From Bdellovibrionales bacterium (GTDB taxonomy: Bacteria > Bdellovibrionota > UBA1018 > CAIMNF01), in the NCBI GenBank assembly GCA_018969905.1, contig JAGWXK010000006.1:1-49443 (forward strand): a DNA stretch of 49,443 nucleotides, written 5' to 3'. Positions 1-49,443 of the stretch are shown here, piece after piece (position 1 is the stretch's first letter; each line of letters opens with the position of its first letter). The notes beneath the pieces were generated by a model. It did not search any database. It saw only the letters and a program-made list of their open reading frames with translations, and was not told the origin of the DNA. The translations under genes were made by a program, and so were the position numbers.

Positions 1-3
1 AAA

Positions 4-46
4 TTGTCGAACCCTCGGCATGCTTCGCATGCGCGATGGTTCTCGT
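4..46. repeat. Hairpin element carrying direct and inverted copies of the tRNA-Asp T-arm
   Basis: Just downstream of the tRNA-Asp gene (which reads leftward) lies a 43-nt inverted-repeat element. Bases 7-19 (TCGAACCCTCGGC) are identical to the T-arm complement of the tRNA at 124-136. Bases 32-49 resemble the same T-arm in the opposite orientation (about 14 of 18 positions). Between them is a GCATGC-TTC-GCATGC hairpin. The arrangement parallels the element downstream of tmRNA in this window. Function is unknown; it is non-coding. It could be a relic of integration at the tRNA or a tRNA-derived repeat. Confidence 0.5.
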
Positions 47-65
47 CCCATCATCCCCGAAAACT

Positions 66-103
66 AAAAAGGCCCGCCGACCAAACGGTCAGCGAGCCTT
101 TTT
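66..103 (-). terminator. Intrinsic terminator of tRNA-Asp
   Basis: The hairpin arms AAAAAGGC and GCCTTTTT enclose an inner CGACC/GGTC stem. The structure begins three bases past the encoded CCA of the leftward tRNA-Asp and ends in a T run on that strand. It is A/T-flanked on both sides, so it could act in both directions. Confidence 0.7.
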
Positions 104-105
104 AA

Positions 106-182
106 TGGCGGGAGTGAAGGGACTCGAACCCTCGGCCTTCGCCGTGACAGGGCGACGTTGTAACCAACTCAACTACACCCCC
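106..182 (-). tRNA. tRNA-Asp (anticodon GTC)
   Basis: The minus strand folds as a 77-nt cloverleaf. The acceptor arm GGGGGTG pairs with CACTCCC, with discriminator G and an encoded CCA. The D arm contains AGTTGGTTA, the anticodon stem TCGCC/GGCGA holds loop CTGTCAC (anticodon GTC), and the T arm is GAGGG-TTCGAGT-CCCTT. It charges aspartate. It is followed by an intrinsic terminator and then by a hairpin element that copies part of its T arm. Confidence 0.95.
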
Positions 183-239
183 GCTATATGAGATGTAGAG
201 GGGAGGGTATCGAAACCCTGCGGTTTTGTAAAGAAGGTT

Positions 240-1049
240 TTACTTGAGCCCGAATCCGCACTTTTTCAACAAAAGTACGTTGAATTCTTCATCCGTCGGG
301 AACAAAAAGTTCACATCAGAATTTGGATTTTGGTCAAACAGGAGCGATGAGGGGATTTTGCAGGTTTTTTTGCCTTGGGTGACCACCGCTGTGGTTCCAA
401 GTCTCGGGTCGCCTCCGCGACGGTTCACTCGAATCAGGGTTCCGGATCCTGTGTATTCAAGCGTGGCAAACTTGCGTTTGAAGCGATCCGGATTCTGATC
501 CAAAGGTGCGATCTCGCGGAAAACCCCACGCAGAATCTCTTTGGTTTTTGCATCAAACGCCATCTCTTCCCCGTTTTGGAGCGTGACCTTGAGTTCCTCG
601 CCCTTCGCTCCGTTTTCGATCAATTCAATTGCAGGAATGTTGTGGCGTGGAAACAGGTAAAGATAGCTCTCCATGCGATTGGAGAGGAACTCATCCGGAG
701 TGTCTGTGACCGAAAAATAAATGTCCTGCCGCGCCCGGCTCTGAAAGCGGAATTGATATTCCCGATCAGGCCCCGATCCGATCTCGGTTGCGGGCACCGG
801 GATGATCCGGTTTGGGCCGATATTGTTGAAACTGAACCCTAGAATGTGGCCCGTGGTTTCGGATTCCGTGATAATGAAATCGCCAAAGGGGCTTGAGCGC
901 ATGACCTGGTCCCCGGCCACCACCGGGGATACGCGATCTGTGATCGGGGGGAGAACTCTGGAAAGGTCCGCAATTGTCTGGCCGAAGGAAGCTTTCGGGG
1001 CCAGGGGGATCAGGAGGATTCCTAAAAGGGTGAGGGAGAGAGGGTTCAT
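240..1049 (-). CDS. Exported protein of unknown function
   Basis: A 269-aa protein with a clear signal peptide (hydrophobic LTLLGILLIPLAP, cleavage likely after ASFG/Q near residue 23). The rest is soluble, beta-rich and contains no domain I recognise; two late cysteines (CKIPS and KKCGFG) could form a disulfide. The start is supported by AAGGAG thirteen bases or less upstream of the ATG. It reads toward tRNA-Asp and is divergent from the symporter gene across a 109-bp gap. It is probably periplasmic. It is not part of an obvious operon. Confidence 0.7.
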   Translation of the reverse strand: MNPLSLTLLGILLIPLAPKASFGQTIADLSRVLPPITDRVSPVVAGDQVMRSSPFGDFIITESETTGHILGFSFNNIGPNRIIPVPATEIGSGPDREYQFRFQSRARQDIYFSVTDTPDEFLSNRMESYLYLFPRHNIPAIELIENGAKGEELKVTLQNGEEMAFDAKTKEILRGVFREIAPLDQNPDRFKRKFATLEYTGSGTLIRVNRRGGDPRLGTTAVVTQGKKTCKIPSSLLFDQNPNSDVNFLFPTDEEFNVLLLKKCGFGLK

Positions 1050-1122
1050 GGTGGGGCTCCTTTTCTAAACGAGATTGGTTTAATCGGAGCAGGTGTTTTT
1101 ATCAAGGATTTATTTAAAAAAG

Positions 1123-1152
1123 TTGCGAAGGCTCTGCCCTCGTCGCTAGACT
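1123..1152 (+). promoter_or_regulatory. Predicted promoter placing the symporter start codon at the transcript 5' end
   Basis: TTGCGA (1123-1128) and TAGACT (1147-1152) with an 18-bp spacer resemble a housekeeping promoter. The ATG of the symporter begins only six bases after the -10 box, and there is no Shine-Dalgarno sequence between, so a leaderless message is predicted. The sequence shows the boxes; the leaderless reading is inference. Confidence 0.4.
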
Positions 1153-1158
1153 CCCGAA

Positions 1159-2385
1159 ATGCTTAGGAAAGTGAAACTCACGACCTGGATCTTTGTCGCC
1201 CTGATTGCGGGCCTGATGCTTGGGCATTTTGCCCCCGAGTTCGCGCACTCGCTGAAATCCCTACGCACCCTCTTTTTGAATGGAGTGAAGTGCATCATTG
1301 CGCCGCTGATTTTTGCCTCGATCGTTCTTGGGATCAATTCGGCGGGGTCGGTGAAGGGGCTTGGGCGGACCGGAGTGCGTGCAATCCTCTATTTCGAGCT
1401 TGCGACCACGCTTGCGCTTGTGGTGGGTCTTTTCATGGTCAATTGGTTAAGGCCTGGAGATGGGATCTCTCTTAGCGTTCAGGTGTCGGATCTGGTGAAC
1501 AAGGCGCAGGAAACCAAGCTTTCGTTTTCTGGGTTTTTCGAGCATCTGCTTCCCACGAATTTTGCCGAAGCCGTGGTGAAGGGGGATGTTCTTCAGATTG
1601 TGATTTTCTCGACGATCTTCGGGGTGGCAACTTTGCTTGCAGGCGAGAAAGGTAAGCCAATGGTGACTTTCGCGGAATCGATGAATGAAGTCATGTTCAA
1701 ATTTACCGGCATCATCATGGGGCTTGCGCCGATCGGAGTCGGAGCTGCGGCAGCAACCGGAGTTGCCGAGCATGGAATTGGAGTGGTGATTCCGCTCTTG
1801 AAACTTGTGGGAACGCTCTATCTTGCGCTCCTCATTTTTGTGATTCTGGTGCTGGTGCCTGCCATGATCTATGCGCGCGTGAACATGATGAGTTTCTTGC
1901 GTGAAATCAGGCCCGCTCTATTGCTTGCGTTTGCCACAACCTCAAGTGAGAGCGCGTTTCCCCATGCGCTTGAGTCTCTTGAAAAGATGGGAGTAAAAAA
2001 ACGAATTTCCAGTTTTGTGCTGCCGCTTGGGTATTCCTTCAATCTCGACGGATCAACCCTCTATCTCGCATTGGCTTCCGTTTTTGTTGCCCAAGCAGCC
2101 GGGATCGAGCTTTCGCTTTGGACTCAAGTGACCATGATGCTGACCCTGATGCTGACCACAAAGGGAGTTGCAGCCGTTCCTCGTGCAAGCCTTGTGGTGC
2201 TCTCAGGTACGCTTACGGCTTTTGGTTTGCCGCTTGAGGGAATCACCCTCATTCTGGGTGTGGATGAGTTCATGGACATGGCTCGCACCACGGTGAACCT
2301 TCTTGGAAACTGTGTCGCGACCTTGGTGGTATCGCGCTGGGAGGGCGAGGCGCTTTCTCCTGAATTCAGCAGTGTTGAGCCCTGA
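1159..2385 (+). CDS. Dicarboxylate/amino acid:cation symporter (DAACS family)
   Basis: A 408-aa inner-membrane transporter of the GltP/DctA/GltPh fold. N-terminal helices begin at residue 8 (TWIFVALIAGLMLG). The serine-rich HP1 hairpin reads TTSSESAFP near residue 257, followed by TM7 with FNLDGSTLY (the NMDGT-type cation site). HP2 reads TTKGVAAVPRAS, and TM8 carries the substrate-facing VDEFMDMARTTVNLLGN. These are the family landmarks, so uptake of glutamate, aspartate or C4-dicarboxylates driven by Na+ or H+ is expected; which substrate cannot be read from sequence. Length is normal for the family. It is monocistronic and probably transcribed from a promoter directly abutting the ATG. Confidence 0.93.
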   Translation: MLRKVKLTTWIFVALIAGLMLGHFAPEFAHSLKSLRTLFLNGVKCIIAPLIFASIVLGINSAGSVKGLGRTGVRAILYFELATTLALVVGLFMVNWLRPGDGISLSVQVSDLVNKAQETKLSFSGFFEHLLPTNFAEAVVKGDVLQIVIFSTIFGVATLLAGEKGKPMVTFAESMNEVMFKFTGIIMGLAPIGVGAAAATGVAEHGIGVVIPLLKLVGTLYLALLIFVILVLVPAMIYARVNMMSFLREIRPALLLAFATTSSESAFPHALESLEKMGVKKRISSFVLPLGYSFNLDGSTLYLALASVFVAQAAGIELSLWTQVTMMLTLMLTTKGVAAVPRASLVVLSGTLTAFGLPLEGITLILGVDEFMDMARTTVNLLGNCVATLVVSRWEGEALSPEFSSVEP

Positions 2386-2421
2386 TGGTTTTAGAAAAGC
2401 CGGGATGGAGCTAAGGCTCGC

Positions 2422-2889
2422 TTACGCGGGCTTCGGCGCATGAATCAGAGTTTTGAGATCCATCCGGAACAGCACTTCCATTTTATTCGGGAAAATGTGC
2501 TTCTGAATGATGCCCTCGCCAAAGGTCGGATGCGAGATCCGATCGCCCACCAGAAAATGCTCGTTTGCAGCATATTGGCGGATGGCCTTGGTATTGGAAT
2601 TCAGTTGCTTCATCCATTCAAGCTCCACGGGTACTGTTTTTTCGGCCTTCGACTCGCGGGGAGCGCGGGTGGTAGTCCCGGGTGAGCCACGGGATGCGGC
2701 AATGGCGCCCGGCTCTTTTACGCCTTTTTTGGGCTTGTAGTTGTGTTCGCTTTTGCAAGTTCTGCAAATCACACGAGCGGGCATGCCCCCCATCATGGAC
2801 ATGATGGTGTGGCCTAGGTCCATTTTGCAGCGGGTGCAGAAACAGACGAGTTCTTTTCCAACGGTGAGAGCGGTGCCGGGGGTGTTCAT
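2422..2889 (-). CDS. Zinc-ribbon protein with C-terminal CarD/UvrD-tail-like motif
   Basis: A 155-aa protein. The N-terminal third has two CxxC pairs (CTRC near residue 18 and CRTC near residue 43) expected to bind one zinc. The middle is a charged linker rich in K, R, S and P. The C terminus has GDRISHPTFGEGII, which resembles the G-D-x-V-x-H-x-x-F-G-x-G motif found in CarD-like and UvrD C-terminal domains that contact RNA polymerase. A role in transcription or transcription-coupled repair is therefore possible, and it lies divergent from uvrC with a 40-bp gap. The function is inference; the motifs are visible. Confidence 0.65.
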   Translation of the reverse strand: MNTPGTALTVGKELVCFCTRCKMDLGHTIMSMMGGMPARVICRTCKSEHNYKPKKGVKEPGAIAASRGSPGTTTRAPRESKAEKTVPVELEWMKQLNSNTKAIRQYAANEHFLVGDRISHPTFGEGIIQKHIFPNKMEVLFRMDLKTLIHAPKPA

Positions 2890-2929
2890 ACGCTGTCAGA
2901 TAAGATAGCCTAAAAGCACAAAACTGAGT

Positions 2930-4642
2930 ATGGAAAAAAGGTCCGATAAGAAAACCGCATTGCTCGATCAGGCAAAGGCTTTGGCCACATCTCCCGGCGT
3001 GTACCTGATGAAAAACCCGGACGGTCAGATCCTCTATGTGGGAAAGGCCAAGAGCCTTCGTGCACGCGTAAGCTCCTATTTTCAGCCCATTGTGCATGAG
3101 CATCCTCGTACCGAGCTCATGCTTTCCGAGGTCATTGCATTTGAGGTGATTCACACCGAGACCGAAAACGAGGCGCTGGTGCTGGAGTGCACGCTGATCA
3201 AGCGCTACAAGCCGCGCTTTAACATCAGGCTTAAAGACGACAAACATTATCCCTATCTATCCGTTTCATTGAGTGAGGAGTTTCCGCGAATCGAGTGGAC
3301 GAGAAAGGTAAATCGCGAGGATGCGCGTTATTTTGGTCCTTTTCCTTCCAGTTTTGCGGCCCGCATCGTGATGAGACTTTTGACTGAAGCCTTTCAACTT
3401 CGGGATTGTGATTCAAATACCTTTGCCCACAGGTCGCGTGCCTGCATTCTGCACCAGATGGGGAAGTGTTCCGCGCCTTGTGTTGCGAAAGTCACCCGTG
3501 AGGAGTATCGCGAACAGCTGGCGCGCGCGATCGGAGTGATGGAGGGAAAGAGCAAGAGTTTCATCAAAGACCTGAAGAAAGAAATGAAACTTGCCGCAGA
3601 AGAGGAGCGCTATGAGGATGCGGCCCGGATTCGCGATCAGATTCAAGCGGTGCAAATCGTATCCCAGACCCAGTCGGTGGTGGATGCCGACCAACGCCTT
3701 GACCTTGATGTGTTTTCGATTGCGGAAAAAGAGGGAATTGCCCACGGAGTGGTGCTGCAAGTTCGGGGCGGAAAGCTTTTGTCGGTGAAGCACTATGATG
3801 TGCTGAATTTTGATGGGACGCTCTCGAAGGGCGATATCCTGCATGATTTCCTGACCCAGCACGTGCTGTTGATGGAAGAGGGGAATGAACTTGTTCATGC
3901 CAAGGCGTTTTTGATGAGAGAGTTACCGCTTGATCATGAGTTTTTGGAAGGGGCGCTCAAGATCACGATTGAAACCCCGAAGTCGGCCGCACAAAAGCAG
4001 CTGGTCTCGGTTGCTGAGACGAACGCACGGTTTGCGGTCGAGAATGCCAAGCGCGAGAACGCGGGACACGGGATTCAGGCGCTGGAGGAGATTCGCGAGA
4101 AGCTCGGGCTTGAGCGGGTACCCCGCCGGATTGAATGTTATGACATTTCAAACACGCAAGGAGAGGACTCGGTGGCATCGCGCGTGGTGTTCATGGATGG
4201 CGCGCCCGAGAAAACGCTTTATCGGCGCTACAAGATCAAGACCGTGCGGGGAGCGGATGATTTCGCCTCAATGCGGGAGATCTTCGAGCGCAGGTTTTCC
4301 AAAATGGACATGGGGCCCGGAAACGAGAAGCCCGATCTTGTGGTGGTGGACGGGGGCAAGGGTCAGCTTGCGCAGGCGCGGGCGATTTTTGAAGATCTCG
4401 GGATTCAGGGAGTGGATTTGGTGGGGCTTGCAAAAGCTCGCACGGAATCGAATTTTCAATCAAAGGAAGTTGAGAGCTCGATGGAGCGGATTTTCATTCC
4501 GAACCGGGTAAACCCGATTCCTCTTTATCCACACACCAGAGCTTATAAATTACTGACCCATATACGGGATGAAGCCCATCGCTTTGCGATTACCTTTCAT
4601 CGCAAGCTACGGGACAAACGGAGCCTTCAGTCACGAGAGTGA
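2930..4642 (+). CDS. uvrC: UvrABC excinuclease subunit C, lacking the C-terminal HhH region
   Basis: UvrC makes the two incisions flanking a DNA lesion in nucleotide excision repair. Domains in order: GIY-YIG nuclease about residues 20-100 (GVYLMKNPDGQILYVGKAKS), a cysteine cluster near 175-185, the UVR domain about 205-240 (EEERYEDAARIRDQI) that binds UvrB, and the RNase H-like nuclease about 395-550 (CYDISNTQGEDSVAS, VVVDGGKGQL, DEAHRFAITFHR). At 570 aa the protein stops at RDKRSLQSRE, exactly where homologues continue into the tandem helix-hairpin-helix DNA-binding domain. Following bases in the other frames show no HhH sequence, so the domain is absent rather than frameshifted. No clear ribosome site precedes the ATG. 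Confidence 0.95.
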   Translation: MEKRSDKKTALLDQAKALATSPGVYLMKNPDGQILYVGKAKSLRARVSSYFQPIVHEHPRTELMLSEVIAFEVIHTETENEALVLECTLIKRYKPRFNIRLKDDKHYPYLSVSLSEEFPRIEWTRKVNREDARYFGPFPSSFAARIVMRLLTEAFQLRDCDSNTFAHRSRACILHQMGKCSAPCVAKVTREEYREQLARAIGVMEGKSKSFIKDLKKEMKLAAEEERYEDAARIRDQIQAVQIVSQTQSVVDADQRLDLDVFSIAEKEGIAHGVVLQVRGGKLLSVKHYDVLNFDGTLSKGDILHDFLTQHVLLMEEGNELVHAKAFLMRELPLDHEFLEGALKITIETPKSAAQKQLVSVAETNARFAVENAKRENAGHGIQALEEIREKLGLERVPRRIECYDISNTQGEDSVASRVVFMDGAPEKTLYRRYKIKTVRGADDFASMREIFERRFSKMDMGPGNEKPDLVVVDGGKGQLAQARAIFEDLGIQGVDLVGLAKARTESNFQSKEVESSMERIFIPNRVNPIPLYPHTRAYKLLTHIRDEAHRFAITFHRKLRDKRSLQSRE

Positions 4643-4961
4643 TCGTGATTTAGGCTAAAAGAATACGGCCTTGGCCGGCCAGCAGTTGCTGGATCAATCG
4701 CTTCAATTGTCGCATACGCCGAACGTATCAAGGATTAACCGATCAGACAAGGTGGATTTTTCCAACTGGCATCGTTCACTGTTGATGCATGATAAAGACA
4801 AAGCGGCACACCTTTTTAAAAACAGGAGCTTACTCCTCGAACATCCTGTTCTTTTCGCTTCCGCCCATCATGGGCTCGCTCAGAAAGTCGTAACCTCCTG
4901 TTTTCAAAAAGGTGTTTGAGCTTCCTCGAGCCAATCATCCACAGGGATCGATGCCAGTCAA
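4643..4961. other. Intergenic stretch between convergent uvrC and metB
   Basis: A 319-bp gap between two convergent genes. The 82-aa ORF listed here has no protein-like features. The only structure I see is the long inverted repeat at 4809-4914, annotated separately. Confidence 0.5.
4809..4914. repeat. Long inverted repeat, probable bidirectional terminator
   Basis: Bases 4809-4828 (CACCTTTTTAAAAACAGGAG) match the reverse complement of 4895-4914 at 19 of 20 positions, with a 66-nt loop that itself contains a GCCCAT-C-ATGGGC hairpin. It sits between convergent uvrC and metB, so it could terminate both transcripts. The arms and inner hairpin also resemble a small non-autonomous element or a structured RNA. 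Confidence 0.55.
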
Positions 4962-6122
4962 TTAGGAAAGCGCCTGGGTCAGGTCTGCGATGAGATCCTT
5001 CACGTCTTCGATGCCGACGCTGATCCGAATCAGGGAGTCCGAGATTCCAAGAGCTTTGCGGTTTTCTACCGGTACCGAGGCATGGGTCATGATCGCAGGA
5101 TGCTCGATCAGGGACTCGACCCCGCCAAGACTCTCAGCGAGTGTGAAGAGCTTGGTTTTTTCAAGAACCCGGGTGGCTTCACTGAGCCCGCCCTTCACTT
5201 CAAACGAGATCATCCCGCCAAACCCATGCATCTGGGCGCGGGCAAGCTCATGCTGGGGATGAGAGGGGAGGCCCGGGTAGAGGACCTTTGTGACCTTGGG
5301 GTGGGCTTCCAAAAATTTCGCGATCTCAAAAGCGTTCCGCTCGTGTTCCTTCATTCGGACGTGTAGGGTCTTAAGCCCCCGCATCACCAAAAAGCAATCC
5401 TGCGGGCCGGGTACCGCGCCGACCGAATTTTGCAGGAATTTTACCGATTGGTACAGATCATCGCGGCTTGTGATGAAGACGCCACCGACCACATCGCTGT
5501 GACCGTTCATGTATTTCGTGACCGAGTGAATGACGGCATCGGCACCCAGATCAAGAGGTCGCTGAAAATACGGGCTCATGAAGGTGTTGTCGACGATGCT
5601 GAGTACGTCCTTCTCGCGCGCGAGAGTCGCAAGAGCCTTGATGTCGAAGATTTTCAGCATCGGGTTTGTGGGGCTTTCAATCCAGAGCATGCGAGTGTTT
5701 GGACGGAAGGCCGCCTTTACTTTTGAGAGATCGGTCAGATCCATGAAAGTGAAATCAAGACCGAAACGGCGAAGAACCTTGTCGAACAATCGGAAAGTTC
5801 CACCGTACACATCATCACTGCAGATTACATGATCGCCCGATTTCAGCGTGTGAAGGAGGGTGTCGATCGTGGCGAGGCCCGATGAAAAAGCGAGTGCGTA
5901 CTTTCCGTTTTCAAGGCTTGCCACACAAGCCTCATACGCCGTTCGGGTTGGATTGCCGGTGCGGGCGTACTCGTAGCCCGTGTGTTTGCCAGGAGAGCTT
6001 TGGGCAAAGGTGCTCGTCTGATAGATCGGTACCATCACGGCACCGGTCCTAGGATCGGGCTCCTGACCCGCATGAATGGCTTTGGTTCCAAATCCTGAAG
6101 TAGAAATCTTGATCTCGCTCAT
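4962..6122 (-). CDS. metB: Cystathionine gamma-synthase/lyase family PLP enzyme
   Basis: A 386-aa fold-type I PLP enzyme of the Cys/Met metabolism family. Landmarks are YEYARTGNPTR (49-60, cofactor phosphate contacts from the neighbouring subunit), SSGLAT (80-84), ESPTNP (149-154), the VDNT segment (177-180) and the PLP lysine in SVTKYMNGHSD (Lys203). It likely joins an activated homoserine and cysteine to cystathionine, or cleaves cystathionine; gamma-synthase and gamma-lyase are not safely separated by eye. Its ATG overlaps the gshA stop by four bases, so the two are translationally coupled and share cysteine as substrate. Confidence 0.88.
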   Translation of the reverse strand: MSEIKISTSGFGTKAIHAGQEPDPRTGAVMVPIYQTSTFAQSSPGKHTGYEYARTGNPTRTAYEACVASLENGKYALAFSSGLATIDTLLHTLKSGDHVICSDDVYGGTFRLFDKVLRRFGLDFTFMDLTDLSKVKAAFRPNTRMLWIESPTNPMLKIFDIKALATLAREKDVLSIVDNTFMSPYFQRPLDLGADAVIHSVTKYMNGHSDVVGGVFITSRDDLYQSVKFLQNSVGAVPGPQDCFLVMRGLKTLHVRMKEHERNAFEIAKFLEAHPKVTKVLYPGLPSHPQHELARAQMHGFGGMISFEVKGGLSEATRVLEKTKLFTLAESLGGVESLIEHPAIMTHASVPVENRKALGISDSLIRISVGIEDVKDLIADLTQALS

Positions 6123-7390
6123 GGGGCGAGAGTTTGCCTGATCTCGCGGGCCGCAGCAAGAGCAGAAAGTCGGCCAATGACTCCGTAGACTGCCTCCAAG
6201 AGGGGCAGTTCATCGAATTCCTTGGTTTTAATGCAATCACTCAAGTCCTTAAAACACAGCTTTTTGAAAAACATGCCCTGGCTGTTCAGGTTGTCCATTT
6301 CATCCCGCTCTTTATTGGCCCGGATGAATCCCCCGATCAAATGCCCGTTCATCAGGTAAATCACGGGCTCGGAGGTGGATCCTTCCGTCACCATCTGGGT
6401 CGGAATCCCTTCCTGCACCAGGACCTGTTCGATCTGGGTTTTTCCTTTACCCATGCTCATTTTATTCTTGGTCCTGCGATTCATTGAAATCAGTTCATCC
6501 ACCGAGTGAATCACCATGATTCCCATCCCGTAGGTGCCTGAATCATTCTTGATGAAAAGCGCGGGCTTTCGATCGATCGAATGGAGCTGGTACTGATCCT
6601 CGATGCTTTTCAGCATTCTCCCTGCGGTCTCTGCTACCCGGTCCACTCCGAGCCCGTCGTTGAAATTCACAGGTCCAACGGCCTCGCTTTCTATCGAGAT
6701 GAGCCAAGGGTCAATGCCAACGAGTGCCGCAAACTCTGTTGCAAGCTCATTGTAGAATTTGAAGTGTGTGCTTTTCCTGCGGCTATGCCAACCCATGCGA
6801 TGCGAGGGGAGTACGGGTTGGGAAATCTCATCCAGCATCTTCGGATAGCCTGCGGAATAATCGTGATTCAAAATCAGCCAGTCAGGAGTGAATCCGCCCG
6901 GGGTGCGTAGCTTTCCGTTTTCCACCCGGGCCGGATGTTGCACGATGCTCTTTTCGCTTGCAGTGGTCAGCGTGAGTTTTTCGGGAATCCCGTCGATTCG
7001 GATGATTTCGACTTCGAATCCCGCTTCTTCGATGATGGAGCGAAGTTGATGGAGATTTTCGAGGTAGAATTTATTTTCAGTGTGGTTTTCCGGAATGACT
7101 CCAATTCTCGAGGGTGGAGCTGATTGACCCGCGATCTTCGCGATTTGGTCTTTAAAGATTCCAACTGCTTGCTCGAGATCGATTTCGCAGATGTTGTTGA
7201 AACCCGCCGGATACAGGTTGCAATCCACAGGCGCGACCTTTTCGCCCGAGTCGCGGATGTCAACGGAGCAGTAGAAGGGAGCCGGAAACTCGGAGAATTT
7301 TTTAAAAAACCAGGCATCAATCTTATCGTGATGATCGACGATGACCTTTGCGAGAACGCTTTTTGGGTTTCGGGGGCTGATAGGGGGCAT
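6119..7390 (-). CDS. gshA: Glutamate-cysteine ligase, Acidithiobacillus ferrooxidans type
   Basis: A 423-aa protein of the less common proteobacterial GshA family (the T. ferrooxidans type), unrelated in sequence to the E. coli enzyme. Recognisable segments are CSVDIRDSGEKVAPVDCNLY, YPAGFNNICEID, and the ATP-grasp-like KNDSGTYGMGI about residue 280. It makes gamma-glutamylcysteine, the first step of glutathione synthesis. No gshB lies nearby. The gene overlaps the upstream TPR gene by 68 bp and the downstream metB by 4 bp, so the three form one leftward operon. A slightly later start cannot be excluded because of the long upstream overlap. Confidence 0.85.
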   Translation of the reverse strand: MPPISPRNPKSVLAKVIVDHHDKIDAWFFKKFSEFPAPFYCSVDIRDSGEKVAPVDCNLYPAGFNNICEIDLEQAVGIFKDQIAKIAGQSAPPSRIGVIPENHTENKFYLENLHQLRSIIEEAGFEVEIIRIDGIPEKLTLTTASEKSIVQHPARVENGKLRTPGGFTPDWLILNHDYSAGYPKMLDEISQPVLPSHRMGWHSRRKSTHFKFYNELATEFAALVGIDPWLISIESEAVGPVNFNDGLGVDRVAETAGRMLKSIEDQYQLHSIDRKPALFIKNDSGTYGMGIMVIHSVDELISMNRRTKNKMSMGKGKTQIEQVLVQEGIPTQMVTEGSTSEPVIYLMNGHLIGGFIRANKERDEMDNLNSQGMFFKKLCFKDLSDCIKTKEFDELPLLEAVYGVIGRLSALAAAREIRQTLAP

Positions 7391-8273
7391 AGCACTTCAC
7401 CAGGTCTTCCTGGAGTCCTTTTGCAAAGTCGAAAGTCGCCTTCAGATCCTTGCCGATTTTTTCTTTCAGGTAGGAGTCGATCTTGAGCTTTTGGAGTTCA
7501 TGATCAAAAAACGTGAACGACTCGCACCAGTCTTGAATGATAGTGGGGTTCAAAACGGTTTGGGCAAGGGGGAGGGCGGATTTAAAACAAAGATTCTTTT
7601 TGGAGAAGTACTCCAGGGTTTCCTCTTCGGTCACCGATTTGTCTTTCAGGAGGTGGCTGGTGATGCACTGGCGGGTGATCAGGCTCATTTTGAAGCCCGG
7701 GATCATTTTCTGAAAGGATTCAATGGGTTCCTGCTCCAAGTATTCACGCAAAAGGTCCAGCTCCGCAGTCGCTCCCTCGTATTGCTTCTCTTCCAAAAGA
7801 GTCTGAAAGCGAACGGAATAGGCGAGAGCCTTTTGCTTTGAGTCAGGCTCGTGATCAAGCAATTCCGTAGCAAGGGTTCGAGCATTCAAGTATTGCTTGA
7901 GCCCCAGAGCCGCTTCCGCCATGAATGCCCGCGCTTGGTTTACGACCTTGGGATCTGGGCGGCGTAACACCAGTTCTTGCCCGTATTTTAAGACTTCAGA
8001 GAATTGCTGGTCCGAAACAAGAGCAGTGAGGAGGTTCAGATAGGAGGCCTCTGTTTTAGGAAGGCTCGGGTAGCGATCGACTCTTCGTTTCAGGTCACGG
8101 GCAGCTTGTTTGAAATCCTTTTTTGCCAAGGACTCGGATCCTTGCTGGTCCAGGAATCGAGCCTCTTCACTCGATCTCGGTCCAGGATTCGGAATCTCTT
8201 CTTGCGCCGAAACAGGCATGCCAAGTGCCAGAAAAAGCGGGAGCAAGAAAACCGGTGAGATTTTTAGGCCCAT
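7323..8273 (-). CDS. Exported TPR-like protein
   Basis: A 316-aa protein with a signal peptide (FLLPLFLALGMPVSA, cleavage near residue 24). Residues 35-190 are alternating amphipathic helices with TPR-like spacing (EAEALLALKQY-type pairs), usual for periplasmic scaffold proteins. The last 18 residues (PPKPKKRSRKGHRRSSR) are strongly basic and are encoded in the overlap with gshA. AAGG six bases upstream supports the ATG. The start codon is only 19 bp from the divergent glycosyltransferase start, so the promoters must overlap. Specific role unknown. Confidence 0.7.
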   Translation of the reverse strand: MGLKISPVFLLPLFLALGMPVSAQEEIPNPGPRSSEEARFLDQQGSESLAKKDFKQAARDLKRRVDRYPSLPKTEASYLNLLTALVSDQQFSEVLKYGQELVLRRPDPKVVNQARAFMAEAALGLKQYLNARTLATELLDHEPDSKQKALAYSVRFQTLLEEKQYEGATAELDLLREYLEQEPIESFQKMIPGFKMSLITRQCITSHLLKDKSVTEEETLEYFSKKNLCFKSALPLAQTVLNPTIIQDWCESFTFFDHELQKLKIDSYLKEKIGKDLKATFDFAKGLQEDLVKCYAPYQPPKPKKRSRKGHRRSSR

Positions 8274-8292
8274 AGATTACCTTCAGCCTATC

Positions 8293-9588
8293 ATGAAGCC
8301 GAATCGCCACGCACTGATTTTCAGCACGGTTTGGCCCGAACCGGACTCCTCCGCGGCCGGGGTCCGCCAAATGCATTGGATTGAGCTTCTCCTTCAGGAT
8401 TTCAAGAGGGTTTCTTTGATCTCGCCTGCAAAACCAAAACAAGAGCAGGATTGGGGCCGGGTGGAGATTCCGGATCGGGTCGAGTTTTTGCCGATGCCCC
8501 TTAATGATTGGTCGCTGCAGGAGCAACTCAAGGAGTGGAATCCTGAGATCGTTCTATTTGATCGATTCATTCTGGAAGAACAATATGGAGCGATGGTGTA
8601 TGAGGCGCTTCCTCATGCGCTCGTGTTGATGGAAACCCAAGACCTTCATTTTGTGAGACGGGCCCGCGAACCCTTGCGCGAAACTTGGCTCACCTCTCAG
8701 AATGAACCCCAAAGGTACCGAACTGAAACTGCAATTCGTGAAACCGCTTCGATCGAGCGGGTGGATTACTCTTTTGTCGTGTCTTCCTATGAGGAACGAT
8801 TGCTCCGCGAAGAGTTTGGGATTGGAGCTGATCAGCAAGGGTGGGTTCCATTTTTTTATGATCCCCCAGTGCATGCAGGGTTCAATTCTGATTTTTCAGA
8901 ACGTGCTGATTTTGTTTGGATTGGAAATTTTAGGCACGCTCCCAATGCGGATGGCCTTCGGTGGTTTCGAGCAAGCATTTGGCCCGAAATTCGGAAGAAC
9001 CTGAAAAACGCAAGACTTCGTGTCTATGGAGCCTATCCGTCTGCGGAGTTCATGGCGTGGAATGAGAATCCGGGCTTGGGAATAGAGGTGAAGGGACCGG
9101 TACGGGCTCTCTCAGAGGTGTTTCAGGACGCACGGGTGAATCTTGCGCCTCTTCGATTTGGGGCGGGAGTGAAGGGGAAGATCCTGGAGGGCTTCCGCTT
9201 TGGAGTTCCTGCCATTACGACTCCAGTGGGTGCGGAGGGGTTGCTGCCCGAAGGATCGGATCTTGCGATGTTCCCAGGCGGAATCGAGACGGATCCCAAG
9301 CGGTTTGCGGAAGCGGCGGTTCGAATGCACTCGGACTCCGGTGTCTGGAGAAGTGCGCATGATCGAGCAAAATCCCTTATGGAAAATCAGTTTGCGCGCG
9401 CTAAGATCGAGCCTGCGCTTCGGGCGCGCATCGGGGAGTTATTGCAGCAGAAACGAGCAGGGGATTTGCCCCGGTGGAGAAGCAGGATTCTGAGGCACGA
9501 GCTTTCGCAGTCCCGAAAATATTTTTCAAAATGGATTGAGGCAAAGGAACGATTGCTCGCTATTCAAGAACGGGAAGAGAATCCATAA
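8293..9588 (+). CDS. Glycosyltransferase (GT-B, family 1/4 type)
   Basis: The ORF opens upstream at 8110, but the protein-like sequence begins at MKPNRHALIFSTVWPEPDSS, giving 431 aa. The N-terminal half has a Rossmann-like nucleotide-sugar glycosyltransferase pattern. The C-terminal half has FVWIGNFRHAPNADGLRWF and the donor-binding E-x7-E region seen in GT-B enzymes (NLAPLRFGAGVKGKILEGFRFGVPAITTPVGAEGL compresses the signature G-x-K-x-x-E-x-x-x-x-G-P). It likely adds a sugar to a cell-surface glycan; the acceptor is unknown. The upstream extension was discarded because it is antisense to the TPR gene's signal-peptide end. No strong ribosome site is visible. Confidence 0.8.
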   Translation: MKPNRHALIFSTVWPEPDSSAAGVRQMHWIELLLQDFKRVSLISPAKPKQEQDWGRVEIPDRVEFLPMPLNDWSLQEQLKEWNPEIVLFDRFILEEQYGAMVYEALPHALVLMETQDLHFVRRAREPLRETWLTSQNEPQRYRTETAIRETASIERVDYSFVVSSYEERLLREEFGIGADQQGWVPFFYDPPVHAGFNSDFSERADFVWIGNFRHAPNADGLRWFRASIWPEIRKNLKNARLRVYGAYPSAEFMAWNENPGLGIEVKGPVRALSEVFQDARVNLAPLRFGAGVKGKILEGFRFGVPAITTPVGAEGLLPEGSDLAMFPGGIETDPKRFAEAAVRMHSDSGVWRSAHDRAKSLMENQFARAKIEPALRARIGELLQQKRAGDLPRWRSRILRHELSQSRKYFSKWIEAKERLLAIQEREENP

Positions 9589-9751
9589 ACTCTGAAACCT
9601 GCGTTTCAGAGCTGGGGGAGCGGGCCGGAGTGGTGGATTCGATACTCGGAGTGCTGAAGATCGCAAGCCCCACGATGATGGCGCAAATGCCGCCCAAAAA
9701 GGTGAAGAGGAGATTTTCGGCAAGATTTTCCTGAAATTCAAATTCATCCAT
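9560..9751 (-). CDS. Small single-span membrane protein
   Basis: Sixty-three residues from MDEFEFQENLAENLLF, or 67 from an in-frame ATG four codons earlier. One hydrophobic span (LLFTFLGGICAIIVGLAIF) follows an acidic N terminus, and the tail is polar with serine, threonine and proline. It overlaps the 3' end of the convergent glycosyltransferase gene by 29 bp. The amino-acid pattern is that of a real small membrane protein, but no ribosome site is strong and no family is recognised. Confidence 0.45.
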   Translation of the reverse strand: MDEFEFQENLAENLLFTFLGGICAIIVGLAIFSTPSIESTTPARSPSSETQVSEFMDSLPVLE

Positions 9752-9814
9752 ACCCAAAGGCATATCGGCTGAGCGTCAATAAAACTTGAGCACAAAAATC
9801 AGGAATTAAAGCTG

Positions 9815-10549
9815 CTAGCTTTTCCTGCGGACTTTCACCGAGTGAATGGGGAGCCCGTCCTTGATGAAAAGACGCTCAAAAAGGGTCACAGTGGGGATGG
9901 TGAGGAGTTTTGCCTGCGGGTTTCCGGCATGCAGGTCGCGGGTCATCTCAAGGATCTCGAAGGTGTCGGAGAGGGAGTGAAGGTTTTCGAGAATGAATTC
10001 GAAGTACTCTGCGTGATCAGTCTTCAAATGGAACACGCCCGTATCGCTCAATAGGGGAGCGATCGAGAGGAGCCATTCGCGGTCCGCAGTCCGGTTTTTC
10101 TTCTGGGCCTTTTTGGGCCAGGGATCCGGGAAAAACATGTGCAGAAAATCGATCTCACCCGCCGCAAACATGAAGGGGAGCCGATCTGCGTTCGCCCGGA
10201 ACGCCAGGAGATTTCGGACCTGGAACTTCTTTGATTTTTCGGCCAATCGGTAGATCTGTTTGAACTTCCAATCGATTCCGACGTAAAGCGCATTGGGATT
10301 CTGGCGCGCCCATTCCAGGCACACGTGTCCCGCATTGCAGCCGATTTCGACATGCAAGGGGATTCCAGATCCGGAAGCTTTCGAGGATGAGATGGGGAAG
10401 CGAGTTCTCCATTCTCCCTTGTGGGTTTCCGTATCGTGGTCTGTGTACGCAAGTCCCCTGAGGTCTTCTGGGAGGTTTTTCAACTTTTCCCAATAGATGT
10501 TCTTGGAGGGGGCGTACCTGAAATCGGGGCTAGACACCGAGCGAGACAT
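9815..10549 (-). CDS. trmB: tRNA (guanine46-N7)-methyltransferase
   Basis: A 244-aa SAM-dependent methyltransferase that makes m7G46 in the variable loop of tRNAs. Landmarks are the SAM-binding HVEIGCNAGH (66-75), GIDWKF (acidic residue for the SAM ribose, about 91), and the signature FPDPWPKK (140-147) followed by basic residues and HLKTDHAEYFEF near 195. Length is slightly above the usual 210-240 because of an N-terminal extension of about 60 residues. It is followed downstream by the small membrane protein gene. Confidence 0.93.
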   Translation of the reverse strand: MSRSVSSPDFRYAPSKNIYWEKLKNLPEDLRGLAYTDHDTETHKGEWRTRFPISSSKASGSGIPLHVEIGCNAGHVCLEWARQNPNALYVGIDWKFKQIYRLAEKSKKFQVRNLLAFRANADRLPFMFAAGEIDFLHMFFPDPWPKKAQKKNRTADREWLLSIAPLLSDTGVFHLKTDHAEYFEFILENLHSLSDTFEILEMTRDLHAGNPQAKLLTIPTVTLFERLFIKDGLPIHSVKVRRKS

Positions 10550-10589
10550 AAATAGGACGAATGTAATAACTCGAATGATATCGCTTTGT

Positions 10590-10606
10590 AAAGACTTCGG
10601 GTCTTT
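10590..10606 (-). terminator. Hairpin with UUCG-type loop downstream of the flagellin gene
   Basis: AAAGAC-TTCGG-GTCTTT forms a compact hairpin with a stable loop, followed by short T or A runs on both strands. It lies between the flagellin stop and the trmB start and could end leftward flagellin transcription. Confidence 0.4.
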
Positions 10607-10649
10607 TCACTGCCGACCCGGCGGGATATGCACTCTCGTTTTCAGGGAG

Positions 10650-10676
10650 CGCACACCCCGCCAGGCGGAGTGTGCG
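10650..10676. repeat. GC-rich 13-bp hairpin after the flagellin gene
   Basis: CGCACACCCCGCC and GGCGGAGTGTGCG pair at 12 of 13 positions with a single-base loop. It lies about 50 bases past the flagellin stop. There is no T run on either strand, so it is more likely an mRNA 3'-end stabiliser than an intrinsic terminator. Confidence 0.5.
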
Positions 10677-10725
10677 TATCATGAGTCATCCAGACTCAAT
10701 CCCATGTTGTCTATCGCTCGGGGTC

Positions 10726-11559
10726 TTAGCCGAGAAGTTTTAGAACTTGTTGCGGATTCGCATTGGCTTGGCCAAGGACCGAGATTCCGGCTTGAGCAAG
10801 AATGTTGTTCTTGGTCAATTCAGAGGTCTCAGACGCCATGTCAGTGTCGCGGATCCGGGAGCGTGCGGCTTCCAAGTTCTCGCGGTAGGTCCCGATGTTG
10901 TTGATCGTGGACTGTAGGCGGTTTTGGAGAGCGCCGAGAGCCGAGCGGTTCTCATTCAAGCGGGTGAGTGCTGAATCGAGTTTCGCAAGGTTCACTTGTG
11001 AGGATTCTTTGTTTGCAGTCGAAATGCCTTCGATTCCGAGGGCTTCGGTGCCAACGTTCTGTTGTTGAGCGTCGAACACGAGGCGATCTTGGGCTGCGTT
11101 GTTGTTAATTCCGACCTGGATTTCGAGCTTGTTGCCCGAACCGTTCAGGAGTTTTGTCCCGTTGAACTCGGTCGTGGAAGCGATCCGGTCGATTTCGGAT
11201 CGCAATTGCTGAACTTCCTTATCGATAAAGCTTCTTTCCTTATCACCGATGGTGTCGGAAGCAGCCTGGATCGAAAGTTCTCTCATCCGTACAAGGATGT
11301 TTGAAATTTCATTGGTTCCGCCTTCGGCTACTTGAATCATCGAGATCCCGTCCTGGGCATTTCTTCCTGCCTGGGAGAGGGAGCGGGTCGATGCACGGAT
11401 TCGCTCAGAAATCGCGAGTCCTGCAGCATCATCGCCTGCACGGTTGATTCGGTTACCAGAAGAGAGGCGCTCAAGTGAGCTCTCTTGTGCCCTACGGTTT
11501 TGATCCAAGTTACGCTGGGCGATCATCGCTTGGAGGTTAGTATTGATACGCAAACCCAT
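10726..11559 (-). CDS. fliC: Flagellin
   Basis: A 277-aa flagellin, at the short end of the family because the surface-exposed D2/D3 domains are missing. The N-terminal D0/D1 coil (MGLRINTNLQAMIAQRNL, then SLERLSSGNRINRAGDDAAG) and the C-terminal coil (ARSRIRDTDMASETSELTK, ILAQAGISVLGQAN) are canonical; they assemble into the filament core after export by the flagellar type III apparatus. AAGGAG seven bases before the ATG is a strong ribosome site, and a sigma-28 promoter lies about 95 bases upstream. It is the only flagellar gene in the window, so the other flagellins and chaperones lie elsewhere. Confidence 0.97.
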   Translation of the reverse strand: MGLRINTNLQAMIAQRNLDQNRRAQESSLERLSSGNRINRAGDDAAGLAISERIRASTRSLSQAGRNAQDGISMIQVAEGGTNEISNILVRMRELSIQAASDTIGDKERSFIDKEVQQLRSEIDRIASTTEFNGTKLLNGSGNKLEIQVGINNNAAQDRLVFDAQQQNVGTEALGIEGISTANKESSQVNLAKLDSALTRLNENRSALGALQNRLQSTINNIGTYRENLEAARSRIRDTDMASETSELTKNNILAQAGISVLGQANANPQQVLKLLG

Positions 11560-11652
11560 GGTTAGTCTCCTTTTTCAACATAGGTATTCTTCCATGAGTT
11601 ACTCGTGATCCTTCACGAGATCAGGCAGTCCGAGAATCGCCCGACAATCTGC

Positions 11653-11679
11653 ATATCGGCGGTGTCCTTTTTGACTTGA
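11653..11679 (-). promoter_or_regulatory. Sigma-28 (FliA) promoter of the flagellin gene
   Basis: On the minus strand TCAAGTCA, an 11-bp spacer and GCCGATAT match the FliA consensus TAAAGTTT-N11-GCCGATAA in both boxes and in exact spacing. Transcription would start about 85 bases before the flagellin ATG. This ties the gene to late flagellar control. Confidence 0.85.
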
Positions 11680-11928
11680 GAAAAAAATGCAGTAATATCA
11701 GGAACTTATATCCGACAAGGAAAATCAGGTATTATTAAATTGCTGATATTTAAATAAAATTCGCCATCATAGGGGAATGCCGGAGCTCGGAAAAAAATGC
11801 ACACCGCCCCCAAGGAGTGGGTCTGTTCTTCGGGTTTTGAGGGAAAAGAATCTTCCGGCCAACCCCAATCTTCGCGGTAATTTTGAACCTTCCTTCCGGT
11901 TTGGGCGCTTTTCTGCTATAAATCCCGC
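11680..11928. promoter_or_regulatory. AT-rich spacer with predicted bolA promoter
   Basis: Bases 11690-11765 are strongly AT-rich and carry no gene. Next to bolA, TGCTATAAA (extended -10, TATAAA at 11917-11922) ends only six bases before the bolA ATG and no Shine-Dalgarno is present, again suggesting a leaderless transcript. The listed leftward ORF over 11767-12165 is a shadow of bolA. Confidence 0.4.
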
Positions 11929-12183
11929 ATGACTCCCGAACAATTGAAGGCCCGAATCAAACAACTTCACACGGAAACCCATGTGGAAGTGACCGATCTC
12001 ACCGGAACCATGGACCACTACCAGGTTCTTGTGGTGAGTCCTGCGTTTGAAGGCAAGATGATGATCGATCAGCAAAAGATGATCATGGCCTTGCTGAAAG
12101 CCGAAATCGACACCGAGGAAGTTCACGCGCTCACGATGAAAACCTATACGCCAGCGCAATACCAAAAATTTGGAGGAAAATGA
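11929..12183 (+). CDS. bolA: BolA family protein
   Basis: An 84-aa BolA-fold protein (class II KH-like). It has the short N-terminal helix LKARIKQL, the DLTGTMDHYQVLVVSPAFEGK core and the C-terminal helix region EVHALTMKTYTPAQY. The IbaG-like loop and invariant late histidine near residue 66 fit a BolA that ligates a [2Fe-2S] cluster jointly with a CGFS glutaredoxin. That partner is encoded immediately downstream with overlapping start and stop. Together they are expected to move or sense Fe-S clusters in the cytoplasm. Confidence 0.92.
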   Translation: MTPEQLKARIKQLHTETHVEVTDLTGTMDHYQVLVVSPAFEGKMMIDQQKMIMALLKAEIDTEEVHALTMKTYTPAQYQKFGGK

Positions 12184-12185
12184 TC

Positions 12186-12500
12186 ATGTCTCATCCCCTG
12201 ACTACTGAAGTGGAAAAACTCGTAAAACAAAATGAAGTGGTGATCTACATGAAGGGTTCACCCGAATTCCCAATGTGTGGATTCTCCGCGCGTGCGGTTG
12301 CAGTGTTGAAGGCCGCAGGCGTTGCAAAAATCGCATCTTTTGACGTGTTGTCGGATGATGACATGTGGACCGCTCTTGAAGAGTTCACCCAGTGGCCAAC
12401 TGTTCCCCAGATCTTCATTAAGGGAAAATTCATCGGTGGATGCGACATCGTAACCGAGATGTTTGAGCGCGGTGAGCTTCAGGAAACCTTAAAAGGCTGA
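12186..12500 (+). CDS. grxD: Monothiol glutaredoxin, CGFS type (Grx4)
   Basis: A 104-aa monothiol glutaredoxin. The active site is CGFS (residues 31-34), the cis-proline lies in WPTVPQIFIKGKFIGGCDI, and the GG-C-D glutathione-binding turn follows. It carries [2Fe-2S] clusters bound with glutathione rather than reducing disulfides. ATG at 12186 is preferred over 12180 because GGAGG sits nine bases upstream of it but only four from the other. It overlaps or abuts bolA, forming a two-gene operon. Its stop codon touches the stop of convergent epmA with no base between. Confidence 0.95.
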   Translation: MSHPLTTEVEKLVKQNEVVIYMKGSPEFPMCGFSARAVAVLKAAGVAKIASFDVLSDDDMWTALEEFTQWPTVPQIFIKGKFIGGCDIVTEMFERGELQETLKG

Positions 12501-13496
12501 TTAAAAGCTTTTTAAGAACAGTACCTCGTCGATGACTTTTGCGCCAAGCAGGATCATGATCAGGCGATCCAGCCCGATTGCGATTCCTGATGTGGGAGGC
12601 ATGCGTTCGATCGCGGCAAGCAATTCTTCGTCGATCGGGGATGTTGGCCACTCTGTACCATAGGTTTCGCTCCGGATTCGTTGGTCCTTCTCGAAGTTCT
12701 TTCTTTGCTGAAACGGATCCCTAAGTTCATCGAATGCATTTCCGAGTTCCGTTCGTCCCACATAAACCTCAAAGCGATTGGCCCAGTTGAAACCGGTTTC
12801 ATCACGGACTTGATTGCAGAGTGAGGATTGGCTCAAAGGATAGTGTGTGACGAAAAAGGCTTCTGCAGTTGGGAGTCTTGGTTCAATCAGATTGAGCCAG
12901 AGCTTGAAATAAAGATCATCCCAAGGTTCTTGAGCGCTTGCTTCAAGTCCGTTTTTTTTGCAAAGCGCGGCCAGTGATGCAGGATCTGTGTGTGTTCTGA
13001 GGTCGAATCCAAGAAAGGTTTGAAACAGGTCGACCACGCGGAATCGCTTCCAGGGGCCCTGAAAAGAAATGGTCTGATCGCAACTTTGAAACTGAAGCTT
13101 TCCGTGGATGAGGTTTGCAAGCGTACAAAAAAGTTCCTCAACCCGGGTCTGAAGGCCTTCAAGCGTAAGGTTCGTTTCATAAAACTCGAGCATCGTGAAT
13201 TCCGGATGATGCTCGGGGGAAGTGGGCTCATTTCGAAAAGAAGAGCAAATTTGAAAAATCCTGGGCAAACCTTGTGCGAGCAATTTTTTCATTCCAAATT
13301 CAGGAGAGGTTGGCAGAAATCGGGGTGGGGCACTCGGAGGAGATTCGACCTGGAAGGGGCGGATGTGAGGCTCCATTCCGGGGCTTTGGACTAAAACCGG
13401 TGTCCTGATCTCTTCGTAGTCGAGCTTCCAGAAATATTCTCGGACGGCCCGCTCTATTGCGCAGCGTTTTTTTAAAATTTCAAGACGATTGGTCAT
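12501..13496 (-). CDS. epmA: Elongation factor P--(R)-beta-lysine ligase
   Basis: A 331-aa class II lysyl-tRNA synthetase paralogue without the anticodon-binding domain (GenX/PoxA/EpmA). It attaches (R)-beta-lysine to a conserved lysine of EF-P, which lets EF-P rescue ribosomes stalled at polyproline. Landmarks are YEEIRTPVLVQSPGMEPHI, motif 2 (ICSSFRNEPTSPEHHPEFTMLEFY) and motif 3 (GIAIGLDRLIMILLGA). The ORF opens 50 codons earlier, but homology starts at MTNRLEILKKR, so this start is chosen; TATAGA lies seven bases upstream, suggesting a leaderless start. EpmB and EF-P are not in this window. Confidence 0.93.
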   Translation of the reverse strand: MTNRLEILKKRCAIERAVREYFWKLDYEEIRTPVLVQSPGMEPHIRPFQVESPPSAPPRFLPTSPEFGMKKLLAQGLPRIFQICSSFRNEPTSPEHHPEFTMLEFYETNLTLEGLQTRVEELFCTLANLIHGKLQFQSCDQTISFQGPWKRFRVVDLFQTFLGFDLRTHTDPASLAALCKKNGLEASAQEPWDDLYFKLWLNLIEPRLPTAEAFFVTHYPLSQSSLCNQVRDETGFNWANRFEVYVGRTELGNAFDELRDPFQQRKNFEKDQRIRSETYGTEWPTSPIDEELLAAIERMPPTSGIAIGLDRLIMILLGAKVIDEVLFLKSF

Positions 13497-13511
13497 TGGG
13501 TACTCTATATC

Positions 13512-13577
13512 ATGATTCGGTCTTTGATTGTTTTTGCTTTTGTTTCCTGCCTGATGGGGGGTAGCCTTGGGGGATGA
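13512..13577 (+). CDS. Possible 21-codon hydrophobic leader peptide upstream of the Nudix gene
   Basis: ATG at 13512 opens a 21-residue peptide (MIRSLIVFAFVSCLMGGSLGG) ending in TGA that overlaps the Nudix ATG (ATGA). It looks like a lipoprotein or secretion signal without a mature part. It may be a translational leader, the relic of a signal peptide, or chance. There is no clear ribosome site. Confidence 0.25.
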   Translation: MIRSLIVFAFVSCLMGGSLGG

Positions 13578-14170
13578 GTCCACTCCATCATATGTTGAAA
13601 AGAATTCAAGAAATGGAGAGTCCGGGGTTTCCCTTTGAGATCCCAAAACAGCGACAGGGCCCCCAAGCGGCTGTGTTGGTGCTTTTTTCAGGTGAGTCGT
13701 TCTTGCAGGCAGAGATGCTCCTGATGAAGCGTTCTTCCACCGTGATCACTCATCCGGATCAGATCGCATTTCCTGGTGGGGGCGTAGAGGATCGAGATCA
13801 GGGGAGTTTGATCGAGACTGCTCTACGAGAAACTCAGGAGGAGGTTGGGTTAGGCCGAGAGGGAATCATGCCCATTGGGTTACTCCCTGAATTGCCCACT
13901 GTCAGTGGAGGGGTTTGGGTGACTCCCGTAGTCGCGTATGCTTCCGAGAAAGCTCGAAGAAGCATCCTAAAATTAGATTCTTCTGAGGTTGCTCATTCTG
14001 ACTGGGATTTGATTTCTAACCTTCTTTCCACCCGAAAAGAGGAATCGCGCTCGGTCAGAGGGGTTTCGGTGAACCTTCCAGAGTTTCAATGGAAGGGAGA
14101 GCGAATGTGGGGCATGACAGCCTTGATTTTTGATCTCATTTTACAGCGGTATGCTAGGATCGGAAAATGA
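13574..14170 (+). CDS. Nudix hydrolase, CoA pyrophosphatase (NudL) type
   Basis: A 198-aa Nudix protein. The segment LMKRSSTVITHPDQIAFPGGGVEDRD is the NudL-type sequence before the Nudix box; the box continues ALRETQEEVGLG with the metal-binding REx2EE residues about 87-92. It probably hydrolyses CoA or related nucleoside diphosphate derivatives in the cytoplasm; substrate assignment is by family resemblance. The stop overlaps the ATG of the following exported-protein gene (14167), so they are coupled. Confidence 0.85.
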   Translation: MSPLHHMLKRIQEMESPGFPFEIPKQRQGPQAAVLVLFSGESFLQAEMLLMKRSSTVITHPDQIAFPGGGVEDRDQGSLIETALRETQEEVGLGREGIMPIGLLPELPTVSGGVWVTPVVAYASEKARRSILKLDSSEVAHSDWDLISNLLSTRKEESRSVRGVSVNLPEFQWKGERMWGMTALIFDLILQRYARIGK

Positions 14171-14688
14171 TGAAAATTTTAAAACTTCTTGCTTTGGTAG
14201 CCTTATTCTTTCAAGTCACCTCTCCCCAAGTTCATGCAGCAGGCGAGCCCTGGAAAGGAAAAACAGAGGTGAGTCCCGTTGAACTTGGTTTGATGGCTGG
14301 AGCCGCAATTTATGGAAAAGATATAAATTGGAGTTCCCTTGCGAGCATGGCTTATTTGCTGAAGGATCAAGGTTTCTTGGACGAGATTGATGATCGCCTC
14401 TGGATTGAAATGGAGTTGGGACCAACTTTTTTCTCGACTCGAAATTCAAATGAAACTGGGCTTCAATATAGCACTCATCTGCGTTGGGATTTTACCTACA
14501 ATGAATTTTGGACTTTGTATGCTTTGGGGGGATTGTCTGGATTTGGTTTGCCTTCAAGCTATGATTCCTCCTTTACGATTCACCCGAGATTTGGAGCAGG
14601 AGTTCAATATTTAACCAAAGCAGCCCTTTCCTTTCGAGGCGAGGTTTCAGCAGAGTTCATTGGTCTTGGCATTGCACTCAATTTCTAG
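14167..14688 (+). CDS. Exported, probably outer-membrane beta-barrel protein
   Basis: A 173-aa protein with a signal peptide (ILKLLALVALFFQVTS, cleavage after VHAA near residue 24). The mature part alternates hydrophobic and polar residues with aromatic girdle residues, and ends in ...GLGIALNF, with a terminal phenylalanine typical of outer-membrane barrels. No family is recognised. Its ATG overlaps the Nudix stop by four bases and the DOMON-like gene follows after 20 bp, so it belongs to the rightward run toward namZ and the PBP4 gene. Confidence 0.6.
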   Translation: MMKILKLLALVALFFQVTSPQVHAAGEPWKGKTEVSPVELGLMAGAAIYGKDINWSSLASMAYLLKDQGFLDEIDDRLWIEMELGPTFFSTRNSNETGLQYSTHLRWDFTYNEFWTLYALGGLSGFGLPSSYDSSFTIHPRFGAGVQYLTKAALSFRGEVSAEFIGLGIALNF

Positions 14689-14708
14689 GGCAATTCAGGG
14701 GATTTAGA

Positions 14709-15275
14709 ATGAGAATGGCAGCCCTTCATCCTTATCCTGGAAGCGAGACCGAAGAGTCCCGGAGAGTTCGGATCGAAGCCGGGGCTGCTTTTGAGGCGGA
14801 TCATCTGGATTTGATGTTTCAGATTACCGGAATCGGGGGAAATGGCTTGCCAGAGGGGTTTTCAAGTCTACCTGAAGTTAGGGGCGAAAGAAAAACAGAG
14901 CTCTGGAAGGAGATTTGTTTTGAAGCCTTCCTTCCGGTGCAGAATTCGGAAAACTACTTTGAATTTAACGGTGCTTTGAACGGAGATTGGGATCTCTATC
15001 AGTTTGATTCCTATCGATCCGGAATGAGGCAGCTTGCCTGTGAATCAAAGAATTCACCAACCATTACCTCACGAGAGCAAAGCGGCTCCGTTTTTCGAGT
15101 GGGGTTCCGAATCCCGCGCGCGCTATTTCCTGATGCGGTGACCTTTGCTTTGATCGGACTTACTTTGGTACTCAAAACAAAATCGGGGACCACGTATTGG
15201 GCCCTAACCCATGCAGGGGCGAAACCCGACTTTCACCTGCGAGAGAGCTTCATCTATGATCCAATTCGGAATTGA
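14709..15275 (+). CDS. DOMON-like domain protein
   Basis: A 188-aa beta-sandwich protein of the DOMON-like (type 9) family, recognised from ELWKEICFEAFL, the FEFNGALNGDWDLYQFDSYRSGM core and late TYWALTHAGAKPDFHLRESF. Such domains bind sugars or haem and often occur near envelope genes. There is no signal peptide. Its end overlaps the namZ start by 20 bp, so the two are translationally coupled. The function is not known. Confidence 0.7.
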   Translation: MRMAALHPYPGSETEESRRVRIEAGAAFEADHLDLMFQITGIGGNGLPEGFSSLPEVRGERKTELWKEICFEAFLPVQNSENYFEFNGALNGDWDLYQFDSYRSGMRQLACESKNSPTITSREQSGSVFRVGFRIPRALFPDAVTFALIGLTLVLKTKSGTTYWALTHAGAKPDFHLRESFIYDPIRN

Positions 15276-16461
15276 CCGGCTTTTGCACGAACCTGAACTT
15301 CGAAAACCATTGCAAGGCTTGCGCCTTGGGCTTCTGGCTCATCCGGCATCCGTTACTGAAACGCTTTCGCATTCCATGGATGCGATCCTGCAAACGCCAG
15401 AGCTGAAGCTGACCTGTGCCTTTGGTCCGCAGCATGGAATGCGGGGCGAAAAACAGTACAACATGATCGAGTCGGACGATTATGTCGATCCCATCCACAA
15501 GATTCCGGTGTTCAGTCTTTATGGTAAGACCAGAAGGCCAACGGACGAGATGCTTTCCCATTGCGATCTGGTCCTTGTTGATCTTCAGGACCTTGGGTGC
15601 AGGATTTATACTTACCTTACAACCCTCATTTACATGATGGAAGCTTGCGCAAAGCTCGGAAAGTCCGTTTGGCTGCTCGATCGACCAAATCCTGCAGGGC
15701 GCGCGATCGAGGGAAGCATCTTAAAGCCCGGTGCTGAGAGTTTTGTCGGAGTGGGCCCTGTGATCATGAGGCATGGGCTTACGCTTGGTGAGATTGCGCT
15801 TTATGCAAAAGAGGCGTTCAAAATTTCGGTCGATCTCAAGGTGATCGAAATGAAGGGCTATGAGATCAACGAAGCCCCGGGCTACGGCTGGCCGCTTGAG
15901 AAGCGCGCGTGGGTGAACCCAAGCCCCAATGCGCCAACCCTTTCGATGGCGCGCTGCTATTCGGGGACCGTGATGCTCGAAGGAACGACGCTTTCTGAAG
16001 GCCGCGGCACCACGCGGCCGCTTGAGGGATTTGGAGCGCCTGATCTCGATGGCGCAAAGATATTAGGGGAAATGGAGCGCCTTGCGCCGGAGTGGCTCGG
16101 GGGCTGCTTGCTTCGTCCGTTTTATTTTGAGCCGACCTTTTACAAGCATCAGGGAAAACTCTGCAGTGGGGTTCAGATTCATGTAGATCATTCCCACTAT
16201 GATCCGAATTCATTTAAGCCCTATCGGATTCAGAGTCTTGCCTTCAAGGCGATCCGGAATTTGCATCCTGAGTATGATCTGTTTCGGGATTTCCCGTATG
16301 AATATGTGTTTGATCGCCTGGCCATTGATGTGATCACGGGGGGCGAGGAGTTGCGCTTGTGGGTCGATGACAAAGCCGCTCGCGTTTCTGACCTTGAAGC
16401 GATGCTCGCTCGTGATGAAAAACTCTGGAAGGAGAAGACCGCTCATGTTCACCTTTACTGA
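15256..16461 (+). CDS. namZ: Exo-beta-N-acetylmuramidase NamZ-like (DUF1343)
   Basis: A 401-aa DUF1343 protein starting at MIQFGIDRLLHE; the upstream extension of the ORF is inside the DOMON gene. The N-terminal LAHPASVTETL, FGPQHGMRGEKQYNM, VFSLYGKTRRP and VDLQDLGCRIYTYLTTL, then LDRPNPAGRAIEG, are family hallmarks. Characterised NamZ enzymes release MurNAc from the non-reducing end of glycan fragments during peptidoglycan recycling. No signal peptide is present, so it is cytoplasmic as written. It overlaps the PBP4 gene by 17 bp, which links recycling to carboxypeptidase action. Confidence 0.88.
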   Translation: MIQFGIDRLLHEPELRKPLQGLRLGLLAHPASVTETLSHSMDAILQTPELKLTCAFGPQHGMRGEKQYNMIESDDYVDPIHKIPVFSLYGKTRRPTDEMLSHCDLVLVDLQDLGCRIYTYLTTLIYMMEACAKLGKSVWLLDRPNPAGRAIEGSILKPGAESFVGVGPVIMRHGLTLGEIALYAKEAFKISVDLKVIEMKGYEINEAPGYGWPLEKRAWVNPSPNAPTLSMARCYSGTVMLEGTTLSEGRGTTRPLEGFGAPDLDGAKILGEMERLAPEWLGGCLLRPFYFEPTFYKHQGKLCSGVQIHVDHSHYDPNSFKPYRIQSLAFKAIRNLHPEYDLFRDFPYEYVFDRLAIDVITGGEELRLWVDDKAARVSDLEAMLARDEKLWKEKTAHVHLY

Positions 16462-17842
16462 TCTCCGGGGCCTGCGATTTACTTCGCCGTTTCTTGCGTT
16501 CGTGGGCGTCATGCTCTCAGGACAGGCATTTGCCAAAAAAGAGCCTCTTGAGATTGCGCTCAAAAGCATGGCGCAAAAGGGGGGCTTAAGTGCCCAGATC
16601 GTGAATCTCACGCAAAACCGCGAGCTCCTTAAGGTAAATCCGGATCAGCCCTTGAATCCGGCATCAAGCATCAAGCTCTTTACCGCCTATTCCGCACTTT
16701 CAAGACTTGGAATCAATTACCAGTTCAAGACACGCATTCAAAAATCCGCAGATGGATCACTTTGCGTAAAGGGCGGCGGCGATCCCTCCTTTGTGATGGA
16801 GGACATGTATCTGGTGGTGGAGGGTTTGAAGCGGAAGGGGCTTGAGAGCTATTCTGGAAAAATCACCCTTGATAGCTCCGCCTATGACGAGGAATTTTAC
16901 CCCGAGGATCGCTCGGATCAGGATTCCGAGCGGGCTTACAATGCGCCCATTTCGGGGCTTAACTTCAATTACAATACGCTTACGGCCTTTGTGAGTCCGA
17001 CCGAGAAGGGAAAGCCTGCGCGCTTCGGCCTGGATTTCCCTTTTGATTTTGTGCGGATCGAAGGCCGGGTCATGACCGGAACCTCGACCGATGTGACTTG
17101 GGACAAAAAAGGAAAAGGCGAGCTTGAGGTGGTGACGCTCGGAGGGAAGATCGCAGAAGATGCCGATGAGTGGCACAAGCCTTTTCGGGTCAGGAATCCG
17201 TCGAAAGCCTTTGGCGAGGCTCTTTCAAAAATGCTTGCCACTGCCGGAGTGACTTCTGAAAAAAAGCCAAGCTTTGTGGAAGGTGTGTGCCCTGTGGAGG
17301 GTGCGGTTTTATTTGAGCATCAAAGCAAGCCGCTTTCCTTCATTGTGGGGCTCATGAACAAGTATTCGAACAACTTCATCGCGGATTCGTTGGTCAAGGC
17401 GCTTGATCATGAGGTGAATCGAAGGTCCGGCTCTGCGGCTGGCGGTTTGGCTTTCATTCGCACTGAGATGGAAAAAATCGGAATCGATGCAGGTAAGCGG
17501 GGGCGGGTGATGGTGTCGGGGTCAGGCCTCTCGCTTGACAACCGGATGTCGGCAAGTGACTTCATCAAGCTCCTGAAACACGTTCATAAGGAGAAGGTGT
17601 ACCTTCCCGAGATGTTTTCCTCGCTCCCGATTGCCGGGATGGATGGGACTCTGCGCCGCAAATACAAGGATTCAGCGGTTACGAATCTCCTTCGCGGAAA
17701 AACAGGAAGCCTAAGCGGTGTGCAATCGCTGGTTGGGGTTTATCCGAATCGCTCGGGCGAGTGGATCGGAGTTTCGATCATCGTGAATGGCGGGCGCTCG
17801 ATTCCGGAAGCAGAGCTTGCGCGGTTTTTGGATTCGAATTGA
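16445..17842 (+). CDS. dacB: D-alanyl-D-alanine carboxypeptidase/endopeptidase, PBP4 family
   Basis: A 465-aa class C penicillin-binding protein of the PBP4 family. The start MFTFTDLRGLRF is chosen over the earlier ORF start because it gives a signal peptide with cleavage near AFA/K (residue 30). Catalytic motifs are S74xxK77 (PASSIKLFT), S308NN (YSNNF) and K419TG (RGKTGSLSG), with the inserted domain II between the first two. It trims or cleaves D-Ala-containing peptide crosslinks in the periplasm. It is coupled to namZ. In predators, PBP4-like enzymes help shape prey peptidoglycan, but nothing here shows whether this one acts on self or prey wall. Confidence 0.92.
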   Translation: MFTFTDLRGLRFTSPFLAFVGVMLSGQAFAKKEPLEIALKSMAQKGGLSAQIVNLTQNRELLKVNPDQPLNPASSIKLFTAYSALSRLGINYQFKTRIQKSADGSLCVKGGGDPSFVMEDMYLVVEGLKRKGLESYSGKITLDSSAYDEEFYPEDRSDQDSERAYNAPISGLNFNYNTLTAFVSPTEKGKPARFGLDFPFDFVRIEGRVMTGTSTDVTWDKKGKGELEVVTLGGKIAEDADEWHKPFRVRNPSKAFGEALSKMLATAGVTSEKKPSFVEGVCPVEGAVLFEHQSKPLSFIVGLMNKYSNNFIADSLVKALDHEVNRRSGSAAGGLAFIRTEMEKIGIDAGKRGRVMVSGSGLSLDNRMSASDFIKLLKHVHKEKVYLPEMFSSLPIAGMDGTLRRKYKDSAVTNLLRGKTGSLSGVQSLVGVYPNRSGEWIGVSIIVNGGRSIPEAELARFLDSN

Positions 17843-17863
17843 TAGAGGATGCGCGGGGTGTTC

Positions 17864-19117
17864 TTAGCCTTGCGTCTCAAGCCCTCGGACCGCATGGTCA
17901 AGCGGAGTGAGCGAACTCTCGGCACTTAGGTTTCCGCCAAGCTCGCGCGCCTTTTCAATCGACTTCTGAACGCTTTGGTTTCCGTACCAGGACTTGTCAA
18001 TCGCCTCGTTCCATGCACGAGTGGCCTGATCCAGGCCCGATTGCACGCGCGATAGGCGCTTCACAAAGGTTTCGATCCGGTCGCCAAGTTGACTTACCGC
18101 CTGAGACAGCTCAAGCGCCTTCTCAGAAAGTCTGAACTGCTTCCAGCCGTGGGCAATCAGCATGATGAGAGGCAGGATCGTTGCAGGGGAGGCCAAGAAA
18201 ACTTTTCGATCCATCGCCCATTTGAACAGGTCCTGATCCACATCAAAGGCAGCGCGGATCGCGGCTTCCGATGGCACAAAAAGCACCACGTAAGGGAGCG
18301 ATTGGTTAACGTGTTTTTGGTACTCTTTGCTGGAGAGGTCCAAAATCCGGGTGCGCAGGCGTTTTGCAAAATCCACATGAAGTGCGCGGCGCGAGCTTTC
18401 GGTTTCGATGGTTTCGCTCTCAAGATAGCTGTCAAAGATTGAGGCCTTTGAATCAATGACGAGGTGCTGGCCGCTTTGGGGAAGCCTGATCACAAAGTCG
18501 GGCTTCAGGGTGTTGCCATCACTGCCGGATGTCGTGCCTTGTTCCTCAAAATCAATTCCAGACACCAGATCACTTTGCGAGAGGATGTTCCTGAGTACGA
18601 GTTCTCCCCAGCGGCCCCGGACACTTTGCGAGGTGGTGAGGGCAGATTTTAAGCGCTCGGTTTCCTGGATGAGTTTTACTTCTTGTTGCGAGATCGTTTC
18701 GATCTGCTTTTGAAGGGATGCGTAGTGGTGGGTTCGCTCTTTTTCGAAGTTTTGGATCTGGTCGGTGGTGGCCTTTAACTGGGTTTTGATTTCCTCAAAG
18801 GATTGATTGAACTCGATCTTCTTTTTGTCGAGCTGGTGATGGTTTTCCTCTTGCAGTGCCTTCTTTTGGGATTCAAGATTTTGATTCAGGATTTCTTGGG
18901 CCACGAGTGAGAACTGGTCCTTTAGTTTTTGTGCGCTCAGTTCATGATCGCGGATCCGCTCCTCGAGCAGCTGCTTTTGCTGAATCAGGGTCTGATCGTG
19001 GGTGGACTTCAGGGTATCGATCTCACGTTTGAAGTTTTGCTCCCGTCCGCGGGTCATGAAATAAAGAAGCAAGGATCCGAACAAGGTTCCAAGGATGAAG
19101 GCAATGAGGGTTTCCAT
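17864..19117 (-). CDS. rmuC: DNA recombination protein RmuC family
   Basis: A 417-aa protein. It has an N-terminal membrane helix (LIAFILGTLFGSLLLYFM), a coiled coil of about residues 25-160 rich in E, K and Q, and the RmuC nuclease-like core (VRGRWGELVLRNILSQS, PDFVIRLPQSGQHLVIDSKAS, YVVLFVPSEAAIRAA). RmuC limits DNA inversions at short repeats and belongs to the PD-(D/E)XK-like superfamily, with VIDSKAS containing the D-x-K pair. A GGAG ribosome site precedes the ATG. The C45-type gene lies just upstream, with 18 bp between, so they probably share a transcript. Confidence 0.92.
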   Translation of the reverse strand: METLIAFILGTLFGSLLLYFMTRGREQNFKREIDTLKSTHDQTLIQQKQLLEERIRDHELSAQKLKDQFSLVAQEILNQNLESQKKALQEENHHQLDKKKIEFNQSFEEIKTQLKATTDQIQNFEKERTHHYASLQKQIETISQQEVKLIQETERLKSALTTSQSVRGRWGELVLRNILSQSDLVSGIDFEEQGTTSGSDGNTLKPDFVIRLPQSGQHLVIDSKASIFDSYLESETIETESSRRALHVDFAKRLRTRILDLSSKEYQKHVNQSLPYVVLFVPSEAAIRAAFDVDQDLFKWAMDRKVFLASPATILPLIMLIAHGWKQFRLSEKALELSQAVSQLGDRIETFVKRLSRVQSGLDQATRAWNEAIDKSWYGNQSVQKSIEKARELGGNLSAESSLTPLDHAVRGLETQG

Positions 19118-19135
19118 GATGATCTCCGCGCGGGT

Positions 19136-20821
19136 TTAAGGGTAGTTGATGGGCTCGACAAACTGTAGGTCAGGCTCGATTCTTTTACAAGAGTTCCAGG
19201 AAAACGGCCGATTGAGGCGCTTTTTTACCCGTGTGCCGAGGCGCTCATCCACATTCTTGAAGCCCAGGATCGTTTGGTAATCCTTGATTGCCGACTCGCG
19301 GCTCCCGAGCAAGTCGCTTGCGGCAGCTCTGAAGTAGAGAGCTACTTGGTAAAGATGTGCCGAGAGCGGTTCCTGAAGGGCCCGGTCAAAGCAGGCATGA
19401 GCCTCTTTTGCCTGATGATCCATCAGTTCAAAGTACCCTCTTTGCATCAAAAGATGCGGATCCTTCGGATGCACTTCGGTTGCCTGAATGAGATAAGCAT
19501 GCGCCACCTTCGGATCTTCGGATTTTACCTGATACGACACATAGGCCTGATGATACAGATGCAGGGCACGATGGAATGACTGCGAAAGCGGGAGATTCAA
19601 ATCCATCAATTCCGGATCCTTGATTTCGTCGAGCTTTGAAAAATCGCGCGGGATCTTCAGATAGGGCCCGATGCCAGTCGGGGTCTCCTGCCGGGTCGAA
19701 ATGTAGATGCAATCCTCTTTTGGATCAAACGCGCAGCTTTGGATCGTCGTGATGACGCTCGTGACGTTTCCATAAATCCTGAGTTCATTGGTGTTCGGCT
19801 CAAGGTGGGAGCCAAGGGTGGAAAGAGCGGAGCGCCAATGGAAGTCCACGGATAGGACTTTCGCGCTCTCATCCATGCGGGCTTTGCGAGCCTCGCTGTC
19901 CTCAAAAAATGCGCCCGAAAAATGCAGTTCGTGCTTTTGGAACTCCGGAGACTGAAAGAAGTTCGAGTGTGCGATGCCTCCGTCATGATCCGGGCTACGC
20001 ACATGGATCTCGCCGTGCACGAGCTCGACTGTGACCGAGCGGTTCTCTTTGAAGCTCGTGAGATTCAGTGCCCAGGCGCCGATCGGATTGAATGCGCGGC
20101 AGAGCTCGATTGCATGATCGAGCGTGCGGGCTTTTTCCAAAATCTCTTCTCCCAGGAAAAAGATCGGCACACCCTTGAGACTCACGTTTTTTGAGAAGTG
20201 GGCGTGAAGCGAAATCGCAATGCCGCTCTCATTCCAGCCGGTGAGGCCTGAGATCTGCATTCCAAGGCTTGAAACAGATGCGTATTTCTGTGAGCCGGCT
20301 TCGGTGGGCTCATGAAAGAAAACCGCTTGATGGGTGTCCCAGTAGGATGCGGCAGGGTAATCCAGGTTTCGCAAAAAGTAGGTGTTTTTGTCCGAGAAAA
20401 TTCTCACGGTGGAACAGCCCGGAAGACCCTGCAAAAAGCGGTTCCGAGTTTTTTGGGTTGCAGAGGCTGCGAGGACCATCAAAAGGTCCGGCTGATAAAG
20501 GGTGAGCCAGATTTTCTTGAGTGGAATCTTCGAGGCACGGGCAAAGGGCTCGATTCTCTCGCGATACACCTTTGGCAGTCGCAAAAAACGCTCGAGCACA
20601 AAGGCCTCATAAAGACCTCCCATGAGTTTTCCGACACCCGGAATGCGATGGGTGGCACGTTTGATCAGGGTTTGGTTTTTCTTGGATAGCGGAGTGAAAG
20701 CAAGTCGCTTTTGCTCCTCCTTGGGAAGGCTTGCGATCAGTCTTCCATGTTGTTCTGCTCGTTCCCGATGCGTGCCCGAGAGCCTCACGAGGTGAATGTT
20801 CTTGATCAGCTTGGTTTCCAT
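19136..20821 (-). CDS. C45-family NTN hydrolase with C-terminal TPR helices
   Basis: A 561-aa protein. Residues 10-390 match the C45/acyltransferase (isopenicillin N acyltransferase-like, choloylglycine hydrolase-related) fold. The probable N-terminal nucleophile is Cys136 in PGCSTVRI, with NLDYP following and GWNESGIAISLHAH later. Such proteins self-cleave before the Cys to expose it; this precursor has an unusually long 135-residue leader. Residues about 420-540 form TPR-like helices (FHRALHLYHQAYVSYQ). It probably hydrolyses an amide bond. It overlaps the antiporter gene by 16 bp. Substrate unknown. Confidence 0.7.
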   Translation of the reverse strand: METKLIKNIHLVRLSGTHRERAEQHGRLIASLPKEEQKRLAFTPLSKKNQTLIKRATHRIPGVGKLMGGLYEAFVLERFLRLPKVYRERIEPFARASKIPLKKIWLTLYQPDLLMVLAASATQKTRNRFLQGLPGCSTVRIFSDKNTYFLRNLDYPAASYWDTHQAVFFHEPTEAGSQKYASVSSLGMQISGLTGWNESGIAISLHAHFSKNVSLKGVPIFFLGEEILEKARTLDHAIELCRAFNPIGAWALNLTSFKENRSVTVELVHGEIHVRSPDHDGGIAHSNFFQSPEFQKHELHFSGAFFEDSEARKARMDESAKVLSVDFHWRSALSTLGSHLEPNTNELRIYGNVTSVITTIQSCAFDPKEDCIYISTRQETPTGIGPYLKIPRDFSKLDEIKDPELMDLNLPLSQSFHRALHLYHQAYVSYQVKSEDPKVAHAYLIQATEVHPKDPHLLMQRGYFELMDHQAKEAHACFDRALQEPLSAHLYQVALYFRAAASDLLGSRESAIKDYQTILGFKNVDERLGTRVKKRLNRPFSWNSCKRIEPDLQFVEPINYP

Positions 20822-22062
20822 AAACAGGCTCCTGCGATGAGTGTGGGGATCAGTGCGTAAAGAAAAAGGGTTTTGGTTTCGATTCCAGAGCTTCCGAAGC
20901 GGGTTCGCAAAATCGAATACCCCGCAGGGTTCGGGGCGTTTGCGATGAGTGTGAGGCCCCCTCCCGTAACTGCGCCTGCGACGATGAAGTACCGCGAGGA
21001 GAGCGATAGATCCGGTACCCGTGCCGCAAGCGAGGTGAGGGCTGCGTTGTCGGTGATTGCCGTGAGCGCGGTTGCGAGAGCAAAGAGCGGACCTTCGCTA
21101 AAGCTGGTGATCGAGGGAGTGAGCCACCAGGCCTGATCCGCGGTCAAAATGGCAAGTCCCGCAAGAAAGGCACCGACCATAAGACCGGATTTGATTTGGA
21201 TGAATCCCTGGTAGCGGCTTGTGAGCTTCAGGTACCCGAAGGCGACTCCAAAGATCAGGATCAAAAGTTTCGGATGATGAGCAGTAATTACAATTGCAAG
21301 AAGAAAAAGCAGGTTCAGTGCAAAGATCAGAATCGGGATCTTGGCCCGTGGGTTCGGCATTTCTTCTTTCTTTTGCAAAAGCTCTTTTCGGTTCAAAAGG
21401 CAAACGAGCCCGGCATTCGCGAGCACCGCGAGAATTGCACGGAGGCCAAAGTTTGAAAACATGAAGGGCGTGTCCCAGCCCCAAGGCTTTGTCACCATCA
21501 GCACCGGGGGAGCTGCAAACGCCGTAAGCACGCCACCAATGGAAATGTTCACAAAGAGCACCGCAATCGAAGAGTACAAGAGCCGTTTTGAGGGCTTTGG
21601 TCCCAGGACTTCATAATGCAGAAGGAGTGCGCAAACCGTCATCGCAGCAGGCTCGGTGATGAAGGAACCAAGAAGAGGTCCGATTCCGAGAACACTGAAG
21701 AGTGCCGGTAGCCTGCTTCGCGCAATCGACTTTGGGAGCGGTAGCACTCGTGGAATCCAATCAAGAACCGTGTCGGCAAGACTTAAGATCGGTTTGCTGG
21801 AGGCAATCACCATGATCGCGACCACAAAAAGGGGTTCAGTGAAGCTCAGGTTTTCAAGCCAGGCAAGGCTCTCGGAAAGCGGAGCAATCGCGAAATGGAG
21901 GAGCAGGTAGAGTGCACCCCAGGCCGCAAATACGATTTCCACCTCGGAGAGCAGGTGGAGGTAGGGGTTCTTGGAGCGTGCAAAGCGGGTTGCGTTGAAG
22001 GTGTGGAGAAGCGTCAGGCCAAGAAAAAGGCTTGCGATCCACTCCAAGGGGCTTGGGGTCAT
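20806..22062 (-). CDS. Putative Na+/H+ antiporter
   Basis: A 418-aa polytopic inner-membrane protein with about eleven hydrophobic segments. It resembles the putative Na+/H+ antiporter family (Na_H_antiport_3/DUF1646-like, IT superfamily). Paired features are LGSFITEPAAMTVCALLL (re-entrant loop one), ISIGGVLTAFAAPPVLMV, and in the second repeat AITDNAALTSLAARVP and AGAVTGGGLTLIANAPNPAG. These Asn/Thr/Gly-rich loops are typical of NhaD and citrate-type transporters. The ion is inferred from family. The gene overlaps the C45-type gene by 16 bp, forming a three-gene leftward run with rmuC. Confidence 0.78.
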   Translation of the reverse strand: MTPSPLEWIASLFLGLTLLHTFNATRFARSKNPYLHLLSEVEIVFAAWGALYLLLHFAIAPLSESLAWLENLSFTEPLFVVAIMVIASSKPILSLADTVLDWIPRVLPLPKSIARSRLPALFSVLGIGPLLGSFITEPAAMTVCALLLHYEVLGPKPSKRLLYSSIAVLFVNISIGGVLTAFAAPPVLMVTKPWGWDTPFMFSNFGLRAILAVLANAGLVCLLNRKELLQKKEEMPNPRAKIPILIFALNLLFLLAIVITAHHPKLLILIFGVAFGYLKLTSRYQGFIQIKSGLMVGAFLAGLAILTADQAWWLTPSITSFSEGPLFALATALTAITDNAALTSLAARVPDLSLSSRYFIVAGAVTGGGLTLIANAPNPAGYSILRTRFGSSGIETKTLFLYALIPTLIAGACLWKPS

Positions 22063-22112
22063 GGGGGGAGACTACGGCAGGGAGGGGGTGCTTTCAAATA
22101 CTAACTGGCATC

Positions 22113-22287
22113 TTTGAGTGGGCACGGCTCACAAGGATTCTGGTTCTAACCTCGCAGCAATATAGGGGATTTGATCAGGAGCGGCATTTCTGAGACTTGT
22201 TTTCAAAAATTCGGTCGACGATATTAAGAAAAACATCATAATTACAGCGCCTTAATATCCTTAGGTCTAGGGCTGTGCCCACTCAAA
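22113..22287. repeat. MITE-like element with 18-bp terminal inverted repeats
   Basis: TTTGAGTGGGCACGGCTC (22113-22130) matches the reverse complement of 22270-22287 at 16 of 18 positions. Inside lies a second perfect 9-bp inverted repeat, GATATTAAG (22220-22228) and CTTAATATC (22251-22259). The element is about 175 bp, has no ORF of interest and shows no clear target duplication. The remaining flanks of this 324-bp gap hold only the 5' region of the next gene. It could be a mobile element relic or the regulatory region of that gene. Confidence 0.45.
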
Positions 22288-22386
22288 AAAGCCAGTTCAC
22301 AATGAATTCCGTTGATCTTCTCCGCCCCCTCGTGTCATGGTCTCAACGACTTTCGTTTACAGCTCGAGAGAGCGAGGAGAGACCGA

Positions 22387-23118
22387 ATGAAGATTCTGAC
22401 TGCACTTGTGATTGCATTGCTGACTTTCAGTTCCGCCCTGGCATCCACCCCGTCCGCCCGTGAGTTGCAGTTTGACCGCGATGTGGAGCCCGCGCTGAAA
22501 AAACAAATGACCGACGACCTCGCCTTCATCGGAAACGTAAAGGGCGAGAAGAGCACTCCGCTCCATCAAAAGATTTTCGGAAAAGTCGAGGGCGCAACCT
22601 ATTCTGAATGGTTTGGGTCCCGGATTTTTTCCGTGGGCAAGAACTCGTGCGGGAGTGCAAACGCCGTGGCCTGTGTGATTCCGTTCATGGACAGCAACAA
22701 GATGTGGGTGACCAAGAACTACACCCAGTTCGATCATCCTCAGATCGCGCGTGTTTCCGTGATTTTCCACGAAGCCCGCCACTCCGAGGTTCAAAACGGG
22801 AACTGGAGCCATGCCACATGTCCAAGACCATTTCAGGATGAAAACGGAAACGACATCAAGAGCATTTGGACCGGAGCGGTCCTTGCCGGCCAGCCGGCTT
22901 GTGATGTCACTCCGTATGGATCTTATGGTAGCGCCACAATTTTCCTGAAAAACATCGCGATGAATTGCCAGAATTGTACTGAAAAAGTGCGCGCGGATGC
23001 CGATCTTTTCGGCACAGATCAGCTTGGGCGCGTGATCGATGCGAAAGCAAAGGCCGCAATGAAGGCAGATTTTGGCACCAAACGAAGTGCGCGGATCCGC
23101 ACGGCCCAGCTTCAGTGA
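22387..23118 (+). CDS. Exported HEARH-motif metalloprotease-like protein
   Basis: A 243-aa protein beginning at MKILTALVIALLTFSSALAS (signal peptide, cleavage near residue 20-22), preceded by GAGGAG. The central VIFHEARHSE (HEARH at 128-132) has the spacing of a zincin HExxH motif, and the strand-helix context (RVSVIFHEARH) fits. Several cysteines (CGSANAVAC, CPRPF, CDVTP, CQNC) suggest disulfides and a periplasmic or secreted protein. A third zinc ligand is not obvious. It leads an operon with the next two genes; the following gene starts at a GTG overlapping this stop. Confidence 0.6.
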   Translation: MKILTALVIALLTFSSALASTPSARELQFDRDVEPALKKQMTDDLAFIGNVKGEKSTPLHQKIFGKVEGATYSEWFGSRIFSVGKNSCGSANAVACVIPFMDSNKMWVTKNYTQFDHPQIARVSVIFHEARHSEVQNGNWSHATCPRPFQDENGNDIKSIWTGAVLAGQPACDVTPYGSYGSATIFLKNIAMNCQNCTEKVRADADLFGTDQLGRVIDAKAKAAMKADFGTKRSARIRTAQLQ

Positions 23119-23858
23119 AGAAAAAGCTCATCCTTGGTGTTTTAGGAGTGGGGATCGTATCAAGCCTGATCTGGATTCTGTCCAGGTCAGGCAACTCCCC
23201 GACCTCTACCGGCGAACCTGATGCGGGCTCCGGGGCTCGATCGGTTTTGAACCAGATTGTGGATGCGGTAAAAGGTACGGAATCAAAATCCACCGCGGCA
23301 GTTTCGCCGGCCGCCGCGTCTGAGCCGCAGGGCCTCTCGGCCGAAGAATCCCGAAAACTCTCGATTCTCTCGGAAATCATTGCCTCCAAAAATGACAATG
23401 ATCAAAGGTTTGATACCGAACTTCGGAACCTGAGCCCCGAGGCAAAACGCGCATTGGTCAGGAAGTATGCCGAAGTTCGACCCGAAAAACGAAACGAGCT
23501 TGGCACCTATGTGTTTTTGATCGGGCGTGAGATCAAGGACGAGGCGGATGTCGCGTTTTTGAAATCGGTGCTGATGGAAAAACCCTGCTTGAGTCTTGAG
23601 AACTGCGAGCGCCCACCCGAGGGCCAGTCCGGAGACGAGGAACATCTTGGCGCAATCAACGAAACTACTGCAAATTACCCGCAACTGGTTGCCATTCGGG
23701 CCATTCGCCACAAGTTGGACGAACTGAAAGAGCAGGGGCAGGAGTCTGGCGCTCTTTTTGCTAGTCTCCTTCAGGCACTTCGTGAGATCAGGGTTTCACC
23801 AAACCCAAGAGTGGTCGATGAGGCTACGAAGTCCCTAAAGGAGCTTGACCGTGAGTGA
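23115..23858 (+). CDS. Membrane-anchored protein of unknown function
   Basis: A 247-aa protein that starts with GTG overlapping the previous stop (GTGA). Residues 4-21 form one membrane anchor (ILGVLGVGIVSSLIWIL); residues 25-75 are low-complexity G/S/T/A/P; residues 80-245 are predicted helical, with LSILSEIIASKNDNDQRF and repeated charged helices of HEAT-like appearance. It probably faces the periplasm. Its stop overlaps the cytochrome gene start. No family recognised. Confidence 0.6.
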   Translation: MKKKLILGVLGVGIVSSLIWILSRSGNSPTSTGEPDAGSGARSVLNQIVDAVKGTESKSTAAVSPAAASEPQGLSAEESRKLSILSEIIASKNDNDQRFDTELRNLSPEAKRALVRKYAEVRPEKRNELGTYVFLIGREIKDEADVAFLKSVLMEKPCLSLENCERPPEGQSGDEEHLGAINETTANYPQLVAIRAIRHKLDELKEQGQESGALFASLLQALREIRVSPNPRVVDEATKSLKELDRE

Positions 23859-24426
23859 AACCATTGCAACGTCCAAGGAATCAGACAAACCCCTTTGCTT
23901 TCGGATCTGGCACTGGGTGAACGGAAGCGTCCTTCTGCTTTCGATTCTGACCGTCGTACTCCGAAAGACCTTTTTGAATTCAAAGAAAATTGCTGCGACT
24001 CTTCAAGGTGAACTCGGAACGGCCGGAATCACGGTCAGTGAGGATCAGGCTCGAACTGCAGGTCGTGCGATCCGGGATGGCATGTGGGAGTGGCATTATC
24101 GTCTGGGATTTGTGCTCGCAGGGCTTCTTTTGATCCGGATTTTGTTCGTGAAGCGAAAGTTGCCGCGGCCAAAAGGTCTTAAGAACAGCATCCATGCCGC
24201 CTTTTTCGCGGCCATTGCCTTCATGGCGGTGACGGGTTTGGTGATGTATTTCTCAAGCTCCCTTGGAATCTCTGAAGAAGTGGTCGATGAGATTGTCGAG
24301 ATTCATGAGCTTGGGCAGTGGTTCTTTTTCGCGTTTGTTCCGCTTCATATTTTAGGCGTGATTCGCGCTGAGACCACGAATGAACCTGGAATCACATCAA
24401 GCATGATCCACGGCAAGGATTCTTAA
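23851..24426 (+). CDS. Cytochrome b561-type membrane protein
   Basis: About 192 aa with four membrane helices. Haem-ligand histidines are apparent in RIWHWVNGS (helix 1), WEWHYRLGF (helix 2) and VEIHELGQWFFFAFVPLHILGV (helices 3-4), the pattern of b-type diheme cytochromes associated with hydrogenases and dehydrogenases. GTG at 23851 is preferred over TTG at 23845 because AAGGAG lies seven bases before it. It is the third gene in the HEARH-protein operon. Its electron partner is not visible here, and no c-type CxxCH motif occurs next to it. Confidence 0.8.
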   Translation: MSETIATSKESDKPLCFRIWHWVNGSVLLLSILTVVLRKTFLNSKKIAATLQGELGTAGITVSEDQARTAGRAIRDGMWEWHYRLGFVLAGLLLIRILFVKRKLPRPKGLKNSIHAAFFAAIAFMAVTGLVMYFSSSLGISEEVVDEIVEIHELGQWFFFAFVPLHILGVIRAETTNEPGITSSMIHGKDS

Positions 24427-24462
24427 CGCCGCGATTGCCCTGATCATCCGAGGCTAGATGCA

Positions 24463-24834
24463 ATGAGTGAAAAGAACACCCGCCTTGTGTATTCGTCCGA
24501 TCCAGAGCTCAATCGCAAGTGTCCGCGATGCAAAGAGGTTGTGTCCGAATGCACGTGCGTGCCCGAGGTGGATCCGAAATCCGTAAAGTACATTGCGGTT
24601 CTTCGAATCGAAAAGCAGGGCAGGGGCGGGAAAACGGTGACGGTGATCGATCGTCTGCCGAAAAATGAGATCTTTCTAAAAGAACTCTGCACCAAGCTCA
24701 AGAAGCAGTGCGGAGCGGGGGGCACCTATCTTACTTCCGGCAAGGACGGCGTGATCGAGATTCAGGGGGATCGCATCGAGCAGGTGCGGGCAATTCTTCA
24801 AAAAGAGTCCATTCCGGTCAAGGGCGGTCGTTAG
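24463..24834 (+). CDS. SUI1/eIF1-like translation factor (YciH family)
   Basis: A 123-aa protein. It has a short N-terminal cysteine motif (CPRCKEVVSECTC near residues 19-32) that could bind zinc, then the SUI1 beta-alpha-beta core with RGGKTVTVIDRLP, KKQCGAGGTYL and IEIQGDRIEQVRAIL. Bacterial SUI1 proteins influence translation-start fidelity; the physiological role in bacteria is poorly known. It is followed after three bases by the KirBac gene. Confidence 0.9.
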   Translation: MSEKNTRLVYSSDPELNRKCPRCKEVVSECTCVPEVDPKSVKYIAVLRIEKQGRGGKTVTVIDRLPKNEIFLKELCTKLKKQCGAGGTYLTSGKDGVIEIQGDRIEQVRAILQKESIPVKGGR

Positions 24835-24840
24835 GATATG

Positions 24841-25722
24841 ATGGAACGATTTCGAATGATCAGGAAGGACGGGAAACTCAACGTTGAAAGCAGCTCGCGG
24901 GGAGTGCGTTTCAGTGATCTCTATCATGACCTGATCGCGCTGAGCTGGCCAAGATTCACGATCTGGTTTGGAATGGTGTTCTTTGCGATCAATTGCATTT
25001 TTGGTTTCATCTATTTCAACATTCCGGCCGAGCAGTTTGATGGACTCAGGCATCCTTCCGGCTGGGATCGGTTTCTGGACAGTTTTTTCTTCAGCGTTCA
25101 AACCTTGGGAACCATCGGGTATGGCCATGTTTCGCCCACCGGCACCTTGGCGAACTTTGTAGTAACCCTCGAGTGTTATACGGGGTTGTTCGTGGTCGCC
25201 TTGATGACCGGTCTCATCTTCTCGCGGTTTTCAAAGCCCCATGTAAAGGTGGTGTTCAGTCAGAATGCGGTGATCAAGAAGTTCGGGGATTTGCCGTGCC
25301 TGATGTTTCGGATAGCAAACGAGCGGCAAAATCATATTACAGATGCATCGGTGAAGGTGCATTTGGTGATGGATGATCCGGATACCGGCTATCGTGAATT
25401 TTTGGAGTTGGTTCTTGAGCGCTCCGAGTCTCCGTTGTTTGCGCTCTCTTGGACGATTGCGCATGATCTTGATTCTCATAGTCCCATTGCGCGGCTTGGA
25501 CTTTCTGAGCTGAAGAATCGCTCGGCCGAACTCATTGTTTCGTTTCGGGGAGTGGATGCGAATCTCTCGCAGGAAATTCGAGCGAAATCATCCTACACGG
25601 TGGATGAGATTCTGCCGGATCATGATTTCGTGGACGTGATTGAGCGTACGGCAAGTGGCGCTGCACGGCTAAAAATGGAGGATTTCCACCGGGTGCGGCC
25701 GGTTTCGGCGCCTTCAACCTAA
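24841..25722 (+). CDS. Inward-rectifier potassium channel, KirBac type
   Basis: A 293-aa KirBac channel, two in-frame ATGs being possible (24838 or 24841). A slide helix (FSDLYHDLIALSWPRF) precedes TM1 (FGMVFFAINCIFGFIYF), the pore helix and selectivity filter TIGYG (92-96, counting from 24838) and TM2 (NFVVTLECYTGLFVVALMTGLIFSRF). The cytoplasmic beta-sandwich domain begins at SKPHVKVVFSQNAVI and runs to the end, as in KirBac1.1. It conducts K+ and may be gated by lipids or ligands on the cytoplasmic domain. AGGA lies just upstream of the second ATG. Confidence 0.93.
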   Translation: MERFRMIRKDGKLNVESSSRGVRFSDLYHDLIALSWPRFTIWFGMVFFAINCIFGFIYFNIPAEQFDGLRHPSGWDRFLDSFFFSVQTLGTIGYGHVSPTGTLANFVVTLECYTGLFVVALMTGLIFSRFSKPHVKVVFSQNAVIKKFGDLPCLMFRIANERQNHITDASVKVHLVMDDPDTGYREFLELVLERSESPLFALSWTIAHDLDSHSPIARLGLSELKNRSAELIVSFRGVDANLSQEIRAKSSYTVDEILPDHDFVDVIERTASGAARLKMEDFHRVRPVSAPST

Positions 25723-25770
25723 CTTCTTGGATTCATTGAAGGAAGAAGGGGTGCCTTGGATTCCAATCTG

Positions 25771-25779
25771 TGGTATACT
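25771..25779 (+). promoter_or_regulatory. Extended -10 promoter of tmRNA
   Basis: TGGTATACT is an extended -10 (TG-N-TATACT), nine bases before the first base of mature tmRNA. No good -35 box is seen at 17-bp spacing. Confidence 0.6.
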
Positions 25780-25788
25780 TGAGTTTGT

Positions 25789-26136
25789 GGGGCCGTCACG
25801 GTTTCGACGGGAGACGTGAAGTCCTTCATGCATGCCGAGGTGCGATCAGGCCTCGTTAAACAGGTCGCAAATAGTAATTGCTAACGATTACGCACTTGCC
25901 GCTTAAATAAAAGCGACACGTTTTCAGAGTCCAGGCCCTCGGGGCTTTGAAAACGACATTAGAGGGCTGGTCTAGCCGGGTTCGTTGACCCTAAGCCAAG
26001 ACAAGATCAACTCAACGGAGGATCCGGAGAGCCGGTCACAGGGCGCTTCGGGTTCAATCTAAAACTGTGGATAAGCATGTAGAGTGGGGAGATGGAGCTC
26101 TTTCGGACGTGGGTTCAATTCCCACCGGCTCCACCA
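25789..26136 (+). ncRNA. ssrA: Transfer-messenger RNA
   Basis: A 348-nt single-piece tmRNA. The 5' end GGGGCCGTCACGGTTTCGAC and the 3' end carrying T-arm GGTTCAATTCCC and CGGCTCC-A-CCA fold into the tRNA-like domain; GGGGCCG pairs with CGGCTCC. The tag reading frame after AATAGTA gives ANDYALAA then TAA (tag ORF 25880-25906, with ATT or GCT as the resume codon), the expected hydrophobic degron end LAA. tmRNA with SmpB frees stalled ribosomes. The last 20 bases recur 377 bp downstream, marking an insertion site. Confidence 0.97.
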
Positions 26137-26148
26137 AATTTAGCAGTC

Positions 26149-26266
26149 TGTATTTATAAAAAAAGTCCGGTCTTTTTTAATAACAGCCATCCTGGCTTTT
26201 CACTTCCGCTCGGCATCCATGCCTGAAGTGAATATTAAAAAAGACCGGACTTTTTTTATAGATACA
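26149..26266. repeat. 118-bp perfect-arm hairpin just after tmRNA
   Basis: A 28-bp arm (26155-26182) is exactly reverse complementary to 26233-26260, and the match extends to 34 bp (26149-26182 with 26233-26266) with one mismatch. Each arm is rich in A and T runs around a CCGG core. The 50-nt loop holds a nested TTCACTTC/GAAGTGAA stem and GGCAT/ATGCC. It starts 13 bases after tmRNA and could be a very strong terminator or the ends of a mobile element. Confidence 0.75.
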
Positions 26267-26334
26267 AAATACTGAGTTTGGAGTGCCGGTGGGAATTGAA
26301 CGGGAGATCTCCGGGCAGACTGAATGTCTGCTTT

Positions 26335-26499
26335 GCGAGCGTGATGCGAGCAAAAGGAGATCGACCTGGGGCTGAGGGAGTTCGACCGGATGGAGAACGA
26401 CGGAAGCCCACAAAAATGCCAGGAGGGCATTTTTGCACGGCGGGAGCAAACGCGACTGCCGCCCATCGGGCGGAGGCCGGGAGGGCCGACGTGAATTCC
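26335..26499 (+). repeat. Modular non-coding repeat, copy A
   Basis: Ordered blocks shared with copy B at 31749-31861: GCGAGC-5nt-GCGAGC; the hairpin CACAAAAATGCCAGGAGGGC...TTTTTGCAC (26409-26438); and GCGGAGGCCGGGAGGGCCGA followed by CGTGAATTCCCAC. The spacers between blocks differ. Here the last block runs into the duplicated tmRNA 3' end. The peptide read by the ORF track across it is a shadow. Confidence 0.6.
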
Positions 26500-26519
26500 C
26501 ACCGGCTCCACCATTTTCC

Positions 26520-26550
26520 GCCCGAGGGACACGGTCCTTCGGGCTTTTTT
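26520..26550 (+). terminator. Intrinsic terminator after the duplicated tmRNA 3' end
   Basis: GCCCGAGGGAC-ACG-GTCCTTCGGGC forms an 11-bp stem with one G-T pair, followed by six T. Its position just after the second CCA copy suggests it was the original tmRNA terminator before the insertion. Confidence 0.85.
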
Positions 26551-26776
26551 GTTTTCTCTCTATATTTCAATAAATTACCGAAAATTACGCCCAAATCCGA
26601 AACCGCCCCAAATCACCCAAAATCACGCGAAATCACCCCATGTGGGGGAATTTGTGGTGATCGGCTGTCGTTAATGGCTGCCAACTACGGCAAAGTCTAA
26701 GTATGTAGATAAGAAACCGGCTAAGTTAAATTGGCACCCATGAAAACCCGAAGCCAAAAGATCATCCTGACTGACG

Positions 26777-26989
26777 TTGCGTGAACTTGAAAAAGACGGA
26801 TTGGTCGAGCGGTTGGTTTATCCCGAGGTCCCTCCGCGCGTCGAATACCGATTGACGAAGATGGGTTACAGCCTGGGAGAAGCGGTATGCTGGATCTGGA
26901 AATGGGCCAAAAAAAACCACGAGGAAATTCATAAGGCTCGAATGAAGTTTGATCAAATGCAGAAAGTCAAATCACTACATAAAGGATAA
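26777..26989 (+). pseudogene. HxlR-family regulator, 5'-truncated duplicate
   Basis: The 70 codons encode [20 protein letters not shown] onward and are nearly identical to the C-terminal half of the intact HxlR gene at 32943-33329, differing at a few residues (for example EEIHKA for EEINRA). The recognition part of the winged helix is missing. At the junction, two bases (CA) are lost relative to the intact copy (CCTGACTGACG versus CCTGACTCAGACG). Upstream, a 14-codon ORF reads [14 protein letters not shown] before the stop. The copy is probably non-functional and marks a direct repeat of about 220 bp. Confidence 0.85.
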
Positions 26990-27035
26990 CGGAAATACCC
27001 ATTCGCCGCATTGATGACTGGATATGAGCCGATTT

Positions 27036-27856
27036 TTATTCATGGTTCGAAATCGTTCGAATACTCTCAGACGTCAGAAAAGGAATCACCCGTTTCAAAA
27101 ACACATCCGGGAGTTCAGCGAAAGGAGCATGACCACACGGAGGGTTGAAGGTCTCTGCATGCGGAATCGATCGAGCGGCGGTCGCACCGTCAAGCTTGGC
27201 TGAAATTACCGGATCCCTTTCGCCGAAAATCAAGAGCACGGGAGCTCGGATGGACTTCGCTACCTCCCGCAGATCGTTTTCTGCAAGAGCAAAGCTTCGC
27301 CAAAGGGCACGGTTGATCGCCAAACTCCCTCTCGCAGCCTGATGAGTCTTCGCTCGCATGAGCATATCGACCGTAACGCGTGTACGAACGTGGAGATACA
27401 AACGCGCAAACCAAGATGGCGGTACTGAAAATATGCTCCCCTGAAGCCTGCAAAAAAACCGAGTGAACACGCTCTGCGGAGTGAATCCCCCAGGCGAAAC
27501 CAAGACAACGCGCGCCACCCGCGCAGGATGATTCGCCGCAAGTCTTACCGCGATATTTCCCCCCCCACGGAATTTCCGATGATCGAGACATGATGCAGAT
27601 TCAACGCATCCAAGAATTCAACGAAGAGTCGATGAAAAAAGAAAACATCTACCTTCTCGGGGTCGGGCGGAGGAGCGGACTGCCCGTAGCCTGGCCAATC
27701 GAGCGCGATCACCCGGTAATGTTTTGCAAGCTCGGGGATCACCACATCAAAGTCGCGACTATCTCCCGGATTGGCGTGAAGCAGAAGAAGAGGTGCGCCT
27801 TTCCCCAATTCTCGGTAGTAAACCGATCCTCTAGTAAGCTGGATAGACTTCATCAT
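27036..27856 (-). pseudogene. Alpha/beta hydrolase, frameshifted at a poly-G tract
   Basis: Two leftward ORFs (27545-27856 and 27036-27518) read as one hydrolase. The N part has LLLLHANPGDSRDFD (oxyanion loop), DWPGYGQSAPP and the nucleophile elbow GNSVGG. The reading frame then breaks at eight G (27559-27566 on the plus strand as C8). The C part continues IAVRLAANHPARVARVVLVSPGG, then the acid FGERDPVI and the histidine GHAPF. Adding one G restores the frame (GNSVGGGNIAV). It may be a sequencing error, a decayed gene or a slippage-controlled gene. It ends a leftward gene run. Confidence 0.8.
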
Positions 27857-27889
27857 GAAAGGATCAATCCCGGCGCGAGGGGGTTCATT

Positions 27890-28492
27890 TCAACGCGAGT
27901 CCGCATCAGTTTTTTTATCGTTCATTGGTACAATGATCACGGGTACCTCGGAATGAATCGGCTCTTCCAGCTGCGCTTTATCATCAAACAAAAATGCATG
28001 AAAAGCCTTCCCGTTCCTCTCCTCTTCCAGAGTGAAAATCCCAACAACACCTGCCAGCTTTTGAAGTCTCGCATAAGTAGACTGATTCAGAGTCCCCTCA
28101 TTGAAGCTCAGCTGCCAACGACCCTGCCAAAAATCCTGGTGCTCTTCGTAACCCTGAACAGGATAGGCGCGAATCCAGGTTTGCCTCAGCCTAAGCCGTG
28201 TCACTTTCGGTTCGGCACCCCTTTTTCTCGTGATCTCAGCCACCCTCTCCTGCGTGTAGAATGCGTCCCTAGAGCCAGCATCCTTCCAAAAGTAAAGTCC
28301 ACCAAAAGTGCCATCATCGTTGATTGTGAAGTACTTCATCAAAAGCCCGGGAAGCCCCCTGTACTCTGCCGTGGCCGCCCTGATTTTATTTCGAATCAAG
28401 AATCGAGGGGCGTACCAAGGCGTCTTACTTTTCACCCACAGGGCGCAGGATTCCGCCGAGGCTTCGAAATGAATTTGCTTTGCTTTCAACAT
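27890..28492 (-). CDS. YdhR-like dimeric alpha/beta-barrel protein (probable monooxygenase)
   Basis: A 200-aa protein. Residues about 25-95 show the ABM/YdhR pattern: AEYRGLPGLLMKYFTINDDG, GGLYFWKDAGSRDAFYT, typical of small monooxygenases or isomerases acting on aromatic or polyketide-like compounds. The second half has no recognised domain (QDFWQGRWQLSFNEGTLNQ). It lies in the leftward run behind the SRPBCC gene with a 25-base gap to the preceding ORF. Confidence 0.65.
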   Translation of the reverse strand: MLKAKQIHFEASAESCALWVKSKTPWYAPRFLIRNKIRAATAEYRGLPGLLMKYFTINDDGTFGGLYFWKDAGSRDAFYTQERVAEITRKRGAEPKVTRLRLRQTWIRAYPVQGYEEHQDFWQGRWQLSFNEGTLNQSTYARLQKLAGVVGIFTLEEERNGKAFHAFLFDDKAQLEEPIHSEVPVIIVPMNDKKTDADSR

Positions 28493-28517
28493 GACTGGTC
28501 TTTCCTTTCTGAGACTG

Positions 28518-28856
28518 TCACTTCAATAGACTGGAACTGAACCCCTGGAGCTGTTCCAATATCCCGCGAAGCGCGTCGAGCTTGCTCTGATCGATATCGT
28601 GCCCTCCCGCCATGAACCTGTGCCCGGCGTCGCCGACACGGGGGCCGTCAAGCCTGAGCTTGAGCGCAACGACGCCTCCAGCATCGAGGAGTATATCACA
28701 TTCGGTGGCACACTGATCGAGCGCTTGCGTTGCGATATTCAAGACCGCGATTCCAAAGCTCTTTTCAATCGCCCTTGGTTTGGGCCAATGCGCGCACACG
28801 GGTGGATGGGGGTTTCGCCCTTCACACCCGGATTCATTTCGAGCAATTGCGAACAA
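28518..28856 (-). CDS. Hypothetical protein in the SRPBCC operon
   Basis: A 112-codon ORF with a TTG start, lying in phase between two better-supported leftward genes (gaps of 13 and 25 bases). The C-terminal part is amino-acid-like (DILLDAGGVVALKLRLDGPR, HRFMAGGHDIDQSKLDALRG), but the N-terminal third is unusual, so it may be a remnant of a longer gene. Function unknown. Confidence 0.3.
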   Translation of the reverse strand: MFAIARNESGCEGRNPHPPVCAHWPKPRAIEKSFGIAVLNIATQALDQCATECDILLDAGGVVALKLRLDGPRVGDAGHRFMAGGHDIDQSKLDALRGILEQLQGFSSSLLK

Positions 28857-28869
28857 CTCGGAGGGGGCT

Positions 28870-29304
28870 CTAGCCCTCAGCTGTGCGGGCTAAGTTCTTC
28901 ACTACAGTAGGCAAACCGCGAGCGATATTCTTTCCGAGCAGGCGCGAGAACAGAAAGGTTAGTGGACCTCTCATTGTGACTTGGTGTTCAATCACGGTCT
29001 CGCCGTCCTCAGTCCGCAAGGTGTGGACGAAATCCAAGGTCGCAAGCGGCAAAGAGGACCGATTTGAGAAAGCCACTGGAGGCTCAACCCGAGTCAAAGT
29101 GAACCGAGTCATGGGCCCGCCGCGCGGCTTGAGAACCCCCTGCGCCCCGACGACAAAAGCCCCCTCCAGACTGCTTACCTCCACTTCGTGGTCCCACTGA
29201 CTCCAGGCCTGTACATCCGTCCAGAGCTTCCAAACCTGTTCGGGTCGTGCCCGAGTCTTTGCACTTGCACGAGTCGACCACTCACTCCACTTGCTCACCG
29301 CCAT
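28870..29304 (-). CDS. SRPBCC-family protein
   Basis: A 144-aa START-like lipid or polyketide-binding fold protein. ARPEQVWKLWTDVQAWSQWD, TRFTLTRVEPPVAFSNRS and TVIEHQVTMRGPLTFLFSRLLG follow the SRPBCC beta-helix-beta order, with a hydrophobic cavity helix at the C terminus. Such proteins bind or cyclise hydrophobic molecules. It is first in a leftward run with the YdhR-like and hydrolase genes and is divergent from an NAD(P)-binding gene, across a 142-bp region holding a TetR-type operator. Confidence 0.85.
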   Translation of the reverse strand: MAVSKWSEWSTRASAKTRARPEQVWKLWTDVQAWSQWDHEVEVSSLEGAFVVGAQGVLKPRGGPMTRFTLTRVEPPVAFSNRSSLPLATLDFVHTLRTEDGETVIEHQVTMRGPLTFLFSRLLGKNIARGLPTVVKNLARTAEG

Positions 29305-29373
29305 GAATCCATCTCCTCAATACGAAATTCAAGTCATGCGCTCTCGCACCTAGAATCGAACTTCTATACTACG

Positions 29374-29392
29374 ATGTTGACGATGTAAACAT
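29374..29392. promoter_or_regulatory. Predicted TetR operator, copy 1
   Basis: ATGTTGACGATGTAAACAT matches the operator at 38656-38674 (read as ATGTTAACGATGATAACAT) at 16 of 19 positions and is itself an imperfect palindrome. It lies between divergent genes; for the leftward SRPBCC gene it overlaps a TTTACA/TATAGA promoter candidate. This suggests the TetR regulator encoded at 38687 also controls this gene pair. Confidence 0.55.
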
Positions 29393-29446
29393 TTGATGTC
29401 ACCGTAAAAATGAATCATCCAAAAAAACAAAAGGCGAAAGATCCCC

Positions 29447-30127
29447 ATGAACACTCACCACCAAGACCAACGCCCCCTCGTCGTCATCGGTGCCACCCGC
29501 GGTACAGGGCTGATCGTCGCTCAAGAACTGATCCGGAGCGGGCGTCCGCTGCGTGTTGTGGCGCGCAATCGACTTAAAGCGCGCTCCCTGCTCGGTGAAG
29601 CCATCCCCATTTTCGAAGCCGACCTCGGCGTGCCGGGTACTGCTCGCGATTCGGCCTTGGACGAAGCCCTGCGAGGCTCCGCCGGAATCCTGTTCACAGC
29701 GGCCGTTCCTCCCGGACCGGCGCGCGAGTCCACGCTTCAAGCCGTGGATTACGGCGGAGTCGTCGCCACGATCGCAGCCGCGCAACGCGTGGGCTTCACA
29801 GGCCGTTTCGTGTACCTGACCACCATGGGCGTTCACCGCCGGAATTGGCTCATTCGCATATTGGACACGGTGAAATGGAATATCCTTCACTGGCGCAAGG
29901 AAGCGGAGCGAGCCCTTTCTGCGAGCGGGCTCGACACCGTGATCGTGCGCGCCGGGATCCTTACCGACGCCTCAGGAGGCGCAACCTTGAACATCGCCCC
30001 GGGCGATCGGCCCGTGGGACTATCGACGAAAATCGCGCGCGCGGATGTGGCCAAGGTGCTCTTGGGGGCGATCGAAGATCCAACTCCGAATCGGGATGTC
30101 TCGGTGTTCGCAGATTTACAAAAGTAG
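29447..30127 (+). CDS. NAD(P)-binding protein, atypical SDR type
   Basis: A 226-aa single-domain Rossmann protein. VVIGATRGTGLIVAQELI (12-29) is the TGxxGxxG-like NAD(P)-binding turn; VVARNRLKARSLL follows the second strand; LTTMGVHRRN and KEAERALSASGLDTVIVRAG match the atypical (NmrA/SDR_a5) NAD(P)H-binding family, which lacks the YxxxK catalytic pair. It may be a sensor or reductase. It is divergent from the SRPBCC operon and probably shares its operator. Confidence 0.8.
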   Translation: MNTHHQDQRPLVVIGATRGTGLIVAQELIRSGRPLRVVARNRLKARSLLGEAIPIFEADLGVPGTARDSALDEALRGSAGILFTAAVPPGPARESTLQAVDYGGVVATIAAAQRVGFTGRFVYLTTMGVHRRNWLIRILDTVKWNILHWRKEAERALSASGLDTVIVRAGILTDASGGATLNIAPGDRPVGLSTKIARADVAKVLLGAIEDPTPNRDVSVFADLQK

Positions 30128-30291
30128 GATCTGCATGCACCGGAGACCAAAAACCAAAAACTCTAGTGGAAACTCCCTGGGGCCCTCGTTCTTGAAGAAA
30201 TTCTCCTGAACGATCTAACAAAGGACGTGACGTTGCCCCCAAAAACCGTAGCACTAGGCTCTGTGGATACCGTTACCTGATGGGCTTTTAA

Positions 30292-30329
30292 GTAACAAAT
30301 ATTGACATTTTCGTTACTTATGGTAGATT
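30292..30329 (+). promoter_or_regulatory. Promoter of the fic gene with GTAAC/GTTAC boxes
   Basis: TTGACA (30302-30307), 16 bp, TAGATT (30324-30329). AAGTAAC (30290-30296) and GTTACTT (30313-30319) form an inverted repeat flanking the -35 box. Three further GTTAC/GTAAC boxes occur nearby (30272, 30354 and 30374). This suggests a dimeric repressor, perhaps the Fic protein itself through its C-terminal winged helix. Confidence 0.6.
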
Positions 30330-30348
30330 TAAAGAGAGGTGACTGCCC

Positions 30349-31575
30349 TTGTCGTTACCTTCTAAAGGATCCAGTAACGCAATGAAAAGGCCCAAAGTAC
30401 CACTTCAGAACCCCAAGGAGGCCACCCGTTCGGGTCGCTTTGTGAAGCAACTCAAGGGCTATGTGGCATTTCAGCCCGCACCGCTGCCACCGGAACCACC
30501 CATTGTTCAGGATGAAGAGTTGACCTACCTGCTGGGGCAAGCCACTCATGCGGTCGGCAAGCTCAGTGGGCTTGCCGCGATCATTCCTGATCCTGATCTC
30601 TTCGTTTACTTGTTTGTCAGAAAGGAAGCTCTGCTCAGCTCGCAGATCGAGGGCACCCAGTGCTCTCTCGAAGATATCTTGAATCCCGAAGCCGAACCGA
30701 TTCCGGATGGGGCTCGCACCCAGGACATCGAGGAGGTCTCAAACTATGTGAAGGCCATGAATCAAGGCATCACTCGGATTGAGCGTATTCCGGTGAGTAC
30801 GAGACTCATCAAGGAGATCCATGCCACCCTCATGCAGGGTGTGCGTGGATCAGGAAAGACCCCGGGAGAGTTCCGAAGATCCCAAAACTGGATCGGCAGA
30901 CCCGGCGCGACTCTTATGTCGGCGGAGTTTGTGCCGCCGCCTCCCGACGATGTTGAACGTCTGATGTCGGAGCTGGAGAGGTTCGTTCACCACGCTGACA
31001 GGATGCCACCGCTCATCAAAGTGGCATTGATCCATGCACAGTTCGAGACGATCCATCCTTTCTTGGATGGCAACGGGCGGCTCGGGCGGCTGCTGATCAC
31101 TTACTTGCTTGTGCTTTGGCGGGTGCTCGACAAGCCTTTGCTCTATATCAGTTACTACTTCAAGGCCCATCGGACCGAATATTATGCGAGACTCATGGAC
31201 ATACGGATTCACGGTGACTGGGAGTCGTGGATCAAGTTCTTTCTGCGAGCGGTCTTTGAAAGCGCAGAAATGGGAGTTCAGAGTGCAGCGGAGATCCACA
31301 GGCTCATGTCGACGGATCGTGCCCGTGTTCAGGCCGGGGATGTTTCGCCCACGACCCTTCATGTGTATGATCAGTTCTGCCGTGAACCGATTCTTACGAA
31401 CCCGATTTTGGTCACGAGGCTCAATTCCTCGAAGCCCACGATTCAGCGGGCGCTTGAGCATTTGCAGAAGCTGGGAATCCTGCACGAGATCAGCGGCAAG
31501 CAGCGCCGACGCCGTTACGCGTATGGGGCGTATCTTGACATCCTGACCAGAGACACGACGACGCGAATGGGGTAG
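30349..31575 (+). CDS. Fic-family AMP-transferase with C-terminal winged helix
   Basis: A 408-aa Fic protein. The autoinhibitory helix motif SSQIEG (97-102) marks a class II Fic protein, and the catalytic motif HPFLDGNGRLGR (236-247) is intact with His236. Residues about 340-400 form a winged helix (NPILVTRLNSSKPTIQRALEHLQKLGILHEI). Fic domains transfer AMP or other phosphate-containing groups to target proteins. TTG at 30349 is chosen because GAGAGGTG lies seven bases upstream; ATG at 30382 is the alternative. It could be self-regulated. No antitoxin partner gene is seen; the inhibitory helix is built in. Confidence 0.9.
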   Translation: MSLPSKGSSNAMKRPKVPLQNPKEATRSGRFVKQLKGYVAFQPAPLPPEPPIVQDEELTYLLGQATHAVGKLSGLAAIIPDPDLFVYLFVRKEALLSSQIEGTQCSLEDILNPEAEPIPDGARTQDIEEVSNYVKAMNQGITRIERIPVSTRLIKEIHATLMQGVRGSGKTPGEFRRSQNWIGRPGATLMSAEFVPPPPDDVERLMSELERFVHHADRMPPLIKVALIHAQFETIHPFLDGNGRLGRLLITYLLVLWRVLDKPLLYISYYFKAHRTEYYARLMDIRIHGDWESWIKFFLRAVFESAEMGVQSAAEIHRLMSTDRARVQAGDVSPTTLHVYDQFCREPILTNPILVTRLNSSKPTIQRALEHLQKLGILHEISGKQRRRRYAYGAYLDILTRDTTTRMG

Positions 31576-31678
31576 CGCTTGTTCGCGTCTGGAGGATCCC
31601 TGCTGCGCCCTGGTGATCGCGCCTCGCGATGTTTGAAATTACAGGCGAAATTCCGCGCGACGGCGTCTCCACCAAATT

Positions 31679-31710
31679 AAAAACCCACTGACCTGAGTCA
31701 GCGGGTTTTT
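31679..31710 (+). terminator. Bidirectional intrinsic terminator after fic
   Basis: AAAAACCCACTGAC-CTGA-GTCAGCGGGTTTTT forms a stem of about 13 bp with one A-C mismatch and T/A runs on both sides. It directly follows the CTCCACCAAATT copy, the same order seen at the tmRNA. Confidence 0.85.
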
Positions 31711-31748
31711 AATTTTGGTCGTGCTGCGTGGAGATGTAGAAGCCACGC

Positions 31749-31861
31749 GCGAGCAGAGCGAGCTTACGAGGGTTCACAAAAATGCCAGGAGGACATTTTG
31801 CACAATTCGTCGGTTTGCCCGCAGCGCGGAGGCCGGGATGGCCGACGTGAATTCCCACTGG
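31749..31861 (+). repeat. Modular non-coding repeat, copy B
   Basis: It carries the same ordered blocks as copy A: GCGAGC-AGA-GCGAGC, the CACAAAAATGCCAGGAGGAC hairpin block (31775-31803) and GCGGAGGCCGGGATGGCCGA with CGTGAATTCCCACTGG (31826-31861). The last block still imitates the tmRNA T-arm but without the CCA end. The copies are 5.4 kb apart and in the same orientation. Confidence 0.6.
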
Positions 31862-31982
31862 AGTTGCCAAGTCAATACCGGACCATCTAGCCGGGTCGTT
31901 TTTGTTCCATCGCCCGTGTGAACTGCCTCGGGAATAGCTTCTAGGGCCCCTTGTTAGGGCATTCGAGGTGGCATGGTCGGAC

Positions 31983-32852
31983 TCACTTCCTCACCTTCAA
32001 GAGGTGCCCGATGCCAAACGCGCTGTAGATGCCGCTCGTCACCTTGTCCAAGTGCTCGTTATATCCCACGATGTGCTCCCCCATGCCCATTTTGTCGACG
32101 ACTGTCCGGAAAGGGCGCTCTCCCCTTGGTTTTGAAATCAGCTCGGCGATGGCTGTAGCCACATTCTTCGGGTCCTGTGCTTTGTTCGAAGCAAGCGCCT
32201 TCTCAAATCCCTTGAGAAAGCCTTCGGGCATCTGACTCATCTCACCGTACGAAGCACTCCGTGAAGAGTCACTTGGTCTCACCAAATGATCGATGAATGT
32301 GGTGGGGTAACCGCCCGGCTCTACAATGCACGACTCAATGCCCAACTGTGATAGCTCCACACGATAGTTTTCCGCCATGGCCTCGACGGCCCACTTCGAG
32401 GCCTGATAGGGGCCATAAAAAGGAACAGCGATTCTCCCCAGAAGGCTTGAGATTTGAATGAGCAGTCCTTGGCTGCGTTCCTTCATGTGGGGAAGAATTG
32501 CGCGATTGACTCTCTGAACTCCGAACACGTTAATCTCGAAAATTCGGCGGAAATCCTCCGAGCTGAAGCATTCCTGAAACCCCAGCACTCCGATCCCGGC
32601 ATTGTTGATGACCACATCGATGACCCCGAGTTGGGCCAAAGCATGATCCACACCCCTTTGAACACTCTCATCCTTGGTCACATCGAGTTCAATGACCTTC
32701 GCGCCTTGGCGGGTAAGTTCCTCGCTGACTGCCTGGTTTCGTCCATGGATGTCTCGCATTGTGGCCGCAACACTGTGCCCTGCCTTAAGAAGAGCCTCTA
32801 CGGTGAGGTGTCCAAAACCGCCGCTTGCGCCGGTAATCAAAATAGTACTCAT
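31983..32852 (-). CDS. Classical SDR oxidoreductase
   Basis: A 289-aa short-chain dehydrogenase. It has TGASGGFG (7-14) for NAD(P), NNAGIG (83-88), the catalytic Ser in ISSLLG (about 135), and YQASK with Tyr149 and Lys153. The C terminus (GFLKGFEKALASN onward) is that of the family used for ketone or alcohol substrates. It is divergent from the HxlR regulator, a common arrangement in which the regulator responds to reactive carbonyl or quinone compounds and controls the SDR. The substrate is not determined. Confidence 0.92.
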   Translation of the reverse strand: MSTILITGASGGFGHLTVEALLKAGHSVAATMRDIHGRNQAVSEELTRQGAKVIELDVTKDESVQRGVDHALAQLGVIDVVINNAGIGVLGFQECFSSEDFRRIFEINVFGVQRVNRAILPHMKERSQGLLIQISSLLGRIAVPFYGPYQASKWAVEAMAENYRVELSQLGIESCIVEPGGYPTTFIDHLVRPSDSSRSASYGEMSQMPEGFLKGFEKALASNKAQDPKNVATAIAELISKPRGERPFRTVVDKMGMGEHIVGYNEHLDKVTSGIYSAFGIGHLLKVRK

Positions 32853-32886
32853 ATGAAAACTCCTTTTTTTGTATGATCGTATTGAT

Positions 32887-32906
32887 TACTTTCCAAAAAG
32901 GAAGTA
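32887..32906. promoter_or_regulatory. Probable HxlR operator between SDR and regulator
   Basis: TACTTTCCAAAAAGGAAGTA is an imperfect palindrome (one bulge) in the 90-bp divergent spacer between the SDR and HxlR starts, in the position expected for a binding site of the neighbouring regulator. Confidence 0.4.
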
Positions 32907-32942
32907 GGCACCTTTTTGTTTGGTACTTACCCAAAGGAAACT

Positions 32943-33329
32943 ATGGAATCAAAAAAGAGCACGATTGATTTGGGCATTCTCGTTCGAGATCTGCTGGGCA
33001 GGATTGCCGATAAGTGGACTCTGGTCGTCATTGAGGAGTTGGGCGAGGAAACACTGCGCTTCTCACAGCTACAAAAGAAAATCGGCGGCATCAGCCAAAA
33101 AGTCCTGACTCAGACGTTGCGTGAACTTGAAAAAGACGGGCTGGTCGAGCGGTTGGTTTATCCAGAGGTCCCTCCGCGCGTCGAATACCGATTGACGAAG
33201 ATGGGTTACAGCCTGGGAGAAGCGGTATGCTGGATCTGGAAATGGGCCAAAAAAAACCACGAGGAAATCAATAGAGCTCGAATGAAGTTTGATCAGAAGC
33301 AGAAAGGTAAAACACACCCTAAAGGGTAG
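32943..33329 (+). CDS. HxlR-family transcriptional regulator
   Basis: A 128-aa winged-helix regulator starting at MESKKSTIDLG; AAAGGA six bases upstream of this ATG supports it over the earlier ORF start. The HxlR pattern is clear: [49 protein letters not shown] (recognition helix), [14 protein letters not shown]. HxlR proteins bind DNA as dimers and often sense aldehydes or quinones. Its C-terminal half is duplicated at 26777-26989. Confidence 0.92.
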   Translation: MESKKSTIDLGILVRDLLGRIADKWTLVVIEELGEETLRFSQLQKKIGGISQKVLTQTLRELEKDGLVERLVYPEVPPRVEYRLTKMGYSLGEAVCWIWKWAKKNHEEINRARMKFDQKQKGKTHPKG

Positions 33330-33412
33330 CGGAAATGACTCTGGGCGTTTGTGGTGATTTCCCATTGAACTGTGTCCAATCGCATGGACTTCTAACCTGA
33401 TGGATGGAAATC

Positions 33413-33793
33413 TTACGGTTTCCTGAAGGCAAAAAATCGAGCCAGCAGCCCGATGAAGATCATTCCAAGAGCGACGAGATCCGCCATGAATACGCGATGA
33501 AGTTCCTGGTTGAATTCTCCCGCCGACAATGCAAGTAGCATGAATGAGACCACACTAACGAATGCGGAAGTAAATGCCCAAAGGTGCCATGCCGGACGGA
33601 ACGCCGCGGTCATGAGGAAAACTCCGAAAATCCCAAAGAGCACTGCTCGATGCCGCATCAGAATCAAAATATTAGGATCTTGAAACTCGATCCCGTAGAG
33701 AGCGGAGAGCCTCTCCGCCCCAAAAACTCCAGAAAGCGGGAGCAGATGAATGATTCCGACTAGAATCAGTATGATTGTGGTTAGGTGCTTCAT
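33413..33793 (-). CDS. Four-helix inner-membrane protein
   Basis: A 126-aa protein with four hydrophobic segments (TTIILILVGIIHLLPL, HRAVLFGIFGVFLMTAAF, AFTSAFVSVVSFMLLAL, FMADLVALGMIFIGLLARF). It resembles small membrane proteins often named phosphopantetheine adenylyltransferase in databases, a name not supported by these membrane segments. It is last in the exporter operon, four bases after the preceding gene. The role is unknown; an accessory subunit is possible. Confidence 0.65.
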   Translation of the reverse strand: MKHLTTIILILVGIIHLLPLSGVFGAERLSALYGIEFQDPNILILMRHRAVLFGIFGVFLMTAAFRPAWHLWAFTSAFVSVVSFMLLALSAGEFNQELHRVFMADLVALGMIFIGLLARFFAFRKP

Positions 33794-33796
33794 GGT

Positions 33797-34192
33797 TCAA
33801 CTTTCTTCTGGTTTCGTTTCGCTGTCCAGTTGATTGGAGGGCGCAATCAACTGAAGAATGGATGTGAAAAAGATCGCGAGTAGAATCAGAAGAGAGCTGC
33901 CTTGAGTGAATTCTTTACGTCCCTGAAAAAGGTATACCATATGAATTCCGACCGTGAGCAGTCCGATGCTTCCGAGGATCAGCTCCGCAGATCTTGCGCG
34001 CTTGGTGTTATCAATAACGCTCCGATAAGCCAAAATTAGTGGCATGGATATCGCGAGGTTGAAGATGAGGAAGAACTCAATTCCACCTGGAACCCTCATC
34101 ATCTCCCATTCCCGCTGGTAGGCTGCATCCACTTGATGAGTGAGAAGGAGTGCGAGATTTATGGCGTAGAGTGTATCGCGTGGAAGTTTCAT
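33797..34192 (-). CDS. Small inner-membrane protein, possibly DUF6713-like
   Basis: A 131-aa protein with four predicted helices. The first carries LALLLTHQVDAAYQREWEMM, a pattern I associate with small membrane proteins of unknown function such as DUF6713. It lies nine bases after the porin-like gene and four bases before the next membrane protein in the leftward exporter operon. The C-terminal 20 residues are polar. Function unknown. Confidence 0.55.
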   Translation of the reverse strand: MKLPRDTLYAINLALLLTHQVDAAYQREWEMMRVPGGIEFFLIFNLAISMPLILAYRSVIDNTKRARSAELILGSIGLLTVGIHMVYLFQGRKEFTQGSSLLILLAIFFTSILQLIAPSNQLDSETKPEES

Positions 34193-34201
34193 GGTTTCGA
34201 T

Positions 34202-35473
34202 TCAAAAGGTAGCACGGATCTCCGCAAATGCACTGCTGACATCACGCAGGCGCCCAAAGAAAGATTCAGATGGACCTGAATAGAACTCGGCACCCGCGAT
34301 CGCTTTGAAATGGTCGGTAATGGCGTAGGTGATTTTGGGCCTGAGCAGTTGCCCCCCTGTTGTGAGCCAGCCCACCCAAGCGAGCTCCATTTCAAGGGTT
34401 TCATTCATCATTTTCAGAGCGGGGCGAAGCGAGAAGCCGTGATTCATTCTGACTTGCTGTTGGGTGTTGATCGCCTGTGAGACGAGTAAAGGGCGATTCG
34501 TTGGGTCAGCGCCTTGAGTGATGTCTCTAAAATCATCGACCCACCGATTCAGGTACTGTGCGCTGATCGAGAGGCCTTCAGTGAGGGAGCGTTCCGCGCC
34601 GAGCACTGTAAAGACCCCCGCATTCTGGATCAAAGGATTCGATCCGCTTGGATCTTGAGTGATCATGTAGGCCGTCTCGCCCCGGATTCCCCAGCCGTCC
34701 AAAGTAGAAGCGAAATCGGCTCCGATCACCTGAACACGCCTGAATGCAAGCTCCAGATCGACGCCCGAGGGTCCTGCGCTCATGAGCTCAAGGTCCGGGG
34801 TCCTGCTGATGCCATCGAAGAAAGAGAGAGAAAAATCAAAGGACGAAGAAGAGCGGTCGTACTTCAGTGCCCACTGCCTCGAGGCGCCACTGGGCTGCAG
34901 GTTGCTGAGAGTGATCCCTTGCCCCAAGGGAGGAATGGGGAGGCCCGGCGCGCGCCATTCCGGTTGCCAGATCAATACCAAACGCGAGCCCTCGCTCAGG
35001 TTCCAAGCGGCGCTCAGGGTGGTGAGACCCAGTCGTTGCTCTTCATCGTCAGTGGTGAGCAGGCGGTAGTCTTTCACGCTTAGATTGTCGGTTGGGTTCA
35101 GTTTATCAGCGCGTCCCCAGACCAGCACTTGTCTGCCCGCCCGGATATCGAAAGCGCCGATGGAGGTTTCGACAAAGCCCTCCCGAAGGTCGCCAAGAAA
35201 GCGTGGCTTGCGGGTCACATTCTCAGCCATACCATAGCCCTCAAGCGAGAACCTGAGCCCTGCGACCTCCTTGGGTCGAAGGGTCAGCCACGCAGAGGTG
35301 ACGCCGATTCCTTCGTCTGACGTGAAGCGCTTGTCCTCGCCCCATGCGCCAGTGCGTGCCGAGAAGGTAGTCCCAAGCACCTCGCTCAGGCTCTCGGATG
35401 CACCCTCGGCTCGCGATGCTTGATTGAAGAGGAGACTGAGACTCAGAAGAAAGCCTATGGTGGTGCGAGGCAT
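34202..35473 (-). CDS. Outer-membrane beta-barrel of the exporter operon (DUF1302-like)
   Basis: A 423-aa protein with a signal peptide (TIGFLLSLSLLFNQASRA, cleavage near residue 22). The mature protein alternates beta strands (FSLEGYGMAENVTR, SFDFSLSFFDGISR, FKAIAGAEFYSG) and ends in ...AEIRATF with a terminal Phe, typical of BAM-assembled barrels. It resembles porin-like DUF1302 proteins found beside RND exporters and LolA-like proteins in lipid transport loci. It follows the RND-LolA fusion gene after three bases, giving an inner-membrane pump, periplasmic carrier and outer-membrane pore in one operon. Confidence 0.75.
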   Translation of the reverse strand: MPRTTIGFLLSLSLLFNQASRAEGASESLSEVLGTTFSARTGAWGEDKRFTSDEGIGVTSAWLTLRPKEVAGLRFSLEGYGMAENVTRKPRFLGDLREGFVETSIGAFDIRAGRQVLVWGRADKLNPTDNLSVKDYRLLTTDDEEQRLGLTTLSAAWNLSEGSRLVLIWQPEWRAPGLPIPPLGQGITLSNLQPSGASRQWALKYDRSSSSFDFSLSFFDGISRTPDLELMSAGPSGVDLELAFRRVQVIGADFASTLDGWGIRGETAYMITQDPSGSNPLIQNAGVFTVLGAERSLTEGLSISAQYLNRWVDDFRDITQGADPTNRPLLVSQAINTQQQVRMNHGFSLRPALKMMNETLEMELAWVGWLTTGGQLLRPKITYAITDHFKAIAGAEFYSGPSESFFGRLRDVSSAFAEIRATF

Positions 35474-35476
35474 CGC

Positions 35477-38400
35477 CTACTGCCTCTCTAAAGACCGAGA
35501 AGTAAAGAGATCGCTTTTGACGCCGACTCCTGCCTTGTAGTTCTTGAATTCCAAAATGGTTTTGTGCCCGCTCTGAACATTCTCGGCGATGAGTTCCATT
35601 GCTTGCCATTTCGAGTTCTTGGCATCGACTTTCTCGATGTTCCTTGCCGTGAACTTCTTCAAAAGCTGAGCGTTCAGGTCGTAGGACTCTCCCTTCAGCG
35701 CGACAAAGCTCTCTTGATCGATCCAGCCCACGCGCCTCGAGTACCCCGAGTTCGAAGCCACCTCGGGCCTTGTGGGTGTGGACTCCATGACCCAGCATTT
35801 TTTCCCGTCGATGACCTCTTCCTTGATGAGTTTGTGATTCCAGTCCTCCACCCGGTGTCCGATCACATCGCCGTATGAAAAGTCAGTCCCTACAAAACTG
35901 TCTTTTTTATTGGTAGCGACGAGCCTGCGCACCTTCTTCATGGCAGGGAGGTAGATCCACATGTCGTCGTCCCCCTTGGAGTGTTCGATCAGCAGGGTCT
36001 TGGTTCCTTTCACATCCGCTGGACTATCGAATATGACCAAACGCTGGTTGTCTGTCGTACCTGGCAAAAGCAAGGTAGATCCGTGCGTTTGCCGAACGCG
36101 CTCCTGGCCTGAAGCATTGATGAGCCGGAAGGTTGACTCCGAGGTGGAGTCGCTGACCTTTGAGGTTTCGAAGCTCTTCTTGGCGATTTGTTCGGGAGTA
36201 AGATTGACCGCGTAAGCATTGGAAGCGTACAGGGCGCTGGTGAGGCATGCGAAGGTGAGTACGGCTGGATTGGGTTGTTGCAGTTTCATCGGGTTTTTTC
36301 TCCTGTTTTGGAAAATGAATTGCGGACGAAGTGTGAAAATGAGTGCCGGGAATAGGGTCAAGGCCGTGATGGAACTGACCAGCATGGCCATGGCAATCAA
36401 GAAGCCCATCCAGAGATGGATCATGAATCCCAGAGAAAGCATCAGAACGCCGAAGCCCCCCGCAACCGCCGTCGAAACAAAAAGCGTGGCCTTGCCTGCG
36501 GATTTGAAGGCACGCATCAGTGCGTCCTGCTCGGGGTCGCCCTTCTTAAGCTCTTCTCGCATCCGGTAGCTCATGTAGATGCCGTAATCAGCACCGATGC
36601 CGACGGCCATGGCCGAGACCAGGGCTGTGGCGATTTGAAGCGGAATTCCGAGCAACCCCATGATCCCGAAGTTCACCGCTACTGCCGAGACCAGGGGAAC
36701 CAGGATCAGGAGTCCCGCCAGGAACGAGCGGAAAACCAAAACCGACACGAGGAAGACCGCGCCCATGATTTGAAGGATGTTGAGAACCTTCTCCCGAATC
36801 ATGATCTCATTCAGAGCAACACCGCCAAGCGATCCGCCTCCTGCCCGGGCTTTGACATCAGGCGGGAGCACCGTGCGAGCGTACTCGGTGGCGCGCTTCG
36901 AGAGTGAGGAGATGGTCCTTGAGCTGTCGGTCTTCATGAAGGCGGTGATGACCGCACGTTGGTAGCCGTAGTCCACATAGGAGTCGAAGTCTCCCGGCTC
37001 ACCCGAGTTCGAGTAAAGAAGCAAGTACTGGGCGACGAGTTCGCGGCTATCCGGAAGCTTGAACTGGGCTTCCGCGCCGGAGTTCATCGATCGATTCATC
37101 TGTTTCAGGAAGTCGACGAGCGAAAGAGTCTTTCCGACGGACGGATCCTCCTCGAGGAAGCGCTGGATTTTTTCCATGCCACTCAAGACTTCAGGTCGCT
37201 TGATCGAGTCCTCATCGGCGCCCTCGATCAGAAGATAGAAAGGGTTGGTTCCCGCCATCTTGTCATTCAGAACGTCATCGTCGATGCGCTCCTTGATTTT
37301 TCCATAAAAGTAGCCTTTTTGGCTATTGTCGATCTTTAAAAAAACTCCTCCGAGCGAGAGAATCGCCACCGCCGCAAACACCGCAGTGAAGATGGTCTTT
37401 CGACGATTCATGGCTAGATTATAGAACCGCTCCGTCAGGCGATCCCAGAAGCTGCGAGTCGCCTCGCGGCGGAGCTCGCGTTCGCCTGGGGGCGGAAGGA
37501 GAACTCGCAGGGCCGGGATGAAGGTGAGTTCCAGCATCAGTGCACTCAACACTCCAGCACCCGTGAAGATCCCGAAGGTTCGAATGGATTTGATGTCAAA
37601 GACCATGAGCGAGAAGAAGCCGAGAGCCGCCACCGTGCAGGCGACGATCATGACCGGGCCCACTTTCGTGAGTGAATCAAGAACCGCAATCCGGCTCAGC
37701 TCAGAAGCCGTGGCGGTAGGGTTTCGCTCCCTTGCGATTGCGAATTCCTCATAATAGCGTTTTAGGATTTGGACTGCGTGGCCTGCCGCAATGGCCAGGA
37801 TCAAAATGGGGGTGGAGGAATTAAATACATCAAAGGGTTCGCCGAGCAGGCCCAGGCAACCCATGGCCCAAGCAACAGACAAAAGAGCGGTCACCAATGG
37901 TAGTACCAGGGCTTGAACTGTCCGGAACGCCTCGTAGTGGATCAGGCCGATGATCAGGAGCGCGATCGGAAAAAGAAAACCCATGCGCGCGGAGTATTGC
38001 TCGAGGAGGGCAAGGAAGATCGTGATCCCGGAGACCTGAATGTCCACCGATGCGTCGAGCTCCGGGGCCACGGCCTCACGGACGGTTTTTTGAATGGCCT
38101 GGAAGCCGCCCTCGATCTTCTTGAATTCAGCGACGATCTGAGTGGTTTTCAGGTCTTTTGAAACCAAAAGGTTCGAGTAGGCCGGATTGGCCTCGACTGC
38201 CTTTCGCAATGCCTGCAATCCGGCATCATCCCTCGGAACCTGTTCCATCAAGGGTTTGACCACCATGCCATCGGGAGTCCCCGCGATATCTTTGGCCTTG
38301 CGTGCGGCAAGACTCATGATGTTCGTTTTGACCGAGGCGGGGGACATCTGGATCCGCTGAGTGATGCGGGAAACCTTTTCGAGAACGAGAGGCTGGTAGA

Positions 38401-38629
38401 TGGTTCCCTCTTTGGGGGTGACTCCGATGATGACCGTGAACTTATTGCCGAAGGTCTTTTCGATGAGGTTCCCGGTTGAGATGTAGGGATGGTTTTGGGG
38501 CAGGGTGCTGTCCGGGTCGATCACGACTTGCAAGGACCGGAGCTGTGCCAGAAGAGCGAGCGTAACGAGTGCCGTACCCACGATCACGAGTTTTGGGGAT
38601 TGAATGATGCGGGAGATGAATGAACGCAC
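35477..38629 (-). CDS. MMPL-type RND exporter fused to a LolA-like protein
   Basis: A 1050-aa product of two normally separate genes. Residues 1-780 are an RND exporter of the MMPL/predicted-exporter type: TM1 at 13-30, a periplasmic domain, TM segments from GFLFPIALLIIG to LTFIPALRVLL, then the second half with LVSVLVFRSFLAGLLILVPL and the acidic VGIGADYGIYMSYR. Residues 781-1050 (MKLQQPNPAVLTFACL onward) are an outer-membrane lipoprotein-sorting-like domain (LolA superfamily) that in relatives is a separate secreted protein. A strong internal ribosome site (AGGAG, ten bases) precedes the ATG at 36289, so both a fusion and a separate carrier could be made. No stop ends the pump part. Confidence 0.85.
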   Translation of the reverse strand: MRSFISRIIQSPKLVIVGTALVTLALLAQLRSLQVVIDPDSTLPQNHPYISTGNLIEKTFGNKFTVIIGVTPKEGTIYQPLVLEKVSRITQRIQMSPASVKTNIMSLAARKAKDIAGTPDGMVVKPLMEQVPRDDAGLQALRKAVEANPAYSNLLVSKDLKTTQIVAEFKKIEGGFQAIQKTVREAVAPELDASVDIQVSGITIFLALLEQYSARMGFLFPIALLIIGLIHYEAFRTVQALVLPLVTALLSVAWAMGCLGLLGEPFDVFNSSTPILILAIAAGHAVQILKRYYEEFAIARERNPTATASELSRIAVLDSLTKVGPVMIVACTVAALGFFSLMVFDIKSIRTFGIFTGAGVLSALMLELTFIPALRVLLPPPGERELRREATRSFWDRLTERFYNLAMNRRKTIFTAVFAAVAILSLGGVFLKIDNSQKGYFYGKIKERIDDDVLNDKMAGTNPFYLLIEGADEDSIKRPEVLSGMEKIQRFLEEDPSVGKTLSLVDFLKQMNRSMNSGAEAQFKLPDSRELVAQYLLLYSNSGEPGDFDSYVDYGYQRAVITAFMKTDSSRTISSLSKRATEYARTVLPPDVKARAGGGSLGGVALNEIMIREKVLNILQIMGAVFLVSVLVFRSFLAGLLILVPLVSAVAVNFGIMGLLGIPLQIATALVSAMAVGIGADYGIYMSYRMREELKKGDPEQDALMRAFKSAGKATLFVSTAVAGGFGVLMLSLGFMIHLWMGFLIAMAMLVSSITALTLFPALIFTLRPQFIFQNRRKNPMKLQQPNPAVLTFACLTSALYASNAYAVNLTPEQIAKKSFETSKVSDSTSESTFRLINASGQERVRQTHGSTLLLPGTTDNQRLVIFDSPADVKGTKTLLIEHSKGDDDMWIYLPAMKKVRRLVATNKKDSFVGTDFSYGDVIGHRVEDWNHKLIKEEVIDGKKCWVMESTPTRPEVASNSGYSRRVGWIDQESFVALKGESYDLNAQLLKKFTARNIEKVDAKNSKWQAMELIAENVQSGHKTILEFKNYKAGVGVKSDLFTSRSLERQ

Positions 38630-38655
38630 GAGGGACTCCTTTTCCGATACTGTTT

Positions 38656-38674
38656 ATGTTATCATCGTTAACAT
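38656..38674. promoter_or_regulatory. Predicted TetR operator, copy 2
   Basis: ATGTTATCATCGTTAACAT is an imperfect palindrome in the 57-bp space between the divergent exporter operon and the TetR gene. It is the only such site here. It matches copy 1 at 29374-29392 at 16 of 19 positions when reverse-complemented. A weaker related sequence lies inside the TetR gene near 38700. Confidence 0.6.
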
Positions 38675-38686
38675 TAGAGGGAATCC

Positions 38687-39490
38687 ATGTCTCCAAAAAA
38701 TGTAAACGGTGTTAATATGCGGAAATCACGAAGTTCTTTCAAGAAACCACTGAAGAAGAATCCGAGGAAGGCAGACGCTTATCACCACGGAGACCTGAAG
38801 CAGGGACTCTTGAAGGCGGCACTCAGGCACCTTGAGGCCTCCGGGCCCGAAACCCTTTCATTGCGGGAGTTGGCGCAGGAGTTGGGAGTGAGTCAGGCCG
38901 CGCCTTACCGGCATTTCAAGGATCGGGATGCGCTGATTGCGGCGATCAGCCAGGAAGGCTTTGAAATCAAGTATCAAAAAATGCGAGAGGCGATGCTCGC
39001 GACGATGGATCGTCCGGTCGAAATGTTCCATGCTTGTGCTCGTGCCTACCTTGATATGGCGCTCGAACATCCGCAGCATTTCAGGCTGATGATGAGTGGA
39101 ACCGTATGCCCGGATGAGGATCGCCCTGATCTGATGATTGCCGCCTGTAGGAGCTTTGTGCTCCTTAAGATCATGATCCAGCGGTGCCAGCGCGCGGGAG
39201 TGATTGCAGCAGGAGATCCAAACCACCGGGCCCTGCAATGCTGGGCTTTGGTGCACGGGTTTGCTTCTCTTTATAGTGCAGGACGATTGGAATGGACCGG
39301 CATCCATCGCGAGAACGCAGCAGCGGCGTTTGATTTGATGATCGAGCAGGTGCGCGCGGGAATCGGAAACGCTCCTTTGCCCTCCAAATTAGAGTTCGTC
39401 CCATTCGTGGAGGGGGAGTCGGCGAAGCGTGTTCAGCTGATGGAGGTGTTGGAACAGCAACTCCTGGGGGAAACGCCCGAGTTTCGGTGA
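38687..39490 (+). CDS. TetR/AcrR-family repressor of the exporter operon
   Basis: A 267-aa TetR-family protein. After a basic 30-residue leader comes the HTH (DLKQGLLKAALRHLEASGPE, LSLRELAQELGVSQAAPYRHFKDRDALIAAI), then a ligand-binding helical domain with LMMSGTVCPDEDRPDL and HRALQCWALVHGFASLY, matching the TetR_C_13/WHG-type ligand domain. It is divergent from the RND-LolA operon with an operator in between, so it should repress that operon and probably itself. The ligand is unknown; the match with the site at 29374 suggests a second target. Confidence 0.9.
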   Translation: MSPKNVNGVNMRKSRSSFKKPLKKNPRKADAYHHGDLKQGLLKAALRHLEASGPETLSLRELAQELGVSQAAPYRHFKDRDALIAAISQEGFEIKYQKMREAMLATMDRPVEMFHACARAYLDMALEHPQHFRLMMSGTVCPDEDRPDLMIAACRSFVLLKIMIQRCQRAGVIAAGDPNHRALQCWALVHGFASLYSAGRLEWTGIHRENAAAAFDLMIEQVRAGIGNAPLPSKLEFVPFVEGESAKRVQLMEVLEQQLLGETPEFR

Positions 39491-39583
39491 AAGCGTTTTT
39501 GCAAGGATGTGCAACCCAATGGTTCGTCTGTAGGGGCTTAAGCAGTTTACTTGGGGGGATTGATGCAATTATTTAAAATATTT

Positions 39584-39622
39584 GATTGTATATGCAAATA
39601 ATGTAAGATTGCATATGCAATC
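39584..39622. promoter_or_regulatory. Two MarR-type operators
   Basis: GATTGCATATGCAATC (39607-39622) is a perfect 16-bp palindrome, and GATTGTATATGCAAAT (39584-39599) is a near copy 23 bp upstream. A third weaker site, ATTGATGCAATTA, occurs near 39560. The downstream palindrome overlaps the ribosome site region of the oxidoreductase gene. The MarR gene follows in the same operon. Confidence 0.65.
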
Positions 39623-39634
39623 AAGGAGAAAAAA

Positions 39635-40213
39635 ATGAAAGTGCTGTATCTCGTATTTCACCCCGATCTATCAAAATCAAAAGTCAATTCAGCCTGGACT
39701 CAAGCCGCCCATGAGGCTGGTTTCACCGTGAAGGACATGTACGCGCTCTATCCAAACTTCAAGTTTGATGTGGAAAGAGAGCAGAGAGATTTACTTGATC
39801 ATGATCGTATTGTTCTTCAATTCCCATTCTACTGGTATAGTTCTCCGGCACTGCTAAAGCAGTGGCTCGATGATGTTTTAACCTTTGGCTTTGCTTATGG
39901 TCCCAAAGAAATGCTCAAGCTTGCTGGTAAAGATATCGTTCTTTCCGTTTCGGTCGGCGGCCCACAGGATTCGTATGTTCCTGGTGGCTATAATAACTTT
40001 ACCGTTCCTGAACTCCTTAGGCCTTTTCAGCAGACGGCTTTTTTATGTCGATTGAATTACTGCACGCCCTTCTGGATGCATGGATCTGTCATTGCAACCC
40101 AAGAAATGGCGAAAGAGTATGGTAGAAAGATGGTTCAGCATTTAACAGATCCAAGTATTTCCGATATTTGGATTGTACAGAAAAGAATCTTTAAATCGAT
40201 GGGGATCAGTTGA
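39635..40213 (+). CDS. NAD(P)H-dependent flavodoxin-fold oxidoreductase
   Basis: A 192-aa quinone or azo-compound reductase of the NQO1/KefF/YwrO group. The N terminus MKVLYLVFHPDLSKSKVN is the FMN/FAD phosphate-binding loop, FPFYWYSSPALLKQWLDDVL is the family signature, and SVSVGGPQDSYVPGGYNN follows. It reduces quinones by two electrons, protecting against redox cycling. AAGGAG lies seven bases before the ATG. It is coupled to the MarR regulator, whose TTG overlaps its stop, and both sit behind palindromic operators. Confidence 0.9.
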   Translation: MKVLYLVFHPDLSKSKVNSAWTQAAHEAGFTVKDMYALYPNFKFDVEREQRDLLDHDRIVLQFPFYWYSSPALLKQWLDDVLTFGFAYGPKEMLKLAGKDIVLSVSVGGPQDSYVPGGYNNFTVPELLRPFQQTAFLCRLNYCTPFWMHGSVIATQEMAKEYGRKMVQHLTDPSISDIWIVQKRIFKSMGIS

Positions 40214-40635
40214 AACACAAGTTAAGCGCATATTTCAAAAATTGTTTATATTTTACTTCAGGGTCCCTTTTTCGAAGGATGGAGAGGATGGCGAGCTCCA
40301 TATTCTCGGAGATTGGAGTCGCACCAATCCATGCCTTTGTTTTAATGGCTCTCTCTGAAAGTAAAAGTCTGACTCCGTCAGAAATTGCCGGTGTGCTTGA
40401 GCTTGATCGATCGACTGTGACGAGGCATCTTGATGTCCTTCAAAAAAAGGGGTTTATTCACAAGGACAAAGAGGGAAAAATCGTCAATGTGACCTTGACG
40501 AAACCGGGCAAGGCACTGCTGTCAAAAATTGAGAAGGCCTGGGATGATCTTTATAAGAAGTACTGCAAAGAGTGGGGCAAATCCGAGTCAGATGGAATTA
40601 ACAATCAGATCTATTCATTTCTTAAGCATGGGTAG
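40210..40635 (+). CDS. MarR-family regulator
   Basis: A 141-aa MarR protein. It starts at TTG overlapping the oxidoreductase stop (TTGA). The winged helix reads LTPSEIAGVLELDRSTVTRHLDVLQKKGFIHKDKEGKIVNVTLTKPG. The N-terminal dimer helix contains two cysteines (NCLYF and, later, KKYCKEW) that could sense quinones or oxidants. It probably represses its own operon by binding the palindromes at 39584-39622. Confidence 0.88.
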   Translation: MKHKLSAYFKNCLYFTSGSLFRRMERMASSIFSEIGVAPIHAFVLMALSESKSLTPSEIAGVLELDRSTVTRHLDVLQKKGFIHKDKEGKIVNVTLTKPGKALLSKIEKAWDDLYKKYCKEWGKSESDGINNQIYSFLKHG

Positions 40636-40867
40636 ATCTTTTTGAAACAATTCCAGATAGAATTCATTTTCTGGGCCCCGCTGCCTGCAGATCCCACGGA
40701 TCTCAATTCCTGACTGACTGCCTGGTGTGATTTGGTGAAAACCCCTGGGTGAGATTGTGAAAAGTGGGGCGGCAGTTCAGATGAAATCGGCGAGCGTCAA
40801 TCATGAGAAGGCAATCGTGGCGTCCGTTGAAGACACTGTGACTTGAATCGGACAACTGTGAAAGGTT

Positions 40868-41578
40868 TCAGACGCCACCGGTTTTCCTTCGATTCGAATC
40901 AAACCGCATTTGCAGAAGCTCGACGACCAAAGCAAATCCCATGGGCAGATAGATGTATCCCTTTTCAACTTCTTTGCCCATGCCCTCCAAAAACAGGGTC
41001 ACCCCGATGGTCACCAGAAATGAAAGTGCCAGAATCTTAAGGGCGGGATTTTGATTCACAAAATTCGCAACTGTGGTTGCAAACGCGAGCACCACCAGGA
41101 AAGACAAAACGACCGCCGTGATGATCACCCACAAATGCTCGGTAAGGCCAACGGCGGTTATCACGGAGTCGATCGAAAACACCATGTCAATCAACACCAA
41201 TTGGACAATCGCAGAAACGAAACTGATTTTTTTTGAACCGGCACCTTGCGTTTCCGCCAAAGGACTCTCGACCGTGTGATGGATCTCTTTCACCGCTTTG
41301 AAGAGCAAAAACGCACCACCTGAAAGCAGAATCAGGTTCTTGTACGAAAACTGCCCAAAAACGGGCTCTGTCATTTTTACCAACGATGCCGCACCCATGA
41401 CCAGGAGGAGTCGGAACATCAGGGCCAAAAACAATGCAAGCTTTCTCGCTTTTTCCTGTTCGTTTGATTTCAAACGGCCCGTGACAATCGAAATCAACAG
41501 AATGTTATCTATTCCGAGCACAAGCTCAAGACCGATCAATAAGCCGAGGGTCATGAAATCACTTAAATTTACTTCCAT
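40868..41578 (-). CDS. TerC-family membrane protein
   Basis: A 236-aa protein with seven hydrophobic segments. The TerC motifs LGLLIGLELVLGIDNILLIS near residue 12 and FVSAIVQLVLIDMVFSIDSVIT near residue 124 contain the paired acidic/asparagine residues shared by TerC and related metal (Mn or Ca) exporters. TerC proteins are linked to tellurite resistance and to metal export loading secreted enzymes. It stands alone here, with no terD-type partner. Confidence 0.88.
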   Translation of the reverse strand: MEVNLSDFMTLGLLIGLELVLGIDNILLISIVTGRLKSNEQEKARKLALFLALMFRLLLVMGAASLVKMTEPVFGQFSYKNLILLSGGAFLLFKAVKEIHHTVESPLAETQGAGSKKISFVSAIVQLVLIDMVFSIDSVITAVGLTEHLWVIITAVVLSFLVVLAFATTVANFVNQNPALKILALSFLVTIGVTLFLEGMGKEVEKGYIYLPMGFALVVELLQMRFDSNRRKTGGV

Positions 41579-41921
41579 TGTGAGATCCTATCAGAAGTCA
41601 AAAGGGAAGGGTCATCGGAAAAATAGAATGGTTCAATTCAAAGAATGAAATTCATTCAACTTTCTTTTTTGAATCATAGATGGGGAGTTTATTGCGTAAG
41701 TTTTAAACTGAAAATCAGAGGGCATTCATAATGCTTTCAATTCACGTACTTTCTCTGCAAGAACCCCGACCACTGGAGACGGAAAGTCGCCAAGCGCGGC
41801 CGCGATGCTCTCCTAGTACCAAAGGATTTTCGAAGGGGTAGCGTTGAAGCGCATCCAGGTGCTTGGTCCGTGGAAATTAGGCTTGATGGATTAATGGCTC
41901 CGGCCTAGGGTGGGATCCATC
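41579..41921. other. Intergenic stretch with a small hairpin and a 23S-like fragment
   Basis: A 343-bp gap without a gene. A perfect GAATGA-AAT-TCATTC hairpin lies at 41643-41657. Bases 41806-41865 resemble degenerate 23S rRNA sarcin-ricin and 3' end sequence (CCTAGTACCAAAGGA, then GGTAGCGTTGAAGCGCATCC), but the match is weak. The ribosome site of the glyoxalase gene is at the end. Confidence 0.3.
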
Positions 41922-42317
41922 ATGCTTTCCTATTTGCACACGATGATTCGGGTTTTGGATTTGGAGAAGTCGATTAGGTTTTATACCGAGGGGCTTGGGT
42001 TTGAACTACTTTCCAAAACCGATTATCCGGAAGGGCGTTTTACAATTGCCTTTTTAAAGTCAAAGTCAGACCAGGGGGCGTCTGCCCCGAAGCTTGAGCT
42101 TACCTATAACTGGGATACAAAGGATTATCAAAAGGGCGAGAATTACGGCCATATGGCTTACCGGGTGGAATCGATCGATGAGGTTCGCGAGCTCCTCAAA
42201 TCAAAAGGCTATGACTTGAGCTGGGGTCCGGGGCTTACTCCCAATGGCAAAACCAAAATGGCTTTTGTAGATGATCCGGATGGTTTTGAGATCGAGTTGC
42301 TTGAGTATCGGGGGTAG
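41922..42317 (+). CDS. gloA: Lactoylglutathione lyase (glyoxalase I)
   Basis: A 131-aa single-domain glyoxalase I, starting at MLSYLHTMIRVLDLEKSI; the GTG four codons upstream is less likely. Metal ligands are His6 (LHTMIRV), Glu (KLELTYNW), His (NYGHMAYRV) and the terminal Glu (GFEIELLEY), as in Ni-type GloA. It isomerises the methylglyoxal-glutathione hemithioacetal to lactoylglutathione. Its need for glutathione fits the gshA in this window. Confidence 0.93.
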   Translation: MLSYLHTMIRVLDLEKSIRFYTEGLGFELLSKTDYPEGRFTIAFLKSKSDQGASAPKLELTYNWDTKDYQKGENYGHMAYRVESIDEVRELLKSKGYDLSWGPGLTPNGKTKMAFVDDPDGFEIELLEYRG

Positions 42318-42416
42318 GCGGGTAGGAAATCCCGGATCCATCGTTGGTAGTCACGGATTAGCTCTATCAAATCGCCATTTTGGATAGGCTTTTTGTAGTG
42401 CTTCCCAGTGTCGATT

Positions 42417-42797
42417 TCAATCCTCAGGATTGAGCGGAGTGACCGCTTTGCCTTCCAGGTGTTCGAGATCTCCAGAAAATGTATAGCCCCAGCGAACGCC
42501 CACGAGAGGTTTGATTTGATTCTTAGAGATTGATACTGGAAAGAGAAGGGCCTCCCAATCAAGCCTGTCTCTTTTGGGAGGGCCGATATTGAATCCTGGT
42601 CGCTGATCTCCCTCGGGAGCAGGCTTGTGGAAGAGGACCACCTGCACCCAGTTGTCCGCGCGTGGCTCTTGGGTCTCGAGAACCGGAAAATGTGAATTGG
42701 CACAAGGTAGGCTCTCGGCATTAGCAATGGATCGTACGGACCAGTCGGGATTTTTATTTCCCCACAGACGAAGAGAAAGAGTTTTGAACTTTCCTGT
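42417..42797 (-). pseudogene. 5'-truncated remnant of an unknown protein
   Basis: Only the last 76 codons (from MQVVLFHKPAPEGDQRP) appear in the ORF track, but the same frame stays open upstream for about 50 more codons of protein-like sequence (LRLWGNKNPDWSVRSIANAE, then HFPVLETQEPRADNWVQVVL) until a TAA near 42797. That extension has no ATG. It is probably the surviving 3' part of an exported or enzyme gene whose N terminus was lost. The family is not recognised. CTG or a nearby start cannot be excluded. Confidence 0.5.
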
Positions 42798-42876
42798 TTA
42801 GCTAGGCGCCTAATCTTTGACGCAAGGTTTGAGTCAGGATTAAAGGACCACTCTCATACTTCCGAAATGCAAATAG

Positions 42877-45699
42877 ATGAGGATGCTTTTTTTCATTTTT
42901 TTTCTCGTTTTCTTTGCCGGGCAAACGCCATCTTTTGCGGATCAAAATTGTGCAACTGCTCTTCGAGAGCTTTTTTCTCAGGAGATCTCGACCTCGGAGG
43001 CAAAGGAGTTTTTGAGTCTTCAGGCCAGACTCACGATTCATCGCTTGGCCTGGGTATATTTAAAGAAAAAGCAAAGTCTGGAGAGCGAGACCCCGAAGAA
43101 TATTGAAAGAGTGATTCTTCAGTTGCTTGAAGAAAAGTCGAAAAATAAAAACGCTGAATTCGTAAAAGCTCGGAATCTATTTCAGAGCCAACCCCTATCC
43201 AGAAACGCCCTCGCCGCGGTTGCTCCTTACCTGAAGGATATTTTACTCCATGAGTTTGATTCAGAAGACCGACCTTTTCTTTTGGATGAATCCGACGTTA
43301 AGTTGTTGAGCATCGCATCCAGTCTCGAGAGAAAAACGGAAAGCACTGGGCAGTATGATACCCGAATGCTCGATGAGGACTCGGCTCAGGGGGTTACGAA
43401 TTTCCTAAAACTCATCAATGCGTCTTATCGGGCCTCCATGGGGCCGGAGTTTTCGTCTATGGAGGTTGAAGTCAATTTAAAGGGCATTGAGAGAACGATA
43501 CAAGACATCAACGCCAAGATGATGAAAATTCTTGATCAGTTCAATGTCCCTCAAGAATGCACTCGGGGTGAAAAATGCCAATCCACGGTTTCAAATCTGC
43601 TCGCTCAAAATGAGGGTTTCAAATCGATCTTGATGGATGTGCTTCAGGAAAAACTTAGGCAAGAAAAAGATTTGATTGATAGTCTCCGTTTTAGGAAAGT
43701 ATGGCTTCGAGTATTTACCACTCCACCAAAAGTAAATTCAAATTCTTCTACGAGCGGGCAGGATGGGCAAGGGTGGAGCGCGATGCCAGAAAAATTGCAA
43801 CCCAAAACTGGAGAAACGAAAAATAGCAGTCTTCCCGATACTGGAGTGGTTCCTTTTGATCCCATTGCGACCCTAATCAAAGATAATCCGGTCCGAACAA
43901 AGGAGTTTCTATCCAATCTGCAGCCCGGATATGTTCGGTCCTGGGCAAAAGCCGTTGCCCAAAGTGAGAAGGTCTTCTCCTTTAACGGGAGATTGTACTC
44001 GAGAGACACAGGCAGAGCCTTGAGCGAAGCTGCATTTTTTGAGATGTTCCCGCCTGAAAAAAAACAATGGGTAAAGAGTAAAATTGCGAGCTGTGGTGCC
44101 CCCCTGCGACTTCTTGCGATGGCTGCGATTGGGAATAGAAGGGATGTTTTTGTTCATGGCGGACATTTATATGATGTAGGCTGCAATCAACTTGACCCAT
44201 CCGAACAAATTGCAAATAAAATAAGCAAAACCTTGGGTCAAAAGCGATCTAAAACGGACTACTCTGGGATGGAATCGGAATATTTGGTTGCGCGAGCAGA
44301 GGCGCTGATGAACGATAGCGCCTATTTTACTACGGTCGGGGTTGGTAACCAAGAGTTACGTTATGAGACCCTGTCTGGCAGGAGAATCAATCCAAATTTT
44401 AATCGGGCCAGTACGGTTAAGATTGATAGGAACAAATCGAATTATCTGAACAATCTTGATGATCACAGTTTGATTCGAGAATACTTCAGAATCAATCCGC
44501 CTACCTCGAGTCAGTGCCAACAATATACGGTCTTGGATAAGGAAAATGGCGTGATTCAGGTGTATCAGGCTTCGACCGGAGCCAGGCTTTATGAACAGAA
44601 TGTTTTAATTGGTGCTCAGGTGTCAGATGATAAAACCTACTGGGCGGGATACCAGGATGGGAATAAGGAGGGAAGCGGTACCACGGGCGCCGGGATTTTT
44701 ACGGTTCGTGATCCAAAAACCTTCAGTCAAGATGAGAAAAGTTATTATCAAAAAAACTACAACGGTAACCTGATCTCTTTTGGAGAAAGGGTGTTTGCTC
44801 TTCATCAGGTTCCAAATGGCATGGAGTATCGAAATGGTTTTTTTGATGACCCTCCATCTGGACGAAGGAAAACAGGCGGATGTGTGAACGTAAAAAAGCA
44901 GGATTTTGCAAAGGTCCAATCATTTTTGAAGCCAGGTTGTCAGCTTTTTGTTTTGCCTGAGACGGGCAAAGCCCGATTTAAAGTAGTAGATGGAAAAATC
45001 AATCTGGTTCAGTCAAAGGGTGTAAAACAAAGTGAGGTGGAGCGAATTGCTCTAAGTCAAGACCCCAAGGTTCCAACCCCGATCGAGGTTAAGATCACGA
45101 ATCGGGAGTATAAGAATTATCGCAGTTCTACATTTATGGACGCTATCCGGGATGAAAAGCCAAAGCTCATGAGTGCTCTCGGCGTTACGAACGAAGTGTA
45201 CAATCAACTCGCTCAGGTTGCCTTTGGAATCCTCGGTCAGGAGTCCGACTTTGGGAACAGCTTAAAATATAAAACTAAAGAGGAGCATCAGGGGCTGGTA
45301 ATTCTGGGGAAGATGAGAGAAAAAATCCTGGAGGGGGAGAATCCAATTACTGCAGAAGTGTTCAATACTTCAAGAGGTCTGACCCAAATTAAGATGCTTC
45401 CAGAAAAAGTGAACACGTATGATCCAAAAATCAAAAAGGAAACACTTGGGATTCCGAGGGATTCAGCGATCGCAACGATGTTTTACCTGGCTGAGGCGAG
45501 GAGAACGATTCTGAATTCAAAAGGCCCGAAGATTAAAGAATCCAATTGGATGGACTATATCCCATACGTCTACACAGGAAGAGTCAAAGCGTTAAGTGAT
45601 CCGAATCGTCCTGCCACACCTGATTTCAACGAGTATGTGCAGAATATGCGACGTTTTATGGATGGCGTAGAGATTCTGACTCTCCCTTCTAGCACCTAG
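42877..45699 (+). CDS. Exported L,D-transpeptidase-like/lytic transglycosylase-like fusion
   Basis: A 940-aa protein with a signal peptide (MLFFIFFLVFFAGQTPSFA, cleavage near residue 21). Residues 22-540 are helical and of unknown function, with several cysteine pairs. Residues about 545-700 resemble a YkuD L,D-transpeptidase: SSQCQQYTVLDKENGVIQVY, then His643 (ALHQVP) and TGGCVNV with Cys669, matching the H-x-x...S-x-G-C pattern although Ser/His-before-GC is replaced by Thr-Gly. Residues about 770-920 resemble a lytic transglycosylase: ILGQESDFG (Glu789) and SRGLTQIKM (834-838). It is therefore a two-activity peptidoglycan protein. It is unrelated to its neighbours. Confidence 0.7.
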   Translation: MRMLFFIFFLVFFAGQTPSFADQNCATALRELFSQEISTSEAKEFLSLQARLTIHRLAWVYLKKKQSLESETPKNIERVILQLLEEKSKNKNAEFVKARNLFQSQPLSRNALAAVAPYLKDILLHEFDSEDRPFLLDESDVKLLSIASSLERKTESTGQYDTRMLDEDSAQGVTNFLKLINASYRASMGPEFSSMEVEVNLKGIERTIQDINAKMMKILDQFNVPQECTRGEKCQSTVSNLLAQNEGFKSILMDVLQEKLRQEKDLIDSLRFRKVWLRVFTTPPKVNSNSSTSGQDGQGWSAMPEKLQPKTGETKNSSLPDTGVVPFDPIATLIKDNPVRTKEFLSNLQPGYVRSWAKAVAQSEKVFSFNGRLYSRDTGRALSEAAFFEMFPPEKKQWVKSKIASCGAPLRLLAMAAIGNRRDVFVHGGHLYDVGCNQLDPSEQIANKISKTLGQKRSKTDYSGMESEYLVARAEALMNDSAYFTTVGVGNQELRYETLSGRRINPNFNRASTVKIDRNKSNYLNNLDDHSLIREYFRINPPTSSQCQQYTVLDKENGVIQVYQASTGARLYEQNVLIGAQVSDDKTYWAGYQDGNKEGSGTTGAGIFTVRDPKTFSQDEKSYYQKNYNGNLISFGERVFALHQVPNGMEYRNGFFDDPPSGRRKTGGCVNVKKQDFAKVQSFLKPGCQLFVLPETGKARFKVVDGKINLVQSKGVKQSEVERIALSQDPKVPTPIEVKITNREYKNYRSSTFMDAIRDEKPKLMSALGVTNEVYNQLAQVAFGILGQESDFGNSLKYKTKEEHQGLVILGKMREKILEGENPITAEVFNTSRGLTQIKMLPEKVNTYDPKIKKETLGIPRDSAIATMFYLAEARRTILNSKGPKIKESNWMDYIPYVYTGRVKALSDPNRPATPDFNEYVQNMRRFMDGVEILTLPSST

Positions 45700-45714
45700 T
45701 CGCAGGAACCTGCA

Positions 45715-46689
45715 TCAAATCCTCCACCAGAAATCAAGATAGACAAGGTACCCCTCGCTTCCGAATTCCAGATTCGTAAAATCCCGGGCCTGTAACGTGA
45801 GTGCGGAATGAAAATGATCCCACACCCATTGATAAGACAAAAGCCCTCCCAGGGTTTCTTCTTGGATGTCGATATTTGGACCAAAAATGATCCGGTTCCA
45901 GCGATTTGTAATGTACCCGTAATTCACGCTGAACTCTGCCGAGGTTCTTCGCTGATACAGCTCTGACTCGCCGGTCGTAATCCGGAGCTGGTTGTAGGTC
46001 AGGAATTTTGAATTCGAAAACGTATCCCAATAAACTGAAAAAGATCCGATTGCCCGCTTGTAATCCAGGTTGTAGCGGGACTCTGCCCCAAAACTTATCC
46101 GAAAATCCTCGTTTTCAATCGCCTGCCATTTCAATTGGAGATTTGTTTCTCCGAGAATGTTCAAAAAGGGCTGCGTGCTGATCTGAAGGGTTTCGCCAAG
46201 CCCATAGCCGAGAAGCGCAAGACCCACAAAAAACTCGCCCGACTCAAGCGTGGCCGCCGTCTGACCGGTCAGGGCTCCGAGATAGACTTGGGGTTTGTAT
46301 TTTGAGGAAATGAATCTCTTGCCGTGGATCACTAGATCATGGCGGCCCTGACTCATTTGATCCTTTGATTTTTCAAAATCAGATAAGTCAATCGACTCGA
46401 CCGCATCATCGACCCGAATCAGGCCATTATTGGAGTGCGAACGAACACGGGCAAGGATGTGGGGGGATTCCGGGCTTCGAGAGGTAACCTCGGCATAGCC
46501 AAGGATCTCATTTTGTACTTGGTCCCGAATCAGCAGCAGGTCCCCTGGTTGAAACGATCCTTGCGCCGTTTCAGAGATGCTGATTTCGTTTGCGGATGGG
46601 ATCGAGCGGATGGTTCCGCGGGCAGGCTCGGCTCGTGCGTGCAAAGGATTCAAAAGCACAAAGAGAAGCACGAAAATTGCGGGTCGCAT
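45715..46689 (-). CDS. Outer-membrane protein with N-terminal beta domain
   Basis: A 324-aa protein with a signal peptide (AIFVLLFVLLNPLHARA, cleavage near residue 20). Residues 21-90 form a soluble beta domain (GTIRSIPSANEISISE, GDLLLIRDQ) resembling an OB/SH3-like insert; the rest alternates strands with aromatic residues (SYQWVWDHFHSALTLQ) and ends in ...VYLDFWWRI, consistent with an outer-membrane barrel. It is convergent with the fusion gene, with 15 bp between stops. No family recognised. Confidence 0.6.
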   Translation of the reverse strand: MRPAIFVLLFVLLNPLHARAEPARGTIRSIPSANEISISETAQGSFQPGDLLLIRDQVQNEILGYAEVTSRSPESPHILARVRSHSNNGLIRVDDAVESIDLSDFEKSKDQMSQGRHDLVIHGKRFISSKYKPQVYLGALTGQTAATLESGEFFVGLALLGYGLGETLQISTQPFLNILGETNLQLKWQAIENEDFRISFGAESRYNLDYKRAIGSFSVYWDTFSNSKFLTYNQLRITTGESELYQRRTSAEFSVNYGYITNRWNRIIFGPNIDIQEETLGGLLSYQWVWDHFHSALTLQARDFTNLEFGSEGYLVYLDFWWRI

Positions 46690-46800
46690 CGGAGGGCAGC
46701 CTATCGGGGGATGCTTTTGATGACAAGGGGGTAGGACTTGAAAGTCGGGTCTTTCGTCTTCTTTTTGGGCTCAAAAAACTTCAAGTGGAGGGTGGGATCG

Positions 46801-46832
46801 TGCTATGATCCCGAAACAATAGGAGACCCAAA
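46801..46832 (+). promoter_or_regulatory. Extended -10 promoter and ribosome site of the lemA operon
   Basis: TGCTATGAT (46801-46809) is an extended -10, and AGGAGA precedes the lemA ATG by eight bases. No -35 box is seen at the usual spacing. Confidence 0.45.
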
Positions 46833-47411
46833 ATGAAATCAACTTTGGTGGTGCTTGGCTCTGTTTTTGGAGTGATTGCGATTTGCGTGCTTTGGTTCAT
46901 CAGCGCGGGGAACGGCTTGATCGCGCTTGATGAAAAGGTGAACAGCTCCTGGTCCCAGGTTGAAAACGTCTATCAACGAAGAGCGGACCTGATTCCAAAC
47001 CTTGTGAACACCGTAAAGGGCTATGCCAAGCACGAAACCGAGCTTCTCACGGCCGTGACCGAGGCGCGTGCGTCCGTTGGCCAGATCAAAGTCAGCGCTC
47101 CAGGGGACCTCAAAAAGTTCGAAGCCGCTCAGGGGCAGCTTTCAAGTGCGCTCTCGAGGCTTATGGTCGTTGCCGAAAAATATCCTGATCTCAAGGCGAA
47201 CCAGAATTTTCTTGAACTTCAGAGTCAGCTCGAAGGAACAGAAAACCGCATCACGGTCGAGCGCCAGCGCTTCAACGAGTCTGCTCGTGAATTCAACACC
47301 GCCATTCGGCAGTTTCCGAAGTCGGTGGTAGCGGACTCCAAAGGGTTCAAGGCGCGCGAGTACTTTGAAGCAAAAAAAGGATCTGAAAACGCCCCCGAAG
47401 TGAAGTTCTGA
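46833..47411 (+). CDS. lemA: LemA family protein
   Basis: A 192-aa LemA protein. It has an N-terminal membrane helix (VVLGSVFGVIAICVLWFISAG) and then the LemA coiled domain: VNSSWSQVENVYQRRADLIPNLVNTVKGYA, SLEGTENRITVERQRFNESAREFN. LemA proteins are membrane-anchored, mostly coiled-coil and of unknown biochemical function, often next to TPM-domain or M48 genes. It heads the LemA-TPM-TPM operon with a five-base gap to the next gene. Confidence 0.93.
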   Translation: MKSTLVVLGSVFGVIAICVLWFISAGNGLIALDEKVNSSWSQVENVYQRRADLIPNLVNTVKGYAKHETELLTAVTEARASVGQIKVSAPGDLKKFEAAQGQLSSALSRLMVVAEKYPDLKANQNFLELQSQLEGTENRITVERQRFNESAREFNTAIRQFPKSVVADSKGFKAREYFEAKKGSENAPEVKF

Positions 47412-47415
47412 TCGG

Positions 47416-48213
47416 ATGCGGATATTTCGGGCATACCGGCGTTTGGTCGGGATTGGTCTTTCGCTCCTCCTTTGCACAGCCTCGGGGGCCCAGGCTTCTC
47501 TTTCGATTCCTCCGAGCCCAAGAGATTATGTGCATGATGGTGCGCAGATCCTTGACCCGGCAGCGCGTTCCCGATTGAGTGCGATTCTCTCAGCAGAGGA
47601 CAAGCGATCCGGAAACCAAGTGCTGGTCGCGACCTTCCCGGGCCTTCAAGGCGAGGACCATGTGGATTTCGTCACGCGGCTTTTTCAGGCTTGGAATCCC
47701 GGCACTAAAGACAAGAGCAATGGAGTGATCCTTGCCATATTCCAAGAGGACCGGAAGATCCGCATTGAGGTGGGCTATGGGCTTGAACCCCTGCTCACCG
47801 ATGCCAAAAGCAAAATGATCATTGAGCGCGCGATCAAGCCAAGATTTCGCGAGGGGCGGCAGGACATTGGGCTCATTGAGGGAGCGAAGGCAATCGTTGC
47901 TGTAGTGGCAGGGGAGCCGGTTCAGGTCACGAAAGAGAGTGGCCTTGCCTATCGGATGAAGAAGAATTTCTTCATTTTGCTTCCGATGTTCATTGTGTTT
48001 TGGATCATCGTTTTGGCTCGGAGCCGGAGGGGTTGGACGAGCCCTCAAGTCCGGAGACATTCAAGAAACTCATGGGACGGGCCTGATCATTGGGGTGGCT
48101 CCTCTGGTTGGGGCGGCTCTTCGGGGTGGGGTGGATCCTCTGGCGGAGGTTTTGGTGGGTTTTCAGGCGGTGGCGGAATGAGTGGTGGCGGAGGTGCCAG
48201 TGGTGATTGGTAA
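47416..48213 (+). CDS. TPM-domain protein with signal peptide, YgcG-like
   Basis: A 265-aa TPM protein. A signal peptide (LVGIGLSLLLCTASGAQA) is followed by the TPM domain (PSPRDYVHDGAQILDPAARS, QVLVATFPGLQGEDHVDFVTRLFQAWNPGTKDKSNGVILAIFQEDRKIRIEVGYGLEPLLTD), one membrane helix (FILLPMFIVFWIIVLA) and a tail of Gly/Ser/Trp repeats. TPM domains are exported or membrane-facing with a possible phosphatase-like fold; function uncertain. Its last residues overlap the second TPM gene. Confidence 0.9.
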   Translation: MRIFRAYRRLVGIGLSLLLCTASGAQASLSIPPSPRDYVHDGAQILDPAARSRLSAILSAEDKRSGNQVLVATFPGLQGEDHVDFVTRLFQAWNPGTKDKSNGVILAIFQEDRKIRIEVGYGLEPLLTDAKSKMIIERAIKPRFREGRQDIGLIEGAKAIVAVVAGEPVQVTKESGLAYRMKKNFFILLPMFIVFWIIVLARSRRGWTSPQVRRHSRNSWDGPDHWGGSSGWGGSSGWGGSSGGGFGGFSGGGGMSGGGGASGDW

Positions 48214-48631
48214 TCAGGCTCCTAACAAAAAACAGGTGATGAATGCTATTCGAATCGCTGAAGCCGGTACGAGTGGTGAGATCAGGGTTCATCTTTCCTA
48301 CAGTAAGAACGATCAGGATCTTTTGAAGTGTGCGGAGTCTTTGTTCCAAAAGCTCGGAATGCAGAACACGCGGCTTCGAAACAGTGTGCTTTTGTATTTG
48401 AATCCGAAACTCAAAAAATTCTCAATCTACGGGGATCAAGGGATTCACGAAAAGGTGGGTCCGGAATTTTGGACGAATCTTGCAAAAGAGGTGTCGATTC
48501 ACATTCGTGAAAAAGACATCACCGATGGAATAGTTTATGCGGTGGCGGCAATTGGTGCGGCGCTCAAGGAGCATTTTCCTGCGCTTGAAGAAAATCCAAA
48601 CGAAATCTCGGATGAGTTGACGGAGGACTGA
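48182..48631 (+). CDS. TPM-domain protein, second copy in the operon
   Basis: A 149-aa protein of the TPM type, related to the preceding gene: IRIAEAGTSGEIRVHLSYSK, SVLLYLNPKLKKFSIYGDQGIHEKVGPEFW and ITDGIVYAVAAIGAALKEHFP. It has no signal peptide or membrane helix. Start choice is open: GTG at 48182 overlaps the upstream gene, and ATG at 48239 (131 aa, with AGGTG close by) also fits the domain boundary. The tandem TPM pair with LemA is a typical set. Confidence 0.8.
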   Translation: MVAEVPVVIGNQAPNKKQVMNAIRIAEAGTSGEIRVHLSYSKNDQDLLKCAESLFQKLGMQNTRLRNSVLLYLNPKLKKFSIYGDQGIHEKVGPEFWTNLAKEVSIHIREKDITDGIVYAVAAIGAALKEHFPALEENPNEISDELTED

Positions 48632-48744
48632 GGGTTTTTTTGAGCTTGCAGGAAAGCGGTACGGTGAAATCCGTGCCGGAAGCCTTGTGGGAAGGGATGG
48701 CGGCATTCCGGCACGGATTCGACGGTTTTTCCTGAAGAGGGGAA

Positions 48745-49116
48745 TCAGGAAAAGGACACTTTTCTTACAAAACCTTCCAGGAATTTTCTTGCCTTTGATC
48801 GTTCGCGCACCCTGGTCCGGTCACCGTACCGGTTCAGTCGTTCCAGTGCGTGCTCGACAAGGTCTGCGAGTGCAAGGTGCAAAGTATCCGCGGATTTCTC
48901 CAGCCGCAAACCACGGTATTTGCCGCGCAGGATTTGCATTTTCACGGAGTAGAGATCCGGTCCCGGTTGTTCCGGTGCATTGTGCATTTCCAGGGTAACG
49001 CGAATTCGGGCGGTCTCCAGTCCCGGGAACTTAGAGACTAAAGGTAGAATTCTTTCGAGGACCGAAGCCCTCGTTAAATCGGACTTTTGAAGGTTCTTGA
49101 ATACAATCTGAATCAT
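48745..49116 (-). CDS. Ribosome hibernation/HPF-like protein
   Basis: A 123-aa protein of the HPF/RaiA (sigma-54 modulation) family, starting at MIQIVFKNLQKSD; a GGAG ribosome site lies seven bases upstream, which rules out the earlier ORF start. The alpha/beta fold shows IRVTLEMHNAPEQPGPDLYSVKMQIL and a helix LADLVEHALERLNRYGDRTRVRERS. It is the short form without the long HPF dimer domain and would sit in the ribosomal decoding region under starvation. It stands alone, divergent from neither neighbour. Confidence 0.8.
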   Translation of the reverse strand: MIQIVFKNLQKSDLTRASVLERILPLVSKFPGLETARIRVTLEMHNAPEQPGPDLYSVKMQILRGKYRGLRLEKSADTLHLALADLVEHALERLNRYGDRTRVRERSKARKFLEGFVRKVSFS

Positions 49117-49205
49117 GTTTGGTCTCCTCTTGTTCATGAGCAAATGCTAGGGGAGATCAAAACATTCATAAAATGGATAATAAAAATGATTACTATTGTA
49201 TAAAG

Positions 49206-49443
49206 TTATATTTTGAAGGATCGAAAAATCTTGTTTGCGAGCGGGTTCGGGATCTTTCGCGGAGAGGATATCAAAAACAGCTCCTCATGCACCCCTTGAA
49301 GCCTGCCAATCTCGATGAGATCTCCCCGGGATACTTGCATTCGTGCGGCATGAGCTGCGAGGGCCGCAATTCCGATGCCGTCTGATGCGAGGAGTTTCTT
49401 GATCGCAATGTCCTGGCTTTCCACGATGATCGACAATTCGACC
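49206..49443 (-). CDS. LysR-family regulator, C-terminal end (runs off the window)
   Basis: The reading frame reaches the right edge of the window, so the ATG listed at 49436 is not the gene start. The visible 78 residues are the end of a LysR ligand-binding domain: VESQDIAIKKLLASDGIGIAALAAHAARMQVSRGDLIEIGRL, the helix-turn before strand characteristic of LysR_substrate. The DNA-binding domain is outside. It is followed leftward by the HPF-like gene in the same direction. Confidence 0.8.
   Translation of the reverse strand, partial: VELSIIVESQDIAIKKLLASDGIGIAALAAHAARMQVSRGDLIEIGRLQGVHEELFLISSPRKIPNPLANKIFRSFKI

Follow-up and report, generated by a model that had tools for sequence, protein, structure and literature searches.

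An exported Bdellovibrionota protein predicted to combine a YkuD L,D-transpeptidase-fold domain with a divergent GH23-like lytic transglycosylase domain

The window analysed here, a contig of 49,443 nt from a Bdellovibrionales bacterium, carries at 42877-45699 of the forward strand, on which all the parts of the protein listed below are also encoded, an uninterrupted open reading frame with an ATG start that encodes a protein of 940 amino acids. As read from the sequence, its N-terminus is hydrophobic and ends in PSFA/DQ; a Sec signal peptide is predicted at residues 1-21 (MRMLFFIFFLVFFAGQTPSFA; 42877-42939), with a modelled helix at residues 2-14. The rest of this predicted exported protein consists of an N-terminal helical domain, delimited with relatives and the model (residues about 23-284; 42943-43728), a disordered linker with a pLDDT of about 28 (residues 285-326; 43729-43854), three helix plus beta-hairpin repeat units (residues about 327-530; 43855-44466), a YkuD domain and an SLT-like domain, a layout that recurs in orthologues. 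The repeat units share the motif F.F.G.LY...TG...P and correspond to modelled strand pairs at residues 366-375, 424-433 and 483-497. The full-length AlphaFold2 model had a mean pLDDT of 82.6 and a pTM of 0.48, with low confidence in the placement of one domain relative to another. The original prediction had correctly located H643, C669, E789 and, from residue 832, SRGLTQIKM in an exported protein of this length. It had also stated that the first 520 residues match nothing; this can now be narrowed in part, as the helical domain of residues about 23-284 recurs in the phylum, where it is fused to other partners (L003, L004, L005, L006, L063 7992-8903, L086 and L090), and the hairpin repeats come after it. 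Neither PHROGs nor NCBIfam gave a name to the 940-aa protein, PDB sequence searches using family profiles or single members as queries returned no relevant match, and annotated phage and plasmid collections contained no match.

Residues about 545-700 (44509-44976) are predicted to adopt the fold of YkuD L,D-transpeptidases. Pfam matched PF03734 (YkuD) to residues 549-689 (E 1.3e-5; 26.3 bits against a curated cut-off of 23.4), and structural comparison of the full-length model aligned the region with B. subtilis YkuD (1Y7M/4A1I group; Z 12.0, rmsd 2.7, 114 residues aligned) and with LdtMt2 (Z 11.2, rmsd 2.3, 123 aligned). As expected for a YkuD L,D-transpeptidase, the candidate nucleophile C669 is located in a Gly-Cys motif (TGGCVN, in the context RKTGGCVNV) downstream of a candidate catalytic His, H643 (ALHQVP; 44803-44805). 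H643, C669 and N671, the residue at C+2 (C669 to N671, 44881-44889), showed no variation among the 14 members with an intact YkuD site, one phage protein included. The two positions before Gly-Cys are variable in the family, with T/S followed by G/Q/S/D/N. The presence of Thr-Gly in place of Ser-His at these positions had initially been taken as a warning on activity. Solved LD-enzymes remove this concern, because Bd1075 (SRGC), Csd6 (TKGC) and Pgp2 (TRGC) also lack the His, which rules out Thr-Gly as a sign of inactivity. The domain resembles YkuD-type L,D-transpeptidases (PF03734; LdtMt2, B. subtilis YkuD) in its fold, His/Cys pair, Gly-Cys motif and LdtMt2-like Asn at C+2, and differs from them in the Thr-Gly pair, in its fusion to a C-terminal lysozyme-like domain and in the conserved flanking cysteines C547 and C688.

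The LD-carboxypeptidases Bd1075, Csd6 and Pgp2 are likewise exported proteins with a YkuD fold, and they are active without a His before Gly-Cys; however, they carry an NTF2-like C-terminal domain after YkuD and Val or Ala at C+2 (CVV, CIA and CIA, respectively), whereas here the SLT-like domain occupies that region and C+2 is Asn671. In LdtMt2, a proven 3-3 enzyme, the Asn at C+2 (Asn356) contacts m-DAP (PMC11410929). Because the C+2 residue is as in LdtMt2 and not as in the three carboxypeptidases, the sequence favours transpeptidation over carboxypeptidation, without proving it. Apart from the window protein, the genome has a single detected PF03734 protein (L102 1366-2316), an orthologue of Bd1075 (E 1e-42 to 7O21), the Bdellovibrio curvature enzyme, which acts as an LD-carboxypeptidase; we counted the presence of this Bd1075-like protein in favour of the peptidoglycan remodelling proposed below. 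A search of the genome with PF13645 gave no match, and the control genomes likewise gave none.

The C-terminal region (residues about 745-933; 45109-45675) is a predicted SLT/GH23-like lytic transglycosylase domain. Pfam left the last 240 residues blank, with no SLT match in this protein, and PF01464 touched just 2 of 53 relatives (best E 0.01). Since the Pfam SLT models fail to recognise the domain, we refer to it as GH23-like and not as PF01464; it is a divergent GH23-like family. Its assignment is based on the conservation of E789, a confident model and structural alignments. E789, the candidate catalytic Glu (QESDFG, in the context GILGQESDFG; 45241-45243), is present in all 53 aligned relatives, and downstream of it the conserved SRGLTQIK (residues 832-839; 45370-45393), which was also used as a search pattern, is the equivalent of GH23 motif II, so that the sequence combines a putative catalytic Glu with a G-x-x-Q motif, as in GH23 enzymes. 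The AlphaFold2 model of the region, built from the 53 sequences, reached a mean pLDDT of 96.3. Foldseek returned no significant match to it (best E 0.22, MltF). Structural realignment ranked MltC first (Z 10.2, rmsd 3.7, 146 aligned), as it did for residues 743-934 of the full-length model (Z 10.5), although for a mostly helical domain a Z of about 10 is in the range where the tool cautions on chance likeness. The first 38 rows of the realignment were all lysozyme-like (MltC, Cj0843, MltF, Slt, MltE, g-type lysozymes, Tse3, a GH23 chitinase and phiKZ gp144), and the models argue with moderate strength for a lysozyme-like GH23 fold. The domain shares with GH23 lytic transglycosylases (MltC, MltF, Slt70 family) the fold, a catalytic Glu in ES.F followed by G.(T)Q(I), and a late Tyr-x-x/G motif; it differs from them in being beyond the Pfam SLT models, in long insertions between the Glu and motif II, and in a Thr that replaces the Met of GLMQ. 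Modelling could have returned folds other than YkuD and SLT, but the two folds obtained were those originally predicted, in that order, both backed by AlphaFold2 and structural comparison and the YkuD domain alone by Pfam.

We then considered the distribution of the protein. The gene was found in 1 of 12 genomes of the same genus, and in the order of the window one other genome has the protein, in pieces across two N-interrupted contigs. A search of the phylum with residues 310-764 detected it in 18 of 290 genomes, mostly from one genus of another family, identified by named copies as Bacteriovorax / Bacteriovoracaceae. Full-length orthologues are 936-1240 aa long and all run from an N-terminal helical domain through a linker, the hairpin repeats and YkuD to SLT, with extra hairpin units in the longer ones, and the Bacteriovoracaceae orthologues keep the domain order together with all catalytic residues. 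Because full-length orthologues of other genera, at 31-38% identity, also keep this order and these residues, the pairing of the two domains is more than chance. Identity between the window protein and Bacteriovorax was 48% for SLT, 43-49% for YkuD and 38-39% for the N-terminal domain, and lowest, 11-22%, for the linker. The dN/dS ratio was 0.06-0.12 in four domain-level comparisons between Bacteriovorax copies, indicative of purifying selection in close relatives; in the remaining comparisons synonymous sites were saturated. The YkuD-SLT pair was also present on two cellular contigs apart from the named Bdellovibrionota loci, one from rumen (L064) and one from Kiruna (L088).

In the phylogenetic tree, the window protein falls inside the Bacteriovorax-type clade (support 97/90 for the wider set), and horizontal transfer of the gene from Bacteriovorax is possible; against it, grouping with the sole other member from the window's order (L061) was not rejected (AU p 0.31). 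The contig itself is native. A binning artefact was ruled out, as the gene adjoining has 70-91% identity in four genomes of the same genus, and genome G007 keeps the flanking TetR and adjacent genes, with about 1.5 kb replacing the 6.2 kb that hold the gene here.

The gene is isolated in the window: a glyoxalase-like gene lies 560 bases upstream of it and a convergent gene downstream. This convergent neighbour (45715-46689, reverse strand) has no Pfam match and shows 46-91% identity across several genomes of the genus. In Bacteriovorax-type loci, the gene follows an SBP_bac_5 - OppB - OppC operon, either overlapping it or at a distance of 24-45 bases, and is itself followed by an aminotransferase gene; this conserved order is a hint that peptidoglycan turnover and the import of peptides are involved. 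As a separate observation, in another genome of the window's genus (L113, reverse strand) we noted an open reading frame (3022-4995) that by eye resembles a fusion of a lycopene cyclase with a Blh-type carotene oxygenase; its neighbours are a proteorhodopsin-like open reading frame (5074-6015) and carotenoid genes.

Many relatives keep the SLT domain with a damaged YkuD site, which reads TNGDIRL in L061, TNGGVVL in L062 and TNGQVQV in L063. In Bdellovibrio bacteriovorus (L079 6885-8705), Halobacteriovorax marinus (L071 7077-9098) and others, the whole His-to-Cys stretch is deleted. These B. bacteriovorus and H. marinus proteins of 600-670 aa have the same SLT domain; the remnant just before it lacks the catalytic stretch, but hhalign still identified homology to YkuD in the deleted form (probability 97.5%, E 7e-12). 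Neither of them has an NCBIfam family, and these homologous cutters are unnamed because the family libraries tried miss the SLT-like domain. Identification of the B. bacteriovorus homologue as Bd0519 by map position was ruled out, since Bd0519 is a 247-aa MltA-type protein. A degenerate YkuD with a retained SLT was found in about 19 of 53 relatives, a set in which SLT retention is over-represented because the loci were sought partly through the TQIK motif; the motif-independent search of the phylum gave four YkuD losses versus one SLT loss. The SLT tree requires at least four changes between the intact and the lost YkuD state, a count that gives no direction. Loss of the YkuD site with retention of the protein in several relatives indicates that the crosslinking activity is dispensable in some lineages. 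One genome carries two tandem, overlapping paralogues (L062 5999-8008 and 7995-11243, the same as L039 5811-7820 and 7807-11055) with complementary losses: the 669-aa copy has an intact YkuD and no SLT motif, and the 1082-aa copy a dead YkuD and an intact SLT. This looks like subfunctionalisation, and such a split is the expected outcome if both activities matter.

The YkuD-SLT tandem is also encoded on viral contigs of uncultivated phages, Crassvirales among them. Most of the 20 viral loci have both domains, several of them in proteins of 1000-2900 aa, with the signatures GC(I/L/F/T)(N/R) and E(S/T).(F/G)G, and one locus adjoins a stretch that matches a lytic tail protein family. On a Crassvirales contig (L118 2865-5624), a 919-aa protein with the order LysM - YkuD - SLT has the same tandem and both catalytic signatures, whereas LysM replaces the N-terminal domain and repeats, and its gene is flanked on one side by a portal gene (phrog_6547, E 4e-117) and on the other by a major capsid gene of Crassvirales type (PF23898, E 6e-121). 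The annotated phage collection yielded nothing that matched, and PHROGs gave only LysM-type matches to the phage proteins. In BFVD, the predicted "LysM domain-containing" viral protein A0A7S9XDV9 of Virus NIOZ-UU157 aligned over 661 columns (E 1.7e-16). Phages have to breach a cell wall, and by analogy an enzyme that cuts and reseals would suit predators and phages alike. We tentatively suggest, while considering it rather doubtful, that a self-limiting enzyme of this kind could be an ancient module common to wall-breaching Bdellovibrionota predators, Crassvirales and other phages, whose halves were repeatedly lost or split.

Judging from motifs and models, we give about an even chance to the reading that the protein is a periplasmic or secreted bifunctional peptidoglycan remodeller, which would cut glycan and make or edit LD bonds in a local cut-and-reseal. 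The GH23-like domain would cleave MurNAc-GlcNAc bonds non-hydrolytically through E789, C669 and H643 of the YkuD domain would attack the meso-DAP-D-Ala bond in tetrapeptide stems, and YkuD would then hand the acyl group to a second stem to yield 3-3 links, with the N-terminal helical domain and the hairpin repeats positioning both domains on the wall. Inhibition of lytic transglycosylases by LD-crosslinks has been shown (Alvarez 2024, PMC11390936), and the fused pair may therefore be self-limiting: crosslinks made by YkuD would restrain the adjacent cutter, so that the wall would be cut and resealed in one place. We infer the activity of each domain, transpeptidation and not carboxypeptidation, the coupling of the two, and a substrate that may be own or foreign wall.

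Three other readings were weighed against this remodeller. The protein could be a turnover enzyme with two degradative activities, in which YkuD, as an LD-carboxypeptidase, would convert tetrapeptides to tripeptides, SLT would free anhydro-muropeptides and a peptide ABC transporter would import the products. The SBP_bac_5 - OppB - OppC operon directly before the gene in Bacteriovorax-type loci is consistent with this, Bd1075, Csd6 and Pgp2 show that a YkuD fold from this part of the bacteria can be that of a carboxypeptidase, and Csd6 was the top PDB match of the full-length model by Foldseek. However, C+2 is Asn and not Ala/Val, the NTF2-like domain is absent, and the operon is missing from the window and is thus not essential to function; moreover, synteny within one genus-level group may reflect inertia. 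We regard turnover as possible but rather unlikely. The YkuD domain might instead be catalytically idle or drifting and serve mainly to dock the SLT cutter, as the relatives in which a degenerate but still YkuD-homologous stretch precedes a retained SLT would suggest. The intact H643, C669 and N671 of the window protein and all its nearest orthologues speak against an idle domain, as does the position of YkuD as the second most conserved part of the protein, and this reading seems improbable to us.

The third reading is compatible with the remodeller and differs from it in the target: a secreted predation enzyme that would open and reseal the wall of prey. The family is concentrated in a predator-rich phylum, its phage members are encoded beside virion genes, and there are parallels with phage wall-breaching enzymes and with the L,D-transpeptidases by which Bdellovibrio seals portholes and stabilises its niche; Bd0886 and Bd1176 of B. 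bacteriovorus strengthen the wall of the invaded prey (PMC10482364, PMC10127604). The occurrence of the gene in a single one of the 12 genomes of its genus argues against such a role, and we consider it unlikely as a specific proposal. For the cut-and-reseal remodeller, own wall and prey wall are equally open as targets.

We found no paper on a YkuD-lytic transglycosylase fusion in the open-access literature, which does not prove absence; as far as the searched literature shows, the architecture is new and the kinds of enzyme that compose it are known. The recurrence of the pairing in a predator-containing group and in phages suggests that the wall may be opened and mended in one place. Alvarez et al. 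left open whether predatory lytic transglycosylases can act on LD-crosslinked wall (PMC11390936), and the natural fusion described here, together with the relatives in which it is split or decayed and the versions found in phages, makes this question experimentally accessible.
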